Source: Candidatus Omnitrophota bacterium
Lineage (GTDB): Bacteria > Omnitrophota > Gorgyraeia > Duberdicusellales > 4484-171
Direction of reading: 5' to 3'
DNA: 56,936 nucleotides
Assembly: GCA_020352775.1 (NCBI GenBank)
Contig: CP070684.1
Span: 1,099,679-1,156,614 of the forward strand
Both the position numbers and the translations under genes were made by a program. Below the pieces are notes generated by a model, which was given only the letters and a program-made list of their open reading frames with translations, was not told the DNA's origin and did no database searches. Below, piece by piece: positions 1 through 56,936 of this stretch. How positions within the stretch are numbered: position 1 is the stretch's first letter; every line of letters starts with the position of its first letter.

Positions 1-1
1 T

Positions 2-163
2 GCCCAGATTCTAAACGAATTTATCGGGCCGCGCCGAGCCAAAAAGAAAGAACTTCTTAAGAAAAAAGATTATATATTTGATGTTTTAGCGCAAGGAAAG
101 AAAAAGGCAAAGGCAGTTGCTTCTGCGACACTTGGCGAAGCTAAAAAGGCGATGGGATTATGA
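2..163 (+). CDS. trpS: Tryptophanyl-tRNA synthetase, C-terminal 53 residues (partial)
   Basis: Only the 3' end is in the window; the frame is open from base 2 to the TGA at 161-163. The visible tail is lysine-rich and ends in the pattern typical of bacterial TrpRS C-termini: a helix with F-x-GP-R-x-A-K-K, then Y-x-x-x-V-L-x-x-G-x-x-K-A, then A-x-x-T-L-x-E-A-K-x-A-M-G-L. TrpRS charges tRNA-Trp in the cytoplasm. The stop overlaps the scpA start (ATGA), so the two are translationally coupled; trpS-scpA adjacency is common in several bacterial phyla. The catalytic domain lies upstream and cannot be judged. Confidence 0.8.
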   Translation, partial: AQILNEFIGPRRAKKKELLKKKDYIFDVLAQGKKKAKAVASATLGEAKKAMGL

Positions 164-864
164 AGATACGATTGGATATATTCGAGGGGCCATTGGATTT
201 ACTTCTTTATCTTATCAAGAAGGATCATCTGGATATTCATGATATTCCGGCGGCAAAGGTGGTGGATCAGTATATCCAATATTTAGAACTAATGAAGCTT
301 CTTGATATCAATGTTGCTTCCGAATATATGGTTATGGCAGCAAACTTAATCAGTATAAAATCAAAGATGCTGCTTCCGCGCGAAAAAATTGAAGAGGAAG
401 AAGAGCAAGACCCCAGAGAAGAACTGGTTAAGAAGCTTCTGGAATATGAGAAGTTTAAAGAGGCAGCACAATTTCTTAAGACCAAGGAAAGAGAGCGTCT
501 TAAATTTATGCCTCGGCCAGCCACCCCCCAGCAAAAGGAAGTCTATATCGAGGCTTCAATTTTTGACCTTATCAGTGCTTTTAAGACTGCATTAAAAGAG
601 GTTCCCAAAGAGATATTTTTTGAGGTTATTAAGGATGAGTTTACAGTTGAGGAGAAAATTCATGATTTACTTCATCTTCTACTTGTAAAGGAAAAGGTGG
701 CTTTAAATAAATTGTTTTCTTCGGCCAAAAGTAAGTTAGAGATTGTGGTGATATTTCTTGCGATATTAGAGCTGATAAAATTACGCGAAATCGTTGCGGT
801 GCAGGAAGAGCTGTTCGGGCCGATTTCTATTGCGCGCCGGGAAAATGTTGTCGCCCCAATATGA
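160..864 (+). CDS. scpA: Segregation and condensation protein A
   Basis: A 234-residue ScpA (kleisin subunit of the SMC-ScpAB condensin). The N-terminus carries the family signature (F-E-G-P-L-D-L-L-L-Y-L-I near residues 8-19) and the following helical segment ends in S-K-M-L-L-P. An acidic Glu-rich linker near residues 77-88 precedes the C-terminal winged helix that contacts the SMC head. It starts on the ATGA overlap with trpS and ends on another ATGA overlap with ruvB. scpB, which usually follows scpA, is not here; ruvB takes its place. Confidence 0.93.
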   Translation: MKIRLDIFEGPLDLLLYLIKKDHLDIHDIPAAKVVDQYIQYLELMKLLDINVASEYMVMAANLISIKSKMLLPREKIEEEEEQDPREELVKKLLEYEKFKEAAQFLKTKERERLKFMPRPATPQQKEVYIEASIFDLISAFKTALKEVPKEIFFEVIKDEFTVEEKIHDLLHLLLVKEKVALNKLFSSAKSKLEIVVIFLAILELIKLREIVAVQEELFGPISIARRENVVAPI

Positions 865-1898
865 TAAATGTTATGAGTGAGGAAGGGTTTTTTGATTATT
901 CCAGAGAAAACGAAGAAGAAAAGATTATCAATCTCTCTCTTCGGCCTCAAAACTTGAGTGAGTTTATCGGCCAGAAACAGGTAGTCTCTTCTCTTGAGAT
1001 TTCAATTGCTGCTGCAAAAAAACGCAATGAATCGCTTGAGCACGCGCTTTTAGCCGGGCCTCCGGGGCTGGGTAAGACCTCTTTAGCATATTGTATTGCA
1101 AGAGAGATGGGTGCAAAACTTACCGCAACCAGCGGGCCAGCCATAGAGCGCGCCGGGGATTTGGTTGGGATCTTAACAAACCTAGAGAAAGGAGATATTC
1201 TTTTTATCGATGAGATACACCGTGTTTCTAAGGTGGTTGAGGAATTTCTTTATCCGGCCATAGAGAGTTTTCAAATTGACTTTGTGATTGATAAAGGGCC
1301 TTATGCTAAGAGTGTTAAATTTAGTTTAAAGCCTTTTACCCTTATCGGTGCTACCACCCGAAAAGGTCTTTTAAGCGCACCGCTGCGGGGTAGGTTCGGC
1401 CTTTTTTTTGATTTTGATTTTTACCAACCCCCGGAGCTTTCTTCGGTGGTGGCGCGCAGTGCAAAACTATTAGATATCGAAGTTGATGAGAATAGCTGTA
1501 TGGAATTAGCGCGGCGTTCACGCGGCTCACCGCGCCTTTGCAACCGTCTTCTTAAGCGGGTGAGGGATTATGCTCAAGTCGTAGGAGAGGGGGTGATTGA
1601 TTTAGATATTACCCGTAAGGCCCTTGCACAAATAGAAATCGATGAGGAAGGGCTGGATGGAGTAGATCGCAAATACCTAAAGGCGATCATAGAGCTTTAT
1701 CAGGGAGGCCCGGTGGGGATTGAAGCCATTGCTGCTTCCTTGGGGGAAGATAAAGGGACCATTGAAGATGTGGTTGAGCCTTATCTTTTAAATAAAGGCT
1801 TTATTGTACGTACCCCCCGCGGCAGAGTTGCTGCCCAACTTTCTTACCGCCACCTAAACATTCCCTACCAGAAAGAAGCCCAGGAAAAGCTTTTTTAA
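861..1898 (+). CDS. ruvB: Holliday junction branch migration helicase RuvB
   Basis: A 345-residue RuvB, the AAA+ motor that drives branch migration with RuvA during recombinational repair. Visible are the RuvB N-terminal signature (L-R-P-x-x-L-x-E-F-I-G-Q), Walker A G-P-P-G-L-G-K-T, Walker B I-L-F-I-D-E-I-H-R, sensor 1 around G-A-T-T-R, the arginine-finger region L-R-G-R-F-G and the C-terminal winged helix ending in T-P-R-G-R. An in-frame ATG four codons in (873) is an alternative start. ruvA and ruvC are not in the window; the next gene, a DUF2905 protein, is a frequent ruvB neighbour. Confidence 0.96.
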   Translation: MINVMSEEGFFDYSRENEEEKIINLSLRPQNLSEFIGQKQVVSSLEISIAAAKKRNESLEHALLAGPPGLGKTSLAYCIAREMGAKLTATSGPAIERAGDLVGILTNLEKGDILFIDEIHRVSKVVEEFLYPAIESFQIDFVIDKGPYAKSVKFSLKPFTLIGATTRKGLLSAPLRGRFGLFFDFDFYQPPELSSVVARSAKLLDIEVDENSCMELARRSRGSPRLCNRLLKRVRDYAQVVGEGVIDLDITRKALAQIEIDEEGLDGVDRKYLKAIIELYQGGPVGIEAIAASLGEDKGTIEDVVEPYLLNKGFIVRTPRGRVAAQLSYRHLNIPYQKEAQEKLF

Positions 1899-1936
1899 TT
1901 CCTTATCTGGACACTTCAGTTTTATAAAAGTTGTGG

Positions 1937-1942
1937 TATAAT
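1937..1942 (+). promoter_or_regulatory. Extended -10 promoter upstream of the DUF2905-tgt operon
   Basis: TATAAT at 1937-1942 is preceded by TGG, giving an extended -10 (TGnTATAAT). No good -35 sits 16-18 bases upstream. It lies in the 85-base gap between ruvB and the DUF2905 gene and would give a leader of about 35 bases. Confidence 0.5.
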
Positions 1943-1983
1943 TATCAATTCAGAAATCCAAAATTAGTTCTATCTTACGTAAA

Positions 1984-2208
1984 ATGAATAACTTAGGTAA
2001 GTTACTTATTATTTTTGGTGTTGTTATTATCTTGGTTGGTGCCGGACTTATGATTTTTTCCCGCTTTAAGATTCCTTTTATCGGTAGATTGCCGGGCGAC
2101 ATCTATATAAAAAAAGAAAATTTTACATTTTACTTTCCTATAACAACCTCAATTATTATAAGTATAGTTTTAAGTTTTATTCTTTATTTTTTCTTTCGAA
2201 GGCACTGA
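1984..2208 (+). CDS. DUF2905 small membrane protein
   Basis: A 74-residue protein with two predicted membrane helices (about residues 5-27 and 50-69) and between them the family hallmark: K-I-P-F-I-G-R-L-P-G-D-I, followed by a strand-like I-x-x-x-x-F-x-F-Y-F-P segment. This matches DUF2905, a small inner-membrane family often found between ruvB and queA/tgt. Its function is unknown. No clear Shine-Dalgarno precedes the ATG. Six bases separate it from tgt, so the two are probably cotranscribed. Confidence 0.8.
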   Translation: MNNLGKLLIIFGVVIILVGAGLMIFSRFKIPFIGRLPGDIYIKKENFTFYFPITTSIIISIVLSFILYFFFRRH

Positions 2209-3327
<1,119 letters not shown>

Positions 3328-3328
3328 T

Positions 3329-4027
3329 ATGATTATCGATGTAATCACCATATTTCCTAAAATGTTTTCTCCCGTAGTGGGGGAGTCGATTATAAAGAGA
3401 GCGCAAAGCAAAGGGTTGGTAAAAATAAATCTGCATGATTTAAGAGACTACACTAGGGATCCGCATCAAAAAATAGATGCTTCTTCTTACGGGGGTGGGG
3501 GAATGGTTTTTGGGCCTCAGCCTTTGTTTTCTGCGGTGGAAGCAGTGTTAGGATATAAAGTATATCCGCCCCAGAAAAAAGATCCCCAAAAGAGGATTGT
3601 TCTTTTCAGCCCCCAGGGAAAAAAGCTAGACCAGAAGCGCGTAAAGAAGTTTTTACGTTTCGAGAGACTGGTTCTGCTTGCCCCCCGTTACGAAGGGGTT
3701 GATGAGCGAGTAGTGCGCTACCTTGCTGAAGAAGAAGTCTCCATCGGGGATTATGTGTTAAGCGGGGCAGAATTAGCCGCAATGGTATTTATAGATTCAG
3801 TGGTTAGATTGATCCCGGGAGTAGTTTCTGATCAGGAATCCGTAAAAAAGGAAAGCTTTGAAAACAATCTTCTGGATTATCCCCATTATACTAGACCAGA
3901 AAACTTTAGAGGCCTTAAAGTGCCTAAGGTATTACTTTCAGGTGATCACAAGAAAATAGAAGAGTGGAGACAAAAAAGGGCGTTAGAGAATACCAAGAGA
4001 AAGCGGCCCGATTTATTGAAGAAGTAA
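3329..4027 (+). CDS. trmD: tRNA (guanine37-N1)-methyltransferase
   Basis: A 232-residue TrmD, a SPOUT methyltransferase making m1G37 next to the anticodon and so preventing +1 frameshifts. Motifs: Y-G-G-G-G-M-V near residue 52, S-P-Q-G near 92, L-L-A-P-R-Y-E-G-V-D-E-R, and the knot segment S-I-G-D-Y-V-L-S-G-A-E-L. The C-terminal tRNA-binding helices are present, with H-Y-T-R-P-E. It lies between tgt and rplS; trmD-rplS is a very common bacterial pair. Confidence 0.97.
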   Translation: MIIDVITIFPKMFSPVVGESIIKRAQSKGLVKINLHDLRDYTRDPHQKIDASSYGGGGMVFGPQPLFSAVEAVLGYKVYPPQKKDPQKRIVLFSPQGKKLDQKRVKKFLRFERLVLLAPRYEGVDERVVRYLAEEEVSIGDYVLSGAELAAMVFIDSVVRLIPGVVSDQESVKKESFENNLLDYPHYTRPENFRGLKVPKVLLSGDHKKIEEWRQKRALENTKRKRPDLLKK

Positions 4028-4042
4028 AATATAAAGGAGGTT

Positions 4043-4393
4043 ATGGTGGATAAGTTGATGATCGTAGAGGAACAATTGAGGAAGAATCTTAACAAAGAAT
4101 ATCCAGAGTTTAATCAAGGCGACATCGTGAAGGTATATTACAAGATTAAAGAAAAAGAAAGAGAGAGAATCCATCCGGTGGAGGGGATTGTCATTAGAAC
4201 AAAGGGCTCAATGCAAAAGAGGTCTTTTACCGTAAGGCGCCTGGCTTATGGGGAGGCTTATGAGGTGACATTTCCTTATTATTCTCCACACATTGACAAG
4301 GTTGAGGTAGTAAAAAAGAGCCGGCGGCGTCCGCGCAGAGCTAAATTGTATTATTTACGGAGAAGAGCCGGTAAGAAAGCAGCATTGACATAA
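4043..4393 (+). CDS. rplS: 50S ribosomal protein L19
   Basis: A 116-residue L19, a large-subunit protein at the 30S interface. The basic fold is recognisable from F-x-x-G-D-I-V-K-V, then H-P-V-E-G-I-V-I, the middle F-T-V-R-R, the segment [13 protein letters not shown], and the Arg/Lys-rich tail with A-K-L-Y-Y-L-R-R-R. The ATG at 4043 follows a strong AAAGGAGG. trmD ends 15 bases upstream. Confidence 0.96.
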
Positions 4394-4413
4394 AAAGAGC
4401 AACTCCATTTAAT

Positions 4414-4983
4414 ATGATTGTTGGAGTTGATGAGGCAGGAAGAGGACCATTGGCAGGAAGTGTGGTAGCTTGCGCCCTACACCTGAAAAACCCTGCGCTC
4501 TTTGTTGCTAAAGATTCCAAGGCACTTTCCGAAAGGGCGCGCCAGCATATTTATGAAAAGCTGACTGAACACTCGATTTATGCGGTTGATATTGCAACTG
4601 CCCAGGAGATAGATAAGTTTAATATTCTGGAGGCAACATTTCTAGCTTGCAATCGCGCCATTGAGAATTTGTTTAAGAAAGCTCCCCAGTTAAAGAAAGC
4701 GAAATTCATCATCGACGGCACTTTGTTTCGTACAGAGCACCGAATAAAATATGAATGCGTACCCAAAGCCGATAAGAAGATAAAAGAGGTCGCATGCGCT
4801 TCGGTGATGGCTAAAGTGGTAAGGGATTATCTTATGGGGGTTGCAGATTCACTTTATCCAGAGTGGAGCTTCTCACAACATAAAGGTTATCCTACAAAAA
4901 AGCACTTTTCTTTGATAAAAAAACACTCTTTGACACCATTGCATCGGCTTAGCTTTTCTCCCTGTAAAGATAGGAAGAGGTGA
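4414..4983 (+). CDS. rnhB: Ribonuclease HII
   Basis: A 189-residue RNase HII, which nicks at single ribonucleotides in DNA. The N-terminal G-V-D-E-A-G-R-G (residues 3-10) carries the first catalytic Asp-Glu pair, F-I-I-D-G-T supplies the next Asp, and V-A-C-A-S-V-M-A-K-V-x-R-D supplies the last. The C-terminal H-K-G-Y-P-T-K-x-H and S-x-x-H-R-x-S-F are the usual RNase HII signature. It follows rplS by 20 bases, as in many genomes. Confidence 0.96.
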   Translation: MIVGVDEAGRGPLAGSVVACALHLKNPALFVAKDSKALSERARQHIYEKLTEHSIYAVDIATAQEIDKFNILEATFLACNRAIENLFKKAPQLKKAKFIIDGTLFRTEHRIKYECVPKADKKIKEVACASVMAKVVRDYLMGVADSLYPEWSFSQHKGYPTKKHFSLIKKHSLTPLHRLSFSPCKDRKR

Positions 4984-4985
4984 TT

Positions 4986-5507
4986 ATGAAGACTTATAAA
5001 ACGGAATTCAAAGGTTATCTGGATGATTTAGCTAAGAAAGCTCCTACTCCGGGAGGAGGAAGTGCGGTGTGTGTGGTATTTTGTATTGCCGTTTCTTTAA
5101 TGGAGATGGCGATACAATATTCTTTGGGTAAAAATAAGAAATTAAAAGAGCATTTAGGCCAGCTACAAAAATTAAAAAGAAAAGTGTATCCCTTTATAGA
5201 TCTTGATGGAAAGCTTTTTAATCAAATAATGAAATCAAAAGATAGCTCCCGGCAAAAGCTCCTCAAGAAGAGTGAGGAGCTCATTGTTGAGCTGGGGCGG
5301 GCGTGTTTAGGGCTTTTGTCTCTTGCCAAAAAGGCAGAATCTGGTATAAAAAAGAGTATAATCAGCGATTTTTACATCGGTTTAGGGCTTGGGAAAGTTG
5401 TATTGGCTGGCTGCATTTTTAATCTTGAGGCTAACAGCCGGATGTTTGGCTCTAAAAATAAATATATTAAGATCTTTAAAAAATCCTTAAAATCATGGCC
5501 GAAATAA
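4986..5507 (+). CDS. fchA: FchA-like methenyl-THF cyclohydrolase / cyclodeaminase family protein
   Basis: A 173-residue all-helical protein of the formiminotransferase-cyclodeaminase C-terminal family (FTCD_C). The hallmark is A-P-T-P-G-G-G-S-A near residues 18-26. Stand-alone members include FchA, the methenyl-tetrahydrofolate cyclohydrolase of methylotrophs and clostridia, and glutamate-pathway cyclodeaminases; sequence alone does not separate these. The neighbouring folD lacks its own cyclohydrolase lysine, which favours FchA. I start at ATG 4986, preceded by GAGGTGATT; a GTG at 4980 overlapping the rnhB stop is possible. The gene overlaps folD by 13 bases. Confidence 0.7.
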   Translation: MKTYKTEFKGYLDDLAKKAPTPGGGSAVCVVFCIAVSLMEMAIQYSLGKNKKLKEHLGQLQKLKRKVYPFIDLDGKLFNQIMKSKDSSRQKLLKKSEELIVELGRACLGLLSLAKKAESGIKKSIISDFYIGLGLGKVVLAGCIFNLEANSRMFGSKNKYIKIFKKSLKSWPK

Positions 5508-6328
5508 TAGCGGTAGATCAATTTTCTCAAGGATTGAAGGAAAGACTGCAAAAAGAGCGCAAGTCTCTGGGGAGTTTAAAGTTAGCCTCACTAAGTGTAG
5601 GGAATAATTTTGCCACCCAAAGCTATCTTTCCTCTCAGAAGAAATTAGCGCAGGAGCTCCAAATAGAGTATCTTTGCCTCACTTTAGGTGAGAATGCCAC
5701 TCAAGAAGAGGTTTTAAGCCAGATACAAAAACTTAATACTGATAAAGAAATTACCGGAATCATTTTAAATAAACCCTTTCCTGAATCCTGGCAGGAACAT
5801 GTGGTTTTAGCCGCGCTCTCATTTAAAAAAGATATCGAAGGAATGAGTCCTTATAATTTAGGCAGATTGTTACAGAAGGATCCCCTATTTGTTTCACCTA
5901 CTGCCCTGGCAGTTTTAGAATGTATTGACAAAAGTAAAGTCGACTTATACGGCAAGGAAGTAACCATTGTGGGTTTTTCAACCCTTATTGGGAAGCCTTT
6001 GAGTATTCTTTTAGCTGATAGATTTGCCACTGTCTGCATAACCCATATTGGGACATCACAGGCAGGAAATTTAGCTTCTCATCTAAAGAATGCTGACATT
6101 GTGATTTCTGCGGTAGGAAAGCCCAACCTTATTAAGGGTGATTGGATAAAAGAAGGTGCAATAGTCATAGATGTAGGAGTAGGCCAGATGAAAGGAAAAC
6201 TCGCAGGAGACGTGGAATTTGAGGTAGCGAAAAATAGAGCTTCTCTCATCACTCCTGTTCCCGGAGGAGTGGGTAAACTCACCACCCTGTTTCTTTTTTC
6301 TAACCTGCTTAAGGCAGCTCAATTATGA
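5495..6328 (+). CDS. folD: Methylene-THF dehydrogenase (FolD family), cyclohydrolase residues replaced
   Basis: A 277-residue FolD-family protein of normal length. Folate-binding and Rossmann elements are clear: K-D-I-E-G near 112-116, I-V-G-F-S-x-x-I-G-K-P at 158-168, and I-T-P-V-P-G-G-V-G near the end. By-eye gapless alignment with human MTHFD1 puts Gln48 where catalytic Lys56 should be (Y44-L-S-S-Q48), Asn92 at Gln100, and Glu115 at Asp125. Phe161 and Ile185 fall where Arg173 and Ser197 bind the NADP 2'-phosphate, hinting at NAD use. It is likely a dehydrogenase whose cyclohydrolase partner is the overlapping fchA-like gene. Confidence 0.85.
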   Translation: MAEIIAVDQFSQGLKERLQKERKSLGSLKLASLSVGNNFATQSYLSSQKKLAQELQIEYLCLTLGENATQEEVLSQIQKLNTDKEITGIILNKPFPESWQEHVVLAALSFKKDIEGMSPYNLGRLLQKDPLFVSPTALAVLECIDKSKVDLYGKEVTIVGFSTLIGKPLSILLADRFATVCITHIGTSQAGNLASHLKNADIVISAVGKPNLIKGDWIKEGAIVIDVGVGQMKGKLAGDVEFEVAKNRASLITPVPGGVGKLTTLFLFSNLLKAAQL

Positions 6329-6349
6329 ACTTTTAAGAGGTAATCTAAA

Positions 6350-7309
6350 ATGAAAGAGATTTTAGTAATCGGAGCCGGACCAGCAGCAATTACATTTCTT
6401 AACAGGATAATCGAAAAAAAAGCACAGTATAAGATTACGCTTGTTAACAAACTCCCCTATTCTTTTAATAAAAACGAATTGGTATCAAATTTAACATGTA
6501 AGAAAGAATTAGAATTGGAGAGTTGGGCACAATCTCATGGCATAGAGTTTATCGGTGATAGCGCAGAGCGCATAAATACTAAGCGCAGAAAAGTATATTT
6601 TAAGCAGAAGCCGGCGCGAGATTTTGAGACACTGGTGGTTGCCAGTGGAGCAAAATCTAAAAAAATAGAAGTTAAAGGTGAACACCGTGAGGGATTTTTC
6701 TATTTATCCGATATAGACCCCATGAAACTAAAAGACCTTTTAAGAATCAGCACCGAAGCGGTAATTGGAGTTTCGACAATTCTGGGGATAAGGCTTGCGT
6801 TGACCCTGGCCGCCCTAGAAAAAGAGGTAAGAATTATCACAGAGGATTTAGAGTTTCTTGAGTCGGCAAAAGAAAGATGTATAAACTTTTTGCAAAATAA
6901 AAATATCGCAGTGCATCTAAATTCATCTATTGAGGAAGCAATTGGAGAGGGTGCGGTTAAAGCGACAAAGATAAACCCCTTCAAAGTATTTTCTTCGCAT
7001 CTGGTTTTTATTGATAGCGGATTTATTCCTAACCGAGGGTTCTTTGAAGATGAGCTCGGAGCACATGATACATTTTTTACCGCTGCCAAAGACGTATATC
7101 TTTTAGGAGATGTAACCAGGTCTGATTTGGAAAGTGAATTCTTTTTCCCTTTTAATTACCAGGAGGCAGCTTCACAAGGTGTGATCCTAGCTGATTTTAT
7201 TTTGGAGGGGAAACCCCCTGTCTTTGAAAGAAGATCAGCTGGCGAGGAAGACAGGCAGAAAATCATCGAAGATATCTTTAAGGCAAGAGAAGCCGCTGAA
7301 AGTCTTTAA
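6350..7309 (+). CDS. FAD-dependent pyridine nucleotide-disulfide-oxidoreductase-like protein
   Basis: A 319-residue flavoprotein. The N-terminus has the FAD-binding G-A-G-P-A-A motif (residues 8-13), then T-L-V-x-x-x-x near residue 30, the L-V-V-A-S-G-A segment near 92-98, and a late Y-L-L-G-D-V motif that binds the FAD ribityl phosphate. The NAD half is weak: G-V-S-T-I-L-G-I replaces the usual G-x-G-x-x-G. No redox-active C-x4-C is visible, so it resembles nitrite- or rubredoxin-reductase-like members. It lies 21 bases after folD, so it may act with the C1 genes; that is inference only. Confidence 0.65.
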   Translation: MKEILVIGAGPAAITFLNRIIEKKAQYKITLVNKLPYSFNKNELVSNLTCKKELELESWAQSHGIEFIGDSAERINTKRRKVYFKQKPARDFETLVVASGAKSKKIEVKGEHREGFFYLSDIDPMKLKDLLRISTEAVIGVSTILGIRLALTLAALEKEVRIITEDLEFLESAKERCINFLQNKNIAVHLNSSIEEAIGEGAVKATKINPFKVFSSHLVFIDSGFIPNRGFFEDELGAHDTFFTAAKDVYLLGDVTRSDLESEFFFPFNYQEAASQGVILADFILEGKPPVFERRSAGEEDRQKIIEDIFKAREAAESL

Positions 7310-7343
7310 TTTTGCTTTTATTTTTATCCTAAAAAATAAATGG

Positions 7344-7349
7344 TATATT
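7344..7349 (+). promoter_or_regulatory. Extended -10 upstream of the guaB3-guaA operon
   Basis: TATATT at 7344-7349 preceded by TGG (extended -10), 27 bases before the guaB ATG; the -35 is poor. It is followed by the AGGAGG Shine-Dalgarno at 7364-7369. The flavoprotein gene ends at 7309, so this probably starts a purine unit. Confidence 0.45.
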
Positions 7350-7376
7350 AGTAATTTTTAAAATAGGAGGTAGATA

Positions 7377-8537
7377 ATGGCAGAGTGGATTGGCATAGGA
7401 AAACGAGCACGTAGATGTTACGGATTCGATGAAGTTGCTCTTGCTCCGGGTCGCATTACAATGGATCCCCAGGAAGCAGACCCTAACTGGGAATTTGCAG
7501 GAAAGAAATTCTCCGTTCCGATTCTTGCGGCAGCAATGGATGGGGTAGTGGGGGTTAAGTTTGCGATAGAGATGTCGCGCTTAGGAGGAGTTGCAGTGCT
7601 TAATCTGGATGGGGTGCAAACCCGCTATGATAATCCGGATGAAGTGCTTTATGATATTGCCAAGGCCAATCCGGAAGAGGCCACTAACCTTATCCAGAAG
7701 GTATATACCACTCCTATTAAAGAGAAACTGGTATCAAAAAGAGTTGAGGAGATAAAAAAGGGTGGAGGCTATGCAGCAGTAAGTTGTATCCCTCAAAATG
7801 CCGCTACCTTTGCTCGCTTAGCAGAGAAAGCAGGAGCGGATTGTTTTGTGGTGCAGTCTACCGTTACTACTGCAACCCACATTGCCAAGCGTTATAAACC
7901 TCTGGATTTAGAGAAATTCACGAAAGAAAGAAAAATTCCAGTAATCATCGGAAACTGCGTTACTTATGATGTGACTTTAGAGTTGCTTGAGACCGGATGC
8001 GCTGCAATTTTGGTAGGAGTGGGACCGGGGGCAGCCTGTACTACACGTGGGGTTTTAGGCATCGGAGTTCCGCAAGTCACATCTACAATTGATTGTGCCC
8101 AAGCACGTGATTTTTATTTTAAAAAGACTGGCAAATATGTCCCGATTATTACTGATGGTGGAATGCGCCGCGGCGGAGATGTCTGTAAAGCTTTTGCATC
8201 CGGAGCCGATGCAGTAATGGTTGGCTCAGCCTTTGCCAGGTCAAAAGAAGCACCAGGTAGAGGCTTTCATTGGGGTATGGCAACTTCTCACAGTAATTTA
8301 CCCAGAGGCACCAGAGTTGAGGTGGGAGTATCTGGGAGTCTGGAGCAGATTCTTTTTGGTCCGGCAGTAGTTGATGATGGCTCACAGAATTTAATGGGTG
8401 CTTTAACAACGTCGATGGGCTGTTTAGGGGCTAGGACCATTAAAGATATGCACTTTGTGGAGATAATCATCGCGCCTTCTATTCAAAGTGAGGGTAAGAT
8501 TTTTCAGGCTTCACAGCGAATTGGAATGTGTAAATAA
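7377..8537 (+). CDS. guaB3: IMP dehydrogenase, GuaB3 type (no CBS domains)
   Basis: A 386-residue IMPDH/GMPR-family TIM barrel that lacks the ~120-residue CBS (Bateman) insertion of ordinary GuaB. The catalytic loop reads G-V-G-P-G-A-A-C-T-T-R, with the Cys that forms the thioimidate with IMP. I-I-T-D-G-G-M-R follows at the phosphate site, then G-A-D-A-V-M-V-G-S. The style matches GuaB3 proteins of actinobacteria and cyanobacteria, some of which, as I recall, have been shown to have IMPDH activity. Its place directly before guaA supports the IMP to XMP step. A good AGGAGG precedes the ATG. Confidence 0.8.
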   Translation: MAEWIGIGKRARRCYGFDEVALAPGRITMDPQEADPNWEFAGKKFSVPILAAAMDGVVGVKFAIEMSRLGGVAVLNLDGVQTRYDNPDEVLYDIAKANPEEATNLIQKVYTTPIKEKLVSKRVEEIKKGGGYAAVSCIPQNAATFARLAEKAGADCFVVQSTVTTATHIAKRYKPLDLEKFTKERKIPVIIGNCVTYDVTLELLETGCAAILVGVGPGAACTTRGVLGIGVPQVTSTIDCAQARDFYFKKTGKYVPIITDGGMRRGGDVCKAFASGADAVMVGSAFARSKEAPGRGFHWGMATSHSNLPRGTRVEVGVSGSLEQILFGPAVVDDGSQNLMGALTTSMGCLGARTIKDMHFVEIIIAPSIQSEGKIFQASQRIGMCK

Positions 8538-8547
8538 TTAGGTGAGG

Positions 8548-10089
8548 ATGAAGAAAGATACTATTTTGATTCTTGATTTTGGTTCGCAATACACCCAACT
8601 CATTGCGCGCCGGGTCAGAGAGTTAAAAGTTTTTAGCGTCATTGAGCCTTACAATATATCGCTTGCCAAAATCAAAGCAATAAACCCCAAAGGCATAATT
8701 CTCTCCGGCGGTCCCCACAGCGTATATGAGAAAAAAGCCCCCCAGCTTAAGGAGGGAATTCTAAAATTAGGGGTTCCTGTTCTGGGGATATGCTATGGAA
8801 TGCAAATCATGGTCCAGACTCTGGGTGGGGTGGTTAAGGAGTCACGCAAGCGTGAATACGGCCGCGCCCTGATGTATATTGATGAGCGCAAAGATTTATT
8901 CTTAAGCTTAAAGCCAAAAATAACTTCCTGGATGAGTCATACCGACAAGGTAGCAAGGCTTCCCAAAGGCTTTAAGAAACTTTCTCACACCCTTAATACT
9001 GATTATGCTTCCATAGGCAATGCCCAGCTTAAGTTATATGGAGTGCAGTTTCATCCGGAGGTCATGCATACCGAATTGGGGACCCGGATTATATCTAATT
9101 TTCTTTTCCGGATATGTTCTTGTGCCCCAACCTGGCAATTAGAAGATTTTGTTGCTGCACAGATAAAGCAGATTCGAAAAACAGTCGCAAACTCAAATGT
9201 AATTTGCGGCTTAAGCGGAGGAGTGGATTCTTCTACTCTTTCGGTACTCCTACATAAAGCAATTGGTAAAAGACTTAAGTGTATTTTTGTCAATAACGGC
9301 CTGTTACGTAAAGGGGAAGTCCAAGAGGTTAAAAAAGTTTTTCGCGGGCATTTTAAGATGGATTTACATTATGTAGATGCCTCCAAACTCTTCTTAAGCA
9401 AACTAAAAGGTGTTACAGACCCAGAGAAAAAACGTAAAATTATTGGCCGTGAGTTTATCAGGATTTTTGAAGCTGAGGAACATAAGATTAGAAATGCAGG
9501 GTTTCTTGCCCAGGGAACGCTTTATCCTGATGTTATTGAGTCAGTATCTTTATTCGGGGGTCCCAGCGCAACCATAAAGTCGCATCATAATGTGGGGGGC
9601 TTGCCTAAAGATATGAAATTGAAATTGATTGAGCCCTTTAACCAACTGTTTAAAGACGAGGTGCGCCAGATCGCAAAGATTTTAGGCTTACCGCAATCAG
9701 TGATTGGGCGCCATCCTTTTCCGGGGCCAGGTTTAGGGGTAAGGATTTTAGGTGAGATTACTCCCAAGAGATTGGAAATCTTAAGAGAAGCTGATGTGAT
9801 ATTCATTGATATATTAAAGAAACGTGGTTTATATGATAAAGTGTGGCAGGCTTTTTGTGTTTTACTTCCCGTTAAAAGTGTAGGCGTTATGGGTGATCAG
9901 CGCACCTATGAAAATATTTTAGCGGTGCGCGCAGTTACCAGCGTTGACGGCATGACTGCTGATTGGGCTAAGCTTCCTGCCCAAGTTCTAGGTGAGATCT
10001 CAAATGATATAATCAATAAGGTCAGAGGCGTAAACCGCGTTACCTACGATATCAGCTCAAAACCTCCCGCAACCATTGAGTGGGAATAA
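8548..10089 (+). CDS. guaA: GMP synthase (glutamine-hydrolysing)
   Basis: A 513-residue two-domain GuaA converting XMP to GMP. The class I glutaminase has G-I-C-Y-G-M-Q (nucleophile Cys) and F-H-P-E-V. The ATP-pyrophosphatase P-loop is G-L-S-G-G-V-D-S-S, and the C-terminal dimerisation region includes R-H-P-F-P-G-P-G-L and ends K-P-P-A-T-I-E-W-E. Start choice: ATG at 8548 directly follows AGGTGAGG; an in-frame GTG at 8542 is possible but has no SD. Unlike purF in this window, its glutaminase site is intact. Confidence 0.96.
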
Positions 10090-10113
10090 TATAAACTTCT
10101 TTTAATTTTAATT

Positions 10114-13100
10114 ATGAATTATTCTGATTTTGTCCATCTTCATGTTCATACCCAGTATAGCCTTCTGGACGGAGCCTGTATATTAGAGAAGCTGGTTGAT
10201 AAAGCAGCGGATTTTAAATTGCCGGCCCTGGCCATTACTGATCACGGTAATCTTTTCGGCGCAGTGAAGTTTTACAACCTCTGTATAAAAAAGGGTATAA
10301 AGCCTATTATTGGTTGTGAGATGTATGTTGCTCCTGGCTCACGCCTGAAACGAGAGTACAGAGCCGGGGAAGACTCAAATTACCACCTCATTCTTTTAGC
10401 AAAAGATTGGCAAGGCTATAAGAATTTAATGAAGCTAGCAAGTATCGGATATCTCGAAGGCTTCTACTATAAGCCCAGGATTGACAAAGAAGTCTTAGCG
10501 CAATGCAGCAGAGGTTTAATTGCAACCAGTGCCTGCCTAAAGGGAGAAATAGCTTCTTTAATTTTAGCAGACCGGACATCAGAAGCTTACAAGGCAGCGG
10601 ATCATTACCAGAATCTTTTCGGTAAGGAAAATTTCTATCTGGAAATAATGGAAAATGGCCTTGAGGAGCAGAAAAAAGTTAATAAAGCGCTCCTTAAGAT
10701 GTCGCAAGATTTAGATATTGGCCTGGTTGCAACTAATGATATTCACTATCTAGATAAGAGTGATGCCTTTGCACATGAAGTGCTTTTATCTATTCAGACC
10801 CAGACCACTCTTTCTGATCCTAATCGTTTTCGTTTTAGCACCGACACTTTTTATTTTAGAAGCCCCCAGGAGATGAAAGATATTTTTAAAGACATCCCCC
10901 AAGCTCTAAAAAATACTTTAGAAATTTACCAGAAGTGTAATCTTATGTTTGATTTCACTAAAATCCATCTTCCGCGCTTTCCTATTCCAGAAGGACGCAA
11001 TGACGATGAGTTTTTGAGGAAATTATGCGATGAGAATATTAAAAAAAGGTATTCTTCGGTATCAAAAGAGGTAAAGGAAAGACTGGAATATGAGCTGGGA
11101 GTGATTGGAAAGACCGGATTTACAAGCTACTTTCTTATCATCTGGGACTTAATCAAATTTTCCAAAGAGAACCATATCCCGGTTGGTCCGGGAAGAGGTT
11201 CTGCAGCCGGAAGTATCGTAAGTTACATTCTGGGTATAACCGATGTTGATCCTTTGCGCTACGGACTTCTTTTTGAGAGATTCTTGAATCCTGCCAGAAT
11301 CTCAATGCCTGATATTGATATTGATTTTTGCTATGAAAAGCGCGCTGAAGTCCTGGATTATGTGGGGAAAAGATACGGAATAGAAAATGTGGCCCAAATT
11401 ATTACTTTTGGAACTATGCTTGCCAGGGCAGTGGTTAGGGATGTAGGCCGGGCAATGGATTTTAGTTATTCTGATGTAGACCGAATTGCAAAGATGATTC
11501 CAATTTCAGTAGGAGGAGCGATTACATTAAAAGACGCTCTTGGTATGAGTAATGAGTTGGCCCAGGTCTATAATTCCGACAATAATATCAAGCGTCTTAT
11601 TGATGTGGCAATGCGCCTTGAAGGTTTATCGCGCCATGCCTCAACTCATGCGGCAGGAGTAGTGATTTCCGATAAACCCTTAATTGAGCGGATTCCTTTA
11701 ATCAAAGGCGCAGAGGAAGAAACAGTCACCGGGTTTGATATGGAGTCTTTGGAAAAGATCGGACTCCTTAAGATGGATTTTTTAGGATTAAAGACTCTGA
11801 CTGTGATAGAGGAAACAACAAAGATTATCAAACGGACTCAAGGAAAAGACGTAGATATTGCCACTATTGCCTTAGATGATAAAAAGACTTTTTCGATGTT
11901 GGCTAAAGGTGATACGATTGGCATCTTTCAGTTGGAAAGCAGGGGAATGCGGGAAATTTTGCGAAAAATATCTCCTACGAAATTTGAAGATTTAATTGCA
12001 GTACTTGCGCTTTATCGGCCCGGACCTTTAGGCAGTGGAATGGTGGATGACTTTATTGACCGCAAACAGGGCCGAAAACGTATCTCTTATATTCATGCTC
12101 AGCTAGAGTCAGTGCTTAAAGAAACCTACGGCATTATTCTTTATCAAGAACAGACGATGCAAATTGCCTCCAAGCTGGCCGGATTTGATATGGCCCGTGC
12201 GGATTTATTAAGGAAAGCAATCGGTAAGAAAATCCCGGAAATAATGGATGAGCAAAGGAATGAATTTGTACGGGGCTGTAAAAAGAACCATGTGCCAGTA
12301 CAAATTGCCAATCAGATATTTGACCTTATTGAATATTTCTCCGGCTATGGGTTTAATAAGAGTCACTCCACTGCCTATGCTCTTATTTCTTATCGTACGG
12401 CCTATCTTAAGGCTAATTTTCCTACGGAGTTTATGGCCGCGCTTTTAACCAGTGAACGCACCAACACCGATAAAATTGTTGAGTATGTTAATGAATCTGA
12501 CCGCATGGGGATAAAGGTGCTTGCGCCGGATATCAACACCAGTTATGCTAATTTCACCGTAACCGATGATGGTAATATTCGCTTTGGTCTTATGGCGATT
12601 AAAAATGTAGGAAAGGCTGCGTTGGAAAATATCATTGAATCAAGGAAAGAGGAGAAGTTCGAAAGTATCTTTGATTTCTGCGATAGAGTAGATTCGCGCT
12701 CCGTAAACAAAAAGGTTATCGAGAGTCTTATTAAATCCGGCGCAATGGATTCTTTTGGGTTGAAGCGCGCACAGATGGTTGCAATTTTGGATAAGCTTCT
12801 TTCACGGGCAGGCAAGAAGAAAGATACCTCGCAACTCCTGCTCTTTGAGACTCCCAAGGAAGAAATTGTTCCTGACATTGAGGAATGGCCCCTTTCTCAA
12901 ATCTTAAGTTTTGAGAAGTCTTTGTTGGGGATATATCTTACGGGTCATCCTTTGTATTCATATTCTCATATCGTTGAGTTTTTGGGGCGTACCAAAATTT
13001 CTTCTCTTTATGAGATGCGCAGCCTCCAGGATGTAACCATATGCGGAGTGGTAGAGAAAGTCAGGGCGATTACTACCCGCAAAAGAAATGAGAATATGGC

Positions 13101-13518
13101 AATCGTAAGAATTGAAGATGAGACCGCTAATGTAGAGGTTTTTGTATTCCCCCGTTTATATGAAAAAGCATCGCTTCTGTTGCGGGAAAAGTCCATTGTA
13201 GTCGTAAAGGGTAAGCTGGAATCAAAGGAAAAGGTTCCCAAGATATTAGCCTCTAGCGTGGTTCCGGTGGAGCAGGTCATGAATGAGGTTAGGAGCGTAA
13301 ATATTGTTGTTGAAAACAGCTCTTTACCTCTTGATAAGCTTAAAAGCATTATTACTAACAATCAGGGCCAAGTTCCGGTATTTTTCGTATTCAAGAACTC
13401 CAAGCTGCAGGGTGTAAAAATAAAGACCGCAAACCAGTTTTACCTGCGACCCAGCGAGGATGTTTTGGACCAAATAGGCGCTGTGGTAGGCAAAGAGAAT
13501 TTATCCTTAATCCTTTGA
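10114..13518 (+). CDS. dnaE: DNA polymerase III alpha subunit
   Basis: An 1134-residue replicative polymerase of the DnaE1 type. Order: PHP domain (L-H-V-H-T-Q-Y-S-L-L-D-G near residues 8-19, then I-T-D-H-G-N-L-F-G), palm with the catalytic M-P-D-I-D-I-D-F, the G-P-G-R-G-S-A-A-G motif, fingers, helix-hairpin-helix region around residue 830, and a C-terminal OB fold (V-T-I-C-G-V-V near 972). The PHP site keeps its first metal ligands. It follows guaA by 24 bases, with no evident Shine-Dalgarno. Confidence 0.97.
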   Translation: MNYSDFVHLHVHTQYSLLDGACILEKLVDKAADFKLPALAITDHGNLFGAVKFYNLCIKKGIKPIIGCEMYVAPGSRLKREYRAGEDSNYHLILLAKDWQGYKNLMKLASIGYLEGFYYKPRIDKEVLAQCSRGLIATSACLKGEIASLILADRTSEAYKAADHYQNLFGKENFYLEIMENGLEEQKKVNKALLKMSQDLDIGLVATNDIHYLDKSDAFAHEVLLSIQTQTTLSDPNRFRFSTDTFYFRSPQEMKDIFKDIPQALKNTLEIYQKCNLMFDFTKIHLPRFPIPEGRNDDEFLRKLCDENIKKRYSSVSKEVKERLEYELGVIGKTGFTSYFLIIWDLIKFSKENHIPVGPGRGSAAGSIVSYILGITDVDPLRYGLLFERFLNPARISMPDIDIDFCYEKRAEVLDYVGKRYGIENVAQIITFGTMLARAVVRDVGRAMDFSYSDVDRIAKMIPISVGGAITLKDALGMSNELAQVYNSDNNIKRLIDVAMRLEGLSRHASTHAAGVVISDKPLIERIPLIKGAEEETVTGFDMESLEKIGLLKMDFLGLKTLTVIEETTKIIKRTQGKDVDIATIALDDKKTFSMLAKGDTIGIFQLESRGMREILRKISPTKFEDLIAVLALYRPGPLGSGMVDDFIDRKQGRKRISYIHAQLESVLKETYGIILYQEQTMQIASKLAGFDMARADLLRKAIGKKIPEIMDEQRNEFVRGCKKNHVPVQIANQIFDLIEYFSGYGFNKSHSTAYALISYRTAYLKANFPTEFMAALLTSERTNTDKIVEYVNESDRMGIKVLAPDINTSYANFTVTDDGNIRFGLMAIKNVGKAALENIIESRKEEKFESIFDFCDRVDSRSVNKKVIESLIKSGAMDSFGLKRAQMVAILDKLLSRAGKKKDTSQLLLFETPKEEIVPDIEEWPLSQILSFEKSLLGIYLTGHPLYSYSHIVEFLGRTKISSLYEMRSLQDVTICGVVEKVRAITTRKRNENMAIVRIEDETANVEVFVFPRLYEKASLLLREKSIVVVKGKLESKEKVPKILASSVVPVEQVMNEVRSVNIVVENSSLPLDKLKSIITNNQGQVPVFFVFKNSKLQGVKIKTANQFYLRPSEDVLDQIGAVVGKENLSLIL

Positions 13519-13559
13519 GGCGCATAGGGTAGCGTTAAGATTAGTGTTAATAAATGCGC

Positions 13560-13588
13560 TTGACACTTAAAGATGGGGGTGATAGACT
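13560..13588 (+). promoter_or_regulatory. Promoter giving a probably leaderless HU mRNA
   Basis: TTGACA at 13560-13565, a 17-base spacer, and TAGACT at 13583-13588. Only six bases (13589-13594) separate the -10 from the HU ATG, and no Shine-Dalgarno is present, so the start site would coincide with the ATG. Confidence 0.65.
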
Positions 13589-13594
13589 AAGCCT

Positions 13595-13867
13595 ATGAGA
13601 AAGAGAGATATTGTATTAAAAATCAGCCATGACACAGGCGTAAAACAGGTAGTAGTAAAAGAGGTAGTTCATCGCACCTTTGACGTGATACTAGAAGCCC
13701 TCAAAGGCGGGGAACGCATCGAGCTTAGGAATTTTGGGATTTTTCAGGTAAAAAAGCGAAAAAGAAGGATCGGTCGCAATCCCAAAACCGGCGATGTTGT
13801 TCCCGTCCCGGAAAGAAACGTCGTTGTTTTTAAGCCTGGCCTGGAAATGAAAAAGTTCATAAAGTAG
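13595..13867 (+). CDS. hup: HU/IHF-family DNA-binding protein
   Basis: A 90-residue nucleoid protein. The N-terminal helices are followed by E-R-I-E-L-R-N-F-G-I-F (around residues 38-48), which is the HU/IHF core, then G-R-N-P-K-T-G-D and the beta-arm with V-P-x-R and V-V-F-K-P-G. The N-terminus (K-R-D-I-V-L-K-I-S-H-D-T-G) is slightly IHF-like. It bends or wraps DNA as a dimer. It appears to have a leaderless mRNA (promoter at 13560-13588). hisS follows after 15 bases. Confidence 0.9.
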   Translation: MRKRDIVLKISHDTGVKQVVVKEVVHRTFDVILEALKGGERIELRNFGIFQVKKRKRRIGRNPKTGDVVPVPERNVVVFKPGLEMKKFIK

Positions 13868-13882
13868 CCCTCCCTGCCAATC

Positions 13883-15138
13883 ATGAAAAAACTTATGCTA
13901 GCATCCGGGGAACTCGTGATTTTAATCCTTCCCAAGCGCATCTGGTTCAGCTAATCTTTGAGAAGGCAAGCGCAATTTCTAAAGTTTTTGGATACCAGGA
14001 GATTATTCTACCTATTTTAGAAGAAGAGGGTCTGTTTAGAAAAAGCGTGGGAGAGACCACTGATATTGTTGAGCGCCAGATTTTTAAGATTGAAGGAAAA
14101 GACAATATTATATTACGGCCCGAAGGAACCGCCCAGGTAATCAGGTATTATTTAGAGAATTCTCTTTATAAGCAGAGCGATTTTTACAAACTCTACTATA
14201 CTGGCGCAATGTTTAGAGGAGAACGGCCTCAAAAAGGGCGCTTACGCCAATTCCACCATATTGGAGTTGAGGCTATTGGTTCAGATAGTGTTTATCTTGA
14301 TGCTGAAACCATAGAGCTTGCAATCACTATTTTAGATGCTATTGGCATTAAAGATAAGGAATTAAAAATAAATACTCTTGGTTGCACCAAAGATAAGGAG
14401 AAGTTTGCCAAGAACATGAAAGAGCAGCTCGCTAAGCGAAAGTCTAAGCTCTGTGAAGATTGCCAGCGCAGACTCCAAAGAAACCCGTTGCGGGTACTTG
14501 ATTGTAAGAAAGATGATTGTAAAGATGTGGTTTATTCCCTTAATATAAAAGATCAGCATTTATGCGATGCTTGCCGCACACACTTTAATACCCTACGTTC
14601 TTTACTTGATAAGTCAGGTATAAAGTATAATTATGTGCCGCATTTAGTGCGCGGTCTTGATTATTATACTAATATGGTTTTTGAGATTACCTCAACTAAA
14701 CTGGGAGCACAAGATGCAATTGGTGCTGGAGGCCGCTACAACAATCTGGTTTATTCTTTGGGTGGAGAGCAAGTTCCTGCCATTGGGTTTGCATTGGGAC
14801 TAGAGCGCACTCTTCTTTTATTAGAAGATGCCCAGAAGATTCCTGTCTTGCAAGTATTTGTTGCAACTACTGCTGAAAGTCTACTTTCTGAAAGTATGGT
14901 GATTTTGCGAAAAATACGAAATGCTAATCTTTTGGCTGATATGGATTACTGTGCTAAGTCCCTTAAAGCGCAGCTGCGTCGAGCCCAAAAGTTAAGTGCA
15001 AGATTTGTAATAATTCTGGGGGAGGAGGAGCAGAAAAAGAATTTAGTCATCCTGAAAGACATGGAGTGTGCCACTCAGGAAGAATTAAAAGCAGATGAGG
15101 CAATTTCTAAAATTTCAAATCATTTTAAAGGAGAATAA
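13883..15138 (+). CDS. hisS: Histidyl-tRNA synthetase; apparent one-base deletion beside the start codon
   Basis: Class II HisRS for tRNA-His charging. The HisRS frame is open upstream of GTG 14047 and encodes the essential N-terminus (I-R-G-T-R-D-F-N-P, then F-G-Y-Q-E-I-I-L-P-I-L-E), but that frame has no ATG, GTG or TTG. The only suitable ATG (13883) is out of frame; one more A in its A6 tract (13886-13891) would give Met-Lys-Lys-Thr-Tyr joined correctly to G-T-R-D. Motif 2 (M-F-R-G-E-R-P), the motif L-V-R-G-L-D-Y-Y-T and motif 3 (A-I-G-F-A-L-G-L-E-R) are intact. The cause may be a sequencing error, a mutation, or slippage on the A tract. Confidence 0.85.
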
Positions 15139-15145
15139 CTAAGCG

Positions 15146-16555
15146 ATGTTAAGAACACATACCTGTGGACAACTAACTAAAGATGATATTGGCAAAGAAG
15201 TCACCCTTTGTGGTTGGGTGAATGCGCGACGTGATCACGGAAAAGTATTTTTTATTGATTTAAGGGATCGCTATGGTATTACCCAGGTAGTATTTTTGCC
15301 CAAACCTTACAAAGAAGCCTATGAGAGTGGTAAGCTTCTAAGAAGTGAGTTTGTGGTTAAGATTAAGGGCGAAGTAAACCAAAGACCCAAAGGAACAATA
15401 AATCCAAAGATACCTACGGGGTTTGTGGAAGTATTGGCAAAAGAGGTTGGAATCTTAAGTCCCAGTGAAGAATTACCTTTTCCTTTAGAGGAACAAATAG
15501 AGGTCGGGGAAGAAGTGAGGTTGACTCACCGTTACCTGGATCTGCGCCGCAGAACCGTTTTAGATAAACTGATTTTACGTCACAAATTCAATCAGGCGTT
15601 CAGGTCTTTTCTTAATCAAAAGGAGTTTTTGGAAGTAGAGACTCCTTTTCTTACTAAATCAACCCCTGAGGGAGCGCGTGACTATTTGGTTCCGTCGCGT
15701 CTTAACCCTACTAAGTTTTACGCCTTACCACAATCCCCACAGCTGTTTAAACAAATCCTTATGGTTAGCGGCCTTGATAAGTATTATCAGATTGTGCGTT
15801 GTTTCCGCGATGAGGATTTAAGAAAAGACAGGCAGCCTGAATTTACCCAGCTTGATCTAGAGATGTCTTTTGTAGAGGAAGAGGATATTCTGGGGTTGGT
15901 AGAAGAGCTAGTTGTGTTTACATTTAAGGAAGTTTTGAATAAGGAAATCGCCAGGCCTTTTAAGAGGATTTCCTATGCTGAGGCGATGAAAAAATACAGC
16001 TCCGATAAACCCGACTTAAAAGAAATTGACCCTAAATGTGCTAAAGATGAATTCCGGTTTTTATGGGTAGTTGATTTTCCGATGTTTGAGTATAATGAAG
16101 AAGAGAAGCGCTGGCAGGCATTGCATCACCCTTTTACTTCTCCCAAAGAGGAAGATATTTATAATCTCGAGAAGAAGGATCTCACTCACATTCAGGCGCG
16201 TGCTTATGATTTAGTATTAAACGGAGAAGAGATCGGCAGTGGTTCAGTCAGAATTAACACCATTGATTTGCAAAAGAAGATTTTTAAGGTTCTGGGGATA
16301 TCTGATGAAGATGCCGAGAAGAAATTTGGGTTTTTATTGCGTTCTTTTAAGTACGGTGCACCGCCTCACGCAGGGGTTGCATTTGGCCTCGATCGGTTGT
16401 ATGCTATTATAAGTGGTTCAGAAAGCATCCGGGAGGTGATTGCCTTTCCGAAAACTCAGAGAGGGATTTCACCGCTTTCCGGAGCTCCTAGTTATGTGGA
16501 TCAGAAGCAATTAGGAGAGCTCTACATAAAGGCGATAGAGCCGGAAAAAGATTAA
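15146..16555 (+). CDS. aspS: Bacterial-type aspartyl-tRNA synthetase lacking the GAD insertion domain
   Basis: A 469-residue AspRS, about 120 residues shorter than the usual bacterial enzyme. The anticodon-binding OB fold (G-W-V-N-A-R-R-D-H-G-K, residues 23-33), motif 1 (F-L-E-V-E-T-P), the flipping/QSPQ loop (L-P-Q-S-P-Q-L-F-K-Q), motif 2 (R-C-F-R-D-E-D) and motif 3 (G-L-D-R at 414-417) are all present. Where the ~120-residue GAD domain should lie, S-D-K-P-D-L (286-291) is joined by a short linker to F-L-W-V-V-D-F (305-311). The reading frame is clean, so this is a genuine domain loss. It follows hisS by seven bases; hisS-aspS is a common pair. Confidence 0.95.
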   Translation: MLRTHTCGQLTKDDIGKEVTLCGWVNARRDHGKVFFIDLRDRYGITQVVFLPKPYKEAYESGKLLRSEFVVKIKGEVNQRPKGTINPKIPTGFVEVLAKEVGILSPSEELPFPLEEQIEVGEEVRLTHRYLDLRRRTVLDKLILRHKFNQAFRSFLNQKEFLEVETPFLTKSTPEGARDYLVPSRLNPTKFYALPQSPQLFKQILMVSGLDKYYQIVRCFRDEDLRKDRQPEFTQLDLEMSFVEEEDILGLVEELVVFTFKEVLNKEIARPFKRISYAEAMKKYSSDKPDLKEIDPKCAKDEFRFLWVVDFPMFEYNEEEKRWQALHHPFTSPKEEDIYNLEKKDLTHIQARAYDLVLNGEEIGSGSVRINTIDLQKKIFKVLGISDEDAEKKFGFLLRSFKYGAPPHAGVAFGLDRLYAIISGSESIREVIAFPKTQRGISPLSGAPSYVDQKQLGELYIKAIEPEKD

Positions 16556-16579
16556 CCAATTGTAAAAAGGGAGGGAGAA

Positions 16580-17083
16580 ATGAGGAAGGTATGGTTGTTG
16601 GTGGCAGTGATGTTTTTGGTTGGGTGTACAGTGCGTACCTATAAGATTGAGAAGCCCAGGGTTGACAGAGACATAACAGGTAACCAGGGTTTTCTGTTTG
16701 GTATGGGCGAGCCTAAAAGGGTTGATCCGGATAAAGCCAAAAGACTTTCTGATAAGCGTAGGTTAACCGTGATGGAGCTAGAGCTAGGTTTCGGTCATCC
16801 CAAATCTATGGAAGAATTAGAAGGGTATGCAGAGGGCACTTCAAAATATGATATCTCAGCGATTGAGGAAATTGAAGAGGTTAAAAGGGCTAAAAGAGTT
16901 AGAAAGCCCAAAGCGGCTTATACCCTTTATACTGTTCAGAAGAAAGATACCCTACAGAAGATTTCTCGCAGATTTTACGGAACAACCAAAAAGTGGAAGA
17001 TGATTTACGAATACAACAAGGATAAAATAAAAAATCCCAATAAAATTTATCCCGGACTCAAGATAAAAGTACCCCACCTTTAA
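16580..17083 (+). CDS. LysM-domain lipoprotein
   Basis: A 167-residue exported lipoprotein. The N-terminus is basic and hydrophobic with a lipobox L-V-G-C (Cys16). A charged linker of about 100 residues leads to a C-terminal LysM domain (about 119-166): Y-T-V-Q-K-K-D-T-L-Q-K-I-S-R-R-F-Y-G, then W-K-M-I-Y-E-Y-N and N-P-N-K-I-Y-P-G-L-K-I. LysM binds peptidoglycan, so the protein probably tethers a membrane to the wall; the linker function is unknown. A strong GGGAGGGAG precedes the ATG. It overlaps phoH by one base. Confidence 0.85.
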   Translation: MRKVWLLVAVMFLVGCTVRTYKIEKPRVDRDITGNQGFLFGMGEPKRVDPDKAKRLSDKRRLTVMELELGFGHPKSMEELEGYAEGTSKYDISAIEEIEEVKRAKRVRKPKAAYTLYTVQKKDTLQKISRRFYGTTKKWKMIYEYNKDKIKNPNKIYPGLKIKVPHL

Positions 17084-18030
17084 TGGAGAAAAGAATCGCG
17101 ATAGAAGATCTTCCGTCCCTAAAAGATATTTTTGGGGTGGAGGATAAAAATTTGCGGCTCATTGAGAAAGAGTTTGAGGTTACCGTTGCCCTTAAGCCGG
17201 ATGGTATTTTAGTCAAGGGAGTCAAGGAAAACGTAGAGAACGCCCTAGGGTTTATGAAAAGAATAGTTTCCCTTGGCAAAGAAGGAATGGTTTTTAACCG
17301 TGAAGAACTCTCCCGGTATTTGAATTCCAAAGGAAAAACCAAAGAAGAGGGAAAATACGGCATAAGGGTTTTTTCGGCGCGCAAGCGATTTGTTTTCCCC
17401 AAGACCAAGGGCCAGGAAGAGTATATTACTGCCATGAGAGATCATGACATTGTTTTTTCGGTTGGCCCGGCCGGCACTGGAAAAACTTATTTGACAATGG
17501 CGATGGCCGTTAATTATCTTGTGGAGAAAAAGGTGCGCCGGATTATTTTGACCCGACCGGCAATTGAGGCGGGAGAATCATTAGGGTTTTTGCCCGGTGA
17601 TATGCATGAGAAGTTAAGCCCTTATCTGCGTCCTCTTTATGATGCCCTTTACGATATGATGGAAGTAGATGTGATTGAAGATTATTTAGAAACCGGAATC
17701 ATTGAGATTGCTCCTTTAGCTTACATGCGCGGCAGAACCTTAAACAATGCCTTTGTAATTTTAGATGAAGCACAGAATTGTACTGCCGAACAGCTGAAGA
17801 TGTTTCTTACCCGGCTGGGTTTTGATTCTAAGACCGTTATTACCGGTGACATCACCCAGAGTGATTTGCCCGGCGGTAAGCCGATAGGGTTAATTGAGGC
17901 TATAAAATTTCTTAAGGCAATAAGAGGAATTAAGTTTATTAATTTAACCAAAAAAGACGTGGTGCGTCACCCCTTAGTTCAGCAAATAATTCAGGCTTAT
18001 GAAGATTTCTATAGCGAAAAAAGAAGTTAA
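17083..18030 (+). CDS. phoH: PhoH-family ATPase
   Basis: A 315-residue PhoH-like protein. It has a short N-terminal RNA-binding-like region, then a P-loop ATPase with Walker A G-P-A-G-T-G-K-T (near residue 128) and Walker B F-V-I-L-D-E-A-Q-N, plus the R-G-R-T-L-N-N-A motif and the T-G-D-I-T-Q sensor. The order phoH - HD membrane protein - ybeY is conserved widely (ybeZ-ybeY in E. coli) and ties PhoH to rRNA maturation and RNA quality control. Its 3' end overlaps the next gene by 32 bases. Confidence 0.93.
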   Translation: MEKRIAIEDLPSLKDIFGVEDKNLRLIEKEFEVTVALKPDGILVKGVKENVENALGFMKRIVSLGKEGMVFNREELSRYLNSKGKTKEEGKYGIRVFSARKRFVFPKTKGQEEYITAMRDHDIVFSVGPAGTGKTYLTMAMAVNYLVEKKVRRIILTRPAIEAGESLGFLPGDMHEKLSPYLRPLYDALYDMMEVDVIEDYLETGIIEIAPLAYMRGRTLNNAFVILDEAQNCTAEQLKMFLTRLGFDSKTVITGDITQSDLPGGKPIGLIEAIKFLKAIRGIKFINLTKKDVVRHPLVQQIIQAYEDFYSEKRS

Positions 18031-19390
18031 GCTTAATGAGCTTATCGTAGGGACTGTGTTTTTTGTCTTTACGGGGGTGATCTTTTATCTTTACAGCGTG
18101 GATTTCTCTCCTTTGATTGTGGCCTTTTTTCTTGCCTTTTTTGCGCGCCACTTAAAGATTAAGAAGTTACCTTCCTATGTGGATTTGACATTAGTGGGAG
18201 CCCTGGCACTTTTGATTACCATTCTTACCACCGCTACCTTTAGACTTTCACCATATGCGATTTCTGCAATCGGGTTTGTGATGTTGGTAACCCTTCTCTT
18301 TGATAATCTGACACTTTCTTTACTTTATGCCCTTTTTATTTCTTTTCTGGGAGCAAGTGTAGATGGGGGTAATTTTAACGTAGCAGTGAGTCTTTTTATC
18401 GGCTCTCTTGTGGGAGCGGTTTTTTCTTTTAGAGTCAGACGCCGCTTTCAGGTGATACGGGCTGGTCTTTTAGCGGGTTTGGTCCAGTTTGTAGTGGCGT
18501 TTGTCATGGAGCAGCAGCAGGATTTCTTTGTAGGGGCACGCTTTGACTTTACGCTTTTAAGGATATGTCTTTTTAATGGAATCGGCTCCTCGATAGTTGT
18601 CCTTGGAATCCTTCCTATTTTTGAATTTATCTTTCGGGTGGTTACTAATATTTCTCTTTTAGAGCTCTCAGATTTCAATCACCCTCTTCTAAAGAAATTA
18701 ATCCTTGAAGCGCCGGGAACCTATCAGCATTCTCTGGTAGTGGCAAACTTAAGTGAGGCTGCGGCTGAGGCTATCGGTGCCAATTCTTTATTGGCGCGAG
18801 TTGGCGCTTATTACCACGATATCGGTAAGATGCTTAAACCAGAGTATTTTGTAGAGAACCAGGTTCCCCGCCGCGATATCCATAAGGATCTTAAACCTTC
18901 TATGAGTAAGTTGATTATTATTAAACACGTAAAAGAGGGGCTTGATCTTGCAAAGAAATACCGTCTTAATCCGCGTATCATTGATTTTATTACTGAGCAC
19001 CATGGCCGTTCTTTAGTGTATTATTTTTATCATCGCGCTAAAGAGCAGCAAGTTGAGGGAAAGCTTGAAGAAGAAGAGTATCGCTATCCAGGGCCAAAAC
19101 CACAGAGTAGAGAAACTGCGATTTGTTCTTTGGCTGATGCAGTGGAGGCTTTATCCAGAACGATGGAGGAACCAACCCCTGCCCGCATAGAGGAGATGGT
19201 AAGAGAAATCATGCGAAAGAAATTCATGGAAGGAGAGCTGGATGAGAGTAACCTCACTTTAAAAGACTTAGAGAGGATCACTCAGGAATTCTGCCGTATT
19301 TTAAATGCGGTTTTTCATACCCGTATAAACTATCCCAAGCATGAAGATAGAGATATCAAATCAACAAAACCTAAAGAGAATAGATTCTAG
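17999..19390 (+). CDS. PgpH-like membrane HD-domain phosphohydrolase without the extracytoplasmic domain
   Basis: A 463-residue protein with a polytopic N-terminal half (about seven or eight membrane helices over residues 14-213), followed by a cytoplasmic HD domain. Its metal ligands are visible: Y-Q-H (His244), Y-Y-H-D (273-274) followed by I-G-K, T-E-H-H-G and a late A-D. This matches PgpH/YqfF, the c-di-AMP phosphodiesterase encoded between phoH and ybeY in Firmicutes. The large extracytoplasmic 7TMR-HDED domain of PgpH (~250 residues) is missing here. c-di-AMP cleavage is inferred from family and context. Confidence 0.82.
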   Translation: MKISIAKKEVKLNELIVGTVFFVFTGVIFYLYSVDFSPLIVAFFLAFFARHLKIKKLPSYVDLTLVGALALLITILTTATFRLSPYAISAIGFVMLVTLLFDNLTLSLLYALFISFLGASVDGGNFNVAVSLFIGSLVGAVFSFRVRRRFQVIRAGLLAGLVQFVVAFVMEQQQDFFVGARFDFTLLRICLFNGIGSSIVVLGILPIFEFIFRVVTNISLLELSDFNHPLLKKLILEAPGTYQHSLVVANLSEAAAEAIGANSLLARVGAYYHDIGKMLKPEYFVENQVPRRDIHKDLKPSMSKLIIIKHVKEGLDLAKKYRLNPRIIDFITEHHGRSLVYYFYHRAKEQQVEGKLEEEEYRYPGPKPQSRETAICSLADAVEALSRTMEEPTPARIEEMVREIMRKKFMEGELDESNLTLKDLERITQEFCRILNAVFHTRINYPKHEDRDIKSTKPKENRF

Positions 19391-19769
19391 CCAGTTACGT
19401 AAATACATAACTAAAACATGCGCTATACTCCATAAACCCGCTGTTAAAATATCATTTCTTCTTTGCGATAATTCTCTTATCAAAGATTTAAACAAGAAAT
19501 TCTTCAAGAAATCCGGCCCCACCGACGTAATTGCTTTTCCTCTTAAAGACGAGTTTGACAAAGATTATTTGGGAGAAGTAGTGGTTTCGGTAGAGGAAGC
19601 AGTAAGAGTAAGTAAAAAGAACGGCATCAGCTGGCAGGAGGAACTGGTCTTATATATGGTGCACGGGATTTTACATCTAGTTGGTTATTGCGATAAGACA
19701 AAGAAAGAGCGCCAGATCATCGAGAATAAACAACAGCAAATAGTAGATAGTTTGTTTTTCAAAAGATAA
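19341..19769 (+). CDS. ybeY: Endoribonuclease YbeY with an altered zinc site
   Basis: A 142-residue YbeY, the metallo-RNase needed for 16S rRNA 3'-end maturation and ribosome quality control. The fold is recognisable from F-F-K-K-S-G-P-T-D-V-I-A-F-P-L. The zinc motif normally reads H-G-x-L-H-L-x-G-Y-D-H; here it is H-G-I-L-H-L-V-G-Y-C-D, so the first two histidines are kept and the third is Asp. Asp is an accepted third ligand in some metzincin-like sites. It overlaps the preceding gene by 50 bases, as expected from the phoH-pgpH-ybeY cluster. Confidence 0.88.
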   Translation: MKIEISNQQNLKRIDSSQLRKYITKTCAILHKPAVKISFLLCDNSLIKDLNKKFFKKSGPTDVIAFPLKDEFDKDYLGEVVVSVEEAVRVSKKNGISWQEELVLYMVHGILHLVGYCDKTKKERQIIENKQQQIVDSLFFKR

Positions 19770-19773
19770 AGCC

Positions 19774-20538
19774 ATGGTTAAAAAAGATTTAGGGTTCGTA
19801 ATCAAGCGTCATAATTTCAGAGAAACCAGCCTCATTACTACTATTTATACCTCACACTTTGGAAAAATAACAGGTATTCTTAAAGGATTCTATACTTCTA
19901 AAAGAGAATTCAGCTCTCCCTTTGAGAGGGGCTCACTTAATGAGATTACTTTTTATCCCAAAAGAAAAGAGATCTGGTTATTTTCTTTTGTGGATCTTGT
20001 TGATGATTATCCTTATTTGCGTACAAACATCTCTAAAGCCAAAGTAGCTTCGTTATTTTTAAGTCTGGTCGATAAAGTGATGCAGTTATGGGATGCTAAC
20101 CCTTTAATTTTTGACCTTCTTAGGCAATGCTTAACTGCCCTAGAGAAAGAAGATGAGCGTAAAATCCTTTACATTTTTCTTATAAAGTTTTTGACTCTTT
20201 CGGGATTTAAGCCCGAGATTAACCGCTGTCTTAACTGTCATGGTAACCTCGATGAAAATCTTTATTTTAGTATCTCAAGAGGAGGATTAATTTGTCAGAA
20301 CTGCTTTGATACGGTGCGCAATTTACAGAGAATAAGTAAAGAGGTAGCATCATCTCTTCTTTATATCCAGAAGTATGAGTTTACTCTTACGTTGCGCCTT
20401 AGGCCCTCGTTACAATGCGAGGTAGAGATGCTTAAGATTTTAGGAGAGTTTTTGTCTTATCATCTTGATATCGATATATCTGGTAAGCTTTTCTTACCCA
20501 AAGCAGTAAGTGGTAGAGGAATTAAAAATCTGATATAA
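19774..20538 (+). CDS. recO: DNA repair protein RecO
   Basis: A 254-residue RecO, the mediator that loads RecA on SSB-coated DNA with RecR. The N-terminal OB fold opens with F-V-I-K-R-H-N-F-R-E-T-S-L-I-T-T-I-Y-T; the mid-protein helical domain follows, and a zinc ribbon of two C-x2-C pairs (C-L-N-C near residue 150 and C-Q-N-C near 174) stabilises the C-terminal half. Placed right after ybeY, as in many bacteria (usually with era). The ATG follows the ybeY stop by four bases, with little Shine-Dalgarno. Confidence 0.93.
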   Translation: MVKKDLGFVIKRHNFRETSLITTIYTSHFGKITGILKGFYTSKREFSSPFERGSLNEITFYPKRKEIWLFSFVDLVDDYPYLRTNISKAKVASLFLSLVDKVMQLWDANPLIFDLLRQCLTALEKEDERKILYIFLIKFLTLSGFKPEINRCLNCHGNLDENLYFSISRGGLICQNCFDTVRNLQRISKEVASSLLYIQKYEFTLTLRLRPSLQCEVEMLKILGEFLSYHLDIDISGKLFLPKAVSGRGIKNLI

Positions 20539-20539
20539 T
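20531..20539 (+). promoter_or_regulatory. Extended -10 for a probably leaderless queF mRNA
   Basis: TGATATAAT at 20531-20539 is a full extended -10 (TGnTATAAT) lying over the end of recO. The queF ATG at 20548 is eight bases downstream, with no Shine-Dalgarno. The -35 region is not convincing. Confidence 0.5.
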
Positions 20540-20547
20540 TGTAGGCC

Positions 20548-20979
20548 ATGATTTATCCTGATAGAGCAGCTTCTTCAATAGAGGAGAAAGCAAAAAAGAC
20601 TGCGGGTAAGCTATTTTTACCCAAAGATATCGATGCTGGCATTCTGCAGACTATTGTCTATGAGTATCCTAAGCGTAAAATCACCGTAGAATTAAAGAGC
20701 GATGAATTTACCTGCGTTTGTCCGTTTTCTGGTTTACCTGATTTTGCCCACCTCACTATCCGCTATGTTCCCAGAAAAAAGCTCATTGAGCTTAAAGCGC
20801 TTAAATACTACCTTTATGCCTTTCGCAATGTAAAGGTCTATAATGAGCATGCTATAAATAAGATTTTAGAGGACCTTACAAAAGTACTTAAGCCTTATGA
20901 GATTAACGTGGAGGCAGAGTTTACTAGTCGCGGAGGCATAAAAAATAAGGTGAGCGCTTCTCTCAAAGCGAAAAAATGA
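20548..20979 (+). CDS. queF: preQ0 reductase (7-cyano-7-deazaguanine reductase, type I QueF)
   Basis: A 143-residue unimodular QueF that reduces preQ0 to preQ1, the substrate of Tgt. The catalytic Cys lies in F-T-C-V-C-P-F-S-G-L-P-D-F-A; the NADPH motif E-L-K-A-L-K-Y-Y-L and the segment R-N-V-x-V-Y-x-E-H also match. The length agrees with the short type rather than the two-module E. coli enzyme. With tgt at 2215, it supports queuosine synthesis in this organism. Its 3' end overlaps polX by four bases. Confidence 0.95.
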   Translation: MIYPDRAASSIEEKAKKTAGKLFLPKDIDAGILQTIVYEYPKRKITVELKSDEFTCVCPFSGLPDFAHLTIRYVPRKKLIELKALKYYLYAFRNVKVYNEHAINKILEDLTKVLKPYEINVEAEFTSRGGIKNKVSASLKAKK

Positions 20980-22688
20980 ACAGTCAAGACATTGCCCGCG
21001 TTTTTAAGGAAATTGCCGATATTCTGGCAATAAAAGGAGAAAATCCTTTTCGTATCCGTGCTTATGAGAAGGCGGCACAAAACATTGAAAGCCTGGGCGA
21101 TGAATTATTTACGCTTATAAAAGAGGATAAATTGACCTCAGTGCCTGGCATTGGAGCTGATTTAGCCAATAAGATAAAAGAAATTGCCGAAAGTGGAAAA
21201 TTGAAAGCCTATGAGGATTTAAAGAAAGAAATCCCCCCCGGCGTACTTGATATGCTTAAGATTCCAGGGCTGGGTCCTAAAACAGTGCATGCAATCTATC
21301 AGAAGTTAAAAATCGATACTATTGAAAAGTTAGAGAACGCAGCCAAGAAAGGAACCCTGGCAGAATTAGAAGGGGTGCGTGTCAAAACCATGGAAAACAT
21401 CTTAAAGGGAATTGAGCTTATCAAAAAAGGAGGAGAAAGAACCCCTCTTTATTTTGCCGCTAATATCGCTCAGGAATTCCTAAGCCAGCTAAAGAAAGTA
21501 AAAGAAGTAGATAAAATAGAGGCTGCGGGGTCGTTGCGCAGGAAAAAAGAGACAATAAGAGATATTGATATCTTAGTTACTTCAGAAGAACCTGCTAAGG
21601 TTATGGATACGTTTACCAGCCTTTCTATGGTTAAGAGAGTACTTGCTAAGGGCGAGACTAAATCTTCAGTGATTGCCCAGCAAAACAATATGCAGGTTGA
21701 TTTAAGGGTGGTAGAGAAAAATTGCTTTGGTTCGGCTCTTTTATATTTTACGGGTTCCAAACAGTTTAATATTAAGATGCGCCAGCTCGCAATAAAAAAA
21801 GGATATAAAATAAACGAGTATGGAGTATTTAAGGGCGAGATGCGTCTTGCCGGCAAAACCGAAGAGGAGATTTTCTCACTTTTGAAGATGGCTTATGTTG
21901 CGCCGGAATTACGTGAAGATCGGGGCGAAGTTGAGGCAGCACTAAAGGATTCGCTTCCTAAATTAGTGGAGCTAAAAGATATCAAGGGAGATTTGCATGT
22001 GCACTCTACCTACAGTGATGGCACAATGTCTATTGAGAAAATAGCAAATACTGCCAAAGATTTAGGATATGAATATATCGCAGTCACTGATCACTCTCAA
22101 ACATTAAAAATTGCACATGGTATGGATATAAAGGCAGTACATAAAAAGATTGAAGAGCTAAATAAGCTAAATAAGAAATTAAAAGGAATAAGGGTATTAT
22201 GCGGCATGGAAGTTGATATCTTAAGTGACGGTAAACTTGATTATCCTGATAGTCTCCTAAAAGAATTGGATATAGTTGTTGCTGCGATTCATAGTGGCTT
22301 TAAACAATCAAGAGAGCAGCTGACTGCGCGCACTGTCGCGGCCTGTAAAAGTAAATATGTGCATATTATTTCTCATCCTACCGGAAGGCTCTGGCCGGAG
22401 AGGGATGCTTATGATATTGATTTAGAAGAGGTTAATAGGGCTGCGCGCGATAATAAGGTCGCATTAGAGATTAATTGTTACCATAATCGCTTGGATTTAA
22501 ATGATTCTCATGCGTTAGCGGCAAAACATGCTAAAGTAAAACTTGCATTAGGTACTGACGCTCATATTCTAGAGCAGTTTCGCTTTATGGGTTTAGGGGT
22601 AAGTGTGGCCCGGCGAGCCTGGCTTGAGAAAAAAGATGTGATTAACTGCATGAAGCTAGAGGATTTATTAAAATGGTTAAAAAAGTAG
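20976..22688 (+). CDS. polX: Family X DNA polymerase with C-terminal PHP domain
   Basis: A 570-residue bacterial PolX. The N-terminal 8-kDa helix-hairpin-helix region (V-P-G-I-G-A-D-L-A near 50, then I-P-G-L-G-P-K-T near 95) leads to the nucleotidyltransferase palm (A-G-S-L-R-R, then D-I-D-I-L-V). The PHP phosphoesterase domain begins near residue 330 (G-D-L-H-V-H-S-T-Y-S-D-G), followed by T-D-H-S and H-P-T-G-R. Family members act in gap-filling repair, with 3'-5' exonuclease activity from PHP. It overlaps both neighbours. Confidence 0.95.
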   Translation: MNSQDIARVFKEIADILAIKGENPFRIRAYEKAAQNIESLGDELFTLIKEDKLTSVPGIGADLANKIKEIAESGKLKAYEDLKKEIPPGVLDMLKIPGLGPKTVHAIYQKLKIDTIEKLENAAKKGTLAELEGVRVKTMENILKGIELIKKGGERTPLYFAANIAQEFLSQLKKVKEVDKIEAAGSLRRKKETIRDIDILVTSEEPAKVMDTFTSLSMVKRVLAKGETKSSVIAQQNNMQVDLRVVEKNCFGSALLYFTGSKQFNIKMRQLAIKKGYKINEYGVFKGEMRLAGKTEEEIFSLLKMAYVAPELREDRGEVEAALKDSLPKLVELKDIKGDLHVHSTYSDGTMSIEKIANTAKDLGYEYIAVTDHSQTLKIAHGMDIKAVHKKIEELNKLNKKLKGIRVLCGMEVDILSDGKLDYPDSLLKELDIVVAAIHSGFKQSREQLTARTVAACKSKYVHIISHPTGRLWPERDAYDIDLEEVNRAARDNKVALEINCYHNRLDLNDSHALAAKHAKVKLALGTDAHILEQFRFMGLGVSVARRAWLEKKDVINCMKLEDLLKWLKK

Positions 22689-23641
22689 TTCTTTTATTCT
22701 TTGTTGCTTTTTCTGTCTCTTGTATTGGCCTTAAGCAAAACTATAAAAACACCTTTGTGGTTGCGGGTACCTATCTTGAAGTGACCTCTCCTTACAAAGA
22801 AGCCGCCGAAGTTGTGCATGAAGAATTTAGGAGGTTGGAGAAGATCTTTAATATCTATGATGAGGATTCAGAGATTTCTCTGTTAAATAAGACTTATCGC
22901 GTTAATTTTAGGGTTTCCTGGGAGTTGATTGAAGTTTTGATTTTGGCTAAAGAAGTTTATCGTATGACAAATGGTGCCTTTGATGTAAGTTGCGGGAGGC
23001 TATATGCGTTTTGGAAGGATTTGACAAAACAAAAAGATGTAGGAGAATTTCCTTCGCGAAAAGAAATTGGAAAGCTTAAAGCGCTTTGCGGCATGGAATA
23101 CATTGAGCTTAATCCCCAAAAAAAGACTGTAAGCATAAAAAGAGAGGGTTTAAAAATTGATTTAAGCGGCATTGCCAAAGGTTATATGGTGGATAAGGCA
23201 GTGGGTAAACTTAAAGCAAAAGGAATTGAGAGTGCCCTCATTAATGCCGGGGGAGATATATATTGCTTGGGTAAGAATGGAAAAAAGCCCTGGAGAGTAG
23301 GGATAAAAGACCCGCAGCAAAGAGGTGTTTTGATTAAGAGCGAAGAACTGCAGAATGAAGCAGTTGCTACCTCCGGAGGCTATGAGCAATTTTTTGAGTT
23401 TAAGGAAAAGAAATACTCTCATCTTATTGATCCCCGTAGTGGATTCCCAGTCAGCAATTCGGTGCTGAGTGTGAGTGTAGTTAGGAACAATTGTGTCACT
23501 GCTGATAGTCTGGCCACGGCATTTTTTGTGATGGGGCCAGAGAAAATAGAGAAGTTTTTAGCTAACAAGCGTTATAATATAAAGGTATTTGTGGTCAGTG
23601 AGAATAGTAAGGGCGAGAGAGAGGTTCGTATATTTCAATGA
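22673..23641 (+). CDS. apbE: FAD:protein FMN transferase
   Basis: A 322-residue ApbE that covalently attaches FMN to flavoproteins (for example RnfG/D or NqrB/C) outside the cytoplasmic membrane. It opens with a hydrophobic signal ending V-S-C, a possible lipoprotein cleavage site. Visible motifs: D-V-S-C-G-R-L near residue 103, D-L-S-G-I-A-K-G-Y, N-A-G-G-D-I, A-T-S-G-G-Y-E, H-L-I-D-P-R-S-G and T-A-D-S-L-A-T-A. Substrates (Rnf/Nqr) are not in the window. It overlaps polX by 16 bases and panB by four. Confidence 0.93.
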   Translation: MVKKVVLLFFVAFSVSCIGLKQNYKNTFVVAGTYLEVTSPYKEAAEVVHEEFRRLEKIFNIYDEDSEISLLNKTYRVNFRVSWELIEVLILAKEVYRMTNGAFDVSCGRLYAFWKDLTKQKDVGEFPSRKEIGKLKALCGMEYIELNPQKKTVSIKREGLKIDLSGIAKGYMVDKAVGKLKAKGIESALINAGGDIYCLGKNGKKPWRVGIKDPQQRGVLIKSEELQNEAVATSGGYEQFFEFKEKKYSHLIDPRSGFPVSNSVLSVSVVRNNCVTADSLATAFFVMGPEKIEKFLANKRYNIKVFVVSENSKGEREVRIFQ

Positions 23642-24468
23642 GTAAGATAAGCGTAAAAGATATTTCAAAGAGAAAGAAACGTAAAAAGATCACGATGCTT
23701 ACCTGCTATGATTATGCCTTTGCTCATATTCTGGATAGTACCGGAATCGATATTATTTTAGTGGGGGATTCCCTGGCAAATGTGGTATTGGGTCTTGATG
23801 AGACGCGTAACGTCAGCTTAAAGGAGATGCTCAATCATACCCAAGCAGTAGCCAGGGCAACAAAGAGGGCATTGGTAGTTGCAGATATGCCAGCAGTAAG
23901 TTTTAGGAAAAGAGGAGCCAGGGGTCTAGCGGATGGAAAAAAATTCATTAAGGCCGGAGCAGCGGCGGTAAAAGTAGAGTGGTTTAAGGGTTGTGAGCCA
24001 GTTATAAAAAGATTAATAAAAAGTAAAATCCCGGTTATGGGCCATATTGGACTTACTCCTCAGACCGCGCATCTTTTAGGAGGATATAAGGTTCAGGGTA
24101 AATCAAAAGAGTCTGCCTTAAAGCTCATTAAGCAAGCAAAGATTCTGGAGGATTTAGGGTGTTTCAGTGTGGTGCTAGAGTGTATTCCTTATCAGTTATC
24201 CTGTATTATTACTAAAGAGGTAAGGATTCCTACGATTGGAATTGGGGCTGGCAAATACTGCGATGGCCAGGTTCTTGTTTTATATGATTTATTAGGGCTT
24301 TATGAAAGAATACGGCCCAAATTTGTTAAAGTATATAAAGATTTATCTTCAGAGATTAAAAAGAGCATAAATGGCTTTGTCAAAGAGGTCCAGGAGAGCA
24401 GATTTCCCACCAAAAATCAAAGCTTTTCAATGAATAAAGACCAGCTGCGTCAAATCCCTCTAAAATAG
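23638..24468 (+). CDS. panB: 3-methyl-2-oxobutanoate hydroxymethyltransferase
   Basis: A 276-residue PanB, which transfers a hydroxymethyl group from methylene-THF to alpha-ketoisovalerate in pantothenate synthesis. Motifs: M-L-T-C-Y-D-Y-A-F-A near residue 20, V-G-D-S-L-A-N-V near 41, D-M-P, V-K-V-E-W-F-K-G, G-H-I-G-L-T-P-Q and the late G-I-G-A-G. It depends on the same methylene-THF pool as FolD and GlyA encoded here. No panC follows. It starts on a four-base overlap with apbE. Confidence 0.95.
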   Translation: MSKISVKDISKRKKRKKITMLTCYDYAFAHILDSTGIDIILVGDSLANVVLGLDETRNVSLKEMLNHTQAVARATKRALVVADMPAVSFRKRGARGLADGKKFIKAGAAAVKVEWFKGCEPVIKRLIKSKIPVMGHIGLTPQTAHLLGGYKVQGKSKESALKLIKQAKILEDLGCFSVVLECIPYQLSCIITKEVRIPTIGIGAGKYCDGQVLVLYDLLGLYERIRPKFVKVYKDLSSEIKKSINGFVKEVQESRFPTKNQSFSMNKDQLRQIPLK

Positions 24469-24519
24469 GTAAATTTGGCTATTTTCCAGGCATTTTAGCT
24501 AAAAATAACCTTATAATGA

Positions 24520-24548
24520 TTGACGCCAGCCTCTGCTTTTGATAATAT
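24520..24548 (+). promoter_or_regulatory. Sigma70-type promoter for purB
   Basis: TTGACG at 24520-24525, 17-base spacer, TAATAT at 24543-24548. It would give a ~20-base leader carrying the GGTAGGTGG Shine-Dalgarno just before the purB ATG at 24575. Confidence 0.7.
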
Positions 24549-24574
24549 AATAGCTCTCAAAGGTAGGTGGTAAA

Positions 24575-25867
24575 ATGATTGAGAGATACACCCCTAAAGA
24601 GATCGGCGCCATCTGGAGTGATGAGGAGAAATTCAAGAGATTTCTAGCGATAGAAAAATATCTTTGCGAGGCGCTCCAGGCCCGCAAGCAAATTCCTGCC
24701 GGGGTAAGTAAATCCTTTAAAAAAGTAAAAATCGATGTAGAAAAGATTAAAAGAATAGAGAAATCTACCCACCACGATGTCATTGCTTTCCTTAAATCTA
24801 TATCTTCGGCGTTAGGCAAAAATGCGCAGTATCTGCATTTAGGCATGACTTCTTCAGATTTACTGGATACCACTTTAGCCTGGCAGATAAAAGATGCTAC
24901 CAAAATCATTTTAAAAGAATTAGATAGTTTACTGCGTGAAGTTAAGAAAAAGGCTGTCAAATATAAAGATACTCTTTGTATGGGCCGCTCCCACGGGGTG
25001 CATGCCGAGATGTATAGCGCGGGATTAAAATTCCTTTATTTTTATAATGACCTCCTTAAAGAGCGAGAGCTTTTGGCGAATTCTTTAGGTTATGTTGCCA
25101 GTGGTAAGATCTCTGGAGCAGTAGGGACATTTGCGCATTTAAGTCCCAAGATAGAAGAGTATGTTTGTAAAAAAATAGGGATTGAGAATGCTTCCGTTTC
25201 AACCCAGGTTGTATCACGCGAAAGATTTGCGTATTATCTATCGCTTTTATCTTTAATCGGCTCTACTATTGAGCGCTTTGCTACTGAGATAAGGCATCTT
25301 CAAAGAACAGAAGTAGCTGAGATGCAAGAGCCGTTTTATAAGGGCCAAAAAGGTTCAAGTGCCATGCCTCATAAACAGAACCCGATTATTTGCGAGAGGA
25401 TGGCAGGATTGGCACGGTTACTGCGCGGCAATATGCTCATTGCTTATGAAAATATAAATCTCTGGCATGAGCGTGATATTTCACATTCTTCAGCAGAGCG
25501 CGTGATTTTACCGGATTCTACCGCGGCCCTAGACTATATGGTTAAAAATTTTAGCGAGGTCATAAAGGACTTAAAGGTTGACCCCAAACAGATGCTTAAA
25601 AACATGGAGCTAAACCGTGGGATAGTCTATTCCCAGAAACTGCTCCTTAAGCTTATGAATAAAGGTGTTAGCAGAATGAAAGCATACGATATGGTCCAGG
25701 CAATTGCTTTAAAAGTAGTTAACAAGAATTCACAGTTTCAAACCGAGGTATTAAAAGATAAAGTAATCGGTAACTATTTAAGCCGCGCGGAACTTAAAGA
25801 AATTTTTGATCCCTACACGTATTTGCGCAATATCAGTGCGATTTATAAACGTTTCAAGCTAAGCTAA
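24575..25867 (+). CDS. purB: Adenylosuccinate lyase
   Basis: A 430-residue PurB, acting twice in purine synthesis (SAICAR to AICAR, adenylosuccinate to AMP). The fumarase/aspartase signature S-S-A-M-P-H-K-Q-N-P is present near residue 266, and T-S-S-D-L-L-D-T near 90 and R-S-H-G-V-H near 141 supply further active-site residues. It is transcribed from its own promoter (24520-24548) and precedes the purL operon by 236 bases. Confidence 0.96.
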   Translation: MIERYTPKEIGAIWSDEEKFKRFLAIEKYLCEALQARKQIPAGVSKSFKKVKIDVEKIKRIEKSTHHDVIAFLKSISSALGKNAQYLHLGMTSSDLLDTTLAWQIKDATKIILKELDSLLREVKKKAVKYKDTLCMGRSHGVHAEMYSAGLKFLYFYNDLLKERELLANSLGYVASGKISGAVGTFAHLSPKIEEYVCKKIGIENASVSTQVVSRERFAYYLSLLSLIGSTIERFATEIRHLQRTEVAEMQEPFYKGQKGSSAMPHKQNPIICERMAGLARLLRGNMLIAYENINLWHERDISHSSAERVILPDSTAALDYMVKNFSEVIKDLKVDPKQMLKNMELNRGIVYSQKLLLKLMNKGVSRMKAYDMVQAIALKVVNKNSQFQTEVLKDKVIGNYLSRAELKEIFDPYTYLRNISAIYKRFKLS

Positions 25868-25967
25868 ACATTTGAATATATCTGATTGGGACCAGACTCC
25901 TTCTTACCTTTCAGGGCAGTGCCTTAATGTGTATACACAAATCATTTATTTTTAATAAAAAGTTTTC

Positions 25968-25995
25968 TTGACAATTTTATTTAAATTGATATATT
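25968..25995 (+). promoter_or_regulatory. Promoter of the purL-purF-purM operon
   Basis: TTGACA at 25968-25973, 16-base spacer, TATATT at 25990-25995. Transcription would begin near 26002, just before a strong hairpin (26006-26051), leaving a ~100-base leader before purL. Confidence 0.72.
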
Positions 25996-26005
25996 AGGAA
26001 AGGAC

Positions 26006-26051
26006 AAGGGCGTCCTTTCTTTATGCGAGGAAGCAAAGAGGGGACGCCCTT
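26006..26051 (+). terminator. Hairpin in the purL leader, possible attenuator
   Basis: AAGGGCGTCC (26006-26015) pairs perfectly with GGACGCCCTT (26042-26051), a 10-bp stem with a 26-base loop, followed by a T-rich run. It lies between the promoter and purL, so it could terminate or attenuate the purine operon. It is also GGGGACG-like and may derive from the REP-type elements seen later. No known purine riboswitch core is visible. Confidence 0.45.
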
Positions 26052-26103
26052 TTACTTTTATTCAGGCGTGGGTAAGCAGAATTAAAATTTAAGGAGGAAA
26101 AAA

Positions 26104-28305
26104 ATGAAAACAGAAAAAACAAATAAAGAATTAGCCCAAGAAGTGGGATTAAACTCCTCTGAATATGAGAAAATAAAGGAATTATTAAAGAGAGAGCCCA
26201 ATTATACAGAATTAGGAATGTTCTCTGCGATGTGGTCTGAGCACTGTTCCTACAAGAATTCGAAAAAAGTATTGAGGCTTCTGCCGAAGGAAGGAAAGAA
26301 AGTTTTTGTTGGGGTGGGAGAAAATTCCGGAGCGGTTTCTGTTAGCGATGATTACGCCGTGGTTTTTAAAATAGAATCCCACAATCATCCTTCAGCAATC
26401 GAACCATATGAAGCGAGTGCCACCGGCGGCGGGGGTTGCATCAGGGATATTTTCACTATGGGTGCGCAGCCTTTATTCCTTTTAAGTTCCTTGCGGTTCG
26501 GACTTATGGATGATGAAAGAACAAAATTTCTTTTTAAAGAGGTAGGACGGGGTTTTACCGATTACGCCAATGAAGTAGGCCTTCCGGCCTTGGCGGGCGA
26601 AGTATATTTTGATGATTCTTATCAGGGAAACCCCCTGGTTAATGCGATGGTCGTGGGTTTGCTTAAGAAAGAAGATTTAATAAAAGCAAGAGCTGAGGGC
26701 GTAGGGAGTCTGGTTATTATCGCCGGCGGCCCCACCGGAAGAGACGGGGTTGAGGGAGCGAGTTTTGCTTCTGCCGGTTTGGATGAGAGCGCGCTTGAGA
26801 AAAAGTCCGCAGTTGCAATAGGGGATCCGAAAATAGGAAAAATATTAAGAGAGGCGTGTCTGGAGCTTGCAGAAAAAAAGCTGATTGTGGGAATGCAGGA
26901 TATGGGAGCAGCGGGCCTGGTATGCTCTACTTCAGAAACAGCGTATAAAGCAGGTACCGGCATTGAGATAGATATCGCCTCGGTACCGCGGAAAGAAGAA
27001 GGGATGATTCCCTATGAGATTATGCTTTCGGAGTCTCAGGAAAGAATGCTTTTGATCGTAACGCCCCAAAACTTCGATAAGGTAAAAGATATACTCAATA
27101 AGTGGAAGGTTGACTTTAGCCTGATCGGTAATGTTACTGATGATGGAATATTGAGAGTAAAAGAGAATGGAAATGTTGTGGCAGAGGTTCCTGCCCGATT
27201 TTTAACCGAAGCTCCTGAATACAAGCGCGAGGTAAAAGAACCAAAGTATTTAGAGCAGACGCAAAAATTAGATTTAAAGGAAGTAAAAGAGCCTCAAGAT
27301 TATAACCAGGTGCTTCTTAAGCTGCTCAGCCACCCGACCTTAGCCTCTAAAGAGTGGATTGCAAAAAAGGTTAATCCCACTCTGACCAAGGATTCCTGCC
27401 TTCCTTTGGGCAATGACGCAGGGGTCTATTGTGTCTCACAGATTAATAAAGCAATCGCCGCCACCGCAGATGGAAACGGGCTCTATTGCTACCTTAATCC
27501 TTTTTTGGGAGGAGAAATTGCTGTAGCTGAAGCAGCAAGGAATCTTGTTTGTTGCGGGGCAGAGCCTTTGGGTATTACTGACGGCCTTAATTTCGGCGAT
27601 CCCTATAACCCTGAAATTTACTGGCAATTTGAAAGGGTAGTTTCGGGTATCAGCGAGGCATGTAAATTCTTTGATATTCCTGTGGTAAGCGGAAACGTAA
27701 GCTTTAACAATGAGAATCCCCGCGGCGCAATCTATCCCACCCCCATAATCGGTATGGTAGGAGTGGTTGATGATGTAAAGAGAGTAACCAGCTGTGATTT
27801 CAAAAATGAAGGAGATTTAATCTTTTTGCTCGGGGAAAATAAAGAAGAGCTGGGTGGTTCACAATATTTAAATATCATCCATAAGATGAAAAAAGGAAAT
27901 CCGCCAGGCCTTGACTTACAACAAGAAAGAAATGTTCAGGGGGCAGCTTTGGAGATGATAAAAGAAGGGTTAGTGGCAAGCGCCCATGATTGTTCAGAGG
28001 GTGGGTTAGCCCTGGCATTGGCGGAGTGTTGTATTTTGGGGAAATCAGGGGCAATTATAAATCTTTCAGAGAGCATGCGAGACGATGCTCTACTTTTTGG
28101 CGAGACTCAGTCAAGGATTATTGTGAGTGCCTCTTCCCAAAACAGAGGAAAAATTGAGCAGATTTGTAAAAAGCTTAACGTCAAATTTAATCTCATCGGC
28201 GAAGTGAAAGGAGATTCTTTAAAGATAAATGAGCGTATCAATGTAAAGGTGGATGATTTATCCAAGACTCATAAACAAGCTATTCCTAAAATAGTAGAGG
28301 GTTAG
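26104..28305 (+). CDS. purL: Phosphoribosylformylglycinamidine synthase subunit PurL (small type)
   Basis: A 733-residue PurL of the small type, which makes FGAM from FGAR using ammonia delivered by separate PurQ and PurS. Motifs: M-W-S-E-H-C-S-Y-K-N-S near residue 42, K-I-E-S-H-N-H-P-S near 91, A-T-G-G-G-G-C-I-R-D, and the second-half G-N-D-A-G and D-G-N-G. The glutaminase domain of the long PurL is absent, and neither purQ nor purS is in this operon. The ATG follows AAGGAGG. Confidence 0.95.
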   Translation: MKTEKTNKELAQEVGLNSSEYEKIKELLKREPNYTELGMFSAMWSEHCSYKNSKKVLRLLPKEGKKVFVGVGENSGAVSVSDDYAVVFKIESHNHPSAIEPYEASATGGGGCIRDIFTMGAQPLFLLSSLRFGLMDDERTKFLFKEVGRGFTDYANEVGLPALAGEVYFDDSYQGNPLVNAMVVGLLKKEDLIKARAEGVGSLVIIAGGPTGRDGVEGASFASAGLDESALEKKSAVAIGDPKIGKILREACLELAEKKLIVGMQDMGAAGLVCSTSETAYKAGTGIEIDIASVPRKEEGMIPYEIMLSESQERMLLIVTPQNFDKVKDILNKWKVDFSLIGNVTDDGILRVKENGNVVAEVPARFLTEAPEYKREVKEPKYLEQTQKLDLKEVKEPQDYNQVLLKLLSHPTLASKEWIAKKVNPTLTKDSCLPLGNDAGVYCVSQINKAIAATADGNGLYCYLNPFLGGEIAVAEAARNLVCCGAEPLGITDGLNFGDPYNPEIYWQFERVVSGISEACKFFDIPVVSGNVSFNNENPRGAIYPTPIIGMVGVVDDVKRVTSCDFKNEGDLIFLLGENKEELGGSQYLNIIHKMKKGNPPGLDLQQERNVQGAALEMIKEGLVASAHDCSEGGLALALAECCILGKSGAIINLSESMRDDALLFGETQSRIIVSASSQNRGKIEQICKKLNVKFNLIGEVKGDSLKINERINVKVDDLSKTHKQAIPKIVEG

Positions 28306-28307
28306 AT

Positions 28308-29702
28308 GTGAGCGGAATATTTGGTGCTATTTTAAAGAAAGATTGTTCGGAAACCTTATTTTATGGAACAGACTACCATTCTCATCTGGGGAGTAAATTT
28401 GGAGGGATGGCTGTCTATGGCAAGGAATTGAAAAGGAGAATACATGATATCAGCCAGGGACAGTTTAAAAACAGGTTTTACTTAGATTATAAAAGAATGC
28501 GCGGCAATAAGGGCGTGGGAGTTATTTCCACCGGCAATCCTCAACCCATTTGTTTAAGCTCAAAGTTTGGCGCTTTCTGCATCGTAAGTAACGGCCTGGT
28601 AACAAATTCCAAACAATTATCCCAAGAACTGCGTAAAAAGGGAGTGTCTTTTAGCGAAATTATCGAGGGAAAGATAAATGAGACAGAGCTGATAGGTAAA
28701 CTGATAAATGCGGGAAATGATTTAGTGCACGGAATTCAACAGATGTTTGATAGAATCGAGGGGTCTTGCTCCTGCCTCTTGCTGCATAAGGATGGAATAT
28801 ACGTAGCAAGAGACCGTTTTGGCTATTCACCTCTTATCATCGGAAAACGCAGCGACGGCTGGGCAGTGACTACAGAGACCACAGCTTTTTTAAATTTAGG
28901 GTTTGAAACAGTCAAGTCTGTTGGACCCGGAGAGATTTTACTTTTAACAGAAAAGGGGATTAAAGTTCTTAAGGAAGGGAATAAGAAAAAACAGGTAAAT
29001 GCATTTTTATGGATTTATACCGGTTTTCCTTCCTCGGGCTATGAGGGAATAAACGTAGAGGTGGTACGAGAGAGCTGCGGTAGGTTCTTAGCAAAGAGAG
29101 ATGACGTAACGGCAGATTTGGTTTCGGGAGTTCCTGATTCAGGGACTACTCATGCGATTGGTTACAGCATAGAATCAAAAATTCCCTTTAGAAGAGTTTT
29201 GGTGAAATATAATCCGGGCTACGGGAGAAGTTACATCCCCTCTTCCCAGAGTATACGCGATCATATTGCCAAAATGAAACTCATACCTGTTGAAGGGGTG
29301 ATTAAAGGGAATAGAATAATTTTATGTGAAGATTCAATCGTAAGGGGCACGCAGCTAAAGAACTTTACGATCCATAAATTATGGGAGAGTGGGGCAAAAG
29401 AGATTCATTTACGTGTCGCCTGTCCGCCAATTCTTTTCCCTTCCCGGTTTGATTACTCCACAAGAAAGAAAGAAGAGCTGGCTGTGCGCAGGGCAATCAA
29501 GGCTATCGAGGGTAAAGATATTCAAGATATAAGGGATTACCTTGACTCTAATTCTAAAAAATATAAAAAAATGGTGGATTATATTGCCAAGGAAATCAAT
29601 GTTACCACTTTGAAATTTCAGACTATTGATGACATGGTGAAAGCAATAGGTTTGCCTAAAGATGAACTTTGCCTTTACGTGTGGACGGGAGAGTCGATTT
29701 AA
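28308..29702 (+). CDS. purF: PurF-like amidophosphoribosyltransferase with a degenerate glutaminase site
   Basis: A 464-residue PurF homologue (Ntn glutaminase plus phosphoribosyltransferase domain). The PRPP loop E-D-S-I-V-R-G-T (341-348) and G-V-P-D-S-G-T (274-280) are good. The N-terminus reads Met-Ser-Gly-Ile-Phe-Gly, so the nucleophilic Cys is Ser. The R-Y-S-T glutamine-binding motif is reduced to G-V-I-S-T-G (71-76), with no Arg. Oxyanion Asn-Gly (95-96) survives. The start is GTG 28308; the only upstream ATG hits a stop at once. It is probably ammonia-dependent or fed by another glutaminase. Confidence 0.82.
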   Translation: MSGIFGAILKKDCSETLFYGTDYHSHLGSKFGGMAVYGKELKRRIHDISQGQFKNRFYLDYKRMRGNKGVGVISTGNPQPICLSSKFGAFCIVSNGLVTNSKQLSQELRKKGVSFSEIIEGKINETELIGKLINAGNDLVHGIQQMFDRIEGSCSCLLLHKDGIYVARDRFGYSPLIIGKRSDGWAVTTETTAFLNLGFETVKSVGPGEILLLTEKGIKVLKEGNKKKQVNAFLWIYTGFPSSGYEGINVEVVRESCGRFLAKRDDVTADLVSGVPDSGTTHAIGYSIESKIPFRRVLVKYNPGYGRSYIPSSQSIRDHIAKMKLIPVEGVIKGNRIILCEDSIVRGTQLKNFTIHKLWESGAKEIHLRVACPPILFPSRFDYSTRKKEELAVRRAIKAIEGKDIQDIRDYLDSNSKKYKKMVDYIAKEINVTTLKFQTIDDMVKAIGLPKDELCLYVWTGESI

Positions 29703-30692
29703 ATGAAGATTACCTATAAAAAAGCAGGCGTTGACATAAAAAAAGCGGAGAAATTCGCGAAGAAGATTAAATCAAAAAGTGTAAGTAAGTTGGAAGCTTT
29801 TGGTTCTCTTATTTACTTAGCCCCTTTTATCAAAAAATACAAAAACCCTGTTTTAGTATCTTCCGCTGATGGCGTTGGCACAAAATTAAAAATTGCCCAA
29901 AAGTTGAATATCCATAATACGGTGGGGATAGATTTGGTGGCGATGAATGTTAATGATATTGTATGCGTGGGCGCGCGTCCGCTGTTTTTTTTAGATTATA
30001 TCGCTTGCGGAAAAGTAAATGTAGGCGTATTGAGTGAAGTCGTGGAAGGAATAAAAAAGGGGTTGAGAGAGGCAGATTGTCCTCTAATAGGCGGAGAGAC
30101 TGCGGAGATGCCGGGGATGTATGATCCAGATGAATATGACCTGGCCGGTTTCTGCACCGGAATCGTTGCCGCAGATAAAATAATCGATGGGCGTAACATT
30201 AAAGAGGGTGACGCTGTTATCGGATTGGAATCAAACGGGCTCCATTCCAATGGTTTTTCTTTGGTGCGTAAGATTTTTTCCTCCAAAGACATAGAAAAGT
30301 ATGCTAAAGAAATATTGAAACCGACCCGTATCTATGTAAAGCCTGTTCTTTCTTTACTGTCTTCGGCCGCCGGTTGCCAGTGGGCGGTTAAAGGAATAGC
30401 GCACATAACCGGCGGAGCTTTTTATAACAAAGCAACTAAGATTTTAACGCCGGGATATGGGATGGTGATTGATAAAAATAGCTGGAAAGTCCCCGAAATT
30501 TTCAGGATTGTTCAGAAAAAAGGGCGTATCAATGATAAGGAGATGTATACCGTCTTTAACATGGGAGTTGGCATGATTGTGGTGGTGGATAAGAAAAGCG
30601 TAAAAAAATGCATGAGCCGTCTTGATAAATATTATAAGTCCCACCTGATAGGAAAAATTGTAAAATCAAAAAAGAAGATAGAGCTAGTCTAA
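29703..30692 (+). CDS. purM: Phosphoribosylformylglycinamidine cyclo-ligase
   Basis: A 329-residue PurM (AIR synthetase), closing the imidazole ring of FGAM. The family opening T-Y-K-x-A-G-V-D-I is present, then S-A-D-G-V-G-T-K near residue 57, M-N-V-N-D-I near 82, G-G-E-T-A-E-M-P-G-M-Y, and late H-I-T-G-G-A. It abuts the purF stop directly, completing the purL-F-M operon. Confidence 0.96.
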   Translation: MKITYKKAGVDIKKAEKFAKKIKSKSVSKLEAFGSLIYLAPFIKKYKNPVLVSSADGVGTKLKIAQKLNIHNTVGIDLVAMNVNDIVCVGARPLFFLDYIACGKVNVGVLSEVVEGIKKGLREADCPLIGGETAEMPGMYDPDEYDLAGFCTGIVAADKIIDGRNIKEGDAVIGLESNGLHSNGFSLVRKIFSSKDIEKYAKEILKPTRIYVKPVLSLLSSAAGCQWAVKGIAHITGGAFYNKATKILTPGYGMVIDKNSWKVPEIFRIVQKKGRINDKEMYTVFNMGVGMIVVVDKKSVKKCMSRLDKYYKSHLIGKIVKSKKKIELV

Positions 30693-30708
30693 ATCCCCCT
30701 TTAAACTA

Positions 30709-30736
30709 TTGAAATTTATCATAAACAAGATATATT
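30709..30736 (+). promoter_or_regulatory. Promoter of the purD operon
   Basis: TTGAAA at 30709-30714, 16-base spacer, TATATT at 30731-30736, in the 103-base gap between purM and purD. The leader of about 55 bases ends with AAAGGAGG ten bases before the GTG start. Confidence 0.6.
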
Positions 30737-30795
30737 AGTGTTTGAGGTTACTGGGCGCGATTATGCTTTGAGCGCTACAAAGGAGGCATAACGAA

Positions 30796-32082
30796 GTGAG
30801 AGTATTGGTTGTAGGTTCAGGAGGAAGAGAGCATTGCTTGGCCTGGAAGCTTAGCCAATCACCTTTGGTTAAAAAGATTTACTGTGCTCCAGGTAATGGC
30901 GGCACTGCGACCATTGCGCAAAATATAGGAATCGGCGCAGATGACATTGATGCCTTAGTTGATTTTGCCGTAAAAGAAAAGATTGATTTAACTGTGGCCG
31001 GGCCAGAGGCACCACTGGTAGCAGGGATTGTGGATAAGTTTGAAGCTAAGGGTTTAAAGATTTTTGGCCCCGCTAAAGATTTAGCGCTGCTAGAAGGCAG
31101 TAAGATCTTTGCTAAAGAGACCATGAAGAAGTTTAATATTCCTACTGCAGATTTTAAAATCTTTGATGATGCAGGGGAAGCTAAAGCATATATCAGAGAA
31201 AAAGGTGCACCAATTGTGGTTAAAGCTGATGGTTTGGCAGCTGGTAAGGGAGTGATTGTTTGCGCTAGCATCGAGGAAGCAGAAGAAGCAGTTGAGGCAA
31301 TGCTGGTTAAGAAGCAGTTCGGGGCTGCAGGAGAGAAGGTCATTGTTGAGGATTGCCTGGAGGGTGAAGAGGCCTCAATTTTAATATTTACTGATGGGGA
31401 GACAATTGTACCCTTAGTTTCCTCGCAGGATCATAAACGCGTCTTTGATAATGATAAAGGGCCTAATACTGGCGGCATGGGAGCTTATGCTCCAGCACCA
31501 ATTGTAAGTGATGAGCTGTTTGGAAAAGTAAACTCAAAAGTCTGTGTTGCGCTTATTGAGGGCCTAAAAAAAGAAGGCAAGACTTATAAGGGCATGCTTT
31601 ATGTAGGGTTGATGATAAAGGGTGGTGAGCCTTATGTTTTAGAGTTTAATGTCAGGTTTGGAGACCCTGAGACACAGGCAATCCTACCTAAACTAAAGAG
31701 TGATTTAGCAGATGTAATGCTTAAGACTGCTAATAATGATTTAAAAAATGTAAGTCTAGATTGGGATGAGAGGTATTGTGTTTGTGTAGTAGTTGCTTCC
31801 GGAGGATACCCCGCTAGTTATGAGAAAGGAAAAGTTATTACTGGCCTAGAAAGAATAGAGAATATAAAAGATGTATATGTTTTTCACGCTGGCACAAAGC
31901 TAGATACTGAATTTGTTACTAGCGGAGGCAGGGTATTGGGGGTTGTAGGACTGGGAGATACAATTGAAGAGGCTCAAACTAAGGCCTATAGTGCTATAAA
32001 GAATATATCGTTTGAGAAGATGCATTATCGTAAGGATATCGGGAGTAAGGCGTTGAAATTTTTGAATGAGAAAGTAAAATAG
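30796..32082 (+). CDS. purD: Phosphoribosylamine-glycine ligase
   Basis: A 428-residue PurD (GAR synthetase), an ATP-grasp enzyme. It opens with V-L-V-V-G-S-G-G-R-E-H, continues with A-P-G-N-G-G-T near residue 32, the ATP-grasp K-A-D-G-L-A-A-G-K-G, T-G-G-M-G-A-Y and E-F-N-V-R-F-G-D-P-E. The GTG start is chosen because it gives the exact family N-terminus. Its substrate phosphoribosylamine comes from PurF, here an altered enzyme. Confidence 0.96.
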   Translation: MRVLVVGSGGREHCLAWKLSQSPLVKKIYCAPGNGGTATIAQNIGIGADDIDALVDFAVKEKIDLTVAGPEAPLVAGIVDKFEAKGLKIFGPAKDLALLEGSKIFAKETMKKFNIPTADFKIFDDAGEAKAYIREKGAPIVVKADGLAAGKGVIVCASIEEAEEAVEAMLVKKQFGAAGEKVIVEDCLEGEEASILIFTDGETIVPLVSSQDHKRVFDNDKGPNTGGMGAYAPAPIVSDELFGKVNSKVCVALIEGLKKEGKTYKGMLYVGLMIKGGEPYVLEFNVRFGDPETQAILPKLKSDLADVMLKTANNDLKNVSLDWDERYCVCVVVASGGYPASYEKGKVITGLERIENIKDVYVFHAGTKLDTEFVTSGGRVLGVVGLGDTIEEAQTKAYSAIKNISFEKMHYRKDIGSKALKFLNEKVK

Positions 32083-32099
32083 ATTAATAAGGAGGAAGC

Positions 32100-32555
32100 A
32101 TGAAGGAAAAAATAGCAATTATTCTGGGAAGTAAGAGTGATTTTAAGGAGTTACACGAGGCGTTTAGTACCCTGGATAGTCTTAAAATCAAGTATCGCCT
32201 TGAGGTTGTTTCAGCTCATCGTAATCCCGAGAAATTAAGAGATTTATGCAAAAAGATGGAAGGGGAGGGGGTTGAGGCTGTGATTGCCTGTGCAGGATTG
32301 GCAGCGGCATTGCCCGGATTTGTTGCCTCCTATGTTAATATCCCAGTAATCGGGGTTGCGATGAAGGGAGGCTTGTTAGACGGGCTGGATGCGCTTTTTT
32401 CCATGGTCAGTACCCCCAAAGGGCTGGGATTAGCTTCTACCGGGGTAGGTAAAAGTGCTTTTCTTAATGCCGCAATCTTTGCATTGGAGATAATTTCGCT
32501 TAAGGATAAAAAGTATCTCTCTCAGCTAAAGTCGCTTAAGGCTAAATTCAAATAA
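32100..32555 (+). CDS. purE: PurE-type N5-CAIR mutase / AIR carboxylase
   Basis: A 151-residue PurE. The signature G-S-K-S-D (residues 10-14) and S-A-H-R (with the catalytic His) are present, as is P-V-I-G-V near 80. The class I motif A-A-H-L-P-G reads A-A-A-L-P-G, so the second histidine is missing, and no purK is present. Both details leave open that it carboxylates AIR directly as class II PurE does. It follows purD by 17 bases with an AAGGAGG site. Confidence 0.85.
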   Translation: MKEKIAIILGSKSDFKELHEAFSTLDSLKIKYRLEVVSAHRNPEKLRDLCKKMEGEGVEAVIACAGLAAALPGFVASYVNIPVIGVAMKGGLLDGLDALFSMVSTPKGLGLASTGVGKSAFLNAAIFALEIISLKDKKYLSQLKSLKAKFK

Positions 32556-33619
32556 TGAAAACAATTTCCATTGATCCTCTTAACATCGATTATTCTCTGA
32601 TAAGAGAGGCAGCGGATTTTCTTTCCCGCGGTAAAATCATTGCTCTTCCTACCGAGACTGTTTATGGGTTAGCGGCTATTACTGATAAGCCCGAAACAGT
32701 TGATAAGCTTTATGAGATAAAGGGAAGGTCTAAGGAAAAACCTTTTACCTATGCCTTGGATAGTAGCGAACGCGCATTGCGTGATTATTTTATTACTCTG
32801 TCTCCTTTTGGGTATCGGCTTATGGAGAGGTTTTGGCCCGGGCCGTTATCAATTGTGTATCATTCTAAGGATGGCAAAAGAGTAGGGGTGAGAGTTCCAT
32901 CCCATGAGGTTGCGCGGGAAGTGATTAAGAATTTAGGTGCTGCGGTTTATCTTCCTTCGGCCAATAAAAGTGGGCAGAAAGAAGCAGTGTCGGCTCAAGA
33001 GGTAGAAGAATCTTTTGGCCAGGAGCTTGATTTGATTGTTGATGGCGGGACTTCTACTTATGGACAGCCATCCACCGTAGTTGATATAACCTTTTCTCCT
33101 TATAAGATTTTACGCCAGGGAGTAATAGCGGAGTCTGAAATCCTTAAGACTTTTATAAAAAAGAGAATACTTTTTGTCTGTACCGGTAATACTTGTCGCT
33201 CTCCCATGGCGCAGTATCTTTTTGAAAAGTATCTTAGAGAAGCTAAACCGTATTTAATTGGCCGTTATGAGATTATCTCCCGTGGTACCGGTGCTTTGAC
33301 CGGGGCAAAGCCTACTTCTAATGTGTTTAAAATATTGAAAGTAGTTGAAGGTATAGATGCAAGTGATTTTATTTCAAGAAGGATTGACCGGCGAACCATT
33401 CTTTCATCAGACCATATTTTTACGATGGATGACAATCAAGCCCGTTATATCATGCAGTTAGAGCCCAGTGCCGAAGGAAGAGTTTTTGCGTTAAAGAAGT
33501 TTTTACCGCCGGAATTAGAGAGAGATATTCCGGATCCGATTGGAAAGGATATTGAGGTTTATGAGGAAGCGTTTTTTCTTATCAAAAAGGCAATATTAGA
33601 ATTAAGGGAGTGGTTATGA
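32555..33619 (+). CDS. Sua5/YrdC (threonylcarbamoyl-AMP synthase) fused to low-molecular-weight protein tyrosine phosphatase
   Basis: A 354-residue two-domain protein. Residues ~10-200 are a Sua5/YrdC/YwlC domain (A-L-P-T-E-T-V-Y-G-L near 30, K-G-R-S-K-E-K-P near 55, W-P-G-P-L-S near 90), which makes threonylcarbamoyl-AMP for tRNA t6A. From ~207 a LMW-PTP domain begins with the phosphatase loop V-C-T-G-N-T-C-R-S and has the acid D-P in I-P-D-P. In Bacillus, ywlC, ywlE and ywlF (rpiB) with glyA are separate neighbours; here the first two are fused and rpiB and glyA follow in the same order. Confidence 0.9.
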   Translation: MKTISIDPLNIDYSLIREAADFLSRGKIIALPTETVYGLAAITDKPETVDKLYEIKGRSKEKPFTYALDSSERALRDYFITLSPFGYRLMERFWPGPLSIVYHSKDGKRVGVRVPSHEVAREVIKNLGAAVYLPSANKSGQKEAVSAQEVEESFGQELDLIVDGGTSTYGQPSTVVDITFSPYKILRQGVIAESEILKTFIKKRILFVCTGNTCRSPMAQYLFEKYLREAKPYLIGRYEIISRGTGALTGAKPTSNVFKILKVVEGIDASDFISRRIDRRTILSSDHIFTMDDNQARYIMQLEPSAEGRVFALKKFLPPELERDIPDPIGKDIEVYEEAFFLIKKAILELREWL

Positions 33620-34065
33620 AAATAGCTTTAGCTGCTGACCATCGGGGATTTAAATTGAAAAACTTTCTGACAGAGTTCTTAAAGGCAAAAGGGCATGAGG
33701 TTATGGACTTCGGTACTCACTCTAGTGAACCCTGTGATTATCCAGATTATGTCTATCCGGCCGCAGTTGCAGTGAGGGAGAAAAAAGCTGACCGTGCAAT
33801 CGCAATCTGTTATACTGGAATAGGAAGCTCGATTGTGGCAAATAAAGTACGGGGAGTAAGGGCTGCGCTAGTACATGATGTAAAAAGCACGCGCTTAACC
33901 CGAAAGCATAATAACAGCAATGTGCTGGTTTTAGCTGCTGATGGCTTAAAAGAGGAGAGTGTAAAACGCCTAGTTTCAACGTGGTTAAAAACCGAGTTTG
34001 AAGGCGGCAGGCACCTGCGACGTATAAAGAAAATACAGGAAATAGAGGAGAAGGAAAATGTTTAA
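33616..34065 (+). CDS. rpiB: Ribose-5-phosphate isomerase B
   Basis: A 149-residue RpiB/LacAB family enzyme interconverting ribulose- and ribose-5-phosphate. The N-terminus [10 protein letters not shown] and D-F-G-T-H-S near 37 bind substrate; the Cys-loop reads C-Y-T-G-I-G, and N-N-S-N-V-L follows later. I start at ATG 33616, which overlaps the preceding stop (ATGA) and has AGGGAG upstream; an in-frame GTG at 33610 is the alternative. It overlaps glyA by eight bases. Confidence 0.94.
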
Positions 34066-35302
34066 GGCATTAAAAAATAGTGATCCCCAGGTTTATGCGG
34101 CAGTAATGAATGAGCTAGAGCGTCAGCGTGCCCATATTGAGTTAATTGCCAGTGAAAACTTTGCTCCGTTAGAGGTACTGGAAGCGCAGGGCTCAGTGTT
34201 AACCAATAAGTATGCAGAAGGTTATCCCAAAGCGCGCTGGTATGGGGGTTGTGAGTTTGTGGATGATGCCGAAGACCTAGCGCGTGATAGGGTAAAGAAG
34301 TTATTCGGGGCTGAGTTTGCCAATGTGCAGCCCCATTCTGGTACGCAGGCAAACATGGCGGTAATGATGGCAGTGTTAAAGCCGGGTGATACGATTTTAG
34401 CCATGGACCTTGCCTGTGGAGGACATCTCTCGCATGGACATCCATTAAATTTCAGTGGCCGGTTTTATAATATTGTTGCTTACGGAGTAAATAAAGAGAC
34501 CGAGTGTATTGATTTTAATGAGGTAGAGCATCTTGCCCTGACCCATAAGCCTAAGATGATCATTGCCGGAGCAAGTGCTTATCCGCGCATTATTGATTCT
34601 AAGAAGTTCAGGGAAATCGCGGATAAGGTCGGAGCATATTTGTTGGTTGATATGGCGCATTTTGCAGGGTTAGTAGCAGCTAAAATACACCCTAATCCTT
34701 GCAGGGATGCTCATTTTGTGACTTCTACTACCCATAAGACTTTGCGCGGTCCCAGAGCAGGATTTATTCTTTGTAAGGAAGAATTCGGTAAAAAGATAAA
34801 TACTGCGGTTTTTCCTGGAACTCAAGGGGGGCCGCTAATGCATGTTATTGCTGCTAAGGCTGTTGCGTTTGGGCTGGCATTAAAGCCTGAATTTGTAGCA
34901 TATCAGAAGCAGGTTGCGGCTAATGCTAAGTATTTTGCCCAGTGTATGGAGAAAAGGGGTTATAGGATTGTAAGCGGTGGTACTGATAATCATTTGTTTC
35001 TGGTGGATTTAGCTCCCAAAGATATTACCGGTAAAGAAACCTCTAGTCTTTTGGAAAGTGCTAATATTACAGTAAATAAAAACCTTATTCCATTTGATCC
35101 TAAACCGCCGGTGGTTACCAGTGGGATTCGTATTGGAAGTCCAGCAGTGACTACCCGTGGGATGGAAGAAAAGGAGATGGATAAAATTAGTGAGCTAATT
35201 GATGAAGTTATTACGCACCGCGAGGATGAAAGCGTAATTGATGTGGTGCGCAAAGAAGTTGAGAAGTTAACCAAGAAATTCCCCTTATACCAAGGGCTGT
35301 AA
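34058..35302 (+). CDS. glyA: Serine hydroxymethyltransferase
   Basis: A 414-residue PLP-dependent SHMT making glycine and methylene-THF from serine. Motifs: I-E-L-I-A-S-E-N-F near residue 27, [26 protein letters not shown] and the PLP lysine in [11 protein letters not shown]. It supplies the C1 units used by FolD, PanB and purine synthesis in this window. The stop overlaps the next start (TAATG). Confidence 0.97.
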
Positions 35303-35802
35303 TGACAAAGAAGATTAAAAGACCAAACTGGGATGAATATTTTATGAAGGTGGCGTATTTAGTGAGTGAACGCGCCAGCTGTCTTCGAAGAAAAGTAGGG
35401 GCAGTGTTAGTAAAAGATAAGCAGATTCTTGCTACGGGCTATAATGGTGCTCCTTCAGGCATTGATCATTGTGAGGAAGTGGGTTGTCTGCGGGAGCAGT
35501 TAAGGGTTCCTTCGGGAGAGCGCCATGAGATATGCAGGGGCTTGCATGCAGAGCAGAACGTGATTTTACAAGCAGCACGCCACGGGGTATCAGTGTGCGG
35601 AAGTTGTCTTTATATTACCAATGCACCCTGCAGTATTTGTGCTAAAATGATTGTTAATGCCGGGATAGAGGAGATTGTAGTAAGTGATCTCTATCCCGAT
35701 GATATGGCAAAGCAGATTTTAGAAGAGGCCAAGGTAAAAGTGCGCCAGTATAATATCAGTGAGGCTAAAACCTCAACTGAACAAGAGCCGTTAAAGGCCT
35801 AA
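35302..35802 (+). CDS. Deoxycytidylate deaminase (ComEB-like)
   Basis: A 166-residue zinc-dependent dCMP deaminase. The metal and catalytic motif is H-A-E-Q-N (near residue 92), followed by [12 protein letters not shown] for the two zinc cysteines. An N-terminal [10 protein letters not shown] segment and the G-Y-N-G-A-P-S-G loop match the family. The product dUMP feeds thymidylate synthesis. It lies between glyA (methylene-THF) and nrdR (dNTP control), a sensible nucleotide context. Confidence 0.92.
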
Positions 35803-35816
35803 AGAGGTGATTGATT

Positions 35817-36278
35817 ATGAAATGCCCTTTTTGCAATTATAATGAGGATAAGGTAGTTGATTCCCGCGAGACTTCCGAGGGGTTGGCGATTAGAAGGCGC
35901 CGGGAGTGCCTAAACTGCGGACGGCGTTACACCACTTATGAGTCCGTAGAGAAGATGCCGCTAATGGTAATTAAGAAAGATGGTCGGCGCGAGACATTTA
36001 ACCGCCAGAAAATCCTCAACGGCCTTCTTTTAGCTTGCCAGAAGCGACCGGTAAGTATGGAGAAATTAGAAGATTTTGTCAGCGAAGTAGAGTCTGACAT
36101 CCAGAAGAAGTTTGAGCAGGAAGTAGAGTCCCGTCAAATCGGTGAAATGGTGATTGATAAGTTAGCGAGCTTAGATGATGTGGCTTATGTGCGGTTTGCT
36201 TCGGTGTATCGGCATTTTAAGGATATCAACCAGTTTATGAGGGAATTAAGAGACATTTTAAGTAAGAGGATAAAGTAA
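35817..36278 (+). CDS. nrdR: Ribonucleotide reductase transcriptional repressor NrdR
   Basis: A 153-residue NrdR: zinc ribbon (C-P-F-C near residue 3 and C-L-N-C-G-R-R-Y-T near 32), then an ATP-cone domain (V-I-K-K-D-G-R-R-E-x-F near 50). It senses ATP/dATP and represses nrd genes through NrdR boxes. The ATG at 35817 follows AGAGGTGATTGATT; an upstream TTG at 35811 is less likely. It follows dCMP deaminase by 14 bases. Confidence 0.96.
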
Positions 36279-36281
36279 TAA

Positions 36282-36683
36282 ATGATTGAAGTTGAACTTT
36301 CCCGCATTATTGTTGATGAGGAAAAAAGAGAGCAGGTTATTGTGCTAAAGGAGTGTAGCGGCTCCCGGCTCTTACCGATTGTAATCGGAATGAGTGAGGC
36401 GGCTGCGATTAAGATGCATTTAAGCGGCTTTACCCCACCGCGGCCCTTAACCCATGATTTAATGTGTACTTTTTTAGGGACTTTGGATACGAATTTAGAA
36501 AGGGTTGTGATTGATAAGCTGGTAGATAGTACTTTTCATGCTAAGCTCTATATTAAAACAAATAATAACGGCACTAAAACCATTGATGCCCGGCCTTCAG
36601 ACAGCATTGCTTTGGCAGTAAGGACCAAAGCCCCTATTTTTGTTGAAGAAGAAGTATTTGATAAATTAGCCCAAGAAAAATAA
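36282..36683 (+). CDS. DUF151 (bifunctional nuclease-like) protein
   Basis: A 133-residue single-domain DUF151 protein. The core reads L-P-I-V-I-G-M-S-E-A-A-A-I, then R-P-L-T-H-D-L, then A-R-P-S-D-S-I-A-L-A-V-R-T-K-A-P-I-F. Members include Arabidopsis BBD nucleases; bacterial members are common but poorly understood. It begins three bases after nrdR, so it is in the same operon. No UVR domain is attached, unlike some relatives. Confidence 0.88.
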   Translation: MIEVELSRIIVDEEKREQVIVLKECSGSRLLPIVIGMSEAAAIKMHLSGFTPPRPLTHDLMCTFLGTLDTNLERVVIDKLVDSTFHAKLYIKTNNNGTKTIDARPSDSIALAVRTKAPIFVEEEVFDKLAQEK

Positions 36684-36714
36684 AGAGTCCTCTTAAGCTA
36701 GGCTACTTCCTAGA

Positions 36715-38159
36715 ATGCTTACCAATACCTTAAAAAAAATCCTTTATTTATCAACTCTCTCTAGTATTGCCAAGCAAAAGAAAATTGATCTCTGGCTGGT
36801 AGGGGGGGTTTTGCGTGATGTGCATCTATACCGCAAGAAGGAATACTTTGATTTTGACTTCTGTGTAGAGAAGAATGTAGTCACAGTGGTAAAGGAATTT
36901 TCTAAAAAGACTCATTCTAAATATATCGTGCTCGACCAAGCCCAGGGGTCTTATCGGGTGATTGTAAAGAAGAAAGGAAAGGTTTACAGCTATGATTTTA
37001 CCCTGATGCGCGGTAAGGAATTGAAGAAGACCTTTCGTTGCGGGATTTCTCCATAAATACCCTGGCAGTTAATTTAAGAGAAAAGCCTTTTAAGATTATC
37101 GATCCTTTCGGGGGCCGTAAGGATTTAAAGAAAAAGACATTGCGGGTTATCAGGGAAGAGGTGTTTTTACATGATCCTTTACGGGTATTGCGGGGGTTTT
37201 CATTTATGGCCAATTTGGGCTTTAAGATCCAGAAGAGAACATTGGCCGCCATAACTAAACACAGGAATTTATTAAAGAATGTATCCGGTGAAAGAGTCAG
37301 TGAAGAGTTTTTTAAAATCCTGGGGGCAGCTAATTCTTTTAAAGTTATTAAGAAGATGGATGAGTTAAGGGTTCTAGATGAGATTATTCCCTATGCCAAA
37401 GACTGCCGGGGGGTATATCAAGGAAAATACCATCATCTGGGGGTTTGGGCCCATTCATTAGAGACTCTAAAGCAGTTTGAGGTGCTCTATGGGGGAAAAT
37501 TAGCCAGGAAAAAAGAGATTTTGAAGTATCTTGGTGAGGAGCTTGCTCAAGGAAGAACCAGGACTAAGATTATAAAGTTTGCCTGTCTTTTGCATGATAT
37601 TGGAAAGCCTTTTGCTAAAAAGATAGAAGATAAAAAAACTATCTTTCATGCTCATGAAAAAATCGGGGTAGATCTATTAGAAGATATTGTATTAAGGCTT
37701 CGTCTCTCATTCCGGGAAAAAGATGTGCTTAAGAAGTTAACATTTTGGCATCTCAGGCCCGGGTATTTAGCAGATCAGGTACGTCCTACGCAGCGTGCAG
37801 TGTATCGCTTTTTTCGTGATACCCAAGATGAAGGAGTGGGAGTGATATTATTGTCACTTTCAGATTGGAGGGCAACCAGGGGGCCGTTAACTGATGCAAA
37901 GAGGCGTGGTAGGCATGAAAGAATAATGCTTAAATTGGTTGATTCATATTTTAAAGAAAAGAAGAAAAAGCCTCTGGAATCTTTAGTTGATGGCTATGAT
38001 ATTATGAGAAAGTTTAATCTAAAGCCATCACCAATAGTAGGTGAGATTTTAGCTAAGATAAAAGAAGAGCAGGCTTTGGGAAGGGTGCATACTAAGACCG
38101 AAGGTTATAGCATAGCTAAAAAGATTATCCAGAAAGCAAAAAAGAAAAAACAAAAATAG
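36715..38159 (+). pseudogene. cca: CCA-adding tRNA nucleotidyltransferase with HD domain, split by a frameshift
   Basis: Two overlapping frames (36715-37056 and 37038-38159) make one class II CCA enzyme/poly(A)-polymerase-family protein. The first holds the G-G-x-x-R-D motif (W-L-V-G-G-V-L-R-D) and D-F-D-F. The second continues with E-E-D-L-S-L-R-D-F-S-I-N-T-L, the L-R-V-L-R-G motif and an HD domain (L-L-H-D-I-G-K-P). The frames would join near 37016-37024 if one A were added (GGAATTG to GGAAATTG). Everything else is intact, so it may be a recent mutation, a sequencing error, or a recoded gene. CCA addition is normally essential. Confidence 0.85.
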
Positions 38160-38168
38160 GAGCGGATT

Positions 38169-39098
38169 ATGAAGTTAAAGAATACCGAAGTCTTAATCAC
38201 TAAAGGCGATATTACCGAATGTGGTGCCCAGGCAATTGTTAATGCTGCCAATAATAAATTTCTTATGGGCGGAGGAGTCGCCGGCGCAATTAAAAGAAAG
38301 GGCGGCCAGATTATTGAAGATGAAGCAGTTAAACAAGGGCCGGTAGAGGTAGGGGAGGCTGTATTGACTTCTGCCGGTTCTCTTAAAGCTAAATATGTGA
38401 TTCATGCTGCTACTATGGCCATGGACTTTAAGACTGATAATGAGATTATAAGACGAGCTACTTACAATACTTTACTTTGCGCCCAAAAGCATAAGATCAG
38501 TTCCTTAGCATTCTGTGCATTAGGTTGTGGGGTAGGAGGGTTTTCAACTGAGATTGCAGCAAAGATAATGGCCCAGGAAGTATTTCGTTACATCAGAGAG
38601 GTTAAGGATGCGAGCCTAAAAAGAATAGTATTTGTATTGTTTTCAGATGATGCATTTGGCGCTTTTAATAAGAATGTGGGCACTTATTTAGAATATATGG
38701 AGAAAAAGATATCAGAAGGTCCTTTTATTACCGTGGATGGAATAATTGAGTATGAGGGTGGAATTGTAATGATTGAGCGAAGTAATCCTCCCTTTGGTTG
38801 GGCTTTGCCGGGAGGGTTTGTGGATTATGGAGAGAGTATTGAGAGAGCCGTAGTTAGAGAGGTTAAAGAAGAGACCGGCCTGGATTTTAGCGAAATAAAG
38901 CAGTTTAAGACTTATTCCGATCCAGGCAGAGACCCGCGCTTTCATACCGTGTCCGTAGTCTTTACTGGTAAGGGTAAGGGCAAATTAGAAGCTGCTAGTG
39001 ATGCTAAGGGGGCTAGTGTCTTTAAGTTGGATAAGCTGCCCAAAGATATTGCTTTTGACCACAGAGCGATAATTGAAGATTACAAGCGAAGTATTTAA
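38169..39098 (+). CDS. Macro domain fused to a Nudix ADP-ribose pyrophosphatase-like domain
   Basis: A 309-residue fusion. Residues ~5-178 are a macro domain (V-N-A-A-N-N at 24-29, G-G-G-V-A-G-A-I at 34-41, [20 protein letters not shown] at 119-125), which binds ADP-ribose and may deacylate O-acetyl-ADP-ribose or de-ADP-ribosylate proteins. Residues ~183-309 are Nudix, with a complete box G216-x5-E222-x7-R-E-x2-E-E-x-G-L. The following S-D-P-G-R-D-P-R (250-257) is typical of ADP-ribose pyrophosphatases. The two domains could act in sequence: release ADP-ribose, then cut it to AMP and ribose-5-phosphate. Confidence 0.9.
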
Positions 39099-39108
39099 CC
39101 CTCCTAAA

Positions 39109-41160
39109 ATGTTAAATGATCCCCTGCGTTATCTTAAAGGAGTAGGCCCGCAAAAGGCAGCTGCTTTTGAGAGCCTCGGTGTTTATACCATTAAAGACCT
39201 TCTTTATTATTTCCCCTTTCGTTACGAAGACAGACGCAATTTAAAAAAGATTAGGGATTTAAAAGAAGGAGAGCCTTCGCTGATGGAGGCTAGGGTGTTG
39301 TCTGTTAATTTAAAGAAGATTCCTCCTTTTGTGCGAAAAACCAAAGTAAAGAGTATTTTTAAGGCATTATTAGAGGATAGTAGCGGGCAAATCCAGTGCA
39401 CCTGGTTTAACCAGCATTACCTTGCTGATATTATAAAAAAAGGTGAAGAAATAATTGTTTATGGAAAGCCCATACGGGATGGAAGGTATTTAGCTTTTAA
39501 TTCTCCGGAGTATGAATTAGTAGAGAAGGAAGATTCTTTGAATCTGGGCCGTATTGTTAGTGTGTACCGGCTCACCCCTCCTTTTAATCAGAAGTTTTTA
39601 AGAAAAGTTATTGCCCAAGCCCTGGCCGGGTATAAGCAAAAGGTGCCTGATCCCATTCCATATTCAATCCGAAAGGAATACACCTTTTTAAATATCGCAA
39701 AGAGTTTAGAAGAAATACACCATCCCTCTTCCTTTGAGGACGCAGAGAAGGCCAGAGAAAGGTTTATTTTTGAGGAGTTATTTTTTTCACAACTCCTTGT
39801 CTATCTTAGAAAAGCAAAACACAGGCAGGAGGAGGGAATTCCTTTAAAAGTAGATAATGAGGTTGTTAAAAAAATAAGAGAGAATTTTTCTTTTGAATTG
39901 ACTCCTTCCCAGGAAGAAGTGCTTTCCCAGATAATGAGTGATTTTTCTAAGTCCTATCCGATGCAGAGATTATTACAGGGTGATGTGGGATGCGGAAAAA
40001 CAGTGGTTGCGGCATTTGCCATGGGAATTTGTGCTAAAAGTGGTTTCCAGGCAGCGCTAATGGTTCCTACTGAAGTCCTTGCTTATCAGCATAAAGAGAC
40101 TTTGGATAAGATGTTTTCAGGGTTAGGGTTTAAGATCGGGGTATTAACTTCATCATTAGAGAAGAAGGAAATTGATCGTATTCATGAGGCTTTAGCTAAA
40201 GGTGAGATTGATATTATTGTTGGCACACACTCTTTAATTCAGGAGAAGGTAAAGTTTAAGAAATTAGGATTAGTGGTAATTGATGAGCAACATAAGTTTG
40301 GGGTTGCTCAACGTGCATTGTTACCTAAGAAGGGTGAGCCTAATCCTCATTGTCTGGTTATGAGTGCAACACCTATTCCAAGGACTTTGGCACTCTCCCT
40401 TTATGGAGATTTGGATCTTTCCGTGATAAAGGAGCTGCCTCGGGGTAGGATTAGTCCTGAAACTAAGTGGGTACTAGAGAAGAAAAGAAAAGACGTTTAT
40501 AAATTCATGAAGGATAAATTAGAGGAAGGAAGGCAGGTTTATGTTGTCTATCCGGTAATTGAGGAGAGTGAGATTGAGGATTTAAAGTCATTAGAGGAGA
40601 TGCATGAGAAATTAGCTGAAAGTTTTTCATCTTATAAAGTGGGGGTGTTTCATGGCCAGATGAAAGGAGAGGAAAAGCTTAAGGTTATAAAGAAGTTTCG
40701 CGATAAAAAGATAGATATTCTTGTTTCTACTACGGTAGTTGAGGTGGGCGTAAATATTGAAAATGCCACGACCATGGTGGTTGAAAACCCGGAGCGTTTT
40801 GGTCTGGCCCAGTTGCATCAGTTAAGGGGAAGAGTAAGGCGCTCAACCCATAAGCCTTTTTTTATTCTGTTAAGTAAGGGAAGTCTTTCGGAGACAGCCC
40901 AGAGTAGGCTAGAGGCGATTTCCAGTATAGATGATGGGTTTAAGATTGCAGAGGAGGATTTAAAATTAAGAGGGCCAGGGGACTTTTTTGGAAGTACCCA
41001 GCATGGTGTACCGTGTCTGAAAATAGCCAACCCTTTAACGGATTTGGAATTACTGCAGCATGCCCGCACTCATGCCTTTCATGTCATAAAGAGCGACCCC
41101 CACCTAGAGAAACCCCAGAATAAGTGTATACGGGATAATTTGGATTTTTGGTTTAAATAG
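39109..41160 (+). CDS. recG: ATP-dependent DNA helicase RecG
   Basis: A RecG of about 683 residues, close to the normal size, which remodels stalled forks and junctions. The N-terminal wedge domain opens L-R-Y-L-K-G-V-G-P; helicase motifs include Q-G-D-V-G-C-G-K-T (Walker A), V-I-D-E-Q-H (motif II, DEQH), M-S-A-T-P-I-P-R-T-L (motif III), T-T-V-V-E-V-G-V and Q-L-R-G-R-V-R-R (motif VI). I choose ATG 39109; a TTG at 39073 would overlap the preceding gene and extend the protein by 12 residues. It ends the plus-strand housekeeping block. Confidence 0.95.
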   Translation: MLNDPLRYLKGVGPQKAAAFESLGVYTIKDLLYYFPFRYEDRRNLKKIRDLKEGEPSLMEARVLSVNLKKIPPFVRKTKVKSIFKALLEDSSGQIQCTWFNQHYLADIIKKGEEIIVYGKPIRDGRYLAFNSPEYELVEKEDSLNLGRIVSVYRLTPPFNQKFLRKVIAQALAGYKQKVPDPIPYSIRKEYTFLNIAKSLEEIHHPSSFEDAEKARERFIFEELFFSQLLVYLRKAKHRQEEGIPLKVDNEVVKKIRENFSFELTPSQEEVLSQIMSDFSKSYPMQRLLQGDVGCGKTVVAAFAMGICAKSGFQAALMVPTEVLAYQHKETLDKMFSGLGFKIGVLTSSLEKKEIDRIHEALAKGEIDIIVGTHSLIQEKVKFKKLGLVVIDEQHKFGVAQRALLPKKGEPNPHCLVMSATPIPRTLALSLYGDLDLSVIKELPRGRISPETKWVLEKKRKDVYKFMKDKLEEGRQVYVVYPVIEESEIEDLKSLEEMHEKLAESFSSYKVGVFHGQMKGEEKLKVIKKFRDKKIDILVSTTVVEVGVNIENATTMVVENPERFGLAQLHQLRGRVRRSTHKPFFILLSKGSLSETAQSRLEAISSIDDGFKIAEEDLKLRGPGDFFGSTQHGVPCLKIANPLTDLELLQHARTHAFHVIKSDPHLEKPQNKCIRDNLDFWFK

Positions 41161-41174
41161 AAGAGTCCCTTTTA

Positions 41175-43178
41175 TTATTTCGCTTGCCTAAATAGCTTAT
41201 TTAGTTCTTTTAAGGCGTCTTTTACCGCGCGATCTTTGTTAACTTTAGTTTGCCGGGCAAATTTCTCAATGGCATTTATTTTGTCGCTCAGTACTTTAGT
41301 GACGTCTTTTTTCTGTTGTCTGGAATAGCTCTTTTTATTTCTTTCCAGCATCGCTATTTCTGGTTTAAGGTTACTGATGTCAGCTAACACTTTAGCTTTG
41401 TTGCTGGCAAAGGCTATTGCTTCCTGTCTTTCTTGTTCAGCTTTTTGGGCTTCTTTCCTGGCTTTTTCAGCTTGTCTTTCAGCTTCTTTGCGCGCCTGGC
41501 GCTCAGCCTTTTTAGCTTCTTTCTCGGCTTGCTTGCGTTCTTTTTCCAATTCCTTCTGTCTCTTTTTTTCTTCTTTTTCAGCTTGGCGGGCAAGCTTTCT
41601 TTCCTGCCGGGTTTCTAATCGATCGTGTTTCGCCAGACGCCTTTCTTCTATTTTTTTTGCTCTCTCAGGGCTTTTTTCACTTACACGTTCAAGGCGCTTA
41701 GCCCGGCGAACATCCTTGGTCTCCTGCCGCACATCTTTGCGCAGCTGTTTCATTTCTTCTCGTTCTTCTTTTTTAGGCTGTCTCTTTGCTTCTCTTTCTG
41801 CCTTCTGTTTCGCTCGCCATTCTTCCCTTACTTTCCTTACTGCCGCAGGGCCTTCTTTCCTTGCTTTCTTTAGCTTAGACTTATAGCTGGACCTTGCTAT
41901 TCGTTTGTCGATAGATTCGCTCAATTGCTCATGATCATAATACCCAGTTTTCTTGTATTCTTTCCTGCTGATGCGCGCAATTTTCTTATCAGCTCTTTTC
42001 TCTAACAGTTCAGCTTTTTTCAACCGGCCCTCTCGGCGTAATTCTTCACTCTTTATTTCTTGCTCTTTCTTTATCCATTTTTGTTTCTTTTCCGGAGAAA
42101 GGTGGCGGTAGTATATTTTAGCTGGGATACCAAACCCTGAAAGATCCTCGTAACTTACGTGCTTGTCTGCGAGCTTATCGGCTTTTAAATCAATTTTGGC
42201 TGCGCGTTCAGGGTCTTTTTTGCGCAGGCGTTCGGCTTTCTCGCGTAGCCTTTTAACTTTATCGCCAAGCGCCGCGGTTCTTTTCTGTTTATAGCTCATG
42301 TCCTTTCTTTCTTCTCTCCTGGCCTTGCGCTCTTCTTTCTTTTCCTGCCGGGCTTCTTTTCGTTCTGCTCTCCTGGCCTGGCGTTCTGCCTTCTTTTTTG
42401 CTCTTATTTTTTTTATCGTTTGGATAAGGACCTTAAAGTCATTCTTGATATTTCGGAAGGTATTTTTTGCTGTGGTGCTCAGGAGGTTCCATTGCTTTTT
42501 GTATTCTTGCTGAGTTTTGTTAAATAAATTACTGAGAAGATCTATTTCTTTTTGCAGGGCTTCTTCTGCTTCCTCGGTTACGGCATTGGTTAAGTCAATT
42601 TGTTTTGACCGTAGCTGTTGAAGGATATTATACATTTTGTTAAGGTGTTCGGGTTGCTGCGTTATTGGTTGCCTTTTCTCTCGGGCGCTCAGCCGCCTCT
42701 CTTGTCTGGCAGCCCTGCGCTGGGCCCTTTTTTGTTTTCTTCTTTCTATTCTTTGTTTTATCCTGGCTATTTGTTGGGCTCTTAGTTCAGCCAGTTTTCT
42801 TATATGATTCCTAAGAAATTGCATAAAAGGGGAATCGGCGAATTTTTTTGCTATTACTTGTGCGTGCTTGACAATTCTCTTTTCAAGTGCGGTGGTTAGC
42901 CGTTCTACTTCGTCCTTTAATTGCTCTATTTGCTTTTCTGCGCGCTCTGCATCTGCACCGGTTAGTTTAATTAATCCTTTCTCTAATTTTAGTATTTGGT
43001 TTATTAAGCTAAGAATTTCTTTCTTATCCTGTCTTATTTTCTTGCGTATTGACATTTCATTCGGTACTTTCTTCTGTGCAAGGACATTACCAGGCGTACC
43101 GAAAATGAAACTAAAAGATACTACAAACGTAATAATTAAACTAAGGAGCTTGTTTTGTTTTAGATCACAGTTTCTCAT
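41175..43178 (-). CDS. Secreted, highly charged helical (coiled-coil/single-alpha-helix) protein
   Basis: A 667-residue protein I cannot assign. A hydrophobic signal (about residues 10-35, then V-L-A-Q) is followed by nearly 600 residues of Lys/Arg/Glu/Ala/Gln-rich sequence with long runs like E-E-R-K-A-R-R-E-E-R-K and E-K-E-A-K-K-A-E-R-Q. Such spacing of opposite charges favours coiled coil or a stable single alpha helix. Less charged islands occur near residues 290-370 (an L-S-P-E-K-K-Q-K-W segment) and at the C-terminus. It may be an envelope spacer or filament. A strong AAGGAGG precedes the ATG; recG converges on it with a 14-base gap. Confidence 0.75.
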   Translation of the reverse strand: MRNCDLKQNKLLSLIITFVVSFSFIFGTPGNVLAQKKVPNEMSIRKKIRQDKKEILSLINQILKLEKGLIKLTGADAERAEKQIEQLKDEVERLTTALEKRIVKHAQVIAKKFADSPFMQFLRNHIRKLAELRAQQIARIKQRIERRKQKRAQRRAARQERRLSAREKRQPITQQPEHLNKMYNILQQLRSKQIDLTNAVTEEAEEALQKEIDLLSNLFNKTQQEYKKQWNLLSTTAKNTFRNIKNDFKVLIQTIKKIRAKKKAERQARRAERKEARQEKKEERKARREERKDMSYKQKRTAALGDKVKRLREKAERLRKKDPERAAKIDLKADKLADKHVSYEDLSGFGIPAKIYYRHLSPEKKQKWIKKEQEIKSEELRREGRLKKAELLEKRADKKIARISRKEYKKTGYYDHEQLSESIDKRIARSSYKSKLKKARKEGPAAVRKVREEWRAKQKAEREAKRQPKKEEREEMKQLRKDVRQETKDVRRAKRLERVSEKSPERAKKIEERRLAKHDRLETRQERKLARQAEKEEKKRQKELEKERKQAEKEAKKAERQARKEAERQAEKARKEAQKAEQERQEAIAFASNKAKVLADISNLKPEIAMLERNKKSYSRQQKKDVTKVLSDKINAIEKFARQTKVNKDRAVKDALKELNKLFRQAK

Positions 43179-43209
43179 TATTTCCTCCTTTTTAACTTTA
43201 TGGCAATCA

Positions 43210-43275
43210 GAGGGGACGCTTCTATTTAATTGTTACACCAAGAGATAGTAATTGAAGCGTTTTTTAGCGCCCCTC
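43210..43275. repeat. REP-like palindromic element, copy 1
   Basis: The left arm GAGGGGACGCTTC is answered by GAAGCG and GCGCCCCTC at the right end. The first 25 bases (GGGGACGCTTCTATTTAATT then GTTAC) recur exactly at 44466. It lies upstream of the 667-residue protein gene and just past the end of the DUF2703 gene. Confidence 0.7.
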
Positions 43276-43720
43276 ATTTATATCTTTTTGGCCTGGAACA
43301 GCAGGAATCGGGTGTTTTCGTGTTAATCATCTGTGAGGCAGCAAGGAGGCCGGCTTTTATGATCAATTCTGCCGGTATTGTCTCATGGGTTTGATCGCCG
43401 ACATCTAAAGTCCTGCATTCAACATTATCACCCAGTTCCTCACAGCAAAAACCACAGAGACTTTTTCCAACCTCCGCGCTTAGCCATTCTTCCAGGGCCC
43501 GGTCATTAAGCCAGATACGGTTTGACTGGGAAACGTCCTTGGCACAGGTTGAGGCATCAAGTGCTTGCTTTTCTAAAGCGACTTTTATCCTTAGCGGGGC
43601 GAGGGATTTTTTGAGGCTTTTAACTGCCTTTTTAAGCTCCTGTTCTGTTAGTCCGCAGCGTTGGCAAGTCTTACCTTTTTCATCTACCAGGCGCTGCCAG
43701 CGGATTTTTAAGTTTTTCAT
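43274..43720 (-). CDS. DUF2703 family cysteine-rich protein
   Basis: A 148-residue protein matching DUF2703 from memory of its pattern: R-W-Q-R-L-V-D-E-K-G-K-T-C-x-R-C-G near the start, A-P-L-R-I-K-V-A-L-E-K, S-N-R-I-W-L-N, E-E-W-L-S-A-x-V-G-x-S-x-C-G-F-C-C, E-C-R-T-L and A-E-L-I-I-K-A-G-L-L-A-A. Conserved cysteine pairs suggest metal or redox chemistry; some relatives lie near heavy-metal genes. Its function is unknown. It has no Shine-Dalgarno, and a TAATAT -10 sits seven bases upstream of the ATG in repeat copy A, so the mRNA is probably leaderless. Confidence 0.8.
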   Translation of the reverse strand: MKNLKIRWQRLVDEKGKTCQRCGLTEQELKKAVKSLKKSLAPLRIKVALEKQALDASTCAKDVSQSNRIWLNDRALEEWLSAEVGKSLCGFCCEELGDNVECRTLDVGDQTHETIPAELIIKAGLLAASQMINTKTPDSCCSRPKRYK

Positions 43721-43730
43721 GTTATTTATA

Positions 43731-43760
43731 TTAGCATAGATTTGGGGAGAGGCAAGGGGG
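43731..43760 (-). repeat. 30-bp promoter-like repeat, copy A
   Basis: The plus strand reads TTAGCATAGATTT, then GGGGAGAGGCAAGGGGG. On the minus strand this is TTGCCT, a 16-17-base spacer, and TGCTAATAT (extended -10), ending seven bases before the DUF2703 ATG at 43720. Other copies are at 46682, 47393, 49054 and 50352. Confidence 0.7.
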
Positions 43761-43798
43761 AAGAAGAGAGGCTAAAAAGCCTATTGGATAACTAATTA

Positions 43799-43827
43799 TT
43801 TACATATTTTTTAAGAGAAGGTAGAAT
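43799..43827 (+). promoter_or_regulatory. Promoter upstream of the 194-residue secreted protein gene
   Basis: TTTACA at 43799-43804, 17-base spacer, TAGAAT at 43822-43827. The leader of ~42 bases ends with AGAGGAGG just before the ATG at 43877. Confidence 0.55.
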
Positions 43828-43876
43828 AGAAAGGTCCTTTTTTAGAAAAGTAAAATGTCCGGAAAGAGGAGGAATT

Positions 43877-44461
43877 ATGTTTAATTTAAAAAGAAAAGTC
43901 TTGGTAATTTTTGTATTAGGCACAGTGGCTCTATCTGTGCCTAGCCAGTGTTCTGCAACCATTTTTTCTGCTCTGGGTCCGGAATTAAACAAGGCAAAAG
44001 ATAGTTTTTGGAACTGGGCAACCGGCAGCAGTAAGAAAAAAAAGAAGAAGAAAGCAAGTGAAGTGTTATTTCTTTACAATAAGAAAGGCAAAGCAGGTGA
44101 TGGGATGCAGCTGGATTATTTTCTTCTGGTGCATGGTAAGCTTAATTCCGACGGCACAATAGATAAAAAGAAAGGCAGGGTAAGAGTAGGAGACTATGTT
44201 ACTGCTGATGTTGTTTTAAGAAACACCACAGCTAAAAAGATGGATTTAAGAAAATACGGTGTATTTATCGGATGCAGAGGCAATGATAAGAATAGAGATT
44301 TCGGCTACAAAAAGCTGGTTTTAAAGGCGAACGAATCCTATGGATTGAAAGTAGATACCCGGGTAGATGAAAAAGGAACATGGTATTTTTGGCCGGCTTA
44401 TTATGTGAATGGGCGCTGGGGCCCATATAAATGGCATACGGCAAAGATAAAGGTGAAGTAA
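43877..44461 (+). CDS. Secreted protein of unknown function with a polylysine linker
   Basis: A 194-residue protein with an N-terminal signal (basic start, hydrophobic core, likely cleavage after C-S-A near residue 28). A run of seven lysines near 53-59 separates a short N-terminal piece from a ~130-residue region rich in beta-like sequence: V-R-V-G-D-Y-V-T-A-D-V-V-L-R-N-T-T, then G-T-W-Y-F-W-P-A-Y-Y-V-N-G-R-W-G-P-Y. That pattern suggests an immunoglobulin-like or CARDB-like fold. No function can be given. AGAGGAGG precedes the ATG. Confidence 0.7.
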   Translation: MFNLKRKVLVIFVLGTVALSVPSQCSATIFSALGPELNKAKDSFWNWATGSSKKKKKKKASEVLFLYNKKGKAGDGMQLDYFLLVHGKLNSDGTIDKKKGRVRVGDYVTADVVLRNTTAKKMDLRKYGVFIGCRGNDKNRDFGYKKLVLKANESYGLKVDTRVDEKGTWYFWPAYYVNGRWGPYKWHTAKIKVK

Positions 44462-44462
44462 T

Positions 44463-44524
44463 AAAGGGGACGCTTCTATTTAATTGTTACCTAAAGAAAT
44501 AATAATCAGAAACGCCCCTTTTTT
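44463..44524. repeat. REP-like palindromic element, copy 2
   Basis: AAAGGGGACGCTTC at the left pairs with GAAACGCCCCTTT at the right. The left half is identical to copy 1 over 25 bases. It starts two bases after the secreted-protein stop and ends in a T run, so it may act as a terminator. Confidence 0.7.
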
Positions 44525-44581
44525 CAAAATAGAGGAGTGGGTTAGAGAGAGGTTGAGAGGGTTAAATGTTAGGAGGTGGTT

Positions 44582-45199
44582 ATGGGAAAACAGGCTATAA
44601 AAATAGGCAAATGGATTAAAGAAAGTCGGATGTGGCTTTTAGGTGTGGGTGGCAGCTTGGTGGTAATTGTTCTCGGATTATTTATGTTCGGTAAGATTGG
44701 CAAATGGCTTTCAGGGTTAACTCTTTCTTTGGTTTTAGCCCATCTTATTGTAAGCCGGTTGCTTGTTTACCTTAGGGAAAATATAAATAAGTGGAAGAGG
44801 AAGAAGGATGAACCAGATATCACCCTTTACAATCATAATACTTTACATAAGGTGGTAGGTTATCTTGAAAGGCTGGTTTATACTTTCGTAATATTTATGG
44901 GAGGCGCTTATTTATATTTTATACCCCTATGGTTAGGATTTAAGGTAATTGGTCGATGGACTACACAAAAAGCTCTGGGGTTTACACCCATAGAAAATCC
45001 GAAGAGTGAAGCAGATTATCAAAAAAATAGTAAGGCAGCAACAGTAGTGGTTAACCATTTTCTTATAGGAACTTTATTGTCTCTAATTTTTGCTGTTGGA
45101 GGTGCGTGGATTATTAAAGAAGAGATACGTATAACAAGAGATCCCACAGAGGTTAAAATAATAGAGCAAATAGAGGTTAGAGAAATTAGAGGCAGATAG
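44582..45199 (+). CDS. Predicted membrane protein, unknown function
   Basis: A 205-residue protein with about four predicted membrane helices: near 15-31 and 35-52 as a tight N-terminal pair, one near 90-115, and one near 155-178 (L-I-G-T-L-L-S-L-I-F-A-V-G). A charged loop K-W-K-R-K-K-D-E-P lies between the second and third. I do not recognise the family. The ATG at 44582 follows AGGAGGTGG; a GTG at 44576 lies inside that site and is less likely. It is bounded by REP-like elements on both sides. Confidence 0.65.
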   Translation: MGKQAIKIGKWIKESRMWLLGVGGSLVVIVLGLFMFGKIGKWLSGLTLSLVLAHLIVSRLLVYLRENINKWKRKKDEPDITLYNHNTLHKVVGYLERLVYTFVIFMGGAYLYFIPLWLGFKVIGRWTTQKALGFTPIENPKSEADYQKNSKAATVVVNHFLIGTLLSLIFAVGGAWIIKEEIRITRDPTEVKIIEQIEVREIRGR

Positions 45200-45212
45200 T
45201 ATAGATAGTAGC

Positions 45213-45272
45213 AAAGGGGACGTTTTTATTTAATTGCTGCTTAGCGGGAAAAATAGAAGCGTCCCCTTTTTT
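45213..45272. repeat. REP-like palindromic element, copy 3 (bidirectional terminator position)
   Basis: AAAGGGGACGTTTTTATTT on the left pairs with AAATAGAAGCGTCCCCTTT on the right, the best-paired copy in the window. It fills the gap between two convergent genes and has A and T runs at its ends, so it can terminate transcription from both sides. Confidence 0.75.
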
Positions 45273-45918
45273 ATCTTTGTTTTCTCAAGATATTTTTAAT
45301 TTTTGCTACTGTTTTGGGTTCCCAGGTTAGATTCACATCCCAATAGGGGTTAATAATCAAGCCCCATTTTCTTCTTACAGACGAAAGTAAGTCTTTTACA
45401 AATACCCTCGCGGCATATTTTAACTCAGGGTATTTATCAACTGTGGGGTCGATCCGTTTTTGGCTGGTATAAACACAGAATAAAGTATATTCTGGGCTGG
45501 TTATGGTAAATAGGGATGGGTTTTTGACTAATCTACCGGAACGAGGATTAAGTTGATCTTGGGGGGTGAGGACATAAACCTCTGATTTTAGAAAGATTTT
45601 AATAAATTTAGCTGATTCTAATTTTCCATCCAGAAAGGCTACCATTTTTTCTTCTAAATTGTTTACCGGAGATCCGAATCTATGTAGCCCACCCAGTCTC
45701 ATAAAGGGCACCAGCACTGCAGTTATAAGGATAATGCCGACAACTACTGGCAGAACAGTGTAGAAGATTGTATGTATTGCAACCCCTGGTTTTTCTCCGA
45801 ATTTTTCCTTCATCACAGTTAATTTCTTAAACTTTGCGGGATTCTTTATTCTGATAATCAGGGTAGCTATCCCAAAGATTAGGGCCACTAATCCGATAAT
45901 TAGAGTTAGGTAGTTCAT
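45271..45918 (-). CDS. Membrane-anchored SseB-like domain protein
   Basis: A 215-residue protein with two N-terminal membrane helices (about 3-23 and 50-71), followed by a soluble domain from ~85 that resembles the SseB N-terminal fold: V-Y-V-L-T, then F-T-I-T-S, L-F-C-V-Y-T-S-Q-K-R, a K-Y-A-A-R-V-F-V-K-D-L-L stretch, and G-L-I-I-N-P-Y-W-D. SseB was first linked to serine sensitivity in E. coli and its molecular role is unclear. The ATG follows AAGGAGG. It lies 28 bases after the ICMT-family gene, likely one operon. Confidence 0.65.
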   Translation of the reverse strand: MNYLTLIIGLVALIFGIATLIIRIKNPAKFKKLTVMKEKFGEKPGVAIHTIFYTVLPVVVGIILITAVLVPFMRLGGLHRFGSPVNNLEEKMVAFLDGKLESAKFIKIFLKSEVYVLTPQDQLNPRSGRLVKNPSLFTITSPEYTLFCVYTSQKRIDPTVDKYPELKYAARVFVKDLLSSVRRKWGLIINPYWDVNLTWEPKTVAKIKNILRKQR

Positions 45919-45946
45919 ATTAGCCTCCTTGTCAGGTTATTTTATA

Positions 45947-46648
45947 TTACCATAATTTTGGAATAAATCGATATTTTACCTTTTGCATATAGGATTCATA
46001 ACCCTCGAGTTCTTCTTTTAGCATTTTTTCTTCCTTCACTGCCCGAATTGCCAGTAAACCCGCGATGGGAAAAATAAGCAATACCCCATAAAGTGAGCCC
46101 AGTAAAAAAGCAGTGCCAAAAAACCAGATAATCATTGACGCATACATTGGATGGCGCACAATGCCATAAAGCCCGCTTGAGATGACAGTTTGCTTTCTTT
46201 CGGTTTGGACTCTTGCCAGGGGTGAGGCGAATGTATTTTCACGATATACCTCCCATAGTAACCCTAAGGATATCGCTAGCAGAACCCCACCGGTTATTTT
46301 AAGCCCTAAGGGAAATTCCGGGCTCCAGCCAAACCTTTTGGCATCAAGCGGCAGGATAACAAGCCATGTCAGCATCATGATAAAGATAATGGGCAGTAAG
46401 ATTTTATCCCAGCTCTTTTGATTTTTTGAATCAAGCATTGAAAGACGTTCTTTTAGAAGAGTAGGGTCTTTAATGAACAAATAGATGCACATCGCGTAAC
46501 CTACCAGGAGTAAGCTTGTAACCCATAGCCAGCCTTCAGGCCAGAGCCAATCACCCGAAAGCCCAAGAATAAGAAGAGGATAAATAAGGGGATAAATCAA
46601 TAAAAAGATAATTTGCCCCGGAGTTAGATTATTTTTTTCCGTAGCCAT
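45947..46648 (-). CDS. Isoprenylcysteine carboxyl methyltransferase (ICMT/PEMT)-family membrane protein
   Basis: A 233-residue protein with about five membrane helices. The C-terminal half carries the SAM-binding motif of the family: G-I-V-R-H-P-M-Y-A-S-M near residue 162, then the late E-E-K-M-L-K-E-E-L-E-G-Y-x-x-Y-M-x-K-V-x-Y-R-F-I-P. Bacterial members methylate unidentified lipids or small molecules. Promoter-like repeat copy B lies 30 bases upstream; the only Shine-Dalgarno-like GGAGGT is rather far (14 bases) from the ATG. Confidence 0.85.
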   Translation of the reverse strand: MATEKNNLTPGQIIFLLIYPLIYPLLILGLSGDWLWPEGWLWVTSLLLVGYAMCIYLFIKDPTLLKERLSMLDSKNQKSWDKILLPIIFIMMLTWLVILPLDAKRFGWSPEFPLGLKITGGVLLAISLGLLWEVYRENTFASPLARVQTERKQTVISSGLYGIVRHPMYASMIIWFFGTAFLLGSLYGVLLIFPIAGLLAIRAVKEEKMLKEELEGYESYMQKVKYRFIPKLW

Positions 46649-46681
46649 CAGTTATTATTTAATACCTCCGTATAGGGTATA

Positions 46682-46711
46682 TTAGCATAGATTTTGGGGG
46701 AGGCAAGGGGG
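46682..46711 (-). repeat. 30-bp promoter-like repeat, copy B
   Basis: The plus strand reads TTAGCATAGATTTTGGGG, then GAGGCAAGGGGG. On the minus strand it reads TTGCCT, then TAATAT at 46679-46684, 30 bases before the ICMT-family ATG. It is the consensus copy; A and C differ from it by few changes. Confidence 0.72.
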
Positions 46712-46759
46712 GATGCAAATAACCCTCCAAAGATGTTCCACATATTTTTTGGGAGAGGT

Positions 46760-46806
46760 AAAGGGGTTATTTATTTGGCTGGTGAGTAAATGGAGACGTC
46801 CCCTTT
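46760..46806. repeat. REP-like palindromic element, copy 4
   Basis: AAAGGGG, a TTTATTT segment, then AAAT and CGTCCCCTTT on the right. It is less perfect than copies 1-3. It lies between the 3' end of the 127-residue membrane protein gene and repeat copy B. Confidence 0.55.
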
Positions 46807-46845
46807 AATTATACCGACAAAATAACAGGGGCTAATAGGGCATAA

Positions 46846-47229
46846 TTACATGAAAAGTGCTTTTACAATGAGATATCCGGCAGCGCTACTTATTACCCCT
46901 AGTAGAACACCCATTAGTATCTCTTTTTTAGGCTCTTTAAGGTAGAATAGCGATGCTACTAGACCACTGTAGACAATAATAGCAAAGATGTTGAAGAGCC
47001 AATGATTATAAAAAAGAGATATAAATACAAGCAATATAAATCCTATTCCTCCACGTAGATTAGCCTTAAAAAAGGCCCTTAAGATAAGAAATATTGTAGT
47101 GCTTATAATAAACTGCATGGGGTAATAGACTTTGATTACCGAGACCCTTGCTATAGTTAGTACCAGAAAAGGAATGCTGCCAAAAGCCACAAAATCCCTT
47201 GCAAGTTCTTTGAGCCAGCGTTTCTGCAT
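46846..47229 (-). CDS. Small predicted membrane protein, unknown function
   Basis: A 127-residue hydrophobic protein with about four membrane helices (near 15-32, 36-50, 60-90 and 104-124) and a short charged loop L-K-E-P-K-K-E. I recognise no family. It follows the 32-codon ORF at 47270-47368 by 40 bases and is probably cotranscribed from repeat copy C. Only a weak ribosome-binding site is visible. Confidence 0.6.
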   Translation of the reverse strand: MQKRWLKELARDFVAFGSIPFLVLTIARVSVIKVYYPMQFIISTTIFLILRAFFKANLRGGIGFILLVFISLFYNHWLFNIFAIIVYSGLVASLFYLKEPKKEILMGVLLGVISSAAGYLIVKALFM

Positions 47230-47269
47230 AACTAAACCTTTTATTTTGTTAATTCAAGAACCCTTACCT

Positions 47270-47368
47270 TTATCCTACAATACGTAATGCAAAATAGGGG
47301 ACAATGTTAAAAAATACAATAGCTGCTTTATAGAAGGCCATAAGAGAGTAGTAGATCTCATTTGGCAT
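47270..47368 (-). CDS. Putative 32-residue hydrophobic small protein
   Basis: A 32-codon ORF beginning M-P-N-E-I-Y-Y-S-L and ending A-L-R-I-V-G, with a hydrophobic stretch from about residue 9 to 31 that could form one membrane helix. Support: promoter-like repeat copy C just upstream, an AAGGAG site seven bases before the ATG, and position ahead of a membrane protein gene. The start codon lies in the 7-base loop of a 9-bp hairpin (AGATCTCAT / ATGAGATCT), which could limit initiation. Coding status rests on signals, not homology. Confidence 0.4.
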   Translation of the reverse strand: MPNEIYYSLMAFYKAAIVFFNIVPYFALRIVG

Positions 47369-47392
47369 ATGAGATCTCCTTATTAGGGTATC

Positions 47393-47422
47393 TTAGCATA
47401 GATTTTGGGGGAGGCAAGAGGG
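47393..47422 (-). repeat. 30-bp promoter-like repeat, copy C
   Basis: The plus strand reads TTAGCATAGATTTTGGGG, then GAGGCAAGAGGG. On the minus strand it gives TTGCCT with TAAGAT as -10, upstream of the 32-codon ORF and its Shine-Dalgarno. Confidence 0.7.
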
Positions 47423-47496
47423 AGGGTGGTGGACTCGATTTTTCCTTGAAAAACACCCTCATAGGAGTATCATTTAAATATGACCGCAAAGTAGTG

Positions 47497-47525
47497 TTAA
47501 AGTCCGGCGATTCCAAGTGTAAAAC
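47497..47525 (+). promoter_or_regulatory. Possible promoter for a leaderless mRNA (137-residue protein)
   Basis: TTAAAG at 47497-47502, 17-base spacer, TAAAAC at 47520-47525, with the ATG at 47532 six bases later and no Shine-Dalgarno. The hexamers are only moderate, but the spacing repeats that of the HU promoter. Confidence 0.4.
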
Positions 47526-47531
47526 CATAGC

Positions 47532-47945
47532 ATGAAAAAGAGAATAGTAGTTGTTAACGACAAGATGCAAAAAAACTATAGGTATTTTTGTACCGAGCCT
47601 GTTGGGAAGAACTTTGATAAAGAATTCAAGCCAGAATTAACCCCAAAGCAGATGCTTGAACTTGGTGTGTTTGGCGGTAAGTATATGACGGATTGTAAAA
47701 AAGAATTTCCTTCGAGTTGGTTTAAGAAAGCTAAGCTATGCCCGGAAAGGCACGACCCCGCATTAAATTATTTTGGCATAAATGCAAGTAAACCCCTGTC
47801 GTATTGGGTAAAAAAAGGTTGGATATATAAGGATGATCCTCGTGGATGGTTTCAGTGGTATTGCCGTTATTATATGGGAAGACGCCTACCCGAAGAAGAT
47901 AAGAGGCAGATTAAGAGGTGGAAAGCCATCAAAAGACATATATAG
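47532..47945 (+). CDS. Conserved hypothetical protein, partner of the DUF523-DUF1722 gene
   Basis: A 137-residue soluble protein with a strongly conserved-looking C-terminal part: F-G-I-N-A-S-K-P-L-S-Y-W, K-G-W-I, D-D-P-R-G-W-F-Q-W-Y-C-R-Y-Y-M-G-R-R and Q-I-K-R-W-K-A-I. I recall similar proteins in many bacteria without known function, rich in Trp and Arg as if binding nucleic acid or nucleotide. Cysteines at C-T-E-P, D-C-K, L-C-P and Y-C-R could bind metal. It stands 99 bases before a TudS/DUF1722 gene on the same strand. Confidence 0.65.
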   Translation: MKKRIVVVNDKMQKNYRYFCTEPVGKNFDKEFKPELTPKQMLELGVFGGKYMTDCKKEFPSSWFKKAKLCPERHDPALNYFGINASKPLSYWVKKGWIYKDDPRGWFQWYCRYYMGRRLPEEDKRQIKRWKAIKRHI

Positions 47946-48031
47946 CAAATAAAAAAGCATTGTAAAAAAGGCGATGTATCTTGTCGACCAAAACAGCGAC
48001 AAGCTGTACTTCATTGGGCATATGATAGTCG

Positions 48032-48037
48032 TAAAAT
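48032..48037 (+). promoter_or_regulatory. -10 element for a possibly leaderless DUF523-DUF1722 mRNA
   Basis: TAAAAT at 48032-48037, seven bases before the ATG at 48045; no Shine-Dalgarno is present and the -35 is weak. Confidence 0.35.
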
Positions 48038-48044
48038 GTAAATC

Positions 48045-49019
48045 ATGAGAGTTGATTTTCCAAAACCAAATATATTTTCAAGTAAGTGTTTAGGGTTTGC
48101 AAAATGTAGATGGAACGGGGATATAATACCAGATAAGTTCATCGCAGAGCTAAAGCCATATGTAAATTATGTGACTACCTGTCCTGAATTTGAAATAGGA
48201 CTTGGCATACCACGAGACCCAATAAGAATTGTATTTCAAGATGAATTGTACAGGTTGATGCAGCTAAACACAGAAAGAGATATAACAAAGAAAATGAATG
48301 ACTTTGTGTCTGGCTATGTCACTTCAATTAAAGATATCGATGGATTTATACTTAAAGATCGCTCTCCGTCTTGTGGATTAAAAGATGTCAAAGTATATTC
48401 TAGCCTTAAGCCTTCTAGCTCGATAAAAAGAACCTCGGGTTTTTTTGCTGCTGGCGTATTGAAGAGTTTCCCTAATATTGCCGTAGAGACAGAGGCAAGG
48501 CTTACCAATTTCATGATACGAGAAAATTTTCTTACAAAAGTGTTTACTTATGCGAAGTTTAGAAAAATCAAAAATAATCCCCTTATGAAAAACCTGGTTC
48601 AGTTTCATGCAGAGAATAAATTCTTGCTAATGGCATACTGCAAGAAATATCTAAAAGTTCTGGGTAATATTGTGGCAAACAGAGATAAAAAATCCCTAAA
48701 GGAAGTGTTTGTTGAATATGAGGTAAATCTTTTAAAAGCCATGGAGAAAGCGCCAAAATTTACAGCTACCATAAATGTACTTTTGCATGCTTTGGGTTAT
48801 TTTTCCAAGAAGCTTACCAGCGATGAAAAAAGATTTTTTCTTAATACGCTTGAGGAGTACAGACGGGAGCAAATTCCCTTAAGTGTCCCGGTGAACTTGG
48901 TGCGCTCATACATAATAAGATTTGATGAAAGCTACCTAAAACAACAGACATTTTTTGAACCCTACCCAAAAGAATTGATTGAGGCAAAAGATTCCGGCAA
49001 AAAAAGAGATTACAGGTAA
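48045..49019 (+). CDS. TudS-like DUF523 domain fused to DUF1722 (YbgA-like)
   Basis: A 324-residue two-domain protein. Residues ~8-150 are DUF523, with three conserved cysteines in S-K-C-L-G-F near 15, T-C-P-E near 45 and R-S-P-S-C-G near 109; TudS, a thiouracil desulfurase of this family, binds a [4Fe-4S] cluster through such cysteines. Residues ~185-305 are DUF1722 (L-V-Q-F-H-A-E-N-K-F-L-L-M-A-Y, then a late S-V-P-V-N-L-V-R-S-Y). This fusion is often near photolyase or MerR genes, though neither is here. A role in sulfur-modified base metabolism is inference. Confidence 0.82.
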   Translation: MRVDFPKPNIFSSKCLGFAKCRWNGDIIPDKFIAELKPYVNYVTTCPEFEIGLGIPRDPIRIVFQDELYRLMQLNTERDITKKMNDFVSGYVTSIKDIDGFILKDRSPSCGLKDVKVYSSLKPSSSIKRTSGFFAAGVLKSFPNIAVETEARLTNFMIRENFLTKVFTYAKFRKIKNNPLMKNLVQFHAENKFLLMAYCKKYLKVLGNIVANRDKKSLKEVFVEYEVNLLKAMEKAPKFTATINVLLHALGYFSKKLTSDEKRFFLNTLEEYRREQIPLSVPVNLVRSYIIRFDESYLKQQTFFEPYPKELIEAKDSGKKRDYR

Positions 49020-49053
49020 ATACACTTATCTTTCCGTACGATTTTAAAATCAA

Positions 49054-49082
49054 TTAGCATAGGTTCTGGGGGGCGCAAGGGG
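49054..49082 (-). repeat. 30-bp promoter-like repeat, copy D (degenerate)
   Basis: The plus strand reads TTAGCATAGG, then TTCTGGGGGG and CGCAAGGGG. On the minus strand: TTGCGC and TAATTG. It is the only copy with no minus-strand gene directly downstream; it faces the end of the DUF523-DUF1722 gene. Confidence 0.55.
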
Positions 49083-49126
49083 AAATTAATCCATAATTGA
49101 CCATTTTGGGCACACAATTATTTGCT

Positions 49127-50290
49127 CTAAGCTTTTTTTAATTCTTTTGATGGTCCAATAGGGGTAGGGTATCTTAAGGTTACGATGTAGCTTGATGCAA
49201 TAAAGGTCAGAATAGTGACAAGTTGTATGAATTGGGACGCTGATTTTGTAATGTGTCCTAATTCAAACGCCAAAAGCGCAACCAATAAGGAAAATTCACT
49301 TAACTGACCAAGGCGAACACCTGTTTCTTTAGAGAAAGTATTTTCTTCCCCCGACCAGATAAACGACCTTTTGAACAGCCACGGTTTTAGCACAATAAAA
49401 ATTAAAGCCAAAATAATTGAAGGAACCAATATTCCCTGCATCACAAAAAGGTCAAGCTCAGCCCCCAGGGTAAAAAAGAACAAAACCAGAAAAAAGTCTC
49501 TTAATGGCTTTAGGTTTTCAGATATAAATAGTGAAATCCTGTGTTTAGCCAATACAACCCCTGCGAAAAAAGCCCCTGTTTCATAAAAAAGACCCATCTG
49601 ATTTGAAATGGTAGCTACTCCAAAACACCACCCTAAGCTAAGAATGAAGATAACTTCATGTATGCGTTCAATGCGCAGCATTATTTTTCTAAGGATGAAT
49701 TGCTCTGTCAGATATATTATTGCGATAAAGACTAGAAGTTTTAGGAACAATAATCCTAAATTAACAGTTACCAAACCTGGCAAATGAAGGCCTCTGATAA
49801 GTGCCAATACAGCCACGGCTAATAAATCCTGAAGAATCAAAATGCTGATGCAAATCGCCCCCATTTTTTCATGATGCAATCTTGTGGTGGGCAATAATTT
49901 TACTACTAGTATCGTGCTTGAAAACATCAAGGCCAGCCCGATACATATGCTGTCTGTAACATTAAAGCGGAATGTGAGCGAAAATAAGAAAGCGATAACG
50001 AAAGCCGCCAGACTATTAGCTAAAGTAATTATTGATGTCTTTTTAAAAAGGCCAATTAATTTTTGAGGGTGCAGGGAGAGTCCCGCCAGAAAAAGAAGCA
50101 GGGTGATTCCTAAGTGAGAGATTGTTTCAATAAATTCAACATGCTTAACCAATCCTATGCCCCACGGTCCAACAATGACCCCGCAGAGGATATAAGCAAT
50201 GATAATAGGTTGCTTAATTATCATTGCAATAATCGATAATATTGCTGCCCCGATAAGAACTATACCTAAATCTAAAATAAAATCTTCCAC
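49127..50290 (-). CDS. Cation:proton antiporter, CPA2/KefB-type membrane domain
   Basis: A 387-residue polytopic protein with about eleven to twelve membrane helices. It opens with F-I-L-D-L-G-I-V-L-I-G-A-A, continues with Y-I-L-C-G-V-I-V-G-P near residue 34, then G-I-T-L-L-L-F-L-A-G-L, a mid-protein S-S-T-I-L-V-V-K, and late F-F-L-V-L-F-F-F-T-L-G-A-E. These are CPA2 family features (KefB, NapA-like). No TrkA-N regulatory domain is attached, so it is the transport domain only. The ion (Na+ or K+) cannot be told. A degenerate promoter-like repeat (copy E) lies ~60 bases upstream. Confidence 0.88.
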   Translation of the reverse strand: MEDFILDLGIVLIGAAILSIIAMIIKQPIIIAYILCGVIVGPWGIGLVKHVEFIETISHLGITLLLFLAGLSLHPQKLIGLFKKTSIITLANSLAAFVIAFLFSLTFRFNVTDSICIGLALMFSSTILVVKLLPTTRLHHEKMGAICISILILQDLLAVAVLALIRGLHLPGLVTVNLGLLFLKLLVFIAIIYLTEQFILRKIMLRIERIHEVIFILSLGWCFGVATISNQMGLFYETGAFFAGVVLAKHRISLFISENLKPLRDFFLVLFFFTLGAELDLFVMQGILVPSIILALIFIVLKPWLFKRSFIWSGEENTFSKETGVRLGQLSEFSLLVALLAFELGHITKSASQFIQLVTILTFIASSYIVTLRYPTPIGPSKELKKA

Positions 50291-50351
50291 ATAAGAAGTT
50301 TATCATTAATTCCTAAGAAACGGAAGCAAGTTTTAAAGCCAAAACGCTTCA

Positions 50352-50373
50352 AATAGATTTTGGGGAAGGCAAT
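50352..50373 (-). repeat. 30-bp promoter-like repeat, copy E (partial)
   Basis: The plus strand reads AATAGATTTTGGGGAAGGCAA. The core matches the consensus, but the TTAGCAT end is lost. It is upstream of the antiporter gene; TTGCCT is kept as -35 while the -10 is poor. Confidence 0.5.
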
Positions 50374-50415
50374 AAATAAAGAGGGTGTTTATAATTAATT
50401 CTTTTTAGCTGCCAT

Positions 50416-50444
50416 TTGACCCTGCTTTTAAATCGCGGTAAAAT
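50416..50444 (+). promoter_or_regulatory. Promoter of the ABC transporter operon
   Basis: TTGACC at 50416-50421, 17-base spacer, TAAAAT at 50439-50444. A short leader with AAGGAGG follows, before the substrate-binding protein ATG at 50463. Confidence 0.72.
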
Positions 50445-50462
50445 TGCACATAAGGAGGAAAT

Positions 50463-51671
50463 ATGAAAAGAATCATAACATTACTATTTTTATTGGTTTT
50501 TATCTGTGGTTGTAGATCTGTTGGAAAGGATGTGTTGCGGGTGGTAATGGGCTTAACCGAAGAGGAGTGGCAGGTGATGCGCCAGGATATTTTCCCGCTC
50601 TTTGAAAAAGAACATGACTGCCGCATTAAAGCTTATCAGGTGGAGGCTCAAGACTGGGTGCGTAAATTAGAAGCAATGGTCAGTGCCAATAAAGTAACAG
50701 TAGATGTGTTCAGTCAGGATAATATGCGCCTTTATCCATTAGTTGCAAAGAAGTTAGTAGAGGATTTAACAGCTTATGTAGATAAAATCCCCTCCCAGAT
50801 TACACCCTCCATGAAAGAAGTAGGTGTTTTTAGAACAAGAACTTATTTTTTCCCTTACCGGCCTAATGTGCAGATAACTTATTATAACCAGAAGAAGTTT
50901 AATGAATATAACCTAAAACCTCCAAAGACCTGGGATGAACTGCTTAAGGTAGGAAAAAGATTTAAAGAAGCAGAAGGAGTGGGCCGCTTAGGATTAAAAC
51001 TATGGGGTGGCAGCCCTACTGTAGCCCAGGTTTATGAATTGATTGTATCAGCCGGAGGAGAGCCTTTTGAATTTAATGATCAGGGCTGTATTGATACCTT
51101 TGTATTTTTAAAAAAGCTCTATCCTTATTTATCAGTTGATAGTAAGAAAGCCAAATGGGATACCACCAATACCTATCTTGCCAATGAAAGCTTCTATCTG
51201 GCACAAAACTGGCCCTTTGGGGTAAATATCATTGTAAAAGAATACGGCAAAAATGAAATCAAAGCCTATTCTGGCTGGAGGGGGCCAAAAAGAGAAGCCC
51301 ATACTGTAGGAGGAGAAGTATTAGGAATTCCTAAGGGTGCCAAGAATAAAGAGCTGGCCTTAAAGTTTATTCTCTTTTTGGAGTCTAGAGAAGTGCAGGA
51401 GATTCTAGTTTCAAAATTAGGCTGGCCTTTAGTGCGCCAGGATGCCTATGGCCAGATTGCAGAGTGGCAGGAGCCTTACTTTGAGGCCGTAGAGGAAGCA
51501 CTTAAAGAAGGAGTGTATCGGCCCAATGTATTATACTGGGGTGATTTTGAGAAGTTCTTAAACGAAGCAATTATGCGCATCTTAGTCAACCAGGAGGAAA
51601 TAAAACCCGTACTTAACCAATACCACCAGAAAATGCAAGATGTCATAATAGCTTATGAGACGCGCTGCTAA
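50463..51671 (+). CDS. ABC transporter substrate-binding lipoprotein (CUT1 sugar-type)
   Basis: A 402-residue extracytoplasmic solute-binding protein of family 1. The N-terminus is a lipoprotein signal with I-C-G-C (Cys17). Typical features: F-P-L-F-E-K-E near residue 40, D-V-F-S-Q-D-N near 80, Y-Y-N-Q-K-K-F with P-P-K-T-W-D-E-L-L near 150, and the late G-G-E-V-L-G-I-P-K-G-A-K-N-K-E-L-A-L-K-F-I. The ligand is probably an oligosaccharide or polyol, not determinable. It overlaps the next gene by 17 bases. Confidence 0.92.
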   Translation: MKRIITLLFLLVFICGCRSVGKDVLRVVMGLTEEEWQVMRQDIFPLFEKEHDCRIKAYQVEAQDWVRKLEAMVSANKVTVDVFSQDNMRLYPLVAKKLVEDLTAYVDKIPSQITPSMKEVGVFRTRTYFFPYRPNVQITYYNQKKFNEYNLKPPKTWDELLKVGKRFKEAEGVGRLGLKLWGGSPTVAQVYELIVSAGGEPFEFNDQGCIDTFVFLKKLYPYLSVDSKKAKWDTTNTYLANESFYLAQNWPFGVNIIVKEYGKNEIKAYSGWRGPKREAHTVGGEVLGIPKGAKNKELALKFILFLESREVQEILVSKLGWPLVRQDAYGQIAEWQEPYFEAVEEALKEGVYRPNVLYWGDFEKFLNEAIMRILVNQEEIKPVLNQYHQKMQDVIIAYETRC

Positions 51672-52521
51672 TTTTAAAGATTATCGCTTTGAGCTTCTTT
51701 TAATCTTACCATTGGCACTATATGTCATTGGCTTTACCTTAGGCCCCATTATCTATGCCATCCTATTAAGCTTTCAGGAGCAGTTTACTAATAATTTTTC
51801 TCTTAAGAACTATTACCAGATCTTCAGTCACTTTCAATTTAAGAATGCCCTGATAAATACCTTTGCAATAACTATTCTAAGCTTGATATTAGAGCTTTGC
51901 GTGGGGCTGTTTCTGGCAGTGCTGCTTACCCGCCGCTTTATTGGTAAAGGCTTATTGCGGGCATTAATGTTACTTCCCTTAGGAGTACCCACTATAGTTT
52001 CAGCAGCAAACATGCGCTATATTTTTGATAGCCAGGGCTATCTTAATGAATTCCTATCGCGCCTGCATCTTATTAATCTTCCCATTGACTGGACTGGTGG
52101 AGGAGGATTATCCATTTTTACCCTAGCTTTAGCAGATGCCTGGAAAGTTACCCCATTAGTAATGCTTATTCTTATTGCCGGCCTTGAGACTATCCCCCTT
52201 GATTTGTTTGAGGCCGCAAGAGTAGATGGAGCTAGCTTTTGGCAGGCTTTTAGAAGGATTACCCTACCCTTGCTTAAGCCCTTTATTACCATTCCTCTTA
52301 TTGTACGCGGTATTGATGCCTTTCGGCTGTTTGAGCTTCCCTTAACTTTAGTAGGAAGTAGCACGCCGGTATTATCTACTTATACTTACTTTGAGTATTT
52401 TCAGTATAACAACCCCTACACTGCTGCAGCCTCAGCAGTGATTTTACTGATTATGATTATAATCAGCGCTACTATCTATCTTAAGATAAGCAGGGAGCGC
52501 AAATCCATTTATAATCTATGA
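51655..52521 (+). CDS. ABC sugar transporter permease, MalF/UgpA type
   Basis: A 288-residue inner-membrane permease with six helices. The cytoplasmic EAA loop that contacts the ATPase reads D-L-F-E-A-A-R-V-D-G-A-S-F-W-Q-A-F-R (near residue 182), followed by L-P-L-L-K-P. It pairs with the MalG-type permease that starts four bases before its end. Overlapping starts indicate translational coupling with the binding protein. Confidence 0.93.
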   Translation: MRRAANFKDYRFELLLILPLALYVIGFTLGPIIYAILLSFQEQFTNNFSLKNYYQIFSHFQFKNALINTFAITILSLILELCVGLFLAVLLTRRFIGKGLLRALMLLPLGVPTIVSAANMRYIFDSQGYLNEFLSRLHLINLPIDWTGGGGLSIFTLALADAWKVTPLVMLILIAGLETIPLDLFEAARVDGASFWQAFRRITLPLLKPFITIPLIVRGIDAFRLFELPLTLVGSSTPVLSTYTYFEYFQYNNPYTAAASAVILLIMIIISATIYLKISRERKSIYNL

Positions 52522-53342
52522 AGCGCCATAAAGAGAAAATAAAAAGAATTGTTTTAGCCCTGGCGTTGGTGTTAGTGATAAGTTGGGTGATATTTCCCTT
52601 GTATATTATGGTTAAGATCTCAGTAAGTAGCCCCCAGGAAGTAATGACCCAGCACCCTTCGTTTTTAATAAAAGACTTTACTCCCGACCATTGGCAGAAG
52701 GTCCTCTCGGGCCAGGCAATAAGAGGGCCATTAACTAAGAGTTTAGCAGTTGCTACAATCTCAATGATTATAACTCTTGGGATTGGAATACCGGCAGCCT
52801 ATGGTATTTCACATCTGCCAAAGAGGTGGGGTTATCTGGCATTAATTGCGATATTTTTTACAAGGATGTTTCCAGAGGTAGGAATTGCCCTGCCCATTGC
52901 AATAAAGTTTTTAGAATGGAACCTGCTTGATACAAATATTGGCCTGGCCCTGGCCCATGTAATAAGGGTGTTACCTATTGCCTGCTGGATATTAGTGGGG
53001 ACATTTCAGACAATTCCCCGGGAATTAGAAGAGCAGGCCCAGATTGATGGGGCAACTAAAAAAGTTGTTTTACAGCGCATTGTATTACCCTTATCAATGG
53101 GAGGAATAAGTGTGGCTGCTATTTTTTCCTGGCTTTTTTCCTGGGATGAGTTTACCTATGCCCTTTATCTGTGTTTGGCACAGCCTACCTTACCCCTTAA
53201 GATCTATTATTATATAACACGCGGGAGCTGGTTTCTTACTGCTACTTATGCCACTATTATCACTATTCCAGTAGTAATTATTACATATAGCTTGCAGCGT
53301 TTTCTTAAGGCAGGCTATACTGCAGGGGCGTTGAAGGGGTGA
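52518..53342 (+). CDS. ABC sugar transporter permease, MalG/UgpE type
   Basis: A 274-residue second permease with six predicted helices. The EAA loop reads E-L-E-E-Q-A-Q-I-D-G-A-T-K-K-V-V-L-Q-R-I, followed by V-L-P-L-S. The N-terminal S-S-P-Q-E-V segment is a family feature. No ATPase gene (malK/msmX type) follows, so the transporter must borrow one from elsewhere in the genome. The operon ends here. Confidence 0.93.
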   Translation: MKRHKEKIKRIVLALALVLVISWVIFPLYIMVKISVSSPQEVMTQHPSFLIKDFTPDHWQKVLSGQAIRGPLTKSLAVATISMIITLGIGIPAAYGISHLPKRWGYLALIAIFFTRMFPEVGIALPIAIKFLEWNLLDTNIGLALAHVIRVLPIACWILVGTFQTIPRELEEQAQIDGATKKVVLQRIVLPLSMGGISVAAIFSWLFSWDEFTYALYLCLAQPTLPLKIYYYITRGSWFLTATYATIITIPVVIITYSLQRFLKAGYTAGALKG

Positions 53343-53429
53343 GGTTTCCAATTCTTATGAGCGGCTGCTTAATGCGGAATTCAAGAATATCTTACATTTA
53401 ATGGCTGTTTAATGATACAATAAGAACAT

Positions 53430-53567
53430 ATGGCAAAAAAAATCAGTTCATTCAAAAAACAACGAATCTGTAAATTCCCTGATTGCAAGAGAGTCTTAAG
53501 CATTTATAACATGGGAATTTATTGCTATCTTCATCAGAAACTTATTGATTCTAAAAAATCTGGTTAA
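53430..53567 (+). CDS. 45-residue putative zinc-finger protein
   Basis: A short basic protein with one compact metal motif: C14-x4-C19, then L-S-I-Y-N, then C32-x2-H35. I recall the same C-x4-C ... L-S-x-Y-N ... C-x2-H core within larger bacterial DNA- or RNA-binding proteins. Here it stands alone, with a Lys-rich N-terminus (K-K-I-S-S-F-K-K-Q-R). It has no clear Shine-Dalgarno. It converges on the cold-shock gene, overlapping it by four bases. Coding is supported by motif and codon pattern only. Confidence 0.6.
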   Translation: MAKKISSFKKQRICKFPDCKRVLSIYNMGIYCYLHQKLIDSKKSG

Positions 53568-53773
53568 GATTTATTTGCAAGACTTACTTTAATAGCATTA
53601 AGCCCTTTAGGGGTTTTTTGAACTTCAAATTGAACTTCTTCACCCCCTGCCAAATCACTAAACTCGATACCAACCAGACTAGTTTTGTGGAAAAATATCT
53701 CACTACCGTCTGTATCAGCAATAAACCCAAAGCCTTTATCAATAATTAACTTTTTAATCTTTCCGGTATGCAT
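53564..53773 (-). CDS. csp: Cold-shock domain protein
   Basis: A 69-residue cold-shock protein (single OB fold). RNP1 reads K-G-F-G-F-I (residues 14-19) and RNP2 I-F-F-H-K-T-S (26-32), so nucleic-acid binding is intact. It acts as an RNA chaperone or regulator. The second half (V-Q-F-E-V-Q-K-T-P-K-G-L-N-A) is typical. AAAGGAGAG precedes the ATG. It neighbours an RRM protein gene on the same strand. Confidence 0.95.
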   Translation of the reverse strand: MHTGKIKKLIIDKGFGFIADTDGSEIFFHKTSLVGIEFSDLAGGEEVQFEVQKTPKGLNAIKVSLANKS

Positions 53774-53940
53774 TTTAACTCTCCTTTGTTTACACTGTAA
53801 TTAACGCCCTAGAAGCAAAAAATCATTACCTTTTCTTTGATGAGAATTATATTTATAAGAAAGAAAAAGGGAGGGGATGGTAGAAATAATGGTTTGCCTT
53901 TATACCATCATTGTTGACTGTGATTGCATTCTACTTTAAA

Positions 53941-54258
53941 TTAATATCTGTTGTTGCGATAACCTGAGTTACGTCCGCCACCAAAGCTGCTGCTTCTAGG
54001 TTGCATTTTCTTTGCTTTGTTTACGGTTAACTTTCTGCCGGAGACTTCTTGCTCGTTTAAAGCATTAATCACGGCTTGAGCCTGTTCCTCAGTTTCAAAC
54101 TCTGCAAATCCAAACCCTTTGGATCTGCCAGTATCTCTATCAGAAATGATTTTTACTTCTGTTGGGGTTACCCCTTTTCCTTCGATAAGCCCTCTTAGGT
54201 CACTTTCCCTGGTGTCATAACTTAGATTTCCAATGTACAATTTTTTTTGTTCTTCCAT
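53941..54258 (-). CDS. Single-RRM glycine-tailed RNA-binding protein
   Basis: A 105-residue protein with one RNA recognition motif: RNP2 L-Y-I-G-N-L (near residue 6) and RNP1 K-G-F-G-F-A-E-F (near 45), then a short basic, Gly/Ser/Asn-rich tail (S-S-F-G-G-G-R-N-S-G-Y). This matches the Rbp family of cyanobacteria and other bacteria, often cold-induced; the nearby csp gene fits. I choose the ATG at 54258 because AGGAGG lies seven bases upstream; a longer frame from 54300 would include that site. Confidence 0.93.
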   Translation of the reverse strand: MEEQKKLYIGNLSYDTRESDLRGLIEGKGVTPTEVKIISDRDTGRSKGFGFAEFETEEQAQAVINALNEQEVSGRKLTVNKAKKMQPRSSSFGGGRNSGYRNNRY

Positions 54259-54551
54259 TTTTTTTCCTCCTAAATGGAATGCTATCACAGAAAAGTTCAA
54301 TCAATCTAATACCGCATCCCTCGTTAGCCAGGATTTTGTAGCAATATACCATTTTTAACCTCTGGCCGATTCTTTCTTTTTTCAATGAGCTTTTTATACA
54401 GGTTTAACTATGCCAAAGTTTAACCTTTGGTAAATAAATCAAACCCGATCCTGTAAAGAGTTAACTAAATTAGACGTGAGGCTAAGGAAGGAAACTCTCG
54501 GATAGTCTTAGTTTATACCATAATTACAGAAGATATGCAAGGTATTTAAAA

Positions 54552-54574
54552 GAAATAGAAACGTCGCCCTTTTT
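54552..54574 (+). repeat. Half copy of the REP-like element
   Basis: AAATAGAAACGTCGCCCTTT matches the right arm of copy 3 (AAATAGAAGCGTCCCCTTT) with few changes, but no left arm is found. Confidence 0.5.
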
Positions 54575-54599
54575 AGGACGTCTGCTGTCCCCGGATTTA

Positions 54600-54628
54600 T
54601 TGACAATAGCGTTATTTTTTAGTAATCT
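54600..54628 (+). promoter_or_regulatory. Promoter of the PIN-PilZ operon
   Basis: TTGACA at 54600-54605, 17-base spacer, TAATCT at 54623-54628. The start site would be near 54635, leaving a ~57-base leader before the ATG at 54692. Confidence 0.65.
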
Positions 54629-54691
54629 AAGGGTGTGCCATTTACCACCAATATTTGTGTATCGCAAAAGGCGGTGGATATGGAGGAGGGT

Positions 54692-54847
54692 ATGTTCGAG
54701 AAGTATCGCAAGGCAGAAAAGAGAGAAAGGCAGGAGGTTTTCGAGAAATGGCTTAGTGAGAATTGCCATAAGGCCGTTCCTCATGAAAAGCTGCGTTCCC
54801 TGACACGTAATAAAGAAAATATAATAAAGAAAATTCTCAAAAAATAA
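54692..54847 (+). CDS. 51-residue charged protein upstream of PIN-PilZ, possible antitoxin or partner
   Basis: Starting at ATG 54692 (GGAGG five bases upstream), the protein is 51 residues, strongly charged and helical: K-Y-R-K-A-E-K-R-E-R-Q-E-V-F-E-K-W-L, ending K-K-I-L-K-K. Longer frames from 54635 or 54680 are open, but include or lack the ribosome-binding site. I see no ribbon-helix-helix or AbrB pattern. It ends five bases before the PIN-PilZ gene, the spacing expected of a toxin-antitoxin pair, but antitoxin function is inference from position alone. Confidence 0.5.
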   Translation: MFEKYRKAEKRERQEVFEKWLSENCHKAVPHEKLRSLTRNKENIIKKILKK

Positions 54848-54851
54848 ATGA

Positions 54852-55691
54852 ATGAGAATAGTTCATTCCTTACTCGATGCAAACTCAACAATAAAATATT
54901 ATGTGCCCCTTCCCGGTTCAAAAGTAATCAAATATCTTTTCGATAGAAGCCCTACCACACAGATTTATATTACAAATATTCAGGTTGCCGAAGTTGTCTC
55001 ACTTTTCTATAAACTTCGCAGAGAAAAAATAATTCCTTCCGATGATTCATTAGAAGAATTTAAAGACACGTTTTTTAGTGATATTAAAAATAAGAAAATT
55101 TTAGTTTATGATTTTACAAATGAGCATATATTGGATTTTAAGGTATATAAAACAATAACCACACCGCGCCCCCCCCACAAGAAGCCAGAGCGTACTTTTA
55201 TCCCAGAGTTTGGAGGATATGTGCAAGAACTGAAAGATATTGCAGACACGGGAGATGCCATTATGTTAATGATTGCAAGAGAAATGCACTTTCTTAATCA
55301 AAAAGATGTCTTTTTAGTTACTTCGGATGGACGTGTTAAAGATGTTGCTAAATCTTTAGGAATAAAGGTTATAGATCCTGAAAAAGCTTCTGTAAAAAAT
55401 TTACCGGAAGCAATAGATCAAAGAAAGCAAAAACGGAAACGCATAGAACTTAAAGCCTTATGTTTTGATTGTGAATCGAATACTCAGCTGCCAACAGCCA
55501 GAACACTGGATATTTGTGATAACGGTGTGCGTTTGCTCACAAAAAAGCCCATAACGGTTGGTAAACAATTACAAATTAAAATATCTCCGTTTTCCGATCC
55601 TCATAATGATAAAGAAATTGAAGGGCGAGTTGTGTGGTGTAATAATGATAGGGTTGGTATTCAATTCCTGACACCTCAGCAGGTTATATAA
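54852..55691 (+). CDS. PIN-domain ribonuclease fused to a PilZ (c-di-GMP receptor) domain
   Basis: A 279-residue fusion. Residues ~5-178 form a PIN nuclease: acidic positions Asp9 (L-L-D-A-N), Glu47 (V-A-E-V-V), Asp135 (T-G-D-A-I) and Asp159 (V-T-S-D-G-R). Residues ~190-276 resemble PilZ: an R-x3-R (191-195) followed ~25 residues on by D-I-C-D-N-G (220-225), matching the D/N-x-S-x-x-G c-di-GMP motif with Cys for Ser, then a beta-barrel ending G-R-V-V-W-C and V-G-I-Q-F-L. Typical PIN toxins are ~130 residues with no such tail. It suggests an RNase controlled by c-di-GMP. Confidence 0.8.
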   Translation: MRIVHSLLDANSTIKYYVPLPGSKVIKYLFDRSPTTQIYITNIQVAEVVSLFYKLRREKIIPSDDSLEEFKDTFFSDIKNKKILVYDFTNEHILDFKVYKTITTPRPPHKKPERTFIPEFGGYVQELKDIADTGDAIMLMIAREMHFLNQKDVFLVTSDGRVKDVAKSLGIKVIDPEKASVKNLPEAIDQRKQKRKRIELKALCFDCESNTQLPTARTLDICDNGVRLLTKKPITVGKQLQIKISPFSDPHNDKEIEGRVVWCNNDRVGIQFLTPQQVI

Positions 55692-55790
55692 TTTATCAAA
55701 ACAAATAATAAGAGTTTTTTGATGTAATGAAGGAGACGCTCCCATTACTACCAAAAAATAAAATTAATATCAATGAATGGAGGTAAAAGC

Positions 55791-56342
55791 ATGGTAGGGA
55801 TTAAAAGAAACGTTATTATCGGTTTATCATTATGTATAGTGATTTCGGTGTTTTGGATTGCTAAATCCAAATATGTTCCGCGCGAGGTTTATGTTAATAG
55901 AAAATATGGCTTCACTGTTACCGGCCCTAAAGATTGGCGAAAACAGTTAGGATCGCGTGGGTCTAAGGGGATAGTTGTCTTTATAGAATCATTCGATACA
56001 ACACTTCCAAGATTAGGTGTGACGATAGACAAGGCGGGCGATGCAAAAACTGTTTTAAAATACGCTAATTTGACAATCAGAGATTTAAAGAATAAAGCCA
56101 GAAAAAGACAATTAAGATTACGAATACTTGAGCGGCCTCATGAAATTACAATAAATGGTATAAAGGGAGCTAAATTTATATATGAGATCGCCGGGCTAAT
56201 AGACGTAAAACACATAGATTGTAAATTTATGAAGAAGGGCTTAGTTTTTTCTGTCATGGGAGCATCTTACTCTGATGATTTCAAGAACTATCTTAAGGAT
56301 TTTGAAAATACGATAAATAGCTTCAGTTTTTTAAAGAAATAA
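55791..56342 (+). CDS. Membrane-anchored or secreted protein with PsbP-like pattern
   Basis: A 183-residue protein with one N-terminal membrane helix or uncleaved signal (about residues 7-25), then a ~150-residue extracytoplasmic region. It opens Y-G-F-T-V-T-G-P-K-D-W, the start pattern of PsbP/DUF1795-like domains, and later has G-I-K-G-A-K-F-I-Y-E and a terminal F-E-N-T-I-N-S-F-S-F. The function is unknown. The ATG at 55791 has GGAGGT seven bases upstream; an ATG at 55773 would swallow it. Confidence 0.65.
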   Translation: MVGIKRNVIIGLSLCIVISVFWIAKSKYVPREVYVNRKYGFTVTGPKDWRKQLGSRGSKGIVVFIESFDTTLPRLGVTIDKAGDAKTVLKYANLTIRDLKNKARKRQLRLRILERPHEITINGIKGAKFIYEIAGLIDVKHIDCKFMKKGLVFSVMGASYSDDFKNYLKDFENTINSFSFLKK

Positions 56343-56366
56343 CTACTTATTTTTAAAGGAGGATTT

Positions 56367-56621
56367 ATGCAAATATGGGCATATACAGTAGCGAGCGTAG
56401 GATTGGTGATCGGGGTTAGTCTTTTAATTGCTAAGCAGATTCGATATGGTTTCTGGATTATTGTTGTTTCAATGACTATTTTTCTGGGTGGGTCGTTGAA
56501 TGTTGATAAGATTTTTGGCGTGTCTATCTCCATGAATAAGCTTCAAGATAAGATCCAGAGAGTTGATTCAAAGGTTGAGAATTTAGAACAGTTGTATAAG
56601 CGAGTTGAGAGCCGCTATTAA
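56367..56621 (+). CDS. Small membrane protein with C-terminal coiled coil
   Basis: An 84-residue protein: two membrane helices (about 4-21 and 28-46), then a heptad-like C-terminal helix (K-L-Q-D-K-I-Q-R-V-D-S-K-V-E-N-L-E-Q-L). It probably oligomerises through the coiled coil. AAAGGAGG precedes the ATG. No family is recognised. Five bases separate its stop from the next ATG, so both may be cotranscribed. Confidence 0.6.
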   Translation: MQIWAYTVASVGLVIGVSLLIAKQIRYGFWIIVVSMTIFLGGSLNVDKIFGVSISMNKLQDKIQRVDSKVENLEQLYKRVESRY

Positions 56622-56626
56622 GATAA

Positions 56627-56936
56627 ATGCAGGCCGGCGATATCTTATTATTTAAGGCAGAGAGTAATATTTTCTCAAAGCTTATTGCCTGGGGAACAAA
56701 TAGCACCTATTCCCATGTGGCAGTTTGTGTGTCGCCTGAGATGGATCTGGCTATTGAGGCAATGACAAGAGGAGGAGTGAGGGCAAGGGATATAAGAAAG
56801 ATAAAGAGCGCCTATGATGTTTATAGGGTGAAAGAAGAATTTGCCTATAACATAGAAAAAACCATCTCTTATCTGGTCAGCAAATTGAATAATAAATACG
56901 ATTTTCTGGGTGTGACTTTCCTTGGCTTTTTAAAAA
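56627..56936 (+). CDS. YiiX/YebB-like permuted papain-fold protein (partial, runs off the window)
   Basis: The first 103 residues of a protein continuing past the window. G-D-I-L-L-F near residue 4 and S-K-L-I-A-W-G-T, then Y-S-H-V-A-V (with the catalytic His), match the permuted NlpC/P60-papain family (YiiX, YaeF; DUF830). The catalytic Cys lies later in the fold and is not yet reached. Members are cysteine hydrolases of lipids or peptides. Coding to the last base is open. Confidence 0.72.
   Translation, partial: MQAGDILLFKAESNIFSKLIAWGTNSTYSHVAVCVSPEMDLAIEAMTRGGVRARDIRKIKSAYDVYRVKEEFAYNIEKTISYLVSKLNNKYDFLGVTFLGFLK

Follow-up and report, generated by a model that had tools for sequence, protein, structure and literature searches.

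The window, a 56,936-nucleotide stretch of a Candidatus Omnitrophota genome, carries on its plus strand rnhB, a gene of the FTCD_C family, folD and an FAD/NAD-type oxidoreductase gene in this order, with glyA and purine genes elsewhere within it (Table 1). The overlap of folD with an FchA-type gene, claimed in the original prediction, is present in the reading frames as given. In the family genomes examined these genes belong to a conserved block, trmD-rplS-rnhB-fchA-folD-redox-guaB-guaA. The flavoprotein encoded after folD has a degenerate second Rossmann glycine motif and no conserved pair of cysteines. Between folD and the flavoprotein gene, some family members carry a divergent MTHFR-like gene similar to the PRK08645 reductase portion; despite this gene beside folD in relatives, the window's own genome encodes a standard metF elsewhere. 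A 667-aa reading frame on the minus strand (41175-43178) gave no match in the Pfam scan.

Table 1. Features of the fchA-folD locus, related genes of the window and the MTHFR-like genes of its relatives
Feature	Position	Strand	Remarks
fchA-like gene	4986..5507	+	173 aa from ATG 4986; FTCD_C family (PF04961)
folD	5495..6328	+	277 aa; PF00763 and PF02882 over cut-off
fchA/folD overlap	5495..5507	+	13 nt
Gln48 codon CAG	5636..5638	+	position of E. coli Lys54 / human Lys56
Asn92 codon AAT	5768..5770	+	position of E. coli Gln98 / human Gln100
Glu115 codon GAA	5837..5839	+	position of E. coli Asp121 / human Asp125
Pyr_redox_2 FAD/NAD-type oxidoreductase	6350..7309	+	directly 3' of folD; folD neighbour throughout the window's family
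purL-like purine biosynthesis gene	26104..28305	+	PF18072, PF00586, PF02769; pathway shared with 10-formyl-THF consumers
glyA (serine hydroxymethyltransferase)	34058..35302	+	PF00464, E=2.3e-164; methylene-THF source
Divergent MTHFR-like gene	L072 4840-5691; L073 6381-7247; matching genes in L074 and L076		PF02219; in relatives of the window

Membership of the downstream protein in the FolD family is supported by both of its domains (PF00763, 77 bits; PF02882, 183 bits) and by a fold model with a mean pLDDT of 94.6, whose top matches are the E. coli FolD structures 5o28 and 5o2a (E=1.3e-30). With the bifunctional E. coli enzyme (1b0a, 5o28) it shares fold, domain composition, 38% identity and the active-site tyrosine (Tyr44; Tyr50 in E. 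coli, Tyr52 in human), but it differs in the residues expected of a bifunctional FolD and in being accompanied by a separate FchA. Alignment with 1b0a and with human MTHFD1 places Gln48 at the catalytic lysine and Asn92 and Glu115 at the conserved glutamine and aspartate; the assignment, originally made by eye, thus survives careful alignment, which does not restore Lys56. The possibility that a second, canonical folD makes this one a paralogue was rejected: no other PF02882 gene was found in the single-contig 1.275-Mb genome (completeness estimate 84.6%), and the window FolD is its sole FolD.

The roles of these positions are known from characterised homologues. In human MTHFD1, Lys56 and Gln100 act in catalysis and Asp125 in pterin binding (PMC3368264, PMC6443876). 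In E. coli FolD, K54N renders cyclohydrolase activity undetectable and leaves about 19% of dehydrogenase activity, Q98H retains about 1% and 8% of the two, respectively, and deletion of K54R55 abolishes the cyclohydrolase (PMC5688156). Loss of the lysine together with the Asp-to-Glu exchange is therefore predicted to have removed the cyclohydrolase first while the dehydrogenase was kept.

The overlapping upstream gene is predicted to encode a stand-alone methenyl-THF cyclohydrolase. Its product scores 79.4 bits with PF04961 against a cut-off of 24.5 (E=3.7e-22) and has the conserved residues and fold of the FTCD_C family, while with the NCBIfam FchA equivalog NF045657 it reaches 47.7 bits against a cut-off of 275. 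With a five-sequence profile including named relatives, the top hit was Methylobacterium extorquens FchA (7vg4; E=4.3e-37), followed by T. maritima TM1560; the fold model, at a pLDDT of 84, has 7vg4 and 1o5h as its closest structures (TM ~0.7). Family and fold are thus those of M. extorquens FchA, but identity to it is only ~23% and the window protein is ~40 residues shorter. Its counterparts in the window's family share the short C-terminus, and in them the Gly-Asn motif preceding the conserved Asp has been lost. These features, with the low scores, would suit a scenario in which the FolD cyclohydrolase was lost, the divergent FchA decayed as well and methenyl-THF hydrolyses spontaneously, the process to which the viability of E. 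coli mutants without cyclohydrolase has been attributed (PMC5688156). Such decay is nevertheless very improbable. FchA occurs in every family genome checked and stays beside folD; G24, G25, D74, D128 and N150 are each present in at least 30 of 31 family members, and D74, D128, N146 and N150 in 31/31, whereas an unselected gene would be expected to vanish from genomes of 1-2 Mb. The family FchA looks divergent yet maintained.

The same FolD type extends across Candidatus Omnitrophota. Among 237 sampled genomes of the phylum, FolD is present in 232 and FTCD_C in 223, and 144 distinct FolDs were read from their loci. All 144 have Gln at the Lys56 position, an invariance by which Gln48 is not due to chance or sequencing error, and 143 have Glu at position 125. 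At position 100, 88 have Gln and the others N, H, T, S, M, E, P, Y, L or A; in the window's family the counts there are 23 N, 8 H and 1 T, and most other members of the phylum have Gln. A search for lysine-type FolDs in the phylum with E. coli FolD as query yielded, among the best loci read, Gln-type sequences only. The closest named GTDB relatives, mostly Candidatus Omnitrophota, have the same FolD residues and the same fchA neighbour, and fall among the FolD sequences of the phylum in the tree. Since Gln and Glu are nearly invariant across the 144 proteins, they look like the ancestral, fixed state of the phylum, while Asn92 looks like a later change specific to the lineage of the window's family.

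A same-strand fchA precedes folD in 141 of the 144 cases, with the two frames overlapping or lying within 60 nt of each other in 135 of these 141 pairs. Two of the loci where fchA was unseen (L174 and L035) end ~200 nt upstream of folD; in the third (L163), 2.3 kb upstream of folD are free of fchA, and no FTCD_C was found in its 72%-complete genome. The companion gene fhs is present in 33 of 72 good genomes of the phylum, in many directly upstream of fchA-folD, and the order fhs-fchA-folD matches that of A. woodii (PMC6925170).

Strict conservation of the replacement residues also invites a different reading, namely that FolD is still bifunctional, with Gln and Glu forming an alternative cyclohydrolase site, and that its FTCD_C neighbour belongs to another pathway as a formimino-THF cyclodeaminase. 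The FTCD_C family does include cyclodeaminases (1o5h is so annotated, and 1tt9 is bifunctional), and Gln/Glu are conserved in the phylum as strictly as Lys/Asp elsewhere and are therefore under selection. Against this stand the loss of E. coli cyclohydrolase in K54N and the K54R55 deletion (PMC5688156), the drift of position 100 to ten other residues, which would be expected if the cyclohydrolase site were relaxed, the characterised FchA as best profile match and the A. woodii-like gene order (PMC6925170). Retained bifunctionality thus appears very improbable, and a division of labour, with FolD acting as dehydrogenase and FchA as cyclohydrolase, is very probably what the locus encodes. This split had been the simplest reading in the original prediction, and the residues, their co-occurrence with FTCD_C and the behaviour of E. 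coli K54N all argue for it.

The predicted coupling of lysine loss to fchA holds in the phylum, where the genes adjoin in nearly all cases, as well as in a mixed named sample and in Clostridia. Among 80 named FolD loci, 73 are of the lysine type, none of them (0/73) with fchA nearby. When whole genomes were searched for FTCD_C in 40 genomes of this mixed sample, it was found in 6/7 with lysine-less FolD versus 0/33 with the lysine type; the six, all Gln+Glu, comprise four Omnitrophota, an Aerophobetes and a Planctomycetota. A Binatia FolD (L193) has Met for the lysine, keeps the Asp and comes from a genome without FTCD_C, possibly a lysine-less FolD without FchA. Clostridia were chosen by the presence (38) or absence (12) of FTCD_C, and FolD is lysine-less in 37/38 positive versus 0/12 negative genomes; counted by FolD type in this sample, 12/13 lysine-type genomes are without FTCD_C and 37/37 lysine-less ones have it. 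In Clostridia the lysine is replaced by Ala, Ile, Val, Leu or Gln, and position 100 is mostly occupied by Phe, Leu or Met; in many of the lysine-less Clostridia FTCD_C does not adjoin folD. One Clostridia exception (G466, L334) has a lysine-type FolD and, at a separate site in the genome, an FTCD_C gene.

Outside the phylum, FTCD_C accordingly accompanies 43/44 lysine-less FolDs versus 1/46 with the lysine. The corresponding Fisher p of 3e-23, computed over 90 rows outside the main Omnitrophota set (four named Omnitrophota included), overstates independence. On the tree the lysine state has to change at least twice, once in a group of Omnitrophota, Aerophobetes, Planctomycetota and Binatia and once in Clostridia, and because two events suffice, the Fisher p-values are not independent evidence. 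A test with phylogenetically independent pairs had only 1-2 pairs and no power. The independent weight of the cross-phylum association is thus small and resides in these at least two changes; lysine loss is a convergence, reached with different replacement residues.

The window's family is set apart by its folate context, as fhs was found in 0/37 of its genomes. The window's own genome encodes PurN, PurU, Fmt and the standard metF. PurU, a formyl-THF deformylase, lies at L267 1237-2088 despite the missing Fhs; its presence fits a flow of formyl-THF from methylene-THF. An acetogen-like, mainly reductive operation of the pair, from formate to methylene-THF, is suggested by the resemblance of the cluster to the Wood-Ljungdahl type fhs-fchA-folD arrangement, but it is hardly credible where Fhs is absent, leaving no formate activation by a known route, and where PurN, PurU and Fmt, all of which consume formyl-THF, are encoded. 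Lack of Fhs would therefore mean that 10-formyl-THF is made from methylene-THF, that the pair works oxidatively and that FchA is the only enzymatic cyclohydrolase. We infer that in this Fhs-less family FchA is also the only enzymatic source of 10-formyl-THF, the main caveat being spontaneous hydrolysis.

Taken together, these observations make it highly likely that the locus encodes a split FolD/FchA system, probably derived from a Wood-Ljungdahl cluster and, with fhs lost, running in the oxidative, biosynthetic direction. FolD would oxidise 5,10-methylene-THF to 5,10-methenyl-THF and, without the catalytic lysine, would no longer hydrolyse it; FchA, encoded by the overlapping gene, would then convert methenyl-THF to 10-formyl-THF. 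The pair probably goes back to a methyl-branch cluster of the Wood-Ljungdahl pathway, fhs-fchA-folD, that much of the phylum still has, and with fhs lost in the window's family it would run oxidatively for biosynthesis. Carbon would pass from serine via GlyA to methylene-THF and on to 10-formyl-THF, which PurN, Fmt and PurU would use.

A split of this kind is already known from A. woodii, C. formicoaceticum and C. perfringens. In 2016 Aluri reportedly found the C. perfringens FolD to be a dehydrogenase only, with FchA as the cyclohydrolase; the window's version of this division is a predicted one, and C. perfringens, unlike the window's family, has Fhs. FchA and FolD are reported as separate proteins in both A. 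woodii and C. formicoaceticum, those of A. woodii as monofunctional (PMC9124964). The A. woodii cluster reads fhs1-fchA-folD-rnfC2-metVF, with fchA at 1082745-1083404 (PMC6925170); its locus was recognised here by these coordinates (G389:C1:1082796-1083335). As in A. woodii, fchA in the window lies directly upstream of folD, and both FolDs are without Lys56 and Gln100. The A. woodii enzyme (L299), however, has Ile and Phe at positions 56 and 100 and keeps the Asp, its cluster includes fhs and metVF, and it serves acetogenesis. The window's genome combines a FolD without the catalytic lysine with an FTCD_C protein, as such split pairs do, and is without the companion Fhs, which is usual but not strictly defining. 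Yeast MTD1 (1edz) is eukaryotic and remote from the window FolD (E=3.4e-7 over 172 residues), and to our knowledge it has no FchA partner. It is a monofunctional NAD-dependent dehydrogenase of the FolD family, judging by titles cited in PMC11064299.

Cofactor use is less clear. Loss of the human NADP contacts Arg173 and Ser197 had been taken as a hint of NAD instead of NADP, and the loss itself is seen in the alignment, where Phe161 and Ile185 occupy these positions (mostly His/Ile across the phylum, Arg/Ser in a few). The hint is only suggestive: the missing Arg173 alone is not decisive, because the NADP-specific E. coli enzyme is also without it, having Ala/Arg, while A. woodii FolD, which is NAD-specific according to work cited in PMC7793690, has Asn/Val. 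That the window FolD prefers NAD is a guess, about as likely to be right as wrong.

What is new here is that the Gln+Glu signature occurs throughout the phylum and has persisted in a family that has no Fhs; no description of this phylum-wide form without Fhs was found in the searchable literature. It seems moderately likely, on a broader view, that lysine loss marks the split FolD/FchA system across bacteria, having arisen at least twice with different replacements, become fixed in the whole of Omnitrophota and, in the window's family, outlived the loss of Fhs, after which a divergent, shortened FchA would be essential there as the one enzyme supplying 10-formyl-THF. For the window FolD, the 25 NCBIfam families listed are without exception described as dehydrogenase/cyclohydrolase, and such bifunctional annotation is probably wrong for FolDs of the whole phylum and of many Clostridia; reading the lysine residue together with the presence of FTCD_C offers a simple rule for correction. 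Carolacton is anchored by the lysine of E. coli FolD, and K54N is insensitive to it (PMC5688156); because the anchoring lysine is missing, the FolDs of the phylum are predicted to be naturally insensitive to this inhibitor. In the sampled Fhs-less Omnitrophota genomes, FchA rather than FolD is predicted to be the essential cyclohydrolase.
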